Source: Nitrospira sp. CG24A (GTDB lineage Bacteria; Nitrospirota; Nitrospiria; Nitrospirales; Nitrospiraceae). From it: 42,424 bases of DNA. The position numbers and the translations under genes were made by a program. Where the stretch lies: the NCBI GenBank assembly GCA_002869925.2, contig NEWT02000013.1, positions 1-42,424 of the forward strand, read 5' to 3'. The notes beneath the pieces were generated by a model, which saw only the letters and a list, made by a program, of their open reading frames with translations, was not told where the DNA came from and ran no database searches. Positions 1-42,424 of the stretch are shown here, piece by piece (the first letter of the stretch is position 1; each line of letters opens with the position of its first letter).

Positions 1-364
1 TCACGCCGGTGGACCCGATGAATATTTGTTGTGTGGGAACTCCGATGTGGTGTGCGAGCAACTGTGCAGTTTTCTTTGCGGCGGCTAATCCTTTGGAGCC
101 GGTACAGGCATTGGCGTTACCGCTGTTCACGAGAATGGCTCGGCCGATTCCCTGGCGCAGGTGTAGACGATCGACAATGACTGGCGCTGCGACCACCTGA
201 TTGTTGGTGAAGACACCGGCAATGGGACCGCTCTGCTCCGAAACGACAAGTGCGAGGTCGAGGATGCCAGTCTTCTTGATCCCGCAATGGATGCCGGCTG
301 CGCGGAACCCCTGCGGGGCGGTGACTCCACGGCGCGGAGACGCGGTTGTTATTTTTTTACCCAT
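1..364 (-). CDS. argJ: Glutamate N-acetyltransferase / amino-acid acetyltransferase, N-terminal part (cut by window edge)
   Basis: Only the first 121 residues are inside the window; the gene continues past position 1. ArgJ transfers acetyl from N-acetylornithine to glutamate (and in bifunctional forms makes N-acetylglutamate from acetyl-CoA) in the cyclic arginine pathway in the cytoplasm. The translated start reads MGKKITTASPRRG, followed by the family blocks PQGFRAAGIHCGIK, GVFTNNQVVAAPV, ILVNSGNANACTG and, at the edge, IGSTGV, where family members place the oxyanion-hole Thr-Gly pair. The self-cleavage Thr lies beyond the window. The start is the ATG at 364-362. A GAGGA motif is about 19 bases upstream, which is too far for a good ribosome site, so initiation may be weak. 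A 140-bp GC-rich gap with several short complementary segments separates it from argC on the same strand. argC next to argJ is a normal arginine-gene arrangement. Confidence 0.93.
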   Translation of the reverse strand, partial: MGKKITTASPRRGVTAPQGFRAAGIHCGIKKTGILDLALVVSEQSGPIAGVFTNNQVVAAPVIVDRLHLRQGIGRAILVNSGNANACTGSKGLAAAKKTAQLLAHHIGVPTQQIFIGSTGV

Positions 365-504
365 GATCGAAAGAGCGATGTCCTCTATAAGGGGTGGTTG
401 GGATGATTCCAACTGCGCGCGTCCAACGAGGGGAGTCTTCGACCGCGCGTTGCGCGAGCAAGGGGATCGTCCCGGCGACCCCGCCCCCCTTTTTCAGCAT
501 CCTG

Positions 505-1578
505 CTAGGGGTAGGCAGCGGGAGCCGTCAACCCTGTCTCCTCAGGGAATCCCAGCATGAGGTTCATGGCTTGAATCGCTTGGCCTGCTGCGCCCTTCAC
601 AAGATTATCCAGCGCGGCTACTGTGATGACTGACCCTGAACGGGAGTCGAGGTAGACTCCAATGTCGCAATAGTTAGAGCCCTTGATGTAGCGCGGATTT
701 GGAATGGTCTCTTCCTGGACCCTGACGAACCGCTCACCTTTGTAAAAGTCTCGATACAATGCGCGCAGGTCCGGCAGGGGCATCGGACTCTTCAACTTGC
801 AGTACGCCGTGCTCAGGATCCCACGATTCATTGGGACGAGGTGCGGGGTGAAGGTGACGATCGGTTGTGCAGGTGTCATTTGTGATGGTTGTGCGGCTCG
901 TTGAAGAAACCGGCCAAGTTCTTGTTCGATCTCAGGGATGTGACGGTGCCCACCGAGTTTATACGGCTCTAAGGATTCATGGGCTTCAGGGAAATGGTAG
1001 GGGAGCGCCGGGCTTCGGCCAGCCCCGGAGATACCGGACTTTGCATCGATGACGACGGTGTCAGGTTGCACCAGACCGTGGGCGAACAGCGGAGCCAATT
1101 GGAGAACGGCTGCAGTCGGGTAACAGCCAGGCGAGGCTACTAACCGTGCTTTGGCAATGGAGGCGCGATGCAATTCGGGAAGTCCATACACGGCGTCTTT
1201 CAGCAAGTCTGGATAGGTGTGCGGCGTCTTATACCATTGCTCATAGATGGCAGGATCGCTGAGCCGGTAGTCGGCGCTGAGGTCCACCACCAGTTTCCCG
1301 GTCTTCAAGCAGGCAGAAACCGGCTCCAGTGATTTGGTATGGGGAAGGGCCAAGAAGACCGCATCGGCCTGTTCGGCCAAGGCTTCCGGCGAGAGCGCTT
1401 GAAACGAGAGAGACACGAGACCAGCCAGACTCGGGAAGACTGTTCCCACGGGAGAGCCGGCAGACTTCTCCGATGTCACAGCGTGGAGATCGAAGTGCGG
1501 GTGAAGGGCTGCCAGGCGGACGAGCTCCGCTCCGGCATATCCACTCGCTCCTGCAATGGCGACACGTACTTTTTTCAT
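505..1578 (-). CDS. argC: N-acetyl-gamma-glutamyl-phosphate reductase
   Basis: ArgC reduces N-acetylglutamyl phosphate to the semialdehyde with NADPH, the third step of arginine synthesis. The protein has 357 residues, a normal length for the long-type family. It opens with the Rossmann motif VAIAGASGYAGAELVRL (about residues 6-22), has DLSADYRL near 99-106, and carries the catalytic cysteine in SPGCYPTA (Cys152). The reading frame stays open 39 codons upstream, but those codons cover the rpsI terminator. The ATG at 1578, directly ahead of the Rossmann strand and preceded by GGTGAG, is the sensible start. It lies downstream of the rpsI terminator, so it probably has its own promoter or depends on read-through; I did not see a clear promoter. 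argJ follows on the same strand. Confidence 0.96.
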   Translation of the reverse strand: MKKVRVAIAGASGYAGAELVRLAALHPHFDLHAVTSEKSAGSPVGTVFPSLAGLVSLSFQALSPEALAEQADAVFLALPHTKSLEPVSACLKTGKLVVDLSADYRLSDPAIYEQWYKTPHTYPDLLKDAVYGLPELHRASIAKARLVASPGCYPTAAVLQLAPLFAHGLVQPDTVVIDAKSGISGAGRSPALPYHFPEAHESLEPYKLGGHRHIPEIEQELGRFLQRAAQPSQMTPAQPIVTFTPHLVPMNRGILSTAYCKLKSPMPLPDLRALYRDFYKGERFVRVQEETIPNPRYIKGSNYCDIGVYLDSRSGSVITVAALDNLVKGAAGQAIQAMNLMLGFPEETGLTAPAAYP

Positions 1579-1609
1579 CTGTCTCACCTGCCATGCGCTC
1601 AATGGAAAC

Positions 1610-1641
1610 AAAAAAGGGAAGGCCTGGAGCCTTCCCTTTTT
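1610..1641. terminator. Bidirectional intrinsic terminator between rpsI and argC
   Basis: A perfect 8-bp stem GGGAAGGC (1616-1623) and GCCTTCCC (1629-1636) encloses the loop CTGGA. It has an A run on its left and a T run on its right, so it can work in either direction. For the minus-strand transcript it sits 20 bases after the rpsI stop and should close the rplM-rpsI operon before argC. Confidence 0.85.
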
Positions 1642-1660
1642 CCTACTGTGGCTCCGATGA

Positions 1661-2053
1661 TTATCGTTTCGAGTACTGGAACCGCTTTCTCGCACCCTTC
1701 TGTCCGTACTTTTTCCGCTCTTTGACGCGCGAGTCCCTGGTCAGCAGGCCTTCTTTCTTTAAGGGAGTACGGAGAGGCTGGCTGAGTTCCACCAACGCGC
1801 GTGCGATGGCATGGCGTAAGGCGCCGGCTTGTCCAACCTGCCCGCCGCCTTGAACTGTGGCCTTAATCGAGTACTGTCCCATCACGCCACCGATCTCAAG
1901 CGGGAATTGAATAATCTGTCGCAGGGTCAGCCGCGGGAATGCCTTCTCGATCGGTTGGTCGTTGATAGTAATGTCGCCCGCCCTCCCAGTGACCCAGGCT
2001 CTGGCAATGGCACACTTTCGTCGTCCGGTTGCATATTGAGTTGCGACTGCCAT
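1661..2053 (-). CDS. rpsI: 30S ribosomal protein S9
   Basis: Small-subunit ribosomal protein of 130 residues, the standard length. It starts MAVATQYATGRRKCAIARAW, has the conserved GGGQVGQAGALRHAIARAL block near residues 68-87, and ends in the basic tail KKYGQKGARKRFQYSKR, whose C-terminal arginine reaches the P-site tRNA in known ribosomes. An AGGAGA ribosome site lies about ten bases ahead of the ATG. It follows rplM by 33 bases, the near-universal L13-S9 pair, and is closed by the hairpin terminator at 1610-1641. Confidence 0.98.
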   Translation of the reverse strand: MAVATQYATGRRKCAIARAWVTGRAGDITINDQPIEKAFPRLTLRQIIQFPLEIGGVMGQYSIKATVQGGGQVGQAGALRHAIARALVELSQPLRTPLKKEGLLTRDSRVKERKKYGQKGARKRFQYSKR

Positions 2054-2086
2054 GCTATATCGTCTCCTTCTTCTTCCGTGTGAGGT

Positions 2087-2515
2087 CTAGAGGGTGATCG
2101 GTTCCGGTTGTTGGGCCTGATGCGGATGGGTGGGCCCTACGTAGACGCGGAGCTTCTTTGCCATATGGTTTCCCAGCGGGTTTTTGGGAAGCATTCCTTC
2201 GATCGCTTTCGTTAACAGCACTGTCGGATCCTTTCGGAAGACATGCTGCGCGGTGGCAGTTTTGATTCCACCGGGAAAGCCGCTATGGCGGCGATAGAGT
2301 TTTTCGGCCATCTTGTTGCCGGTGAGATGAACCTTCTCCGCATTCACAATGACGATATGGTCACCCATGTCTACATGAGGGGTAAAGGTCGGTCGGTGTT
2401 TGCCGCGCAACATTCCGGCAACTCGGGCTGCGAGCCGGCCCAGCGTTTTTCCCTCCGCATCCACCAGATACCATTTTTCCTGCACGTCTAACGGCTTTTG
2501 CATATAGCTCAACAT
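2087..2515 (-). CDS. rplM: 50S ribosomal protein L13
   Basis: Large-subunit assembly protein of 142 residues, the normal size. Recognisable blocks are [16 protein letters not shown] (about 15-30), [18 protein letters not shown] (about 51-68), and [21 protein letters not shown] (about 106-126). Two starts are possible, MLSYMQKP at 2515 and MQKP at 2503. The first has GGAGAG four bases upstream and the second has nothing similar, so 2515 is chosen. The gene begins 31 bases after the end of the second BFN-domain gene, so it probably shares that operon and its promoter near 3600. Confidence 0.98.
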
Positions 2516-2546
2516 TATTCTCTCCGTTCTTTCACGATCGAGTGAC

Positions 2547-3044
2547 TTAGGTTTCTTGCACTTCCGGTGCGGCGATATCTTTCGACTCCAGCTTGGCCAG
2601 CCAGGCGTCGAGATTCGTCGTACTTCTCTGTCTCAACACGTCTTGGGTGATGTAAATCGGGCAAGGAGCCCGCAAGGCCAACGAGATGGCATCGCTGGGT
2701 CTGGAATCGATGGTCCGTTCCAAACCTTTGTTCGCGACATGCACCGTGGCATAATAGGTACTGCTTTTAACGTCCGTAATGACGACGCGTTGGATCGTGA
2801 TATTCAAGTGCTCGGCGAAACTCTTGATCAAATCGTGGCTCATGGGCCGTGGTGTGATCATGGTATCGAGCGCTAATTTGATGGCATTCCCTTCTGCCGC
2901 TCCGACCCAAATCGGAAATGTGTCGGGTACGCCGTCCTGACGTGCTAAAACGACAATCCTCGTATCGGTATTGGCTTCTTCCAGGATGCGATCCACCCGG
3001 TATTCAACCATGCCTTGTTCGTTGGTTTGATCGGGGGTACTCAT
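2547..3044 (-). CDS. Bifunctional nuclease (BFN / DUF151) domain protein, second copy
   Basis: A 165-residue protein of the DUF151 or bifunctional-nuclease family; a plant member has reported DNase and RNase activity, while bacterial roles are mostly undefined. Family signatures are [17 protein letters not shown], the TPRPMSHDL block and [17 protein letters not shown]. The chosen start is the ATG at 3044. An in-frame TTG at 3065 overlaps the upstream stop as TTGA and could be used by translational coupling; neither start has a strong ribosome site. It is a paralogue of the gene just upstream, sharing the IWVG, TPRPM-HD and RPSDAI-LALR blocks, but it has a different N-terminal extension. It sits between that gene and rplM. 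Confidence 0.88.
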
Positions 3045-3061
3045 AAGTCTGTCGCGTTGAC

Positions 3062-3517
3062 TCAAGAATCTAGTTTCCCAAAGTCTTCAGGTTTAAGATT
3101 TTCCAGCCACTGTTCAAGCTCTTCGGAACTCTGTTTGGTCATGACAGAATTGTTTGCAAACACCGGCGCATTGCTCCGGAGGGCGAGGGCTATCGCATCG
3201 CTTGGCCTGGCATCGACCGTGTATTCTGAATCTTCATACATGAGATGAATTTTTGAAAAATAGGTGTGCTCCGACAAATCTGTAATCACCACACTGATGA
3301 CTTTTGCATTGAAGGCATCAAGGAACGACTTCATGAAGTCGTGTGTCATCGGTCGGGGGGGCGTCACATTTTCCAGCGACATGCTGATCGCGCCGGCTTC
3401 TGACTTGCCGACCCAAATGGGGAGCATGTCGGAATGCTCTTCGTCACGTAGCACCACGATGTAGGCGTTATTATAGGGGTCGAACATCAACCCTTTCACA
3501 TGCATCTGTGTAATCAT
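3062..3517 (-). CDS. Bifunctional nuclease (BFN / DUF151) domain protein, first copy
   Basis: A 151-residue protein that is almost entirely one DUF151 domain: LPIWVGKSEAGAISMSLE (about 32-49), TPPRPMTHDFMKSFLDAF and RPSDAIALALRSNAPVF. The C-terminal 25 residues are acidic (SSEELEQWLENLKPEDFG). The start is the ATG at 3517 with AGGA about eleven bases upstream. It is the first gene of the probable operon BFN-BFN-rplM-rpsI, transcribed from the promoter at 3597-3626. No catalytic mechanism can be assigned from sequence alone; nuclease activity is only what is reported for a plant family member. Pairing with ribosomal protein genes suggests a link to growth or translation, which is inference. 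Confidence 0.9.
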   Translation of the reverse strand: MITQMHVKGLMFDPYNNAYIVVLRDEEHSDMLPIWVGKSEAGAISMSLENVTPPRPMTHDFMKSFLDAFNAKVISVVITDLSEHTYFSKIHLMYEDSEYTVDARPSDAIALALRSNAPVFANNSVMTKQSSEELEQWLENLKPEDFGKLDS

Positions 3518-3592
3518 GAACGCACTTGTCCTGTATCGCTCTCCGTAACGAGTTATGAGGAGATGTCAATTTTCGTAGATGGATCGAAACCG

Positions 3593-3611
3593 CTGAAATG
3601 TAGCATTTCAG
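3593..3611. promoter_or_regulatory. Perfect inverted repeat over the -10 box, candidate operator
   Basis: CTGAAATG TAG CATTTCAG is an 8-bp perfect inverted repeat with a 3-base centre. It covers the -10 hexamer of the BFN-ribosomal operon promoter, the classic place for a repressor site. No T run follows it, and it overlaps the predicted promoter rather than the 3' end of a gene, so a terminator is unlikely. The binding protein is unknown. Confidence 0.6.
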
Positions 3612-3626
3612 AAGTCGGCCTGTCAA
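3597..3626 (-). promoter_or_regulatory. Sigma-70-type promoter of the BFN-rplM-rpsI operon
   Basis: On the minus strand there is TTGACA (plus coordinates 3626-3621), an 18-base spacer, and TACATT (3602-3597). The predicted start point is near 3590, about 70 bases before the first BFN ATG. This is a consensus -35 box and a fair -10 box in the only sizeable gap upstream of the operon. Confidence 0.68.
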
Positions 3627-3631
3627 CGAAG

Positions 3632-3647
3632 CCTGCGAGATCGCAGG
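3632..3647. promoter_or_regulatory. Second palindrome upstream of the -35 box
   Basis: CCTGCGA GA TCGCAGG is a 7-bp perfect inverted repeat ending six bases upstream of the -35 box of the same promoter. Its sequence is unrelated to the -10 palindrome, so it may bind a different regulator. It is not followed by a T run. Confidence 0.45.
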
Positions 3648-3720
3648 AGAAATTCAGAGAGGACTCGCCGAATACAAGCCTAGTCGGAAGTTCTCTTGCC
3701 CGACGCAGAGCGGTTCAGGT

Positions 3721-3999
3721 TTAGGCTGGCGGGCGGTAGTTCTGATCGAGTTTCCCGGTATCTGTTTGCTCCCCAAGTTTGAGAAAAGCCTTCATCTGCT
3801 TTTTCACGAGGTCTCTGCCGCTTTCTTCACCTAGATTGACTTGATACTCGTTGATGACCATCACCCGCATGCCTTCCCATTTCTTCCAGCAAGGCTTGCA
3901 GACTTTGGATTTGATCTCGGATTCAAGCTTTCCCATGAAAAGAGGGTCGGTGATCGTTTCTCCTGCTTGCCCACACGTGACGCATTGAACGTCTGCCAT
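3721..3999 (-). CDS. Zinc-ribbon protein with a YggX / Fe(2+)-trafficking-like C-terminal half
   Basis: A 92-residue protein. The N-terminal half has two Cys pairs, CVTCG (Cys6, Cys9) and CKPCW (Cys34, Cys37), spaced like a metal-binding ribbon. From residue 38, WKKWEGMRVMVINEYQVNL followed by LVKKQMKAFL resembles the YggX family (W-x2-W, MLINE, L-x3-M-x2-FL), small proteins linked to iron handling and protection of Fe-S clusters. Classical YggX has no second Cys pair, so this looks like a variant or fusion; function is inferred. The frame is open upstream across the antisense of the tRNA gene, but the ATG at 3999, with AAGGAA upstream, is the right start because the extra codons are low-complexity antisense. 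A 203-bp regulatory gap separates it from the BFN operon. Confidence 0.78.
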   Translation of the reverse strand: MADVQCVTCGQAGETITDPLFMGKLESEIKSKVCKPCWKKWEGMRVMVINEYQVNLGEESGRDLVKKQMKAFLKLGEQTDTGKLDQNYRPPA

Positions 4000-4049
4000 A
4001 ATATGAGATTCCTTCCGAGTGCAGTTATGAGATGAGTAATTGGAGGAGA

Positions 4050-4058
4050 ATTGTAACA
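4050..4058 (-). promoter_or_regulatory. Extended -10 promoter candidate for the YggX-like gene
   Basis: On the minus strand the sequence reads TGTTACAAT, an extended -10 element (TG-N-TACAAT). A weak -35-like TTATAT lies 17 bases upstream. The predicted start is about 40 bases ahead of the ATG at 3999. Confidence 0.45.
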
Positions 4059-4090
4059 CTGCTGTCGTGCGAATATAAAGAGGGCGCAGA

Positions 4091-4119
4091 TTGACCCGCC
4101 TATGGCTTCGTGCTAAGAA
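4091..4119 (+). promoter_or_regulatory. Promoter of the tRNA-Leu gene
   Basis: TTGACC (4091-4096), a 17-base spacer, and TAAGAA (4114-4119). The predicted start is about 4126, some 14 bases before the mature tRNA, a normal leader length. Confidence 0.55.
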
Positions 4120-4139
4120 GATTCGACTGTACCCTGTAT

Positions 4140-4226
4140 GCCCGGATGGCGGAACTGGCAGACGCGCCGGACTCAAAATCCGGTTCTCGCAAGAGAGTGG
4201 GAGTTCGACCCTCCCTCTGGGCACCA
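4140..4226 (+). tRNA. tRNA-Leu (anticodon CAA)
   Basis: An 87-base class II tRNA with encoded CCA end. The acceptor stem pairs GCCCGGA with TCTGGGC (one G-U). The anticodon stem CCGGA/TCCGG holds the loop CTCAAAA, giving anticodon CAA, which reads UUG leucine codons. The T arm shows GTTCGAC. The long variable arm (around TTCTCGCAAGAGAGT) fits leucine tRNAs. No clear terminator follows. Confidence 0.95.
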
Positions 4227-4329
4227 TCGGTTCGCAGTGTGTGGTTGGTATGGTAGGAATGTGTATGGAGTTGGACGATAATCGGATGATGCCGAGCGCG
4301 AAATGACATCAGATTCTGTAGAAGATCAG

Positions 4330-4358
4330 TTGACTTGTGAAAATGGGTAGCCTATAGT
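4330..4358 (+). promoter_or_regulatory. Strong sigma-70-type promoter of the secreted-protein gene
   Basis: TTGACT (4330-4335), a 17-base spacer and TATAGT (4353-4358). The predicted start is near 4365, giving a leader of about 105 bases before the ATG at 4470. Confidence 0.65.
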
Positions 4359-4469
4359 TCGCGGGCATTAGGGTGATGAAAAAATCTCATAGATATAGAT
4401 CATCTCATCTTCGTGTCGGCCACGGCACGACAGTCTATTACTCTCAAAATCTTACCGAGGAGGCAGCAC

Positions 4470-5228
4470 ATGCGTAACGTGTTGGCACTGGGAGCGGCAA
4501 TTATTTTTGTCGGCGCCGCAAGTATGGCAATCGCTCAAGAACGATTGCAGTCTAACCAATCCGGCATGGGTGTGGGCGAGGGGGTTGGCGATGTATCTGG
4601 ATCGAGTACTCGCGTGACCACTTTCGATAGGACTCAGTTCCTTGATCGGTTATCTCAGCCTGAGACGGTGTATGGGCGGGTATTTGCGCTTGACATGGCG
4701 CAGCACAGACTGATGATCGAAACAGGCGGGGCAGGGAAGATATTCGACCAAGGGCAGGAAGGCAAGGCAGGGTACGGAGCTCGGACAGTCATTACCCTGG
4801 TCATTGATGATCATTCGAACCTTCAGAGCCTCAAAGAAGTCAATGTCGGGGACGACGTCAGTATCCAAGTCAGGGAACAGACTACGACTGACCAACCATT
4901 TGGCACAGGGCAGAAACTTGTGCTGGAGGCCTATGTCATTCATATTGCTGATACCAGACAGGGGTTCGGTGGACTTGGACAACGCCCAGATCCTGAAAGT
5001 GAGCGTTCGATTACGACGAATCGCGGTGGAATTACAGGCGGCATCGCTGGTGCAGTGCTTCCGGGCAAGATCGATTCCGGTATCACCAGCTCGATTGGTG
5101 AATTTACGGGTTCCGCTCCTTGCTGGCAGTGCGAGCCACAGCCGGGATGGGGCAATGCTGCAACTGGAACGAAGTCAGACTACGGAACGGACTACACCAA
5201 GCCAAACTTGGTCAAGGGCATGAACTAG
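4470..5228 (+). CDS. Secreted or periplasmic protein of unknown function
   Basis: I do not recognise a family with certainty. The 252-residue protein begins MRNVLALGAAIIFVGAASMAIAQ, a good signal peptide with likely cleavage after AIA. The start at 4470 has GAGGAGG seven bases upstream, whereas a farther in-frame ATG at 4413 would spoil the signal peptide. After a Gly/Ser-rich stretch come YGRVFALDMAQHRLMIETG and ITLVIDDHSNL..EVNVGDDVSIQV, a pattern resembling small OB-like beta-barrel proteins (a value-binding strand, then a G-D-x-V turn). A Gly-rich region (RGGITGGIAGAVLPG) and a CWQC motif near the C-terminus follow. It is a single-gene unit with its own promoter and terminator, which suggests an abundant or separately regulated protein. 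Confidence 0.8.
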   Translation: MRNVLALGAAIIFVGAASMAIAQERLQSNQSGMGVGEGVGDVSGSSTRVTTFDRTQFLDRLSQPETVYGRVFALDMAQHRLMIETGGAGKIFDQGQEGKAGYGARTVITLVIDDHSNLQSLKEVNVGDDVSIQVREQTTTDQPFGTGQKLVLEAYVIHIADTRQGFGGLGQRPDPESERSITTNRGGITGGIAGAVLPGKIDSGITSSIGEFTGSAPCWQCEPQPGWGNAATGTKSDYGTDYTKPNLVKGMN

Positions 5229-5264
5229 TTCGAGACACATTCGCAAGCGTCTAGCAGAATTGAA

Positions 5265-5292
5265 GGGGCAGCAAGACGCTGCCCCTTTTTTT
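5265..5292 (+). terminator. Intrinsic terminator of the secreted-protein gene
   Basis: Perfect 8-bp stem GGGGCAGC / GCTGCCCC with loop AAGAC, followed by seven T residues. It begins 36 bases after the stop codon at 5228. Confidence 0.92.
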
Positions 5293-5350
5293 GCGCGCAC
5301 TGTGTGGTGAGATACGGCACCGTGGTTGCGGGGATGCCGACTCTTTGCTA

Positions 5351-5474
5351 GCAGGCCGTTGATAAAGTCGGCCAGCATCGTTCTCGCGTCGCTCAGAGGC
5401 TCAACGTACCGAAGCGTACGCCTCGCCTCTTCGCTTGCTGCAGCCTTGCTGGACGGCCTTTCTGAACAGCCTGC
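5351..5474. repeat. MITE/REP-like element with long imperfect terminal inverted repeats
   Basis: A 124-bp non-coding segment with matching ends. The left end starts GCAGGCCGTTGATAAAG and runs to CCAGCA (5377). The right end starts TGCTGG (5447), and its reverse complement reads GCAGGCTGTTCAGAAAG and runs to CCAGCA. About 22 of 27 positions pair. The centre contains a smaller near-palindrome, CGTACCGAAGCGTACG. It has no coding capacity. The structure fits dispersed palindromic intergenic elements; I recall similar sequences in Nitrospira genomes, but this is memory, and only one copy is visible here. It occupies most of the 359-bp gap between the terminator at 5292 and the gene at 5588. Confidence 0.65.
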
Positions 5475-5545
5475 AGGTCATCAGCTTCCGTAAGTGATCT
5501 CAGGCGTGATGTCATTTCCGGTGTCACCAGCTAGTTTGTCAACAG

Positions 5546-5563
5546 ACTGCCAGGACTGGCAGT
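5546..5563 (+). promoter_or_regulatory. Short hairpin just upstream of the TusA-like gene
   Basis: ACTGCCA GGAC TGGCAGT is a perfect 7-bp stem with a 4-base loop, ending 24 bases before the ATG at 5588. No T run follows, so it could be an operator or a 5'-UTR stem next to the ribosome site (GGTGAG at about 5574). Confidence 0.4.
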
Positions 5564-5587
5564 GGACTCATGCGGTGAGTTGCCAAG

Positions 5588-5875
5588 ATGAACGAGAAGG
5601 AGAAAAATGTGAGTGGAGAGGACCCTACAAAACTAAATCATGAGCTAAATACCGAGTTGGATTTACGGGGAGTGATTTGTCCTTATAATTTTGTCAAAAC
5701 CAAGTTGAAGCTCGAAGCGATGGAGCAAGGGCAGATTCTTTCAGTGCTCTTGGACGATGGTGACCCCATTCGAAATGTCCCCCTGAGCGTCAGTAATGAG
5801 GGGCACACGGTGCTTTCACAAGATCGGCTTCAAGAATTCTATCGAGTGCGTATTCGACGCCGCGACGATGAGTAG
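5588..5875 (+). CDS. TusA/SirA-like sulfur-carrier family protein
   Basis: A 95-residue protein. TusA-family proteins carry persulfide sulfur on a conserved cysteine for tRNA thiolation, cofactor synthesis or sulfur oxidation. Here the first 23 residues are a polar extension, then LDLRGVICPYNFVKTKL contains the active-site Cys31. The usual CPxP motif reads CPYN, so the second proline is Asn34. The rest follows the family: MEQGQILSVLLDDGDPIRNVP and a hydrophobic strand near EGHTVL. The C-terminus is basic (RVRIRRRDDE). The last 37 bases overlap the end of the convergent RsmI-like gene. The partner and pathway cannot be told from the neighbours. Confidence 0.8.
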   Translation: MNEKEKNVSGEDPTKLNHELNTELDLRGVICPYNFVKTKLKLEAMEQGQILSVLLDDGDPIRNVPLSVSNEGHTVLSQDRLQEFYRVRIRRRDDE

Positions 5876-6654
5876 CGGAGAGGACCCTTCTGCGCATCGT
5901 TGTGTGCGCGCGATCCCATCCTCTTTCCTTCGATGACGACTGTCACCGCAGAATCCTTTGCCACAATTCCGATCTGATCACGCAGCGCACTCGGCACCCC
6001 TCGCAACACGGTTTCTTTAGACGTTGTGAGATCTATTGCGATGGCTACCTGCCTGGCGGGGAGTACCTGTGCCAGAACTTTTAGGAGCCTGGCAAGGGTT
6101 TTAGGTTCCACATAGAAGATGAGGGTGCTGCGTGCATGTTGGTGCTGGGAGAGATGTTGCGCGAGCGCACGGACGGTTCTGGGTAAGCGTCCCTCAAAGA
6201 TAATGGCATCGCCGGAAAACCCGGAGATCGCCGTTGCGGCCGTGAGGGTAGAAGGACCTGGGATGGCCTTGACCGGGATTCCTGCTTGATGGGCAGCGGC
6301 CACAAGTAGGCTGCCTGGATCATAGATGACTGGAGTGCCATTATCTGAGACGAGGGCGACATCCTGTCCCTGCATCAGCCGATGGAGAAGGAGCGGCATT
6401 TTCTCATGGAGATTGATCGGGCCGTAGCTGGTGATGGTTGCGGTAATCTCATGATGTGCCAAGAGCGCCTGGGTTACGCGAGGGCTTTCTGATGCAACAA
6501 TCCTGACGTGGCGCAATGTAGCAAGGGCCCGAAGGGTAATATCGTCTGGGTGACCGATCGGTGTACTGACGACATAGAGGGTACCGATGGAACCAGAGAC
6601 GAGTGTCCGCCTTCTCGTGTCATGATCGTTTGGTTGACTCCCCTCTCGCGCCAT
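5839..6654 (-). CDS. rsmI: RsmI-like 16S rRNA 2'-O-methyltransferase (tetrapyrrole-methylase fold), divergent
   Basis: RsmI methylates the ribose of C1402 in 16S rRNA using SAM. The 271-residue protein has the family start GTLYVVSTPIGHPDDITLRAL (about 24-44), a SAM-pocket block ALVSDNGTPVIYDPGSLLV, and AIPGPSTLTAATAISGF. Two usual motifs differ: AEDTR reads SESPR, and SDAGTPGISDPG reads SDNGTPVIYDPG. It may be a diverged RsmI or another small-molecule or rRNA methylase. The ATG at 6654 has no visible ribosome site. A TATA-like run lies a few bases upstream on its own strand, so a very short or absent leader is possible. It is divergent from the haem cluster, and its 3' end overlaps the TusA-like gene by 37 bases. 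Confidence 0.82.
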   Translation of the reverse strand: MAREGSQPNDHDTRRRTLVSGSIGTLYVVSTPIGHPDDITLRALATLRHVRIVASESPRVTQALLAHHEITATITSYGPINLHEKMPLLLHRLMQGQDVALVSDNGTPVIYDPGSLLVAAAHQAGIPVKAIPGPSTLTAATAISGFSGDAIIFEGRLPRTVRALAQHLSQHQHARSTLIFYVEPKTLARLLKVLAQVLPARQVAIAIDLTTSKETVLRGVPSALRDQIGIVAKDSAVTVVIEGKRMGSRAHNDAQKGPLRYSSSRRRIRTR

Positions 6655-6663
6655 CGATATAAT
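6634..6663 (+). promoter_or_regulatory. Near-consensus promoter of the tetrapyrrole cluster
   Basis: TTGACT (6634-6639), an 18-base spacer and a perfect TATAAT (6658-6663). The predicted start is near 6670, about 46 bases ahead of the HemX/CcsA-like ATG. The -35 box and spacer overlap the first codons of the divergent rsmI gene. Confidence 0.78.
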
Positions 6664-6715
6664 CCACAGCTTAATGTTGTCTGTTTATCCTGAAAAGTTG
6701 AGAGGATAGCCCTCT

Positions 6716-7519
6716 ATGGCCGCCATGTTTTTCGTGGTGACGATGGCCCTGTATTTTGCGGCCACCGTTTCCTTTCTGATCTATCTGCTCTGGCCGTCTG
6801 AAGTCCTGGCAAATATCTCGCTGGGTATGACAGCGACTGGGTTTGCCGCACATACCATTGCGTTGGGTGCAGGGATGGTCGGGGTGACAGACATCTCCTC
6901 GCCTGGATTCCATGAAGCCCTGTCGTTTTTCTCCTGGATGCTGATCCTGGTATTCCTTGCCGTGGAGTTTCGTCATCATCTTCATGTGCTTGGCTCGTTT
7001 ATCGTTCCGCTGGCCTTACTCTCGCTGGTCTCTGCCGCCGCATTGCCGGAAGCCGCGCCGACGCTGACTCCGGTGTTTGGCACGCTGTGGGTTCATGTCA
7101 CGCTGAGCATGCTCGGTACCGTGGGGTTTGCCGTCGCCTTCGTGGCTGGTGTCATGTATCTGATTCAAGACGGACTTCTCAAGTCTAAACGGTTCAATGT
7201 TCTCTACTCTAAGTTACCTGCCCTGGATTTCCTCGACAATCTGAATCAACGGTCGATCGTGACGGGGTTTCCCCTCCTCACGCTCGGCATCATTACCGGT
7301 GCGCTTTCCGCCGAGTTTTCTCGGGGTTCCTATGTGAACTGGAACCCCGAGCAAGTATGGGCGCTCGTGACATGGGTGTTCTACTTTGTCGTATTGACCG
7401 GACGTCTCACCGTGGGCTGGCGGGCTAAGCGAGCGGCCTATTTGACGATTATCGGGTTTGCCGGAGTGATCCTTACTCTCATCGGTGTGGTCCTCAAGAG
7501 TCACGGACCGGTGTCGTGA
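6716..7519 (+). CDS. CcsA/HemX-type membrane protein (cytochrome c assembly family)
   Basis: A 267-residue inner-membrane protein with about eight hydrophobic helices (near 4-27, 34-55, 68-85, 91-110, 124-150, 180-200, 213-232, 243-262). The loop YVNWNPEQVWALVTW (about 203-218) matches the tryptophan-rich haem-handling segment of the CcsA/CcmC/HemX superfamily, and His46 and His127 lie in helices where family members bind haem. Directly ahead of hemA, such genes are usually called hemX or ccsA; in Bacillus HemX lowers glutamyl-tRNA reductase levels, while CcsA forms deliver haem for cytochrome c maturation. The start at 6716 has AGAGGAT upstream. It ends one base before hemA, so the two are translated together. 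Confidence 0.87.
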   Translation: MAAMFFVVTMALYFAATVSFLIYLLWPSEVLANISLGMTATGFAAHTIALGAGMVGVTDISSPGFHEALSFFSWMLILVFLAVEFRHHLHVLGSFIVPLALLSLVSAAALPEAAPTLTPVFGTLWVHVTLSMLGTVGFAVAFVAGVMYLIQDGLLKSKRFNVLYSKLPALDFLDNLNQRSIVTGFPLLTLGIITGALSAEFSRGSYVNWNPEQVWALVTWVFYFVVLTGRLTVGWRAKRAAYLTIIGFAGVILTLIGVVLKSHGPVS

Positions 7520-7520
7520 T

Positions 7521-8912
7521 ATGCATATTGTTGTCGTCGGTTTGAGCCATAAGACCGCCCCGGTCGAAATCCGCGAGAAGCTGGCGATTCCCGAGAGCCG
7601 GATGGCTGAAGCGTTGGGTCGCCTCTGTTCGTATCGAGGGGTGCGAGAAGGGGTGTTGCTGTCGACGTGCAATAGAGTTGAGGTCTATGCCGTGGTTGAT
7701 GAGATCGAGTCAGGGTATGGACGAATTCAGGATTTTCTAGCGGATGCCCACCTCTCGCTCTCCTCAGAGCAACTGACTCCTCATCTGTACTGGCATGAGG
7801 GGGATCGGGCACTTGGCCATTTGTTTCGGGTCGCCTCCAGTCTCGACTCGATGATCATCGGTGAGTCGCAGATTCTGGGCCAGATCAAAGAGGCCTTCGA
7901 GGTTGCGCTGACGCACAAGTCCACCGGCATTATTCTGAACAAAGTGATGAAGAAAGCGATTTCCGTCGCCAAACGTGTGCGGACGGAAACGAAAATTTCC
8001 GAAATGGCGGTGTCGGTGAGCTACGCGGCAGTCGAATTGGCCAAGAAGATTTTCTCGGACTTAACTGAGAAGACCGTGCTGTTGGTGGGAGCAGGGGAAA
8101 TGGCTAAGTTAGCCGCGCGACATTTCATTGCCAGCGGTGTTCGTCATGTGCGGGTGACGACCAGAAGTCCTCAACATGCAGTGGAATTGGCCAATCGGTT
8201 TGGTGGCACCGCGGTCCCTTTTGAGGAATTTCGGGAGGATATGGCCACGGCCGATATTGTATTAGTGTCGACCGGCGCCGCGCATTATCTCGTGAGCGAA
8301 GACGATGTGCAGCATTCGGTCAAGCAACGGATGAACCGTCCGATGTTCCTGATCGACATTTCGGTCCCGCGTAATATTGATCCAGCGGTGCGGCACGTGG
8401 ATAACGCCTTCCTATTCGACATCGATGATTTGAAGACGCGGGTGGAACGGAATCGCGGGGAGCGCCTCAATGAGGCTGAGAAAGCCGAGCGGATGGTGCT
8501 GGATGAGGTTGGTGTTGTGCGGCAATGGCTTCAATCACTTGAAGTGACTCCCACCATTGTGGCTCTCCGCACACGGATCGAAGAGATTAAAAAGGCTGAG
8601 ATCGACAAGACCTTGGGAAGATTGGCACATTTGTCCTCGACGGAACGTGAATTGGTCGAGGCGATGGCGTCGTCCATTGTCAATAAGCTGATTCACAATA
8701 CGATGGTGACGCTGAAGGCTGAGGTGAATTCCTCGGAGGGAGCCGCCTTCGTCGAAGCCGCGCGGCGATTTTTCAGCCTCGGAGATTCTCCCGGTTCCAA
8801 CGTCAACGGGAGCCCTTCATCTGAGTCGGAGACCTGTCATCCGTCACAAGACGGTATCCAGGATGCTGAAGAGGTGACTCCAAGGACTGGCTCGAAGATG
8901 CCACGTCATTGA
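7521..8912 (+). CDS. hemA: Glutamyl-tRNA reductase
   Basis: Makes glutamate-1-semialdehyde from glutamyl-tRNA(Glu), the committed step of C5-pathway tetrapyrrole synthesis. The 463-residue protein starts MHIVVVGLSHKTAPVEIREKL and has the catalytic cysteine at position 50 in LLSTCNRVEVY, the family position. The NADPH-binding segment VLLVGAGEMAKLAARHF lies near 190-210, and the C-terminal dimerisation helices follow, with a polar tail after about residue 420. The frame is open 12 codons further up inside the preceding gene, but the family N-terminus fixes the start at 7521, one base after the previous stop. Confidence 0.97.
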   Translation: MHIVVVGLSHKTAPVEIREKLAIPESRMAEALGRLCSYRGVREGVLLSTCNRVEVYAVVDEIESGYGRIQDFLADAHLSLSSEQLTPHLYWHEGDRALGHLFRVASSLDSMIIGESQILGQIKEAFEVALTHKSTGIILNKVMKKAISVAKRVRTETKISEMAVSVSYAAVELAKKIFSDLTEKTVLLVGAGEMAKLAARHFIASGVRHVRVTTRSPQHAVELANRFGGTAVPFEEFREDMATADIVLVSTGAAHYLVSEDDVQHSVKQRMNRPMFLIDISVPRNIDPAVRHVDNAFLFDIDDLKTRVERNRGERLNEAEKAERMVLDEVGVVRQWLQSLEVTPTIVALRTRIEEIKKAEIDKTLGRLAHLSSTERELVEAMASSIVNKLIHNTMVTLKAEVNSSEGAAFVEAARRFFSLGDSPGSNVNGSPSSESETCHPSQDGIQDAEEVTPRTGSKMPRH

Positions 8913-8942
8913 GCATACTGTTCGCAATCGGGAGGTGAGTTG

Positions 8943-9902
8943 GTGAAGGGAGCGATGTCACAAGTCGGTGAGGAACGATCCACCGTCGTGCTGGGAACGC
9001 GCGGGAGCAAGCTCGCGGTGCAACAGAGCGAGTGGGTGCAGGCGCAATTGCACGCACTGGCTCCGCATGTGTCGGTAACCCTGCGGAGGATACAAACTTC
9101 GGGAGATAAGATTTTGGACGTCCCGCTAGCCCAAATTGGCGGGAAGGGACTGTTTGTGAAGGAGATTGAGGAAGCGCTCTTGAGCGGTGAGATCGATCTG
9201 GCCGTGCATAGCATGAAAGATGTGCCCACGGAATTGCCTGAGGGCTTGGAGATTCTCTGTGTGCCGCCGCGCGAGGATCCACGGGATGCGTTGATCAGTC
9301 GTGAAGGGTGGTCGTTCAAGGATCTTCCTCGTGGCGCCCGGATCGGCACCAGTAGTCTGCGCCGCCAATCACAGTTTTTGTATGCGAGGCCAGACCTTGC
9401 AATCGCCATGTTGCGCGGGAATCTGGATACCCGTCTGAAGAAATTACGTGAGGGACAATTCGACGCGATCGTACTGGCTGCAGCGGGGCTTCGACGATTG
9501 GCCTGGGCACATGAGATTACAGAATATCTTTCGCCGCAGATTTGTTTGCCTGCCATAGGTCAAGGGGCGCTGGGCATTGAGGGCCGGCAAGAGGATTTCT
9601 TCATTCGTGCTCTGTTGAGTGGCTTGAACCATGCGCCGAGCAAGACGGCCGTGCTTGCCGAACGTGCGTTGCTCCATCGGCTCCAAGGAGGCTGCCAGGT
9701 GCCGATCGCGGCACATGCAACTGTAGCGGGGGCAGGAGTAAGACTGGAAGGATTGGTCTCCAGCGTGGATGGGAAAGAGCTTCTTCGCGATGCGGCTGAA
9801 GGCACCATTGAGGATCCGGAGTCGATCGGCACCCAACTCGCGGAACGCCTGCTCTCACGCGGTGGGGATAGAATACTCCAAGCGATTTATGGAGCGACAT
9901 GA
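8943..9902 (+). CDS. hemC: Porphobilinogen deaminase (hydroxymethylbilane synthase)
   Basis: Joins four porphobilinogens into hydroxymethylbilane. The 319-residue protein shows VLGTRGSKLAVQQSEWVQ (about 16-33), KGLFVKEIEEALL, DLAVHSMKDVPTELP, and the dipyrromethane-cofactor cysteine in GGCQVPIAAHA near residue 250. Start choice: a GGGAGG site at 8930-8935 best suits the GTG at 8943. A TTG at 8940 and an ATG at 8955 are also in frame, and the ATG seems too far from the site. The stop overlaps the next ATG as ATGA. Confidence 0.96.
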   Translation: MKGAMSQVGEERSTVVLGTRGSKLAVQQSEWVQAQLHALAPHVSVTLRRIQTSGDKILDVPLAQIGGKGLFVKEIEEALLSGEIDLAVHSMKDVPTELPEGLEILCVPPREDPRDALISREGWSFKDLPRGARIGTSSLRRQSQFLYARPDLAIAMLRGNLDTRLKKLREGQFDAIVLAAAGLRRLAWAHEITEYLSPQICLPAIGQGALGIEGRQEDFFIRALLSGLNHAPSKTAVLAERALLHRLQGGCQVPIAAHATVAGAGVRLEGLVSSVDGKELLRDAAEGTIEDPESIGTQLAERLLSRGGDRILQAIYGAT

Positions 9903-11464
9903 CGACAGTGAATAGAACCGGGAAGGTCTACTTGGTTGGAGCAGGACCAGGCGATCCCGGACTGTTGACACTGAAAGGGAAGGAATGCCTTGAAACGGCA
10001 GATGTCGTCCTGTACGATTTTCTCGCCAATCCGGCCCTATTACAGTATGCTCCACCGTCGGCGCAACGTATTTATGTGGGTCGACGGGGACGTGGACAGT
10101 ATCAAGACCAGACCGATATCAATCGATTGCTCATTGAACATGCAAAGCAGGGACATGTGGTCGTTCGACTCAAAGGGGGTGACCCGTTTGTCTTTGGCCG
10201 TGGTGGAGAAGAGGCAGAAGCCGTCGCGGCCGCAGGGATCGATTTTGAGATTGTGCCTGGTGTGACGGCCGCAGTCGCGGTTCCTGCCTATGCAGGCATT
10301 CCGGTGACCCATCGTACATTGGCATCCACGGTGACGTTTGTCACCGGCCATGAAGATCCTACCAAGCCGGAGACTCAGTTGGAATGGCCGAAGTTAGCCA
10401 GCGCATCTGGGACCCTTGTCTTCATGATGGGCATGAAGAATCTTCCCTCGATTGTCAAACAGCTCCTGTCGGAAGGACGGTCATCGAACCAGCCGGTCGC
10501 TGCGATTCGGTGGGGGACTAAAGCCGATCAAGAAACAATTGTGGGGACATTAGGCGATATTGTCGCAAAAGCAGAAGCGGCCCATCTTGAACCGCCTACC
10601 GTCATTGTCGTGGGTGAAGTCGTGCGGTTGCGAGAACAGCTCAATTGGTTTGAAACGAAGCCGCTCTTCGGGAAACGGATCGTGCTGACCAGAGCACGGG
10701 AGCAAGCGAGAGAATTTTCCCAATTGCTGGCGGCTTATGGTGCCGAGCCGATTGAAGTTCCGACGATTCAGATCGTGCCTCCAGCGAATTGGCAGAAGAT
10801 CGATGGCGCAGTGACTCGTCTCAACACGTATCAGTGGCTCATTTTTACCAGCGTGAACGGGGTAAGGCCCTTCATGGACCGGCTTCGTGCTGCGGGGAAG
10901 GATGCGCGTGCGTTGGCGAATCTTCGGCTGTGCGCGATTGGACCGAGAACTGCGCAGGAACTGGAAACGTATGGGCTGACTCCGGATGTCGTTCCTGCCG
11001 AATTTCAGGCGGAGGGGGTCATCGCCGCATTGGCTGATGTGGGGGTCCGTGGGAGCCGTGTCTTGATCCCGCGCGCTGAAGTTGCGCGTGAAATCCTGCC
11101 GGAACAGTTGCGTGAATTAGGAGCAACCGTCGATGTGATTCCCGTCTATCGCACGATTTCCCCGGCGGTGGATGTGGCCTCTCTGACGCAACAGTTTCAC
11201 GATGGGCGGGTGGCAGTGGTGACATTCACAAGCTCCTCCACCGTCCGCAATTTCGTGGAAGTCTTCGGAGGACGAAACGCGGTGAAATCTCTGCTTGAAG
11301 AGGTGGTGGTGGCGTGTATCGGGCCCATTACGGCACGCACGGCAGAAGAGTATGGATTAACGGTCACGGTCATGCCGGCTGAGAATACGGTGCCGGCGTT
11401 GACAGAAACGATTGTGAAGTATTTTCAAGAAGGGGCACGCGTTACTGTTTCCACGCGCAGTTAG
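9899..11464 (+). CDS. Fused uroporphyrinogen-III C-methyltransferase and uroporphyrinogen-III synthase
   Basis: A 521-residue fusion. Residues about 8-250 are the SAM-dependent methyltransferase (SUMT/CobA): VYLVGAGPGDPGLLTLKGKE, the RLKGGDPFVFGRGGEE block, and VPGVTAAVAVPAYAGIPVTHR. It makes precorrin-2 for sirohaem and related cofactors. Residues about 258-515 are uroporphyrinogen-III synthase (HemD): KRIVLTRAREQAREFSQLL, WLIFTSVNGVRPFM, and VVTFTSSSTVRNFVE. Fusing the branch-point methylase to HemD is known in several bacteria. It lets one protein close the ring and start the sirohaem branch. The start ATG overlaps the hemC stop by four bases. Confidence 0.95.
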   Translation: MTTVNRTGKVYLVGAGPGDPGLLTLKGKECLETADVVLYDFLANPALLQYAPPSAQRIYVGRRGRGQYQDQTDINRLLIEHAKQGHVVVRLKGGDPFVFGRGGEEAEAVAAAGIDFEIVPGVTAAVAVPAYAGIPVTHRTLASTVTFVTGHEDPTKPETQLEWPKLASASGTLVFMMGMKNLPSIVKQLLSEGRSSNQPVAAIRWGTKADQETIVGTLGDIVAKAEAAHLEPPTVIVVGEVVRLREQLNWFETKPLFGKRIVLTRAREQAREFSQLLAAYGAEPIEVPTIQIVPPANWQKIDGAVTRLNTYQWLIFTSVNGVRPFMDRLRAAGKDARALANLRLCAIGPRTAQELETYGLTPDVVPAEFQAEGVIAALADVGVRGSRVLIPRAEVAREILPEQLRELGATVDVIPVYRTISPAVDVASLTQQFHDGRVAVVTFTSSSTVRNFVEVFGGRNAVKSLLEEVVVACIGPITARTAEEYGLTVTVMPAENTVPALTETIVKYFQEGARVTVSTRS

Positions 11465-11517
11465 TTCGATCTAGACGGCAGGGCAAAGGGATGCTTTAGC
11501 GAAGGGAGGGTCTTGTT

Positions 11518-11910
11518 ATGGTAGCAGTCAAGTCGTTCATGGTTCCAAGAGAGAAGTTTGTGACAGTAGAGCGGGATATGGATGCGCAGACTGCAGCACG
11601 GATCATGCGCGATCGTGGCATTGGTAGCCTGTTCGTGACAAATGGAAAGGAGATCATCGGTATCCTCACGGATACCGATATGGTCCGGCGTGTGGTCGCG
11701 ACAGGAGCCGATATCCACAAGACGACGGTTGAGCAAGTGATGTCGGCCCCTATCATGACGATCGAGGAGAATAAGACCCTTTTAGATGCCAACGATCTGA
11801 TGGCCAAAACGCATATCCGCCATCTTGGCGTGACGCAGGATGGCAAATTAGTCGGTCTGATTTCTGTGCGCGATCTCGTGTTGTTCTTGACGAATCTCCC
11901 GAGGAAGTGA
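11518..11910 (+). CDS. CBS-domain-pair protein
   Basis: A 130-residue protein made of two CBS domains (about 7-60 and 70-126), a module that usually binds adenine nucleotides or similar ligands. Motifs include [44 protein letters not shown], and [14 protein letters not shown]. There is no attached catalytic or transport domain. A GGGAGGG ribosome site precedes the ATG. It lies between the cobA-hemD fusion (53-bp gap) and hemB (4-bp gap) on the same strand, so a sensing role for the pathway is possible; that is inference from position only. Confidence 0.9.
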
Positions 11911-11914
11911 TCCG

Positions 11915-12886
11915 ATGGCTTTCCCCATACAGCGCCTACGAAGGCTGCGGCAGCATGAGACCTTTCGTCGTATGGTGCGGGAGACGCACCTGGCTCCGTC
12001 CGACTTGATCTATCCGTTGTTCGTTGTCGAAGGGCGAGACCGGCGGGAGGAGATTGCGTCGATGCCGGGGCAGTTCCGTCTTTCAGTTGATGTGTTGGTG
12101 AAAGAGGCTGGTGAGATTGCGGCTTTGGGGATTCCTGCCATCATTCTCTTTGGGATTCCCGACCGGAAAGATGATCGAGGGAGTTCGGGGTTTGATCCGA
12201 ACGGCATCGTGCAGCGGGCTGTCAAAGCAGTCAAGAACCAGGTGCCGGAGCTGTTGGTTGTGACCGATGTCTGCATCGATGAATATACTGATCATGGCCA
12301 TTGCGGTATCGTTAAGGATGGACGCATTCTCAACGACGAAACGCTGGAGTGTCTGTGTGCCATGGCAAGGACCCACGCGCAAGCCGGCGCCGACATGGTG
12401 GCTCCGTCCGATATGATGGACGGGCGGGTGGGGGCGATCCGGGCGGATCTGGATCAGGCGGGTTTTCCAGAATTGCCGATTATGGCCTATGCTGCAAAGT
12501 TTGCATCCTGCTTTTATGCACCGTTTCGGGACGCGGCGTTTTCTAGTCCTCAATTCGGCGATCGGCAATCCTACCAGATGGATCCTGCCAATCGCCGTGA
12601 AGCACTTCGGGAAATCGCGCTCGATGTCGAAGAAGGGGCGGACATCATTATGGTGAAACCGGCATTGCCATATCTCGATATCATTGCCGCTGCCAGAACG
12701 CAGATGTTATTGCCGGTGGCAGCCTATCAAGTGAGTGGAGAATACAGCATGATCAAAGCGGCCGCCAACGCAGGCTGGCTCGACGAATCGCGCGCGATGA
12801 TGGAATCGTTGCTCTCGATTAAGCGGGCCGGCGCAGATCTCATTCTGACCTATTTTGCCAAAGACGCCGCGCGTCTCCTCCGCTGA
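11915..12886 (+). CDS. hemB: Delta-aminolevulinic acid dehydratase (porphobilinogen synthase)
   Basis: Condenses two aminolevulinates to porphobilinogen. The 323-residue length is standard. The two active-site lysines are Lys195 ([15 protein letters not shown]) and Lys248 ([11 protein letters not shown]). The metal site reads [14 protein letters not shown]: two of the three usual zinc cysteines are kept and the middle one is Asp, a mixed type seen in many bacteria. GAGGAAG lies upstream of the ATG at 11915. It follows the CBS gene by four bases and precedes ribF by five. Confidence 0.97.
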
Positions 12887-12891
12887 CGACG

Positions 12892-13836
12892 ATGCTGAAA
12901 GTGACGCGTGGGCTCTACGGCGAATGTCCACGTCCCTATCCCGTCGCCACGATCGGTAATTTCGACGGCCACCACCTGGGTCATCGCGCACTATTACAGA
13001 CGGTGGTCGAGACCGCGCGGAAGGTACAGGGTACAGCACTCGTGCTAACCTTCGAGCCGCATCCGGTCAAAATTCTCGCACCGCATGTCGATCTTCGCTT
13101 TCTCACCACCCGAGAAGAAAAACTGGCGCTCTTCGAAGACGCAGGGATAGATGAAGTGGTCTTCTTGGAGTTTACTCCCACTTTTGCAGCGATGAGTCCC
13201 GGTCAATTTGCGGCAGACATCCTGCATCGATCTCTTGCCTTGTCTGAACTATTTGTGGGGAATCACTTTGCGTTTGGGAAGGGCCGGAAAGGTCGTATTG
13301 ATGACCTCGTGCATCTTGGCGAGGAGCATGGATTCCGAGTCCATCCCATGCCCCCGATACTGTGTGACGGTGACGTGGTGAGTTCGAGCAGGATTCGCCA
13401 ACTTATTCAAGCGGGAGAAATGGAGCGGGCTACCGCATTGCTTGGGCGCACCTATGGAATTCGCGGTACGGTGGTGCGGGGGACGCAACAGGGACAGGCA
13501 ATGGGCTGGCCCACGGCCAATGTGCGCATCCCCGACGACCGTGTTGTCCCGCCTGATGGCGTCTATGCGGCGCGGACGGTCTTTGGGACTCAGATCTATG
13601 ATGCGATCGCGTACATCGGGACGAGGCCGACCTTTGGCGCAGGCGAACGGCTGATCGAGGTCAATCTATTGGATCAAACCTGCGATCTCTATGACCAACA
13701 GATCACCGTGCAATTTGTGGTGCGGTTACGCGGCGATCAGATCTTTGCCTCTGTGGATGAGCTCTCACAACAAATTGCTTGTGATGTGGAGCAGGCACGC
13801 AGCAGCTTGCGGCGGTTTTCGCAGGGAGTGCGGTAA
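12892..13836 (+). CDS. ribF: Bifunctional riboflavin kinase / FAD synthetase
   Basis: Makes FMN and FAD from riboflavin. The 314-residue protein has the adenylyltransferase N-terminus with TIGNFDGHHLGHRALLQ (about 21-37) and the SSSRIRQLI segment near 163-171. The C-terminal kinase domain contains GTVVRGTQQGQAMGWPTANVRI and GVYAARTVF. Length and order are normal. It starts five bases after hemB and ends two bases before tilS. Confidence 0.96.
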   Translation: MLKVTRGLYGECPRPYPVATIGNFDGHHLGHRALLQTVVETARKVQGTALVLTFEPHPVKILAPHVDLRFLTTREEKLALFEDAGIDEVVFLEFTPTFAAMSPGQFAADILHRSLALSELFVGNHFAFGKGRKGRIDDLVHLGEEHGFRVHPMPPILCDGDVVSSSRIRQLIQAGEMERATALLGRTYGIRGTVVRGTQQGQAMGWPTANVRIPDDRVVPPDGVYAARTVFGTQIYDAIAYIGTRPTFGAGERLIEVNLLDQTCDLYDQQITVQFVVRLRGDQIFASVDELSQQIACDVEQARSSLRRFSQGVR

Positions 13837-13838
13837 TC

Positions 13839-15317
13839 ATGGCCGCCGAAGCTACAATCATGAGGTCGCAATCTAGGCCCACCACACGGCCGACGTTGTT
13901 GGCTCAATTTGTTCGAACCGTGCGACAGCATCAGCTGTTCGTTCCTGATCATCACCTATTGGTGGCCGTGTCGGGCGGGCCAGACTCGATTGCGTTGTTG
14001 TCGCTTCTCCATCGCCTGGTCCCCTCATGGCGCCTCACGTTAACGGTCATCCATTGTAACTTCGGGCTGCGTGGAGCGGAGTCCGACGGCGATGAATCAT
14101 TTGTGAACACCTTTTGCCAAGAACGGCAGTTGAATCTTGTCATCCATCGCCCCTCGTTGGCCACGCGGCGGCAGCGATTGTCGCTTCAAGCTGCAGCACG
14201 CGACGCGCGATATGACTTCATGAAACGCATGGCTCACGAACTAGGGGCCGATCGCATTGCGGTGGGTCATACTGCCAATGACCAGGCTGAAACAGTACTC
14301 ATGTGGTTATTGAGAGGGGCTGGCATGACCGGGCTAGCGGGAATGCCGTACGCTCGTAAAGACGGAATTATTCGACCTCTTCTCGCCGCCTCCCGTAAAG
14401 AAGTGCTAGCCTATTTAGATCATGAAGGGCTGACCTATCGGCGTGATTCGAGCAATGAAAAACCAGTCTATCATCGCAATCGGATCAGGAAGGAACTGCT
14501 CCCTGTTCTCACACAGTTGGTGCCAACTGCCGTCCGTGTGCTGCAACGGCAGGCGGATTTGCTACGAGAAGACGAACAGTATCTGGAGCAAGTAACAGGT
14601 ACCCTTGTGAAGGCACTCGTCAGCCGTGAGTCACACGGTGTGCAACGAGTCGATCATCGAGACTTCATCGAGTTGCCGGTTGCACTTCAGCGGCGTCTGG
14701 TTCGATCCATCTTACGGACCTACGACGAAGAGGGGCGCGCGAGCAGTTTTTCGACCGTGGAATTAGTTCGGCGCGTCTTTCTCGAGGAGAAGAGCGGGGC
14801 TCGGTTACCATTGAAGCAGGTCGTCGTGACGCTGGATCAGGGGGTGGTGCGATTTAGTTTAGGTGCAGGGAGAGAGTGCAGCCATCCGATTGATGTCGGG
14901 CAAAATAAGAGAGAGGTATGTGTGGTTTCGGTGCCTTCAATTGTCTCATGGGCTGGAACGAATCAGGAAATTCATGTACAACGTATGACTCGTGGCGCTG
15001 CCGATGAGCTAGGGAAGGTTTCTTCCCACGGGGTGGCACTGTTCGATGCCGACCTGTTTTCTGAGCCCTTGGTCGTTCGCGCATGGCAGGCTGGCGATCG
15101 ATTTGTTCCTTATGGGATGAAGGGGAAGAGCAAGAAGGTGCAAGACTTCTTTACTGATCACAAAGTGGCTCGCCCTGGACGGGCGAAGGTTCCACTATTA
15201 GTAGCGCCAGAGGGGATCCTCTGGGTGGTAGGGATGCGGCAAGATGAGCGTTTTGCCGTTCGTCGCGGGACGACACGGTGTTTGGTTGGCTCGGTGTACA
15301 ACCGGGTGAGGGAGTAG
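13839..15317 (+). CDS. tilS: tRNA(Ile)-lysidine synthetase
   Basis: Converts C34 of the CAU-anticodon tRNA-Ile to lysidine so that it reads AUA. The ATP PP-loop motif VSGGPDS is at about 44-50, followed by IHCNFGLRG and GHTANDQAETVLMWLLRGAG. The 492-residue length indicates the long form with the C-terminal substrate-binding domains, including GDRFVPYGMKGKSKKVQDFF. A GGGAG site lies about ten bases ahead of the ATG at 13839; an alternative ATG at 13860 is possible. tilS next to hpt and ftsH is a widely conserved order. Confidence 0.94.
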   Translation: MAAEATIMRSQSRPTTRPTLLAQFVRTVRQHQLFVPDHHLLVAVSGGPDSIALLSLLHRLVPSWRLTLTVIHCNFGLRGAESDGDESFVNTFCQERQLNLVIHRPSLATRRQRLSLQAAARDARYDFMKRMAHELGADRIAVGHTANDQAETVLMWLLRGAGMTGLAGMPYARKDGIIRPLLAASRKEVLAYLDHEGLTYRRDSSNEKPVYHRNRIRKELLPVLTQLVPTAVRVLQRQADLLREDEQYLEQVTGTLVKALVSRESHGVQRVDHRDFIELPVALQRRLVRSILRTYDEEGRASSFSTVELVRRVFLEEKSGARLPLKQVVVTLDQGVVRFSLGAGRECSHPIDVGQNKREVCVVSVPSIVSWAGTNQEIHVQRMTRGAADELGKVSSHGVALFDADLFSEPLVVRAWQAGDRFVPYGMKGKSKKVQDFFTDHKVARPGRAKVPLLVAPEGILWVVGMRQDERFAVRRGTTRCLVGSVYNRVRE

Positions 15318-15322
15318 GGAGT

Positions 15323-15871
15323 ATGGAACGGATCTTCGGTCGACCGATCGTGACACAAGAAGAAATGCGTGCTCGGATTCGTGAGTTGGGCAAACAGATC
15401 ACAACAGATTATACTGGAATGGATTGTGTTTTGGTGGGAGTATTGAAGGGAGCCTATGCATTCCATGCTGATTTGGCTCGCGCAATTAGAATTCCCATAC
15501 GAGTGGATTTTCTGATGGTGAGGAGTGAAGGATCTCAGCGTAAATCATCGGGCAAGGTGAAAACTGTTAAAATGGTGACTGAGTTGACTGAGGACATTAC
15601 AGGGAAAGATGTGTTGCTGGTTGAGGACATCGTCGACTCCGGGCTTACGGCTCAATACTTGGTTAAGACGTTGGCGAAAAAAAACCCTCGGTCGATTAAA
15701 GTCTGCACCTTGTTGAGTAAGCCAGACCGGCGAGTGATCAATGTCACCATTGATTATGTAGGGTTCAAGATTCCCGATAAATATGTCGTGGGGTACGGAC
15801 TCGATTATCAGCAGAAGTACCGGAACCTTCCGTATCTGGCTGTGCTGGATATGGACGGAGATCATGAGTAA
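15323..15871 (+). CDS. hpt: Hypoxanthine(-guanine) phosphoribosyltransferase
   Basis: Purine salvage enzyme using PRPP to convert hypoxanthine or guanine to the nucleotide. The 182-residue length is typical. The PRPP-binding signature VLLVEDIVDSGLT is at about 97-109, and VGVLKGAYAFHADL at 38-51. The frame is open 15 codons upstream into tilS, but GGGAG just before the ATG at 15323 and the family N-terminus decide the start. It follows tilS by five bases. Confidence 0.95.
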   Translation: MERIFGRPIVTQEEMRARIRELGKQITTDYTGMDCVLVGVLKGAYAFHADLARAIRIPIRVDFLMVRSEGSQRKSSGKVKTVKMVTELTEDITGKDVLLVEDIVDSGLTAQYLVKTLAKKNPRSIKVCTLLSKPDRRVINVTIDYVGFKIPDKYVVGYGLDYQQKYRNLPYLAVLDMDGDHE

Positions 15872-15887
15872 GACTTTGATCTCACGG

Positions 15888-15917
15888 TTGTCAGTATGAA
15901 GGTACCTGTGGTAACAT
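15888..15917 (+). promoter_or_regulatory. Possible ftsH promoter
   Basis: TTGTCA (15888-15893), an 18-base spacer and TAACAT (15912-15917), about 55 bases ahead of the ftsH start. The inverted repeat ATCAA-TCACG-TTGAT (15916-15930) begins at the end of the -10 box. The boxes are imperfect, so this is tentative. Confidence 0.35.
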
Positions 15918-15972
15918 CAATCACGTTGATGGTTGTTCTGACCATACGCGTGCCATCCACAAGGAGATCTGG

Positions 15973-17784
15973 ATGAATTCCAGGACAAAGAATATACTTT
16001 TCTGGGTTGTTGTCGGCCTCTTCATGATTTTGCTGTTCAACCTATTTAGCGTGCCGCACCACGAGCCGGAAGAAGATGTGATTTTCAGTGAGTTCATGAC
16101 CAAGCTCGATAAAGGCGACGTTGAGCGTGTCATCATCAAATCCAGCCACATTAGCGCCATCCTGAAAGATAAAACTCGTATTCGAACCTATTCAGTGGAA
16201 TATCCTGAACTTGTGCAGGTCTTACGGGACAAGGGTGTGCAGATCGAGGCGAAACCGCCGGACGAAAGTCCTTGGTATATTACGTTCCTTGTGACCTGGG
16301 GGCCGTTTGTCCTGTTCCTGGGGTTGTGGTTCTTCTTGATGCGGCAAATGCAGATGGGTGGCAACAAGGCCATGTCGTTCGGTAAGAGCAAAGCCCGTTT
16401 GCTCACAGAAGAGCGTAAAAAGGTGTTGTTTGCCGACGTGGCTGGTGTTGAAGAAGCCAAGAATGAAGTGCTTGAGATCATCGAGTTTCTCAAAGATCCC
16501 CGCAAGTTCCAAAAGCTCGGTGGACGTATCCCAAAAGGCGTGTTGATCGTCGGCCCTCCAGGCACAGGGAAAACGCTATTGGCCAAGGCCATTGCAGGTG
16601 AAGCCAATGTGCCGTTTTTCAGTATTAGTGGATCGGACTTCGTTGAAATGTTTGTGGGCGTTGGAGCGTCTCGTGTTCGCGACCTTTTTGAGCAGGGGAA
16701 GAAACATGCACCCTGCATTATTTTTATCGACGAAATCGATGCCGTTGGCCGACTTCGTGGAGCAGGGTTGGGTGGAGGTCATGATGAGCGTGAACAGACG
16801 CTCAATCAATTGCTCGTCGAGATGGATGGGTTTGATACGACAGAAGGTGTGATCTTGGTTGCTGCGACTAACCGGCCGGATGTCCTCGACCCTGCCTTGC
16901 TCAGACCGGGGCGGTTTGATCGGCAAGTCGTGGTGAATCGACCGGACATGCGGGGTCGCGTTGAGGTTCTCCAGGTGCATACAAAGAAAGTTCCGATTGC
17001 AGCGAATGTGGAGTTGGAAAAAATCGCGCGCGGCACGCCGGGATTTTCAGGTGCCGATCTTGAAAACTTGGTCAATGAAGCGGCACTCTGGGCTGCGAGA
17101 CTCAACAAAAAAGAAGTAGAAGTCATCGACTTTGAGATGGCTAAAGATAAGGTGCTGATGGGGGCTGAGCGAAAGAGTATGTTCTTGAGCGACGAGGAGA
17201 AAAAGACGACGGCTTATCATGAAGCCGGGCACACGTTGATCGCCAAGCTGCTTCCTGGAACGGATCCCGTACACAAGGTAACCATTATTCCTCGAGGCCG
17301 CGCATTGGGTGTCACGATGCAGCTCCCTACCGATGACCGCCACGGTTATTCGAAGGGCTATTTGCTCAACCAACTTGCCATCCTCATGGGAGGTCGTGTG
17401 GCAGAAGAGTTGGTCTTGAATGAGATGACGACGGGCGCGGGAAACGATATCGAACGCGCGACGGACCTCGCGAGGAAAATGGTTTGTGAATGGGGCATGA
17501 GCGAAAAAATGGGTCCCCTGACGTTTGGTAAACAAAACGAACAGGTTTTTCTTGGGCGAGAGATGGGGAGCCAGCGCGATTTTAGCGATCAAATCGCCAT
17601 GGAGATCGATCAGGAAGTTAAGCGGCTTGTGACAGAAAACTATGAACGGGCAAAGCGCCTGCTCACGGAAAATATGGCGAGTCTGAAGCGTTTGGCAGAG
17701 GCACTCTTGGAGAAAGAGGTCCTCGACGGGTCCGACATTGACCACATTCTTATGCAGTCCACATCCCAACCAGTTCCTGCTTAA
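15973..17784 (+). CDS. ftsH: ATP-dependent zinc metalloprotease FtsH
   Basis: Membrane-anchored AAA+ protease that degrades unneeded or damaged membrane and regulatory proteins. The 603-residue protein has an N-terminal membrane helix (about 8-25), a short periplasmic domain, and a second helix (about 96-117). The AAA module shows Walker A GPPGTGKT near 195-202, Walker [13 protein letters not shown], and [21 protein letters not shown] with the arginine finger. The zinc motif HEAGH is near 416-420. AAGGAGAT precedes the ATG. The gene is 101 bases after hpt and is followed by two hairpins before folP. Confidence 0.98.
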
Positions 17785-17801
17785 TTTCTGTATCGCTGAT
17801 C

Positions 17802-17834
17802 CCGTGACGCCATTTCAGGGCATTGGCGTCACGG
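17802..17834 (+). terminator. Perfect 11-bp hairpin after ftsH
   Basis: CCGTGACGCCA (17802-17812) pairs fully with TGGCGTCACGG (17824-17834) around an 11-base loop, 18 bases after the ftsH stop. No clear T run follows, so it may be a Rho-independent terminator of low efficiency, an mRNA-end stabiliser or a protein-binding site. Confidence 0.5.
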
Positions 17835-17854
17835 GGCAGTATATCTAAAAGACG

Positions 17855-17883
17855 ACGTCGAGAAGGGAGTCCTTCTCGTACGT
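17855..17883 (+). promoter_or_regulatory. Second hairpin between ftsH and folP
   Basis: ACGT-CGAGAAGG pairs with CCTTCTCG-T-ACGT around a GAGT loop, with one bulged T (17879). It lies 20 bases after the first hairpin and about 86 bases before the folP start. No T run follows. Tandem stems suggest transcript processing or attenuation. Confidence 0.4.
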
Positions 17884-17969
17884 GACGGGTTGTGTTCTAT
17901 ACCCCCATGATAGGTGGAGGTATTTGGTTACACGACGGTCTCTTAACATGCTGTGCGATGTGAGAATTT

Positions 17970-18839
17970 ATGATAGTGACACGACAGGCAAAAGATCGGC
18001 TGATAGAATTTCCTGGCAGACCATTGATTATGGGCGTAGTAAATGTGACGCCTGATTCATTCTTCGATGGCGGCCGTTTTTTGGATACAGCTGCTGCTGT
18101 TGCGCATGCCATTCAATTAGTAGAAGAAGGGGCCGATCTGTTGGATATCGGCGCAGAATCAACACGCCCTGGCGCCGATGTTGTCACTGAGGTAGAAGAG
18201 TGTCGTCGTGCGATTCCTGTCGTGACCGCGGTGGCAAAGGCTGTGTCTGTTCCCATTTCAATCGATACCTCAAAGGCCGCGGTCGCGCGTGCGGCGCTTG
18301 ATTCCGGGGCGGTTCTTGTAAACGACGTCACCGCGTTGCGCGGTGATCCTGCCATGGTAGATGTAATAGCCGGAACGGGGGCTGGTATTGTTTTGATGCA
18401 TATGCATGGTACACCGCGCACCATGCAGCTGGCTCCATGTTACAACAATGTGTCTGCCGAGGTCTCAGAGTTTTTTGAGGAACGAATCCATTTTGCGATG
18501 GCACATGGCATTGTACGAAGACAAATCATTCTTGATCCAGGTATCGGATTTGGTAAGCTACTGGAACATAATCTTACATTGTTGGACCAACTATGCCGCT
18601 TCGAGCAGTTTCAATGTCCCGTGATGGTTGGTGTCTCACGGAAGGCGTTTCTAGGTCAACTCGTAGGCCGTCAGGTTCAGGAACGGCAATGGGCCACGGC
18701 GGCAGCAGTTGCGATTTCGGTAGATCGAGGGGCTGGAATCCTTCGCGTTCACGACGTGAAAGCCATGAAAGATGTGGTGGAGGTTGCCGCGGCGATTAGT
18801 CGGCAGCCCGCCATTTCCATGAAAGCACAACATGCGTAA
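17970..18839 (+). CDS. folP: Dihydropteroate synthase
   Basis: Joins p-aminobenzoate to the pterin pyrophosphate in folate synthesis. The 289-residue protein has [16 protein letters not shown] (about 20-35), [25 protein letters not shown], the [11 protein letters not shown] loop, and [15 protein letters not shown]. Length is normal. The ATG at 17970 has only a weak GTGAG upstream. The last eight bases overlap glmM. Confidence 0.95.
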
Positions 18840-20181
18840 ACTGTTTGGTACCGACGGGGTTCGAGGGGTCGCGAACCTTGATCCAATGACCAGCGAAATG
18901 GCGATGCAGCTGGGCCGAGCCGCAGCACATTTGTTTATGCGTCGATCCGGGCGCCATCAAATTGTCATCGGCAAGGACACCCGGATCTCCGGCTACATGC
19001 TGGAGTCAGCGTTGACTTCGGGGATTTGCTCGATGGGTGTTGATGTGTTGCTGGTCGGTCCGATGCCGACGCCGGCCATCGCATTTTTGACGAGGAGTCT
19101 TCGCGCCGATGCCGGGGTGATGATCTCGGCCTCACACAATCCCTACCAGGATAACGGCATCAAGTTTTTTTCCAACGATGGGTTTAAATTACCTGATGAA
19201 TTGGAGCTTCGCATCGAAGGCCTGATCGTCTCAAATGAGATCGCTCATCTAAGGCCGACCGCAGATGCCATTGGGAAAGCCTATCGTATCGACGATGCCG
19301 AAGGGCGGTACATCGAGTTTGTCAAACGGTCTCTTCCGAGAGAGTTGGACTTCCAGGGGATCAAAGTGGTGGTCGATTGCGCCAATGGCGCAGCCTACAA
19401 GGTTGCGCCGACGGTGTTGCGTGAACTCGGAGCAAAAGTCGAAGTGATCGCCAATAAACCGGACGGGATGAATATCAATGCCGGCTGTGGCGCGGTTCAT
19501 CCTCAATTGCTGCAGAAGGCAGTTCTCGATCAGGGGGCACAACTCGGGGTAGCACTGGACGGGGATGCTGATCGCGCCATCTTTGTCTGCGAACAGGGAC
19601 GCATTATCGATGGTGATCATATTATGGCGATGTTGGCGCTTGACCTTCATCATCAAGGGAAGCTTTCGAAACAGACAGTTGTGGGGACTGTCATGAGCAA
19701 CTTCGGATTGGAGTTGGCCATGACCAAAGCGGGTATTACGCTTGTGCGGACTGCCGTCGGCGATAGGTATCTACTCGAACGAATGTCGGCTGAGAGCTAC
19801 AACTTCGGGGGAGAGCAGTCAGGCCATTTCATTTTCCTAGACCATAATACGACCGGTGATGGGTTGATTTCAGCGTTGCAAGTCTTGTCCCTCATGAAAC
19901 GCACTGGACAGCCCATGTCTGAGCTGGCCAAATCCATGACGGCAGTTCCACAAATATTAATCAATGTGAAGGTCACCCAGAAACCGATTCTCGACACGGT
20001 CCCAGAACTCCAACATGCGATCCATGAAAGTGAACAGCGTCTGAACGGCAGTGGGCGCGTGTTGGTGCGATATTCGGGAACGGAACCGCTCTTACGAGTG
20101 ATGGTCGAGGGTGAGCGTGATGATCAGATTCGTGAGGTCGCCAATCATCTTGTAGATGTGATTAAGGTTCATCTGGGTTAA
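18832..20181 (+). CDS. glmM: Phosphoglucosamine mutase
   Basis: Converts glucosamine-6-phosphate to glucosamine-1-phosphate for UDP-GlcNAc and hence peptidoglycan and envelope sugars. The 449-residue protein starts [12 protein letters not shown], has the phosphoserine loop [12 protein letters not shown] (Ser near 101), the metal loop [11 protein letters not shown] near 242, GEQSGH, and the phosphate-binding [15 protein letters not shown] at the C-terminus. It overlaps folP by eight bases; folP-glmM after ftsH is a common order. Confidence 0.97.
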
Positions 20182-20208
20182 GGTGTCACCCTCCATTGAG
20201 GGAGGCTT

Positions 20209-22761
20209 ATGCTGCCGTCCCTCACCGTCGCCTTCATTAGCGGGCTCTTGGTCGGATCACAGATCCCCTACTTCCCCCTCGTCATCTCCTTCCTACTCCT
20301 CCTTGTTGGGTTAGGCGCGGTCGCCCTGGAACAATTCATTCGCGTACCCGTTTCAAAGGTTACGTGGCACTACGGAATACTCTTAGTTGGAGTGGTCTAT
20401 TGGTTGGTGGTCGTCAATTTGACTGCCCAAACTCCAATAGCCGAGGATCCTTCCGATGCAACGATCGAAGTCGCTGGCCGTATTGTGGCGCCTGTACAAC
20501 AGGCGCCCGATCGCCTGGTCATGATCATCAGGTCGGACAATCCAGTCGATGCATCGGCACCATCTAGGCATGTACGGCTGACGTGGCGCTCACCTGAACG
20601 AGTATTCTTCCAAGGTGATCGGGTTGGCTTTCGGGCGATAGTGCGACGTCCGAGCGGGTCACTGAACCCTGGTGGATTTAGTTATGGGGTGTATCTTGAG
20701 CGCCAAGGGATTGATGCGATCGCTACAGTGACCGGACCGAAAGCGGTGCAGTTCCTTGAGTCGGGGTATGCGCATGCCTGGTGGGCGATTTGGACTCTAT
20801 TCGATCAGTGGAGAAGCAATATTCGTCTCGCTGCGGTGCAGACTCTTTCACAGCCTGCACTCGGATTGTATACGGGTATCATCATCGGTGATCGAGGGTA
20901 TTTGGACCCGGATCTCCGTGATCAGTTTATGACGACCGGGACAGTCCATCTCCTTTCTATTTCAGGGAGCCACTTGGGTCTCGTCGCGCTGCTCATTTTC
21001 TCGCTTGTCAGATGGGCAATGATTCTGTTGCCGTCTGATTGGCTTCTTGCAGTGTCTCGGAGAATCACACCGACTCGCATCGCTGCTCTCTGCACGCTCC
21101 TTCCGGTCGCTGGCTATGCCTGCCTGGCCGGGGCTGAACTTGCTACGATTCGATCGTTGTTGATGGTAACTGTTGGGCTGAGTGCGATTTGGCTTGGTCA
21201 GGAGCGCCGGCTCTTTCATGCCCTCGCTGCCGCCGCAGTGGTGATATTGCTGCATGATCCTCAGGCGCTATTTGATATCTCCTTTCAGCTCTCATTTTTG
21301 TCCGTCATCGCAATGGCCGGATGGCTCTCTCGTCAGACTGTGGTTGCCCAGGAAGGATTGCTGAACGAATCATCTGAACCATCGTATGTGAGAACCTGCA
21401 TCCGGTGGGGGAGAGAGTCGATCGTCATGAGCGGCGTCGTGACCTTGATGACCCTTCCTCTTGTTGCATACTATTTCTATCAACTGCCGTGGCTCGGTCT
21501 TTTCACCAATGTAGTGGCTGTTCCTGTGATGGGAATCTTGCTCGTTCCGATTGGCCTGGTGTCCGCAGTGTGGGAGATTGCGATAGGGGGAGCCATACTG
21601 CCCCTGGCGGCATTGAATCAGCTGATGCTTGACTACTTTGTGATGGTGATCCGCTTGATATCGATGCTTCCTGGAGGGGAATGGCATATTGCGGCCCCTT
21701 CGGTGTTCACCATGGTCTTATTTTATGGCTGCCTCACTCTGCTCTGGCAGCGAGTGGGTGGTACGGCATTCCGGTGGACAGTGAGTGTCGGTCTCCTATT
21801 GGTATTCTTGTGGTGGGCATGGTCTCCACGGATGTTTCTTGATGGAGATCACTTTCGCGTCACCTTTCTAGACGTCGGGCAAGGCGACAGCGCGGTGATC
21901 GAGTTGCCTGATGGACAGGTGGTATTGATCGACGGGGGAGCGACGTATGAACGATTCGACATGGGTCGCTCGGTGGTGGCTCCATTTCTTTGGAATCGAG
22001 GCATTCGCACTATTGACCAGGTGATCGGCACGCACCCTCAACTTGATCATGTCGGAGGCCTTGCCTGGGTGGTCCGGCATTTTGTTGTGAAACAGTATTG
22101 GGGATCTGGAGAGACTCGTGAGGAATTGTTTTATCGACAGCTACAACAAGCATTAGCGAGTCAAGGACTCCAGGAAGGGGTTGCCAGTGAAGGGCAGGAG
22201 ATCGTTTCATCCGGTCTCTGCCGGTTGGTGGTCCTCAATCCAAATAGAGACGTGCTCCTTACTATGCCGTCCCGAGAAGGTCATGCGGGAGGGCAGGCGT
22301 TGAACAATCGCTCTGTGGCCACGCGTCTGACGTGTGGTAATCATACGATGCTTTTTGCCGCGGATGTCGAACACACTGGTTTGTCACGGATGTCACGCTC
22401 ACCGTTTCACAGTCCGGTCGATGTTCTCAAGGTGCCGCACCATGGGGCGGTGAGCTCGTTGAATTATGCCTGGGTGGCATCACTACATCCTCAGTATGCC
22501 GTATTTTCGGCAGGGCGCCATAATTCCTACAGGCACCCCGCCGATGCTGTTCTGGATGCATATAAGTCGGAGGGCAGCATGGTGTTACGGACCGATCAAG
22601 ACGGAGGGGTCTGGTTTACCGGAAGAGCATCCGGTGACGCACTTCACGTACATCGAGCGAGTGACTTGGTGCTTCAGCCAACCAACAGTGTCTCGTGCCT
22701 GTTGCCTTGTGAGAAGGCAAACTGGATCCGGATATGGCAACAGTGGCGTGACGGCCATTAA
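20209..22761 (+). CDS. comEC: ComEC/Rec2-family DNA-uptake channel protein
   Basis: Inner-membrane protein of natural transformation. The 850-residue protein is full length. It has an N-terminal hydrophobic/DUF4131 region (about 1-190), a Competence domain with many membrane helices (about 215-490, with LLSISGSHLGLVALLI near 247-262), and a C-terminal metallo-beta-lactamase-like domain (from about 551) with FLDVGQGDSAVIELPDG and the metal motif THPQLDHVGG. The last part (about 730-800) has VLKVPHHGAVSS and FSAGRHNSYRHP. GGGAGG precedes the ATG. It starts 27 bases after glmM. No other competence gene is in the window. Confidence 0.94.
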   Translation: MLPSLTVAFISGLLVGSQIPYFPLVISFLLLLVGLGAVALEQFIRVPVSKVTWHYGILLVGVVYWLVVVNLTAQTPIAEDPSDATIEVAGRIVAPVQQAPDRLVMIIRSDNPVDASAPSRHVRLTWRSPERVFFQGDRVGFRAIVRRPSGSLNPGGFSYGVYLERQGIDAIATVTGPKAVQFLESGYAHAWWAIWTLFDQWRSNIRLAAVQTLSQPALGLYTGIIIGDRGYLDPDLRDQFMTTGTVHLLSISGSHLGLVALLIFSLVRWAMILLPSDWLLAVSRRITPTRIAALCTLLPVAGYACLAGAELATIRSLLMVTVGLSAIWLGQERRLFHALAAAAVVILLHDPQALFDISFQLSFLSVIAMAGWLSRQTVVAQEGLLNESSEPSYVRTCIRWGRESIVMSGVVTLMTLPLVAYYFYQLPWLGLFTNVVAVPVMGILLVPIGLVSAVWEIAIGGAILPLAALNQLMLDYFVMVIRLISMLPGGEWHIAAPSVFTMVLFYGCLTLLWQRVGGTAFRWTVSVGLLLVFLWWAWSPRMFLDGDHFRVTFLDVGQGDSAVIELPDGQVVLIDGGATYERFDMGRSVVAPFLWNRGIRTIDQVIGTHPQLDHVGGLAWVVRHFVVKQYWGSGETREELFYRQLQQALASQGLQEGVASEGQEIVSSGLCRLVVLNPNRDVLLTMPSREGHAGGQALNNRSVATRLTCGNHTMLFAADVEHTGLSRMSRSPFHSPVDVLKVPHHGAVSSLNYAWVASLHPQYAVFSAGRHNSYRHPADAVLDAYKSEGSMVLRTDQDGGVWFTGRASGDALHVHRASDLVLQPTNSVSCLLPCEKANWIRIWQQWRDGH

Positions 22762-23021
22762 TTGCTGTTTGGGGATCATGCAGGCCAACCTGGTTACCTG
22801 CGACCGCTACTACTTAGGTGAAGAATACAGGTGCACGAGCGAGTGCACATTTCAAGTGCCTGCAAGGCGAAATTCGTCAGTCTCCCTCCCAGTTGTGAGT
22901 CTCCGATAGCATAAGTCTCCAAGATTACTCAGATTTCATCATCTGAGATCAAGGCATAGCATGTGCATGCACTGATGCTGGCCGTAGCGTATGCCATCAA
23001 AATTCTTAGGGAACTCATGAT
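22762..23021 (+). promoter_or_regulatory. Repeat-rich leader upstream of the RHH / HD-GYP / export locus
   Basis: No gene is seen in these 260 bases. They hold several short repeats: GTGCAC at 22831-22836 and 22843-22848, the heptamer AGTCTCC three times (22879, 22898, 22914), a perfect 7-bp inverted repeat CTCAGAT-TTCATC-ATCTGAG (22928-22947), and the 10-bp palindrome GTGCATGCAC (22963-22972). The GTGCA units recur in two places. A clear promoter could not be chosen. The pattern suggests operator sites, possibly for the ribbon-helix-helix protein encoded next. Confidence 0.5.
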
Positions 23022-23207
23022 ATGCCACATCTCGTACGGATCGTGATTCAATTACCTGTGGGCCTCAAAACACAACTCGATAGTCTGAAACAGCAAGGAT
23101 ACACAACTAGCGGTTTCATCAGGGCTATGTTGGAACGGGAGTTTGCCAAAATGGAGGAGAGCCCTGCGCCCTCTGTCCCAAGCGCGAAACGTCTCAGTAG
23201 TCGGTAG
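23022..23207 (+). CDS. Small ribbon-helix-helix-like DNA-binding protein
   Basis: A 61-residue protein: a beta strand (LVRIVIQLP), then LKTQLDSLKQQGYTTSGFIRAMLEREF, which matches the ribbon-helix-helix pattern (strand, helix, turn with G-x-T-x-S-x-FIR, helix). The last 17 residues are Ser/Pro-rich and basic. AGGGAAC lies about ten bases ahead of the ATG. Such proteins act as dimeric DNA-binding regulators or antitoxins. No toxin gene is adjacent. The repeats upstream are possible self-regulation sites. Family membership is by pattern only. Confidence 0.68.
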   Translation: MPHLVRIVIQLPVGLKTQLDSLKQQGYTTSGFIRAMLEREFAKMEESPAPSVPSAKRLSSR

Positions 23208-23251
23208 CAGGTTGTAAGAGCCCGATCATGTACAGAAAGGCTTGAAGAGCT

Positions 23252-24244
23252 GTGACACGGTTAACCGATCTTATTCAGGGACAGTCGAGCCACGAATCCG
23301 CCAATCCTGATGTGAAAAACCATGCTCTTTCCATAAGGCCGGCAGGGCTTTCCCATCCAACTCCCACACGTTCACAGTCTGTCACTGAGAATGATTGGTA
23401 TCAACGTGCATGCCATGTCATTCAAGGAATCAAGCGAGCGGTTCAGGCCAGGCAGCCGTGGGTGATTGATGACGTCGTGAGCCTTGCAGCCGGTATTGTG
23501 ACGTCTCTTCGAACCAATGACCAACTGCTTGAGAAGGTTCTCCAGCGCGATGCGGGAGACTTTGTTGTCACGAATGCTGTGAATGTTGCGATCGTCAGTG
23601 TGAAGATTGGGGAGGGACTTGAATATGAATCAGCAAAGCTCGAACAAATTGCGTTAGCGGGGTTGCTGCACGATCTCGGCATGTTTGTTCTGCCGGACTC
23701 TCTGCTGTACAAGGCGTCCGCATTAACGGAAGAGGAAACTCGGATTATGCGGGAGCATCCACAGCATGGATCCTGCCTGGTCGAGGAAGTTGGAGCATCC
23801 TATCCATGGGTGGGGAGGGTGATTCTCCAAGAACATGAACGAATGGATGGGAGCGGGTATCCTGGAAGATTGACCGGGGGTCATATCGATGAGATGGCCC
23901 TCATCATCGGACTGGCAGATGTGTTCGATGCCCTGATGAATTCACGACCCTATCGACGTGGCAGGTCACCCCATCAGGCGATTCGCACGTTGCTTGTAAG
24001 CGGCAAGACGGTGTTTCCGCATCATCTTCTGAAAGCATTGGTCGAACAACTCTCGATCTATCCGTTAGGCACGACTGTTCGTCTGAACACCGGAGAAACC
24101 GGAGTCGTGTCTCAGTTGAATCGGCAGTACCCGCTGCGTCCGATCTTGAGACTCTTGCAATCGGGGCATGCACCAGTGTCGAAGACGGTGGATTTGCGGG
24201 CTGAGACTTCCTTGCACATTGTAGAAGTGGTGCCCATCGGTTAA
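23252..24244 (+). CDS. HD-GYP-family phosphohydrolase, variant catalytic motif
   Basis: A 330-residue protein. HD-GYP enzymes hydrolyse cyclic di-GMP and often control exopolysaccharide. The domain spans about 95-290: LLHDLGMFVLPDSLL (HD at 140-141), REHPQHG (His169, His172), and EHERMDGSGYPGRL (GYP at 202-204). Three family positions differ: the first metal histidine appears as Asn108 (TNAVNVAI), HDxGK reads HDLGM (Met144), and HHE reads EHE (Glu194). Variant HD-GYP proteins of this type occur in other bacteria, so activity is uncertain. The start is the GTG at 23252. It ends 39 bases before the export gene, which suggests a control role for that locus. Confidence 0.86.
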   Translation: MTRLTDLIQGQSSHESANPDVKNHALSIRPAGLSHPTPTRSQSVTENDWYQRACHVIQGIKRAVQARQPWVIDDVVSLAAGIVTSLRTNDQLLEKVLQRDAGDFVVTNAVNVAIVSVKIGEGLEYESAKLEQIALAGLLHDLGMFVLPDSLLYKASALTEEETRIMREHPQHGSCLVEEVGASYPWVGRVILQEHERMDGSGYPGRLTGGHIDEMALIIGLADVFDALMNSRPYRRGRSPHQAIRTLLVSGKTVFPHHLLKALVEQLSIYPLGTTVRLNTGETGVVSQLNRQYPLRPILRLLQSGHAPVSKTVDLRAETSLHIVEVVPIG

Positions 24245-24283
24245 CTATCGGTTGAGCGCAGTAAAACTTTAGGAGATGAGGCT

Positions 24284-25069
24284 GTGCGACAGCTAATACC
24301 ACGACTTCTCATCGGTCTTCTAGGTGCGGGAGTGGTTCTTTGCGGACCGTTTTTGGGATGCCACAATCCGGCCAACTCGTCTTTGCCGCCATCCGCCATC
24401 AGTCACTCTGGAACAGTAGTTCCCCCGTTGCCGAAGGGCGATGTCTATGCCGATGAAACCGTTCCGACCTCAGAAACGCCCATTGAAACGGGGGATACAC
24501 TCGAAGTGGTCATTGGACGCGGGGCCGGTGAGGAGAAGTTTTCCAGCGTCGTTCGGGAGAATGGAAAAGTATCTGTCGGATTTATGGAGGTGGATGTCGG
24601 GGGCGTCACCGCGGCCGTGGCAGAATCCCGTGTCGAAGAAGCAGCTGTGCCGTATATGCACAAACCACGTGTGCAGGTCCTGCTGAAGAAAAAAGTCTTG
24701 AAGGTCAAACGAGTCTTTGTATTCGGGGATGTGAAGAAGCCGGGGATGGTGCCCATGCCGAGGCATATGACCGTACTGCAAGCCCTTGCCGCGGCCGACA
24801 TGTATCAGGAAACGGCATTGATGGAGGAAATCCGGGTGATTCGAGGCGGTGACCTCGCGAAACCGCACATGTTGATGGCCGATCTGGCACGAGCATTTAC
24901 CTACGGCGATTTAAGCAGAAACATATCGCTGGAGGAAAACGATATCGTCTTCGTGCCGCGCGAGCATTTAGGCGATGCCTCCGAAGCGGCGAAAAAGATC
25001 ATGCCGGTCATTTCGACTGCGATCGTACCGCTCTACCCGGCGTTTATTCTTCCTGCATTGCTGAAGTAA
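24284..25069 (+). CDS. Polysaccharide export outer-membrane lipoprotein (OPX/Wza type)
   Basis: A 261-residue protein with a lipoprotein-like signal (LLIGLLGAGVVLCGPFLGC, lipid attachment likely at the last Cys). The Poly_export domain begins at IETGDTLEVVIGRG, and the SLBB-like segment shows VFVFGDVKKPGMVPMPRHMTVLQALAAA. The start is a GTG at 24284 behind AGGAG. It would form the outer-membrane exit pore for the polysaccharide. The hydrophobic C-terminal 25 residues (STAIVPLYPAFILPALL) are a possible membrane helix. It is followed closely by the chain-length/kinase gene, the usual Wza-Wzc pairing. Confidence 0.9.
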   Translation: MRQLIPRLLIGLLGAGVVLCGPFLGCHNPANSSLPPSAISHSGTVVPPLPKGDVYADETVPTSETPIETGDTLEVVIGRGAGEEKFSSVVRENGKVSVGFMEVDVGGVTAAVAESRVEEAAVPYMHKPRVQVLLKKKVLKVKRVFVFGDVKKPGMVPMPRHMTVLQALAAADMYQETALMEEIRVIRGGDLAKPHMLMADLARAFTYGDLSRNISLEENDIVFVPREHLGDASEAAKKIMPVISTAIVPLYPAFILPALLK

Positions 25070-25108
25070 TGATTGTCGGAATCGAAACGAGAGAAGGACG
25101 CTGACCCA

Positions 25109-27247
25109 ATGGCCCAATACGAGCTCAACGTTATCGACTATTGGTTGATTGTTAAAAAACGGAAATATCTTATTCTGCTGGCGACGGGGCTTGTCCTGTT
25201 GTTCACGTTCCTGTTTTCAGAGCTGTTCAAGCCGAGTCCGTTGTATGAAGCATCCGCGCGAGTGAAGTTCGATCGAACGAATACTGTGGCCCAACAGTTG
25301 ATTGAGACTATGTCCTTTTCAAACGCCAACGACCTCAACTCGCAGACAGAATTTATTCGGGGGTTCCCTGTGATGGAGCGTGTCGCGATAGAGTTAGGCC
25401 GAGTCCCGGCAAATGTATCGCCGGAAGAGAAGCGATCGGCCACCTATCTCAATACCGTGTATTACCTCGGTCAGGAAATCCAGACGCAGCGCGAAGGCGA
25501 TACGAATATCATTCGTATCACAGCGACCTCGGATCAACCGGAGACCGCAGAGAAGACGGCCAATTCAGTCGCCGATGCCTATCGGCTGGAAAACATCATG
25601 ACTCGGAACCGTCTCGTCATGGAATCAAGACGGTTTGTTGAGGAACAGCTGACTGAGCTCGAGAAGCAGTTGAATGCTGCTGAAGATGCGTTGAGGATGT
25701 TTCGGGAGCGCGAGGGGCAGGTCTTTTTGACCGATGAGGCGCGTGCTGCGCTGGAAACATTCACCAGATTGGAAGACCAGTACAATGAAGTGGTGCGAAA
25801 GCGAGCGGAGGGAGAACGGCAGATCTTAGTGCTCAGCCGAAGCGATGCGGTAGTCGGAGACCAACCTGGTCGGATTTTCACCGAGGAGCCGTATGCGCTG
25901 CTGACGGTCCTGAATCAGCGCCTTCTTGATCTCATCCAGGAACGGAACACCCTTCTGATCAACTATACGACGGATCATCCACAAGTCCGTGAGCAGCAGA
26001 AGAAGATCGATAACGTCAGAGCCGAGATGATCCTAGAGCTTCGAGCGAAGCTCAAAACCATGCAAGATCGAGAAGCTACGCTTCTGGATCAGCGCAATCG
26101 CTATCGGGATCGGTATTTTCAGTTCCCGCGAGCGGCGATACAGATGAGCCGCCTTGAGCGCGATGTGAAAATCAATGCTGATTTATTAGCGACGCTCAAG
26201 GGGAAACTTCAAGAGCTGCAGATCAAAAGTGCGGAACGGATCGAAGAAGTGATGATCATTGCCCCGGCGATCATACCCCGCGCACCTATTAATGCACCTA
26301 ATACAGCGCTGAACCTCATGGTTGGCTCGCTTATGGGGGTCTTTCTCGGGATCGTCATCGCCTTTGCGCGCGAATCGTTCGATACATCGATTGGCACCAT
26401 CGAAGGGGTCGAAGAATTTCTCAAGGTGCCGGTCCTTGGTGTCATTCCGCAGTTCGACGGTAAGGAAATGGAGGCTGCCGCTCGCGCGGCGCTTCCAGCC
26501 GATGCCTCTGCATCGACTGTGGAAAATTTCTCGAAACTTATCTGTCTGATCGATCCAAAGTCTGTCCTGTCTGAAAGTCTACGGTCGTTACGGACGAATA
26601 TTCAATTCGCCAGCATGGATCGGAAGATCAAATCCATCCTCTTCACGAGCGCAGGTCTGGGAGAAGGCAAAAGCACCTGCGTGACAAATTTGGCGATCAC
26701 ACTTGCCCAAGAAGGGCAGCGAGTACTACTTGTCGATGCAGACCTGCGGCGGCCGATCGTGCATCAGCGATTGGGGCTCGATCGAGGCCCCGGTCTGGCA
26801 GATGCATTAGTAGGCAGTACGTCATGGCGCAGGCACGTGCGATCTACGACAGATTTGATGCTTGGGCCAATGGGGGTCGATCGGGTGCTGAGCACGCCGG
26901 GCCTAGATAACCTGCATATTCTGACCAGCGGTTCAGAGATCGGTAATCCGAACGAGTTCCTCAATATGAACAAGATCAAGGTATTCGTGAATGAAATGAA
27001 TGAAGAATACGACCTCGTGCTCTTCGATACTCCTCCTATTCTTCCAGTGACAGATGCAGTGGCATTCAGCTCACGCGTTGACGGAACGATTCTGGTCTAC
27101 CAAGTCGGCCGGATCGGCCGGAATGCTCTCAAGCGCGCCAAGTTCCTCTTGGACCATGCGCAGGCTAATGTGATGGGTGTTGTCTTAACGAACGTAAAAT
27201 CTGAAGTTGCATCGGATTCCGGTGCCTACCGTTACGAATACCGCTGA
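25109..27247 (+). CDS. Polysaccharide chain-length protein with tyrosine autokinase (Wzc type)
   Basis: A 712-residue protein. The N-terminal Wzz domain has a membrane helix at about 17-39 and a long coiled-coil GNVR-type region (about 165-390, with MSRLERDVKINADLL). A second membrane helix lies near 410. The bacterial tyrosine kinase domain carries Walker A GLGEGKST near 516, the Walker A' block VLLVDADLRRP, and Walker B LVLFDTPPI. The C-terminus has only YRYEY as tyrosine cluster, shorter than usual. The ATG at 25109 with AAGGA upstream is chosen. An in-frame TTG at 25073 would add 12 charged residues. It controls chain length and export with the OPX protein. Confidence 0.93.
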   Translation: MAQYELNVIDYWLIVKKRKYLILLATGLVLLFTFLFSELFKPSPLYEASARVKFDRTNTVAQQLIETMSFSNANDLNSQTEFIRGFPVMERVAIELGRVPANVSPEEKRSATYLNTVYYLGQEIQTQREGDTNIIRITATSDQPETAEKTANSVADAYRLENIMTRNRLVMESRRFVEEQLTELEKQLNAAEDALRMFREREGQVFLTDEARAALETFTRLEDQYNEVVRKRAEGERQILVLSRSDAVVGDQPGRIFTEEPYALLTVLNQRLLDLIQERNTLLINYTTDHPQVREQQKKIDNVRAEMILELRAKLKTMQDREATLLDQRNRYRDRYFQFPRAAIQMSRLERDVKINADLLATLKGKLQELQIKSAERIEEVMIIAPAIIPRAPINAPNTALNLMVGSLMGVFLGIVIAFARESFDTSIGTIEGVEEFLKVPVLGVIPQFDGKEMEAAARAALPADASASTVENFSKLICLIDPKSVLSESLRSLRTNIQFASMDRKIKSILFTSAGLGEGKSTCVTNLAITLAQEGQRVLLVDADLRRPIVHQRLGLDRGPGLADALVGSTSWRRHVRSTTDLMLGPMGVDRVLSTPGLDNLHILTSGSEIGNPNEFLNMNKIKVFVNEMNEEYDLVLFDTPPILPVTDAVAFSSRVDGTILVYQVGRIGRNALKRAKFLLDHAQANVMGVVLTNVKSEVASDSGAYRYEYR

Positions 27248-27271
27248 CGCAGCAGTAGGAGATGACATCCC

Positions 27272-28654
27272 ATGCATGCGGCAATGGTGAAACCTCAAGA
27301 TGCCGTCATCGTGTCAGTATTGGCCGCCGTGCTTGCACTCGGCCTCACGCTCGCGACTCCAACCATAGGGTTACAGGTCGTCGTGGGTTTTCTCATTGTG
27401 TTGGTGGCCTTCACGTCAGTTCCGGCCTCGCTCTTTCTGCTGATCGGATCCATGTTGCTCTCTCCGGAAATTGCAGTTGGGCGAGTGGACGGGAGAGGTG
27501 TCGGAGCGCGAGAGCTCTCGTTGCGTGTAGACGATATTTTGCTCGCAATCATCGGATTTAGCTGGTTGGTCAAGACCATCATCTATCGCGATCTTGCGCT
27601 CATTCGCGAGACACCGATTAATCGCCCCATCGTGTACTACATGCTGATCTGTGTGCTTGCCACATTGGTCGGCATCATCGCCGGTCGTGTCCGCCCGTTG
27701 ACAGGATTCTTCTTTATCTTAAAATATTTTGAATATTTCTTCGTGTTCTTTATGGTCGTCAATCATGTGTCGACGAAACAACAGGTCGTCCGTTTGGTGA
27801 CAGCGTTGCTGGCTGTTTGTTTCGTGATTAGTGTGTATGCAATCGCTCAGATTCCAAGCGGGCAACGAGCGAGCGCGCCGTTCGAAGGAGAAAGCGGGGA
27901 ACCGAATACGCTTGGTGGATACCTGGTCTTTATCATGGCGATTGTCACGGGGATCTTCCTTCATTTGAAGTCAGGGCCGATTCGAGTCGTGCTCGCCCTT
28001 CTTTTGGGGGTCATTAGTCTGGCTCTTATGGCCACTCTTTCTCGCTCGTCCTACCTGGCGGCTGGTGTATTAATGCTGGCTGTCGCTGCAACGCAATGGC
28101 GACGGCCTGGTGTGCTCGCACTGATGCTGCTACTCGTGATTGTACTCCCTTTCGCCATGCCTGCTAATGTGAAGGATCGGGTCAACGAGACGTTCTTTGG
28201 GCGTCAATATGGGGGCGAGATTAAAGTGGGGCGCGTCGGGTTGGATCTCTCTACAACAGAACGACTCCGTTCTTGGCAGTATGTGCTCAAAGATTGGGTG
28301 CATAGTCCTTTGATCGGGCGCGGTGTCACCGGCTACGCCTGGGCAGACGCGCAATACGTCAAGATTCTCGGCGAAACCGGCCTCGCCGGCCTTGTCGCAT
28401 TCATCTTTCTGATTGTCCGCTTGTGGCGTCGCGCACGGGAAAACTTTCTAGCAGAGCAGGATCCATTTTGTAAGGGATTGGCGCAGGGACTGCTGCTTGG
28501 CTTAGTGGCCATGCTTGCGCATGGTATCGGGGCCAACACCTTCATTATCATTCGTATTATGGAACCCTTTTGGTTGTGTGCGGGTCTCGTCATGGTCTTG
28601 CCTCGTTTGACATCGGAACAGACGAGCCCTGTCACTCAGCGAGTGCCTATATGA
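27272..28654 (+). CDS. O-antigen ligase / polymerase-like membrane protein (Wzy/WaaL family)
   Basis: A 460-residue protein with roughly ten to twelve hydrophobic helices. The Wzy_C pattern is visible: LSRSSYLAAGVLMLAV, then the large loop with SPLIGRGVTGYAWADAQYVKILGETGLAGLVAFI. In this locus it most likely polymerises the repeat units (Wzy), though a ligase role cannot be excluded from sequence. An AGGAG site lies about eleven bases ahead of the ATG at 27272; another ATG at 27284 is possible. The stop overlaps the next start (ATGA). Confidence 0.85.
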   Translation: MHAAMVKPQDAVIVSVLAAVLALGLTLATPTIGLQVVVGFLIVLVAFTSVPASLFLLIGSMLLSPEIAVGRVDGRGVGARELSLRVDDILLAIIGFSWLVKTIIYRDLALIRETPINRPIVYYMLICVLATLVGIIAGRVRPLTGFFFILKYFEYFFVFFMVVNHVSTKQQVVRLVTALLAVCFVISVYAIAQIPSGQRASAPFEGESGEPNTLGGYLVFIMAIVTGIFLHLKSGPIRVVLALLLGVISLALMATLSRSSYLAAGVLMLAVAATQWRRPGVLALMLLLVIVLPFAMPANVKDRVNETFFGRQYGGEIKVGRVGLDLSTTERLRSWQYVLKDWVHSPLIGRGVTGYAWADAQYVKILGETGLAGLVAFIFLIVRLWRRARENFLAEQDPFCKGLAQGLLLGLVAMLAHGIGANTFIIIRIMEPFWLCAGLVMVLPRLTSEQTSPVTQRVPI

Positions 28655-29841
28655 GGTGGTTTCTCTTTTGTTACTGGTATGAACCGGATGCACCATCCGA
28701 TCCTGTAGGACTCGTTCGACTCTGGGCATTGGCACGACAGCTATCGCAACGGGGTGACAGCGTGACAGTCTTTCCTCCACGCTATCGATCCTCGTTGCTT
28801 CAGCAAGGATTTTTGATTGCCCCGATTCCATTCCTCCCATGGCCGGTCTTGCGCCCCATTTCTTACGCGATTCTCTCCTTCGTTGTCGGCTTCATGCGAG
28901 CCTGTTGGTCAAAGCCAGACGTCGTGTATTACCGATGGATGGACAGCCCGCATCCGCTGTTATTCGCGAGACTGTTTGGAGCCCAGTGCATCTGTGAGGT
29001 CAACGGAGAGCCAGTTCCTCCATGGTGCGCAAGCGGGTTAAGAAGTCGGATGACTCATACCTTGGCTGCCTTTGCCCTACGCCGTTGTGATCGAGTGGTA
29101 GTGCTGACAGATGGACTTCGGAGTCTCGTGCAATCGCAATACGGTGTACAGCCTGATCGCGTGGTCGTGTTGCCAAGCGGGTCGGACACTGCGGTGTTTA
29201 GACCCAGGGAACGTAGCGCGTGCAGGGAAGAAGAACATTTAGATCCTACATGCCAATACATCGGGTTTGTCGGCAGCTTTTATCGATATCAAGGTTTAAC
29301 AACTTTGTTGGAGGCGTTTGCGCGCATCCATGATCGCCGCCCTTCGACACGATTGCTCATGATCGGTGAAGGGGAAGAAACTGCAGCACTTCTTGAACTG
29401 GCGGCGCAGCGAGGTCTGTCTTCTTGGATTACCTGGGTCGGTCGCGTCGAATACACCCGTGTTCCCATATGGATTGGCGCCATGAATGTGTGTGTTGCAC
29501 CCTTCTGTGGTAACCGGGGTGAAACATCTCCGGTGAAGATATTCGATTACCTGGCCTGCGGGAGGCCTGTCGTCGCGAGCGCCATTCCGTCGGTGACTGA
29601 ACTGTTTTCTCGCGCGAATGGGGTGGTATTGGTCCAGCCCGATCAGATCGATGCGCTCGCTGAAGCAGTTTTGGACCTGCTGGCAGATCCTGAGGAGGCG
29701 TGCCGATTGGGACGTAAAGGACGCGTTTTTGTCGAGCAGCGGTTTGGATGGGATGCGATCGTTCGTACGTTACGTGACCTGGTTCGACAAATTGTCCCAC
29801 ACGATCATGATCGGCATCGGCTTGTGGTCAATGACAAATAG
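28651..29841 (+). CDS. Glycosyltransferase, GT4 (group 1) family
   Basis: A 396-residue GT-B enzyme. The N-terminal half has LWALARQLSQRGDSVTVFPP. The C-terminal half has IGFVGSFYRYQGLTTLLEAF, RLLMIGEGEE, and the sugar-nucleotide motif SPVKIFDYLACGRPVVAS. The start MRWFLFCYW at 28651 overlaps the upstream stop by four bases, and the extra 27 codons open upstream belong to the ligase sequence. It adds one sugar of the repeat unit on the cytoplasmic side; donor and acceptor are unknown. Confidence 0.92.
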   Translation: MRWFLFCYWYEPDAPSDPVGLVRLWALARQLSQRGDSVTVFPPRYRSSLLQQGFLIAPIPFLPWPVLRPISYAILSFVVGFMRACWSKPDVVYYRWMDSPHPLLFARLFGAQCICEVNGEPVPPWCASGLRSRMTHTLAAFALRRCDRVVVLTDGLRSLVQSQYGVQPDRVVVLPSGSDTAVFRPRERSACREEEHLDPTCQYIGFVGSFYRYQGLTTLLEAFARIHDRRPSTRLLMIGEGEETAALLELAAQRGLSSWITWVGRVEYTRVPIWIGAMNVCVAPFCGNRGETSPVKIFDYLACGRPVVASAIPSVTELFSRANGVVLVQPDQIDALAEAVLDLLADPEEACRLGRKGRVFVEQRFGWDAIVRTLRDLVRQIVPHDHDRHRLVVNDK

Positions 29842-29853
29842 GGGTGGGGAAAC

Positions 29854-30756
29854 ATGAGTCAGCCTGTGGCGGGTTTCAACGGTGGAGTCACTCCTGAGCA
29901 GTTGTATTTGCATCTGATGAAGCAGTGTCTGACGCGGATGCTTTGGAGAGAGAAATATCGGCCGATGACGTCGGTCAGTGGGTGGAGAAGAGTCGTATTG
30001 GAGCCTCTTCAATCGTTGTTGCGTCAAGTCCAGTTGGAAGTTGTCAAAATTGAACCGGATCGAATGGGCGAGAGAGAGGATGGACGTGATTGGCCGATTG
30101 AAGCAGAGACGATGGTTGGGTTGAAGCGGTTGGATAATCTCCAACATTGCGTGACATCGGTGATTCGAGATGGTGTGCCGGGAGATCTGATTGAAACCGG
30201 GGTCTGGCGTGGTGGATCCTCGATTTTTATGCGTGCAGTATTACAAGCCTATGGGGATTGTTCGAGAAAGGTGTGGTTGGCTGATTCCTTTCGTGGGTTA
30301 CCACAACCTGATCCAGCCCGGTACCCGGTCGATCGCGGTGACACGCTGTGGACTTATCAAGAGTTGGCGATTTCGTTAGATGAGGTGAAGGCCAATTTTT
30401 CCCGATATGGCCTGCTGGACGAGCAAGTGAAATTTCTGCCTGGCTGGTTTCGGGACACGCTACCGGCTGCGCCGATTAATCGATTGGCAGTCCTGAGGCT
30501 TGATGGTGACTTATATGAATCGACGATGGACGCATTGTCCGCCTTGTATCACAAGGTGTCGCCGGGGGGATTTATTATCGTCGATGATTACGGGTTACCG
30601 ACTTGTCGCGCCGCCATCGAAGATTTTCGTCGAGCGCGAGGGATTACCGATCAGATTCATCAGATCGATTGGACCGGGGCCTTCTGGCAACGCTCGACGG
30701 AAAATGGGGGCGCAGTCGTTCCGCAGGGTCTAGATGCGTTGCATATGGCCTCATAG
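29854..30756 (+). CDS. TylF/MycF-type sugar O-methyltransferase
   Basis: A 300-residue SAM-dependent enzyme. Family features are VPGDLIETGVWRGGSSIFMRAV (about 107-128), the substrate loop LADSFRGLPQPD, VLRLDGDLYESTMDAL with the metal-binding aspartates, and GGFIIVDDYG. Characterised TylF relatives methylate hydroxyls of macrolide sugars, and the same fold is common in glycan loci. It starts 13 bases after the glycosyltransferase with a GGGG-rich ribosome site. It likely methylates a sugar of the exopolysaccharide. Confidence 0.9.
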   Translation: MSQPVAGFNGGVTPEQLYLHLMKQCLTRMLWREKYRPMTSVSGWRRVVLEPLQSLLRQVQLEVVKIEPDRMGEREDGRDWPIEAETMVGLKRLDNLQHCVTSVIRDGVPGDLIETGVWRGGSSIFMRAVLQAYGDCSRKVWLADSFRGLPQPDPARYPVDRGDTLWTYQELAISLDEVKANFSRYGLLDEQVKFLPGWFRDTLPAAPINRLAVLRLDGDLYESTMDALSALYHKVSPGGFIIVDDYGLPTCRAAIEDFRRARGITDQIHQIDWTGAFWQRSTENGGAVVPQGLDALHMAS

Positions 30757-30771
30757 GACACAGTCCGAGTT

Positions 30772-31968
30772 ATGAATATTCTGGTCTTTTGTGACGAAGA
30801 TCTTGGAGTCGCCGGCGGGGGAGCTCAACAGGTTGTGCAGTTCGTGCGTGCCCTGGAGGACCGAGGACATATATTGCGGGTAGTGGCGCCGAGGCCGTCT
30901 ACCGATATGAAGGATGATGCCACGTTAGTCAGTGTGAGGGGATTGTGGGTATGGGTTCCTCGCGTCCCGGTGATCAGACCATGGGCCTATCTGGTCGGCT
31001 CGGCGATCACACTGCTTTGGACTATGTGGCGAGAGAAGCCGGACGTCATGCTATGGTTCGATTCGCCGGGCCAGATTGCTCCCTTGATCTGTGTCGGTGT
31101 AATGCGATGCCCCTATGTGCTCTTCGTCAATGGAGTAGCAGGAGAGGAATTGACTGGCTTGTGGGGATGGGCACCTATCCGCAACGTGATTCAAGGAATC
31201 CTGCGGGTGTCGGTGAGGCGAGCTCAGGCGCTTGTCAGTGTGTGTCGTGAAATTCCTCTCTGGATGCAGCGAGAGTGGGGCATCGCAGCTGATCGATGCC
31301 ATGTGATTCGAAACGGGGTTGATCCTTTCGTCTGTATACCTCTCCAGAAGGAAGAAGCCTGCCACCGACTCGGGCTTGGCCGTAACGGACTGTACATCGG
31401 ATTTGTCGGGGGGTTTTTCCCCTGGCATGGGCTCGACACCCTCGTCGAAGCCATGACGATGGTCCGCCGTGAATGCCCAGCCGCCAAGCTGCTGCTCGTC
31501 GGCGATGGCCATACGAGACCAGCTCTTCAAGCGATGGTGCATCAACGAGGTCTTGAAGATGCCGTATCGTTTGTGGGGCGAGTGCGATTTGAAGAGGTAC
31601 CGTGGTGGATCGGGGTAAGCGACGTATGTGTGGTTCTCCATCGACCGGTTCGTTTCTATCCTGGTGATTCAATGAAGCTCTGGGAATATTTGGCTTGCGC
31701 GAGGCCTGTGGTTGCGACCGCCGGCGAGGGCTATGGCGATATGGTGGAGAGGTTGGGCGCCGGGCTATCGGTGAAGGGAGAAAACCCGGCGGCGCTTGCC
31801 GAGGTCTTGCTTCGCATACTCCGGGACCCTGCCTCGGCGAGAAAGATGGGACAAGCCGGACGTGTGGCTGTTGTGCACTCCCATACATGGGACTCGAGGG
31901 CGATGGAACTGGAACAGGTGTGCATGGTGGCGGCTGCCGAATATGTTCGTGACCGGGTGTGTGCCTGA
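30772..31968 (+). CDS. Glycosyltransferase, GT4 family
   Basis: A 398-residue GT-B enzyme. The N-terminus NILVFCDEDLGVAGGGAQQVVQFV is the acceptor-side Rossmann start with the GGGAQ glycine loop. The C-terminal half has YIGFVGGFFPWHGLDTLVEA, LLLVGDGHTRPAL, and the donor motif SMKLWEYLACARPVVAT. The ATG at 30772 lacks a strong ribosome site, so re-initiation after the gene 16 bases upstream is plausible. Its stop overlaps the flippase start (TGATG). Confidence 0.92.
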   Translation: MNILVFCDEDLGVAGGGAQQVVQFVRALEDRGHILRVVAPRPSTDMKDDATLVSVRGLWVWVPRVPVIRPWAYLVGSAITLLWTMWREKPDVMLWFDSPGQIAPLICVGVMRCPYVLFVNGVAGEELTGLWGWAPIRNVIQGILRVSVRRAQALVSVCREIPLWMQREWGIAADRCHVIRNGVDPFVCIPLQKEEACHRLGLGRNGLYIGFVGGFFPWHGLDTLVEAMTMVRRECPAAKLLLVGDGHTRPALQAMVHQRGLEDAVSFVGRVRFEEVPWWIGVSDVCVVLHRPVRFYPGDSMKLWEYLACARPVVATAGEGYGDMVERLGAGLSVKGENPAALAEVLLRILRDPASARKMGQAGRVAVVHSHTWDSRAMELEQVCMVAAAEYVRDRVCA

Positions 31969-33458
31969 TGACTATGCCGCCGATTCAAGACCGGGTCCGC
32001 CCGGTTGAGCACGATGAGCCAATTGCCGGATCCATGAGAATCCGTCATCGCGTCCTACAAGCCGGAGGATGGGCGCTCGCTGGATTTGCTGTTGAGAAGG
32101 GGATTGCTGTTCTCCAGCTCGTCGTTCTGGCGCGACTGCTTGTGCCGGGCGATTTTGGATTAATGATGGCATCCGCTGCCATCTTGCTTGCGGTGCTGGC
32201 ATTTTCTGAGTTGGGCTTAGAACCGGCGATCATTGCGAAGCCGGATGTCAATGAGGAAGATCTTCGCGTCGCCTGGACCTTGTCGCTCGTCAAGGGGCTT
32301 GTACTGGCCATCGGTCTCTGGGGTCTGGCAGACGTGATTGCGACCGGGATGCAGATCCCCGAACTCGGTCTGTTCCTCCGTGTTCATACTGTCGGAATTC
32401 TTCTGCAGTCTGTACAGAGTCCGGCGTTGTATGTGTTGCTGAAGAATCTGGATCTTAAAAAACGGGTATCGTTTGATCTCAGTCGCCGCGTGCTCGAATC
32501 CTGCGTCACGATCGGCTTGGCTTGGTGGTGGCAGAGTGCATGGGCGTTATTGGGTGGGCAGCTGATCGCGTTTTTGTTCGGAGCGCTTCTATCGTACTGG
32601 ATTGCACCATGCCGAATTGGATGGTCGCTCAATCGTGCGTCATTGCTGAGTCTCTGGGGCTATGGGCGATATCAAAACTTCACAGGATGGTTTCTGTTTA
32701 CGGTCATGAGCGGAGGAGATCTTGTCGTAGGACGTTTGTACGGAGTCACGGCGTTGGGCCATTACCAAGTCGCCATGGCCATTCCGATCATGATCGGCAT
32801 TCGGGCCATGAGTGTGATCTCTCAAATCAGCTTGCCTACATACGCCATATTACAGAAGGATCGTCCTGGAGTGATGCGTGCCTTGAGTTTGCAAATGGGT
32901 CTCACGGGAATGATCATCGTGCCGAGCGCGTTGGCGACCTCAACCCTTGCTCCGTATCTTGTTCCGTTTGTCTTCGGCCCATCTTGGACCGCTGCGATCG
33001 ATCCCTTGCGGGTCCTCTGTTTGTTTGCGATTGCCGCGGCGTTCTGCAGTGTGATGGCCGCGTTTCACTGCGGGGCAAATCACCCTGAATTGCAAACCAA
33101 AATCTGGGCTGTGATGTGTCTGTGCTACGTCTTGATGGTGATTCCATTTACGATGACGTGGGGACTTGTTGGTGCAGCCTGGACAATCTCGCTGACGTTC
33201 GTGATCGGTCTGGTGTTGCATGTGCGGGCGACGGTTCAGCTGTTGGGGCGAGAAGCCTGGCCGGCGTTTGGACCGTTGAGATGGGCGGGAGGATTGGTGG
33301 CGATCGTTGTGATGGGTCTATGGCTCAGCGATACCGTTCCCTTGATGAGAATGGAACAGTGGCCGGCGATGCTATGCGGGCTTGCCGGTATCAGTGTCTA
33401 CGGGTGGCATCTCTGGGCGCGCGAGTATCCCCGCCTGCGGACCTTGTGGAGCGCCTGA
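31968..33458 (+). CDS. Lipid-linked oligosaccharide flippase (Wzx family)
   Basis: A 496-residue membrane protein of the MATE-like polysaccharide-transporter superfamily with about 12-14 hydrophobic helices. The first long helix region (KGIAVLQLVVLARLLVPGDFGLMM) contains the family-typical LARLL-xP-xDFG motif, and a later loop has YQNFTGWFLFTVMSGGDLVVGRL. It turns the undecaprenyl-linked repeat unit to the periplasmic side. The ATG at 31968 makes a TGATG overlap with the previous gene, so it is preferred over a GTG nine bases earlier. Confidence 0.9.
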   Translation: MTMPPIQDRVRPVEHDEPIAGSMRIRHRVLQAGGWALAGFAVEKGIAVLQLVVLARLLVPGDFGLMMASAAILLAVLAFSELGLEPAIIAKPDVNEEDLRVAWTLSLVKGLVLAIGLWGLADVIATGMQIPELGLFLRVHTVGILLQSVQSPALYVLLKNLDLKKRVSFDLSRRVLESCVTIGLAWWWQSAWALLGGQLIAFLFGALLSYWIAPCRIGWSLNRASLLSLWGYGRYQNFTGWFLFTVMSGGDLVVGRLYGVTALGHYQVAMAIPIMIGIRAMSVISQISLPTYAILQKDRPGVMRALSLQMGLTGMIIVPSALATSTLAPYLVPFVFGPSWTAAIDPLRVLCLFAIAAAFCSVMAAFHCGANHPELQTKIWAVMCLCYVLMVIPFTMTWGLVGAAWTISLTFVIGLVLHVRATVQLLGREAWPAFGPLRWAGGLVAIVVMGLWLSDTVPLMRMEQWPAMLCGLAGISVYGWHLWAREYPRLRTLWSA

Positions 33459-33476
33459 TTAGGGGGAGGATATTCG

Positions 33477-34478
33477 GTGTTTCAAGGAAACGGATTGGAT
33501 GTCTCAATCATCATCGTGAATTGGAATACGCGGGACTTGCTGCGCCGTTGCCTGCAGGCGATTGCGGGTGGAATAGGAGGCGTCCGTGCACAGATACTTG
33601 TGGTGGATAACGGATCGAGCGACGGCAGTGCCGTTCTTGTGGCGGAAGAATTTTCATGGGTCGAACTGCTCAGAAACTCGGAGAATGTCGGCTTCGCTCG
33701 AGCCAACAATCAAGCCTATCAACGAGTACAAGGGCGCTATGTGTTGCTGTTGAATCCAGATACAGAAGTGAGACCCGGATCGATTGAACATATGGTGCAG
33801 TTTCTCGATGCTGATCCGCAGCGGGCGGGGGTGACGGCGGTCTTACGAAATCTGGATGGGACGGTGCAGCGCTATCACAAACGGCTGCCTCGTTGGCGGT
33901 ACGTGTTGTTCTCGGAGACGATATTGAGGAATTTATTCCCGGGCAATCGGTGGCTTCGAGCCTTCTATATGCACGATGAGCCATTTGAAAGCATGACGGA
34001 GGTTGAGCAACCACCAGCGGCGTGTTTGATGCTGAGGCGATCCATTCTTATGCCGTTGTTGTTCGATGAGCAGTTTCCCATTTTTTATAACGATGTGGAC
34101 CTGTGCCGGTGGTTGTTCGATCACGGACATCGGCTATTCCTGCTGCCGGGGGCCGAGGTTATGCATCATGGAGGCGCAGGTGGAGTATGTGAATTGCCCG
34201 ATCAGGGGATCATCGATAGCCTGATCGGACTTGTTCGCTATTATCGAAAGCATGAAGGGCGTCTGTGTGCCGGAATACTGTGGCTGATCCTGACCGTCAA
34301 TTCTATGTTGGTGCTTGGTGGAGGATTGGGAAAGGTGGTATTGGGCCGTCGATCGCCGAAATGGTGGGGGAATGAGCTAGCCAAACGCGTGCGACTGGCC
34401 ATTGGCCAAGAGGCCTTTCATTATCCCAAAGACATGAACCCAGACCTGATGTCGTGTGCGGTGACATGCCGACACTAA
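33477..34478 (+). CDS. Glycosyltransferase, GT2 family (rhamnosyltransferase-like)
   Basis: A 333-residue GT-A enzyme: VSIIIVNWNTRDLLRRCL (about 9-26), LVVDNGSSDGSAVLV, and the metal/donor region LLLNPDTEVRPGS (NPDT in place of DxD). EQFPIFYNDVDLCRWL is the usual catalytic-base segment. A hydrophobic segment (ILWLILTVNSMLVLGGGLG) near the C-terminus suggests membrane attachment. The start is a GTG at 33477 behind GGGAGG. The 3' end overlaps the next gene by 13 bases. Confidence 0.91.
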   Translation: MFQGNGLDVSIIIVNWNTRDLLRRCLQAIAGGIGGVRAQILVVDNGSSDGSAVLVAEEFSWVELLRNSENVGFARANNQAYQRVQGRYVLLLNPDTEVRPGSIEHMVQFLDADPQRAGVTAVLRNLDGTVQRYHKRLPRWRYVLFSETILRNLFPGNRWLRAFYMHDEPFESMTEVEQPPAACLMLRRSILMPLLFDEQFPIFYNDVDLCRWLFDHGHRLFLLPGAEVMHHGGAGGVCELPDQGIIDSLIGLVRYYRKHEGRLCAGILWLILTVNSMLVLGGGLGKVVLGRRSPKWWGNELAKRVRLAIGQEAFHYPKDMNPDLMSCAVTCRH

Positions 34479-35512
34479 GGACGGAAGAAGCTGTTCTGTG
34501 TTTGTTCTGTGGTACGCCCGGGGAAACGTTATTTCGTGGACTGCACGACCGTCTCTATTCAGTTGAAGGCGAGTTTGGCTTCGTCCGCTGTTCCAGCTGT
34601 GGGCTGGTGTGGGAAAGCCCGCGACCGACGATTGATGAGATTCCGAAATGCTACCCGGACGATTATGAACCACACGAGGGGCAGGCACAGGGTGAGGCAC
34701 CAATTCGACCGGCAGCGGGGATTCGGGATGTGATGCGCGGGCTGATTCTGAGTGAAATCTTCGGCTACACCCAATTTAAGCGGGAGGAGTGGTGGGCTTC
34801 GGTCGGAGGGCGGGTTCTCGGACAGGTTCCTGCGCTGCAAAACCGCGCACGATATGGGCGCGACGAACTCTGTCCTCCCTTTGTCGAAGGAGGTACGCTG
34901 CTGGATATCGGATGCGGAGCGGGCGGGTATCTTTCTGCGATGAAAGCGCTTGGATGGAGGGTCATGGGGATTGATCCTTCCCCTCAGGCGGCGCGGATCG
35001 CGCGCGAGAGTTATGAGGTGCCTGTGAAGGTGGGGACGTTGGAAACATCCGGACTGTCTGACCGCAGTATCGCTGTCGTGACGATGGTGCATGCCATTGA
35101 GCATGTCCCAGATCCGCTGACCCATTTGCGCGAGTGCCATCGGGTATTGCAAGACGGCGGGCGTTTGGTGCTCACGACACCGAATATGGCGGGGCTGATG
35201 AGCCGGCTGTTCAAAGAGGATTGGATGGCGTTGGAACCTCCGCGACATTTATGGCTGTTTACGCCGAACACGTTGCAGATGTGTGTGGAGCGAGCTGGAT
35301 TTCGTGTCGAGCGTGTATTGACACGGCCATTCCTCTCCCATGTGAACTACGAAAAGAGTCTTCGGATCCGTCGCCAGGGACATGCGCGCGGGAACTTGCA
35401 ACCCTGCGATGCTGGCCCGGTCGCTCGAGGGCTCCACCGGCTTGAACGAGGGCTCTTGCCATTCTGGCGGTGGGCCGGCAATGAGCTCATGCTCAGCGCA
35501 GTCAAACAATAG
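34466..35512 (+). CDS. SAM methyltransferase with N-terminal zinc-ribbon
   Basis: A 348-residue protein. The N-terminus has two Cys pairs, CLFCG (Cys12, Cys15) and CSSCG (Cys42, Cys45), followed by WESPRPT, the zinc-ribbon found ahead of many sugar C- or O-methyltransferases. The class I SAM domain shows LLDIGCGAGGYLSAM, MGIDPSPQAARIA, VVTMVHAIEHVPDPL, and GGRLVLTTPN. The ATG at 34466 is chosen; a GTG at 34454 is the alternative. It is built like the methyltransferase at 39212. Function in glycan methylation is inferred. Confidence 0.88.
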   Translation: MPTLRTEEAVLCLFCGTPGETLFRGLHDRLYSVEGEFGFVRCSSCGLVWESPRPTIDEIPKCYPDDYEPHEGQAQGEAPIRPAAGIRDVMRGLILSEIFGYTQFKREEWWASVGGRVLGQVPALQNRARYGRDELCPPFVEGGTLLDIGCGAGGYLSAMKALGWRVMGIDPSPQAARIARESYEVPVKVGTLETSGLSDRSIAVVTMVHAIEHVPDPLTHLRECHRVLQDGGRLVLTTPNMAGLMSRLFKEDWMALEPPRHLWLFTPNTLQMCVERAGFRVERVLTRPFLSHVNYEKSLRIRRQGHARGNLQPCDAGPVARGLHRLERGLLPFWRWAGNELMLSAVKQ

Positions 35513-35525
35513 GAGTCGATATCCC

Positions 35526-36464
35526 GTGGACCTCACCATCGCCATCATCAGCTACAACACGCGGGATTTGCTGCTGGCTTGTCTGCAATCCATTCGGGAC
35601 ATGACGACGGACGTGGAGTATGAACTGATCGTAATAGATAACGCATCCAGCGATGGTAGTGCCGCTGCCGTACGGGCCCAGTTCCCTCAGGCGAGGGTGA
35701 TTGCGAATCAAGACAACGGCGGCTATGCCAAAGCTTGTAACCAAGCTGTCGAAATCGGCAGCGGCCGGCACGTGCTCTTTCTGAACAGTGATACGGTGAT
35801 GAGAGCATGCACGCTTTCCAGGATGGTGGCATGTTTGGATATGCAGCCTGATATTGGGGCTGTCAGTTGTCTCCAATGCGATAAAGCCGGGCAAGTGCTG
35901 CAGTCTTGCTTTCCTTTTCCTTCGGTCCGCGATCATCTACGCTATTCGCCGTGGGTTCCAAGGATCATTCAATGTGCGGTCGGTGGCGATGTTGAATTAG
36001 ATTTCACGGTCTCGCAAGACGTGGAGTGGGCAAACGGCGCCTGTCTTATGGTGCGGAAGGGATTATTCGAACACATGGGGGGATTCGATAGTCGATTTTT
36101 TATGTATTTCGAAGACGTTGATTTGTGTTTCCGGATTCATCAACGAGGCTATCGTGTGTGGCATGCGGCGGACTGTGAAGTCGTTCATTTGATCGGACGC
36201 AGTAGTGTGGAGTGTCGAGATCAACTCAATGTGCAGTGGGAGCTCAGCCGGATTCTCTATGTCGAGAAACATTTCTGGTGGCTCGAACGGCTCATCATGA
36301 AAGCATGGATTGGAGGGGGAGTGCTCGCAAAATTGTTCAAGGCTGCCTGCTCAGGTCGTTCCGATCGTTATCAGCAGATGGAGAAGTTGAAGGCGATGTT
36401 ATGGCGCGTATGGGTTGGACAACAGCATTGTAAAGGCAATGCTGCCTATTCAGTCGAAGGATAG
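35526..36464 (+). CDS. Glycosyltransferase, GT2 family
   Basis: A 312-residue GT-A enzyme with LTIAIISYNTRDLLLACL at its N-terminus, LIVIDNASSDGSAAAV, VLFLNSDTVMRACTL (NSDT), and SRFFMYFEDVDLCFRI. It closely resembles the GT2 at 33477. The frame stays open 48 codons into the upstream gene, but the GTG at 35526, ten bases after AGGAG and right at the first beta strand, is the start. An 81-bp gap without visible signals follows. Confidence 0.91.
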   Translation: MDLTIAIISYNTRDLLLACLQSIRDMTTDVEYELIVIDNASSDGSAAAVRAQFPQARVIANQDNGGYAKACNQAVEIGSGRHVLFLNSDTVMRACTLSRMVACLDMQPDIGAVSCLQCDKAGQVLQSCFPFPSVRDHLRYSPWVPRIIQCAVGGDVELDFTVSQDVEWANGACLMVRKGLFEHMGGFDSRFFMYFEDVDLCFRIHQRGYRVWHAADCEVVHLIGRSSVECRDQLNVQWELSRILYVEKHFWWLERLIMKAWIGGGVLAKLFKAACSGRSDRYQQMEKLKAMLWRVWVGQQHCKGNAAYSVEG

Positions 36465-36545
36465 GCGGTATCTGGGAAAGGCCGCAATCCAGTGTGGCGG
36501 AAACAGTGTGTCTGTGTTCGGTCTGAAGAAAGGTGTGGGCGGTCA

Positions 36546-37208
36546 ATGAATCGGATCAGTGTCGACCAACGTGAACAGTACGACGAAGAATGGAATGGTT
36601 GGAAAGCTGAGACAACAGCCTTTGATGGCGTACGTCGATACGATCAGATCAGTAGCGTGGTTCACCTGCTAGGTGCGAAGAAGATCCTGGACGTAGGGTG
36701 CGGAGATGGACGGCTGGGAAGAGCGATTCGAGCGAATTGTCCAAAAGTGTTGATTCATGGTTGTGATGTGTCTACTGCGGCCCTCACTCGGAGTGAAGGA
36801 CTCGATCAGCAGTACTGTGTCGACCTCAATTGCGAAGCCTTGCCGGAACCCACCGAGAGTTTCGATCTGGTTATTGCGAGCGAAGTGATCGAACATTTGA
36901 TTACGCCGGATCGCGTTCTGGAGGAACTCACTCGCGTGGTGAAGCAAGGGGGACATGTTTTGCTGACCGTTCCGAACGTGGCGTTTTGGCGATTCCGCTT
37001 CCAGGCATTGAGCGGCCAGGTGCCCTCAGTGACCGCCGATACTCGCCATCTGCATTCGTTCAGCGCATCCCTGCTCGAACACCTTGTCCGGAAGGCCGGG
37101 CTGCATGTGGTGCAGCTAACGGGCCTGCGTCAACGATTCAATCGGCTCAGTCAGCTCCAATTTAAATTACTCTGCGACACGCTGCTGATTGTTGGAAGGA
37201 AACCGTGA
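36546..37208 (+). CDS. Class I SAM-dependent methyltransferase
   Basis: A 220-residue Methyltransf_11-like protein: ILDVGCGDGRLGRAI (about 47-61), FDLVIASEVIEHLITPDRVLEEL, and GGHVLLTVPNVAFWRFR. The C-terminal half is RFNRLSQLQFK-rich and ends LLIVGRKP, very like the end of the next gene (LLILGRKP). Start: ATG at 36546. A GTG at 36492 is in frame but has no better signal. It sits between a GT2 gene and another methyltransferase. Confidence 0.87.
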   Translation: MNRISVDQREQYDEEWNGWKAETTAFDGVRRYDQISSVVHLLGAKKILDVGCGDGRLGRAIRANCPKVLIHGCDVSTAALTRSEGLDQQYCVDLNCEALPEPTESFDLVIASEVIEHLITPDRVLEELTRVVKQGGHVLLTVPNVAFWRFRFQALSGQVPSVTADTRHLHSFSASLLEHLVRKAGLHVVQLTGLRQRFNRLSQLQFKLLCDTLLIVGRKP

Positions 37209-37212
37209 GGTC

Positions 37213-38055
37213 GTGGCATACCAACTGACCAGACACGAATTCAATCGACTCATCCGCGCCTACCGACCTTCTCAGTATGAGACGTTTGGAGCGCAGGATT
37301 CACGCTTCACCGTGCCGATGAACCACGCATTGAAATGTCGTGATCGTCTCCATGTGGCGCTTCGAAGCGGATTGCAGCGATTGTCCGATGGACCCCAGAC
37401 GATCGTGGATTTCGGTCCCTTCCCGGGCAGTCTGTTGCGTCTCTCACGTGGGCTCCAGCCGACGAAATCGGCGCGTCTGTTCGGTGCCGGACTGATGGCC
37501 AGTCCCGAGTTCGTGCAGTTCATGAAACAAGATGCCGATGTCGAGATTCTCACCGTCAACCTCGATCCTGCCGGGCAACAATTTGCTTCTAAAGGGTATC
37601 GGGACACAGTGCCGTTACCCGACCATTCCGTGGAACTCGTATTTGCGTTGGAGATCGTCGAACATCTCACCTCGCCGTTTCATTTGTTGTCGGAGGCTTA
37701 CAGAATTTTGAAGCCCGGCGGCCATCTTGTAATCACGACGCCCAATGTCACTCGCATCGGCAATATCTTCAAGCTGTTGATCGGTCGAACGCCCAATGAT
37801 CGGCTGGCCCCTCCAGGATATAACGACCCCAACGATGAATGGCGTCCTCATGCACGAGAATATGCGATGCACGAGCTAGCAGAGATGTTGCGCCATGTTG
37901 GGTTTGAGGTCGCACAGTCGCGGTTTTTTCTGGGCGAGGACACCCAAGACTGTCAACAGACTGCTCGGCAGAGCGTGATCGATTGGGTTAAAGTGCCGTT
38001 CTACCTTATTCCGCACTTGCGCGGGAGCTTATTGATTCTCGGGAGAAAACCATGA
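37213..38055 (+). CDS. Methyltransferase-like protein with an altered SAM-binding loop
   Basis: A 280-residue protein. The core SVELVFALEIVEHLTSPFHLL and GGHLVITTPNVTRIGN are typical of Methyltransf_11 proteins. The glycine-rich loop is unusual: TIVDFGPFPGSLLRL replaces the D-x-G-x-G-x-G pattern, so SAM binding may be altered. The first 60 residues (RHEFNRLIRAYRPSQYE) are not from a family I know. Start: GTG at 37213, next to GTGAGG; a TTG at 37189 overlapping the previous gene is the alternative. The last bases overlap the next gene as ATGA. Confidence 0.8.
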   Translation: MAYQLTRHEFNRLIRAYRPSQYETFGAQDSRFTVPMNHALKCRDRLHVALRSGLQRLSDGPQTIVDFGPFPGSLLRLSRGLQPTKSARLFGAGLMASPEFVQFMKQDADVEILTVNLDPAGQQFASKGYRDTVPLPDHSVELVFALEIVEHLTSPFHLLSEAYRILKPGGHLVITTPNVTRIGNIFKLLIGRTPNDRLAPPGYNDPNDEWRPHAREYAMHELAEMLRHVGFEVAQSRFFLGEDTQDCQQTARQSVIDWVKVPFYLIPHLRGSLLILGRKP

Positions 38056-39215
38056 CGCCAGTCGTCCTTGCAGAACTGGCTGGGTCTTCGGCCTATGGAG
38101 GCGGTGAACGGTATCTGGAACTGCTCTTCGACCGGCTCGACCGTACTCGGTATCGAGCGCTGCTCATCTGCCCCGAGCCTGGTCCGTTCGTAGGGCGTAT
38201 GAAAGCGCGCGGGGTGGAGACGCACCTCGTCCACTTGGCGCCTTTGTTCAACCCCGTTGCCCTCTGGCGGTTGAGCTGTTTGCTTCGGCGTGAACGAGTG
38301 ACGATTCTACAAACGCACGGTGCCAGGGCGAACTTTTATGGACGCATTGCGGGACGTCTGGCAGGGGTCCCGGTCATTATCTCGACGGTCCATAATTCAC
38401 TGAAAGACTATGAGGTGTCTTTACTCACACGATGGTTCTACCTCACGGCGCTCCGTCTGACGGCCCCGCTCGTTCATCGGATCATCTGTGTCTCGAACTC
38501 CAGTCGTCGCGATCAGATTGATGAGTGCCCGGCTGTGGCGGCACGGAGTCAGACGGTTTACAACGGTGTAGATCCGTCAGCCTTTCCTTCGCAGCCGAAT
38601 CGTCAGAAAGTCAGGGAGGAGCTTGGCATTGTATCGGGACCGGTATTGGTTATGATTGCCCGGTTGGCTGAAGCAAAGGGGCATAGTTTTTTGCTACAGG
38701 CGCTTCCAAACTTGATCAAGGCATGGCCGAATCTGTGTTGTGTGTTTGTGGGAGATGGTGAGCTTCGTGAGCACCTGCAGCGCCTGGCTGTTGAACTTGC
38801 TGTCGAACGGTCCTGTTGCTTTCTAGGGGTCCGTGAGGACATTGCCGACATTCTGGCTGCTGCGGATGTCGTCGTGCTGCCGTCCCTGTCCGAAGGGTTT
38901 CCGTTTGTGCTGTTAGAGGCATTGGCTATGGGCTGTCCTGTGGTCGCGTCACGGGTCAACGGGATTCCAGAGTTGATTGAAGACCACAAGACTGGATTCC
39001 TCGTGCCGGCGCGAGATCCTCATGCGCTGATGGTGGCTATTCGAGAAGTGCTGAGTGATCCAACTGCTGCCTCGAAGATGGGAGCAGAAGGGCGAGCCGT
39101 GGTACGGGAGCGGTTTACCGTGGACCGTATGGTTGGGAATACGACGGCGATCTTTGATGCGGCGTTACACGACGCGGGCATTCGGGTACCCATTGAGAAA
39201 CGGATGGCAGCGTGA
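38052..39215 (+). CDS. Glycosyltransferase, GT4 family
   Basis: A 387-residue GT-B enzyme. The N-terminus has SSAYGGGERYLELLF, the acceptor-side glycine loop. The middle has VLVMIARLAEAKGHSFLLQALPNL and CVFVGDGELREHL. The donor motif is LPSLSEGFPFVLLEALAMGCPVVAS with GIPELIEDHKTGFLVP, the EX7E type pattern. It overlaps the previous gene as ATGA and the next as GTGA. Confidence 0.93.
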   Translation: MTPVVLAELAGSSAYGGGERYLELLFDRLDRTRYRALLICPEPGPFVGRMKARGVETHLVHLAPLFNPVALWRLSCLLRRERVTILQTHGARANFYGRIAGRLAGVPVIISTVHNSLKDYEVSLLTRWFYLTALRLTAPLVHRIICVSNSSRRDQIDECPAVAARSQTVYNGVDPSAFPSQPNRQKVREELGIVSGPVLVMIARLAEAKGHSFLLQALPNLIKAWPNLCCVFVGDGELREHLQRLAVELAVERSCCFLGVREDIADILAAADVVVLPSLSEGFPFVLLEALAMGCPVVASRVNGIPELIEDHKTGFLVPARDPHALMVAIREVLSDPTAASKMGAEGRAVVRERFTVDRMVGNTTAIFDAALHDAGIRVPIEKRMAA

Positions 39216-40102
39216 AGCAGGTAGCCATGCCAGAGACAGAACAGATTGTTTGTCCTTGCGGCAGTCAGGCAATGCCGGTCGATGTGTTTCAGACTCCGAC
39301 CAGACGGTATGTGCGTTGCCCTGACTGTGAGCTCGTGTTTCTTAATCCTCGCCCGTCTGGAACCATGGTCGAGCAGTTTTATCGGGAGGACTACGACGAG
39401 GCCTATGGCGAGGCCGAGGCATCGTCGGATCGCGACCCAGTTTTTGAGAGTGTCGTGGGCCGTCTTGGCCTGTATCGGCAGCCTCCCGGTCGGCTGCTTG
39501 ATATCGGGTGTGGAGACGGCGCGTTCTTGTCGCTCTGCCAGTCGGCAGGATGGACATGTTATGGGTTGGAGTTGTCGAAAAAAGCAGCCGAGCGTGCGGC
39601 TCGTCGTCAGCTCACGGTGCTTCCGTCCGATTGGTTGGAACAAATCGGGGAGCGTGAACCGTTCGACGTCATCACCCTTGTGAACGTACTCGAAACGGTG
39701 ACAAATCCGGTGAGCCTCTTACGGCAGGTCGCAAGCGCATTGACGCCGTCGGGTCTCGTCGTCATCAGAGCGACCAATGGGGCGTTTCATCTCCCGATGC
39801 GGTCACCGGCCCAGTGGGTCGGGTCCCGCTTTGATCAGGCATTTCACCTTTTTCTCTATTCGCCTCACGCGCTCCGCTCGTTGCTCAAGGGGATCGGATT
39901 ACACACCACTGCGATTCATAACTCGGTTCCTAGTCGAGGGCCTCTCGTCCCGGCGAATCCGTGGATGAGTCGCCTCAAGTGGCGGATCGGTGCGACGGCG
40001 TTCTGGTCCTGTGCGGAGGTGCTCTATAAGGTATCGGGAGGGCGTATGGTCTGGGCACCTTCATTTGAGCTCATTGCCCAGCGGAACAAGGTAGTGTCGT
40101 GA
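39212..40102 (+). CDS. SAM methyltransferase with N-terminal Cys-rich ribbon
   Basis: A 296-residue protein. CPCG (Cys14, Cys16) and CPDC (Cys36, Cys39), then LVFLNPRPS, form the ribbon. The SAM domain has LLDIGCGDGAFLSLCQSAG, GLELSKKAAERAARR, FDVITLVNVLETVTNP, and LVVIRATNGAFHLP. It has the same domain plan as the protein at 34466 with divergent sequence. The GTG at 39212 overlaps the upstream stop (GTGA); an ATG at 39227 is the alternative. Its own end overlaps the next start as GTGA. Confidence 0.87.
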   Translation: MKQVAMPETEQIVCPCGSQAMPVDVFQTPTRRYVRCPDCELVFLNPRPSGTMVEQFYREDYDEAYGEAEASSDRDPVFESVVGRLGLYRQPPGRLLDIGCGDGAFLSLCQSAGWTCYGLELSKKAAERAARRQLTVLPSDWLEQIGEREPFDVITLVNVLETVTNPVSLLRQVASALTPSGLVVIRATNGAFHLPMRSPAQWVGSRFDQAFHLFLYSPHALRSLLKGIGLHTTAIHNSVPSRGPLVPANPWMSRLKWRIGATAFWSCAEVLYKVSGGRMVWAPSFELIAQRNKVVS

Positions 40103-40350
40103 GCAGATCCCATTGGTTCAGTCTCCGTGGGCGGCGTGCAATCAGATTTTTGGGCATGGTCGTTGTGCTCTGCCTGCTTGCCGCAGTCGCCACGTTCGGA
40201 GTGCGGTCTCTGTTTACCTCGGTGGGATCTGCCAAGCATATCCGATATGAGCCGGTCGACGTGCCACCTCAAGAGATCTCGCCTCGCCACCAGAAGGAGC
40301 GGGAGGAGTATGAGCGACGAGAGCGAGTCTTGACAGAGAAGAGCCGGTAG
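40099..40350 (+). CDS. Small single-helix membrane protein of unknown function
   Basis: An 83-residue protein. The first 16 residues are basic (MSRSHWFSLRGRRAIR), then a hydrophobic helix at about 17-39, then a polar, charged tail ending QKEREEYERRERVLTEK. The topology is probably N-in, C-out by the positive-inside rule. I do not recognise a family. The GTG start overlaps the previous stop, and it ends 25 bases before the amidotransferase gene, so it is embedded in the operon. It may assist an envelope enzyme of the locus, which is inference. Confidence 0.7.
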   Translation: MSRSHWFSLRGRRAIRFLGMVVVLCLLAAVATFGVRSLFTSVGSAKHIRYEPVDVPPQEISPRHQKEREEYERRERVLTEKSR

Positions 40351-40375
40351 TACGTTCATTTGGAGTGGCCATTTC

Positions 40376-42310
40376 ATGTGTGGTATTTGCGGCCTCGTAG
40401 GGGATAACGATCCGGTTCTCCTTGACCGGATGCTCGACCGGCTTGTCCATCGTGGACCGGACGAGGAGGGCACGCATCACGACGCAGGTATGGCCTTTGG
40501 AGTAAGACGATTGCGTGTGATTGATCCTGCCGGCGGCCATCAACCGGTTCGAAACGAGACTGGCACCGTCTGGGCGGTGATGAATGGGGAGATCTACAAC
40601 TATCGCGAACTCCGCGAGGAGTTGATCCAAAAAGGTCATCGCTTTCAGTCCCGTTGCGATACTGAAGTCCTGGTGCATTTGTACGAAGAGGAAGGGCCGG
40701 AAGCGGTCTACCGGTTGCGTGGAATGTTTGCCTACGCCATATGGGATAGAGAGCGGGACCTCGTGTTGCTGGTTCGCGATCGCTTGGGAATCAAACCTCT
40801 CTACTACGCTGCTCTACCTGGCAACGCGGGTGCTGATCAGCGTGTGGTCTTTTCTTCAGAACTCCCGTCACTGCTGGAAGGACTGCCGAATTGGACGATT
40901 CGTCCACAGGCCATCGCTGACTTCCTATCGCTCCTCTATGTGCCTGGCCCCGAAACGATCGTTGAAGGTGTTCATCAGCTTCAACCTGGGGAGGCTCTTA
41001 AGATTGTGCGGGGTCGTTTAGAGTTCTGGCGCTATTATCGTCCGTTGGAAGCGCTGGGCAATCAGATTGAGCTCCCGCTGGGTGAGCAACGAGCGCGCTT
41101 TCTGGGCACGTTGCGTGATTCCGTGCAGGCGCATCTGCTCAGTGACGTGCCGCTTGGCTTGTTCCTGTCCGGTGGATTGGACTCTGCGTCGATCTTGGCC
41201 TGCATGCGCGAGGTGATTCCTGGGTCGATTAAAACGTTTTCCATCGGGTACGAGGCGCCGGAAGATCAATCGTACAATGAGCTCAAAGCCGCTCGCCTCC
41301 TCGCGACACACTTCGGGACGGACCATACAGAAGCCGTGCTGCGACCCGATGTGGTCTCGCTGCTTCCTCGCGTGGTAGCTGGGATGGGAGAACCGTTTGC
41401 GGACTCTTCGGCCATTCCTACGTATCTGGTATCTGAAGTGGCCAGACGGTCTGTGACGGTTGCGCTATCCGGTATCGGCGGTGATGAACTCTTCGGCGGC
41501 TATCCTCGCTATCTTGGGCTACGGGCTGCGGCTCGCTATGCATCGCTTCCTGTGGGGATGCGTTCATGGATTGCGTCTCACGCTGTGTCCAGTCTGTCGG
41601 ATGGCGCCGGGGGCCATGAGATTCGTGGCCGCATCAAACGATTTCTCCTGGACGGCCATCGTCCGTTAGGTGAGCAATACCTCCGCTGGACGACATTTCA
41701 ACCGGCAGGATGGAATGCGCCGTTGTATGCCGATGGACTCCGCTCTGCCGTGTCCGACGACTCGGCACGGCACCGTGTTCGGGAACTTTTTCAAGAATGG
41801 CCTTCATGCGACCCATCCGATCGTGCAATGGGTGTTGATTTACAGACCTATTTGCCGGACGATTTATTGCGGATGGGCGATCGAATGAGCATGGTCCATT
41901 CGCTCGAACTGCGTGTTCCTTTTTGCGATCACCATCTGTTGAACTTTGCCTGTTCGTTGTCTGCTTCGACAAAGTTTCATGGATGGAAGTTAAAAGGATT
42001 TATGAGATCTTCGCTGCAAGGCATGTTGCCTGAAAGTATTGTCGTAGCCAAGAAGCGAGGGTTCATGCTACCGCTCGCACGATGGCTGAGAGAAGACCTA
42101 CGCGAGATGAGTCGTGATTTGCTTTCTGATGAGACCATCCGCCGTCGGGGTTACGTTAACCCTGCGTATGTGCAGTGGCTGCTTACAGAGCACCACAGCG
42201 GGAGGCGGAACTTTACGGATCAACTCTATGCGCTCATGGTGTTGGAATTGTGGCATGGGCAGGTGGCACAGTCTGTCTCCTCCTATTCAATGGGAGTAGG
42301 CGCGGCATGA
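40376..42310 (+). CDS. asnB: Asparagine synthase (glutamine-hydrolysing)-type amidotransferase
   Basis: A 644-residue two-domain protein. The N-terminal Ntn glutaminase domain starts MCGICGLVG with Cys2 as nucleophile, followed by HRGPDEEGTHHD and MNGEIYNYRELREEL. The C-terminal synthetase domain has the PP-loop FLSGGLDSASILA near 260-272, and GIGGDELFGGYPRY. The family makes asparagine, but members inside polysaccharide loci often amidate sugar carboxylates. The start is fixed by Cys2; GGAG lies 13 bases upstream. The stop overlaps the next ATG. Confidence 0.92.
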   Translation: MCGICGLVGDNDPVLLDRMLDRLVHRGPDEEGTHHDAGMAFGVRRLRVIDPAGGHQPVRNETGTVWAVMNGEIYNYRELREELIQKGHRFQSRCDTEVLVHLYEEEGPEAVYRLRGMFAYAIWDRERDLVLLVRDRLGIKPLYYAALPGNAGADQRVVFSSELPSLLEGLPNWTIRPQAIADFLSLLYVPGPETIVEGVHQLQPGEALKIVRGRLEFWRYYRPLEALGNQIELPLGEQRARFLGTLRDSVQAHLLSDVPLGLFLSGGLDSASILACMREVIPGSIKTFSIGYEAPEDQSYNELKAARLLATHFGTDHTEAVLRPDVVSLLPRVVAGMGEPFADSSAIPTYLVSEVARRSVTVALSGIGGDELFGGYPRYLGLRAAARYASLPVGMRSWIASHAVSSLSDGAGGHEIRGRIKRFLLDGHRPLGEQYLRWTTFQPAGWNAPLYADGLRSAVSDDSARHRVRELFQEWPSCDPSDRAMGVDLQTYLPDDLLRMGDRMSMVHSLELRVPFCDHHLLNFACSLSASTKFHGWKLKGFMRSSLQGMLPESIVVAKKRGFMLPLARWLREDLREMSRDLLSDETIRRRGYVNPAYVQWLLTEHHSGRRNFTDQLYALMVLELWHGQVAQSVSSYSMGVGAA

Positions 42311-42424
42311 ACGTCGTCTTGCTCGCAGAAGTTACGGTCGAACAGGTCATCGGTGGCGCTGAGCGAGTGCTCCGGCAACAGGCGTTGGGTCTCGCCAAGC
42401 TAGGTCATAATGTGCGCGTGGTCG
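42307..42424 (+). CDS. Glycosyltransferase, GT4 family, N-terminal fragment (cut by window edge)
   Basis: The first 39 codons read MNVVLLAEVTVEQVIGGAERV and on, with the acceptor-domain glycine loop GGAER and LAKLGHNVRVV. The pattern matches the N-terminus of GT4 glycosyltransferases such as the one at 38052. It overlaps asnB as ATGA and continues beyond the window, so the locus is longer than shown. Confidence 0.78.
   Translation, partial: MNVVLLAEVTVEQVIGGAERVLRQQALGLAKLGHNVRVV

Follow-up and report, generated by a model that had tools for sequence, protein, structure and literature searches.

Which signals set the transcription of the rplM-rpsI operon in Nitrospira sp. CG24A? Ribosomal protein operons are usually tuned by mRNA feedback and, through RNA polymerase, by growth-rate signals. 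In the 42,424-nt stretch analysed here (called the window), the genes for ribosomal proteins L13 and S9 follow two bifunctional nuclease (BFN) genes, and the promoter ahead of them carries two different palindromes, from which a preliminary description had deduced control by dedicated DNA-binding regulators. The question is whether such control exists and, if so, which DNA it would use.

The operon and its core promoter

On the minus strand, a YggX-like iron-traffic gene is followed, after a gap of 203 nt, by BFN1, BFN2, rplM, rpsI and argC (Table 1). The genome comprises 40 contigs. The closest relatives of BFN1 are found in Nitrospira MAGs, and BFN1 has a match in each of the 32 genomes of the genus, partial in two of them and with a stop in one. 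From these genomes 30 loci were fetched; G021 and G024, with only partial BFN1, gave no locus, and one fetched locus (L031 of genome G011), in which the BFN1 start is lost, was dropped, leaving 29. The set from other genera (n = 55) was prepared from 61 loci (L081-L141) by leaving out the genus members L082-L085 and dropping L121 and L122. In the set of 80 loci, the iron-traffic gene lies upstream of BFN1 on the same strand in all 78 loci with enough DNA. The downstream order is stable as well, with BFN2 in 79 of 79 loci and rplM, rpsI and argC each in 74 of the 75 loci that are long enough.

Table 1. Positions of the genes and sequence elements discussed in the text, in window coordinates.
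Feature	Position	Strand	Basis or remark
rpsI (ribosomal protein S9)	1661..2053	-	PF00380
rplM (ribosomal protein L13)	2087..2515	-	PF00572
BFN2	2547..3044	-	PF02577, E 1.1e-35
BFN1 (bifunctional nuclease domain), opening the operon	3062..3517	-	PF02577, E 2.5e-39
Predicted 73-nt 5' leader	3518..3590	-	Transcription start inferred at about 3590
-10 palindrome CTGAAATG-CTA-CATTTCAG	3593..3611	-	Right arm not conserved; judged incidental
Extended -10, TGC-TACATT	3597..3605	-	Promoter scan; TGnTA kept in other genera
-35 box TTGACA	3621..3626	-	Unchanged in 29 genus loci
Most conserved core GATCTCGCAGGCTTCG, adjoining TTGACA	3627..3642	-	Per-site changes; invariant alignment columns
Conserved upstream block TGAATTTCTCCTGCGATCTCGCAGGCTTCG, adjoining the -35 box; proposed regulator-binding DNA	3627..3656	-	Rate test, 22-mer search
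Upstream palindrome CCTGCGA-TC-TCGCAGG, partial dyad within the conserved block	3632..3647	-	Pair counts
Fe(2+)-trafficking (YggX-like) protein, upstream neighbour	3721..3999	-	PF04362

The predicted promoter consists of TTGACA, a spacer of 18 nt and TACATT (3602-3597), and it scores 10 out of 12 with the extended TG. Positions 1-8000 of the window hold 10 promoter-like sites, compared with 4.6 +/- 2.0 in shuffles. In the other genera TTC[AG]TTGAC[AT] is present in 55 of 55 rows, the rows having been anchored on that string, and its final A is found in 50; the T, G, T and A of TGnTA are each kept in 54 of the 55. When 20 promoters from other genera were fetched, some of them from the same species, TT[CG]RTTGAC[AT] was located at most 230 nt from the start codon in 14. 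The elements of a sigma70-type extended -10 promoter, that is, a TTGACA-like -35 box, TGnTA and a spacer of 16-18 nt, are therefore all present and conserved. The same architecture precedes rplU and atpH, and TTGACA-N14-16-TGnTA occurs at 35 sites in this genome compared with 18 for the reversed pattern. Many of the TTGACA/TGnTA sites precede housekeeping genes, according to gene names read from translations. On these sequence grounds the core promoter is an ordinary sigma70-type one with an extended -10.

The predicted leader folds no better than shuffles (z = +0.57). Its rate is 3.7 changes per site and 2 of its 73 sites never change, a mild constraint far below that of the block upstream of the promoter described below, and since it is somewhat constrained it may have some function. 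A structured and conserved 5'UTR of the L13 leader type was not found at the head of the operon, and Rfam gave no match over the promoter, the upstream block or the leader.

The upstream block and the two palindromes

In 29 of the 30 fetched genus loci, the upstream DNA can be aligned gap-free across the 78 nt that surround the promoter. Rates were evaluated on a tree of 29 loci, built on 1.9 kb starting at BFN1 with the block left out. The 30-bp block that adjoins the -35 box changes at 1.0 per site, and 15 of its 30 sites are unchanged. For the neutral comparison, 36 four-fold codon sites of BFN1 gave 5.33 changes per site, and the 30 bp preceding the block gave 7.43. None of 100,000 samples of 30 BFN1 four-fold sites was as conserved as the block. 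On the same tree the -35 box has 0 changes, the first 12 nt of the spacer 3.75 and the extended -10 region 1.8 changes per site. Within the block, which contains 16 G+C out of 30 (53%), the right half (GATCTCGCAGGCTTCG) varies least. The block is thus under strong purifying selection, constrained beyond the neutral sites and held at a fixed spacing to the promoter, as a transcription factor site would be.

A comparison was also performed with the promoters of rplU and atpH, aligned for 28 and 26 genus members, respectively, with rates taken on the 22 genomes common to the three promoters. The atpH loci L230, L242 and L245 were dropped as the start motif was not found, and the partly missing atpH row for -60..-31 was not used. 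Counting from TTGACA, positions -30..-11 evolve at 0.85 changes per site here compared with 7.1 for rplU and 7.15 for atpH, and positions -10..-1 at 0.3 compared with 3.0 and 3.1, while the -35 box never changes in these genomes. Both control promoters also have a short conserved stretch by the -35 box, with none beyond about 10 bp. Among the 34 other TTGACA/TGnTA sites of the genome, the best match to the block agrees at 14 of 30 positions. With these two controls rate-tested, the comparison indicates that the core promoter is ordinary and that the upstream block is special to this operon.

Two side observations were made on the control loci. Just upstream of the atpH start codon (L217-L244), the sequence CTTTTCGTGC...GCACGAAGG in most of the 26 aligned genomes resembles, by eye, a hairpin whose loop varies, possibly a regulatory leader RNA. 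The short rplU leader looks strongly conserved around TCATCTTCTGTAACGGAG in the 28 aligned genomes (L189-L216).

Both palindromes reported in the preliminary description are present in the window: the one covering TACATT has perfect arms of 8 bp, and the other, located 5 nt upstream of TTGACA, has perfect arms of 7 bp. Their fates in the relatives do not follow the boxes. Across the 29 genus loci, in which the promoter boxes are kept, the -10 palindrome has 8 of 8 pairs in the window only, 7 in 2 loci and 6 in 3, and it shows no covariation. It is best read as a chance feature rather than a regulator site. The upstream palindrome has all 7 pairs in 4 of the 29 loci, 6 in 10, 5 in 12 and 4 in 3. 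In the other genera it is perfect in only 1 of 55 rows (L103), and 52 of 55 rows have at most 4 of the 7 pairs. Palindrome covariation was not above chance, the score for the given pairing being reached by 210 of 500 column shuffles; slid controls scored lower, as they should when a structure is derived from one member of the alignment. On the 29-locus tree the dyad's left arm is less conserved than its right, and this asymmetry argues against a simple operator of two half-sites. A symmetric repressor operator with both half-sites conserved was not found across the relatives. The perfect palindrome in L103, together with a near-perfect block in L258 of another genus, suggests that it may be old in this branch.

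The window overall is richer in inverted repeats than chance. Perfect repeats with arms of at least 8 bp and a loop of 0-8 nt number 20 compared with 4-14 in 10 dinucleotide shuffles, and those with arms of at least 7 bp number 48 compared with 20-40. Palindromes alone are therefore not rare or exceptional here, and both of those at this promoter appear mostly incidental to what is conserved.

Copy number and range of the block

The 22-mer GATCTCGCAGGCTTCGTTGACA, which joins the right half of the block to the -35 box, has one copy per genome in 31 of the 32 genus genomes when at most 1 mismatch is allowed. Allowing 3 finds it in 46 of 235 genomes of the order, and some of the matches outside the genus are not at the operon. 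When TTCG and the -35 box were left out, the remaining block sequence TTTCTCCWGCGATCTCGCAGG matched in 30 of the 32 genus genomes with up to 3 mismatches. Extra matches, each with 3 mismatches, were found in 5 of those 30; one sequence is common to G006 and G013, and none is genus-wide. By these searches the block is single copy in the genus and stands before BFN-BFN-rplM-rpsI. No regulon emerged, as the genome has a single match and the weak extras inspected have no widely shared gene.

In the 55 rows from other genera, the block takes approximately the form TTTYCC-TG-nn-TTGTCGC-n-G, and its distance from TTCRTTGAC[AT] is unchanged. The letters of TTGTCGC are each retained in 41-47 of the rows. 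Hence a diverged, non-palindromic form of the block appears to persist in other Nitrospiraceae. The block is absent or unrecognisable in several Nitrospira clades in which the promoter is kept, such as L139-L141 (Candidatus Nitrospira defluvii and relatives) and the group of L128, L129, L131 and L133-L135.

Two wider searches were considered as sources of a regulon. The palindrome CCWGCGANNTCGCWGG with up to 2 mismatches occurs at 112 places in the genome compared with 45 for the reversed pattern. Among the matches listed, one dispersed sequence (the CCTGCGGCC-T/C-TGCTGG type) recurs in many variants, and these can account for the excess. The near-perfect places inspected include L181, where an RNA-binding-protein-like frame ends, L175, which overlaps open frames, and L177, which by eye looks coding. 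The matches were not accepted as a regulon. This genome (G000) has many dispersed near-identical copies of a sequence like CCTGCGGCCTTGCTGG, perhaps part of a repetitive element.

The diverged element TGNNTTGTCGCNGGNTTCRTTGACA has a match in 99 of 175 genomes of the family, covering 5 of 22 genera. Not all of its matches are at the operon, and those in genus g14 are elsewhere. We fetched 18 of the extra places, which are part of all extras: 4 precede a TenA/heme-oxygenase-like gene, 2 are the same place in two related genomes, 4 have a common repeated sequence downstream, and the rest differ. The extra places do not make a convincing regulon. In four genus genomes (L266-L269) the TenA/heme-oxygenase-like gene (labelled by eye) has, about 50 nt upstream, a site of the TTCATTGACA type that somewhat resembles the block. 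In other genera, L274, L275, L276 and L280 have TGAGCTGCTGCCGGTTTCGTTGACA-like sites with a common downstream ttcgaactccat-ggactgagata, as if they belonged to a mobile or repeated element.

What may read the block

We consider it rather probable that the block serves a trans-acting regulator as its dedicated DNA site, at a promoter that is otherwise an ordinary sigma70-type one. In the proposed mechanism, the operon BFN1-BFN2-rplM-rpsI would be driven by TTGACA-N15-TGCTA. An operon-specific site of about 30 bp of double-stranded DNA, roughly at -37 to -66 from the predicted start, would be bound by a putative trans-acting protein, mainly through its right half and the TTCG by the -35 box. The bound protein would then raise or lower transcription of this one operon. 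Against this reading, a lone site per genome is unusual for a transcription factor unless the factor is private or autoregulatory, although a private or self-regulating factor would fit it; also, the dyad, the clearest symmetry, is degraded in most genomes. Of the earlier proposal, the part on dedicated DNA-level control is plausible in this altered form, in that a 30-bp block is conserved beyond neutral sites and beyond two control promoters, while the palindromes are not that site.

One reading, which follows the preliminary description, takes the two palindromes as two separate operators for dimeric repressors. Both are perfect in the window, and the upstream one is intact in 4 of 29 genus loci and in L103, with one pair lost in another 10. 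We nevertheless regard this as very unlikely, since the -10 palindrome is complete in just 1 of 29 loci, the shuffles (210 of 500) indicate no covariation, and the upstream dyad is reduced to 4 pairs or fewer in 52 of the 55 other-genus rows, with its left arm the less conserved. No support was found for two different regulators. The upstream palindrome is a partial dyad in the block, and other genera with a related block have mostly lost it. The main rival to a protein-binding site is an intrinsic contact, in which RNA polymerase itself reads the block through its alpha C-terminal domains or an extended -35 contact, so that the block sets promoter strength without any regulator. The block abuts the -35 box without a gap, TTC stands beside TTGAC in all 55 anchored other-genus rows, and rplU and atpH have a short conserved stretch there too. 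Their conservation does not extend beyond about 10 bp, however, while the block is operon-specific and single copy in the genus, and its 16 G+C out of 30 is unlike the A+T-rich UP elements. We judge this contact unlikely.

Two further readings take the block as transcribed or translated sequence. It might act as RNA, a leader or small-RNA element on read-through transcripts from the iron-traffic gene; that gene shares the operon's strand in 78 of 78 loci, and the upstream palindrome of the window could form a hairpin. Yet the block sits upstream of a conserved promoter, which already accounts for the invariance of the -35 and -10 boxes, and it has neither pair covariation nor an Rfam match, which makes an RNA role quite improbable. 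The other possibility is a conserved short upstream ORF spanning the block (frame TTC GTT GAC). This frame is open over -27..+30 in 71 of 84 promoters, compared with 6 and 0 for the other two frames, and in the genus its third codon positions change slightly more, with 11 changes in 11 codons compared with 6 and 8 at the first and second. But it is the promoter boxes that close the other frames, in 45 of the 84 promoters the DNA examined contains no in-frame start ahead of a stop, and the stop positions scatter. Moreover, the third positions change at 1.0 per site, about 5 times below the 5.33 at BFN1 four-fold sites. Such an ORF is extremely improbable.

The preferred reading of a regulator site can be placed among known systems. 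Activator and repressor operators can abut the -35 box (class II-like sites), and the block resembles them in position, length and fixed spacing to TTGACA; it differs as a putative regulator site that is single copy per genome and has weak symmetry. UP elements of rRNA and ribosomal promoters are A+T-rich and occupy -38 to -59. The block shares their location just upstream of the -35 box, but it is 53% G+C with near-invariant letters, so that the A+T richness of such elements is not seen. According to PMC10931766, the E. coli rplM-rpsI operon is subject to stringent control and is repressed in translation by uL13, which binds a structured 5'UTR of 157 nt. The same two ribosomal genes share one operon here. 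In Nitrospira, however, two BFN genes come first, the 73-nt leader is predicted to be unstructured, and the element under strong conservation stands ahead of the promoter and not in the 5'UTR. Three structurally unrelated L13 leaders, in E. coli, Firmicutes and Bacteroidetes, are described in PMC7247131. They are like the block in being a cis element ahead of the rplM operon, but they are mRNA structures, whereas the block is upstream of the predicted start and is without conserved pairing. In the open-licence literature on the promoter, rplM-rpsI control, Nitrospira start sites and BFN/DUF151, we found nothing on this element.

As a speculation that we think has little chance of being right, a product of the operon, most plausibly a BFN nuclease-fold protein, might bind the block and set rplM-rpsI transcription, replacing L13 mRNA feedback. 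The site would then be private to the operon because the operon would regulate itself at the DNA level. Whichever protein might bind it, the block offers an exact 30-bp target and is therefore testable by pull-down. A near-invariant, operon-specific site of this kind points to private transcriptional control of two ribosomal and two nuclease-family proteins, in the setting of slow-growing nitrifiers.
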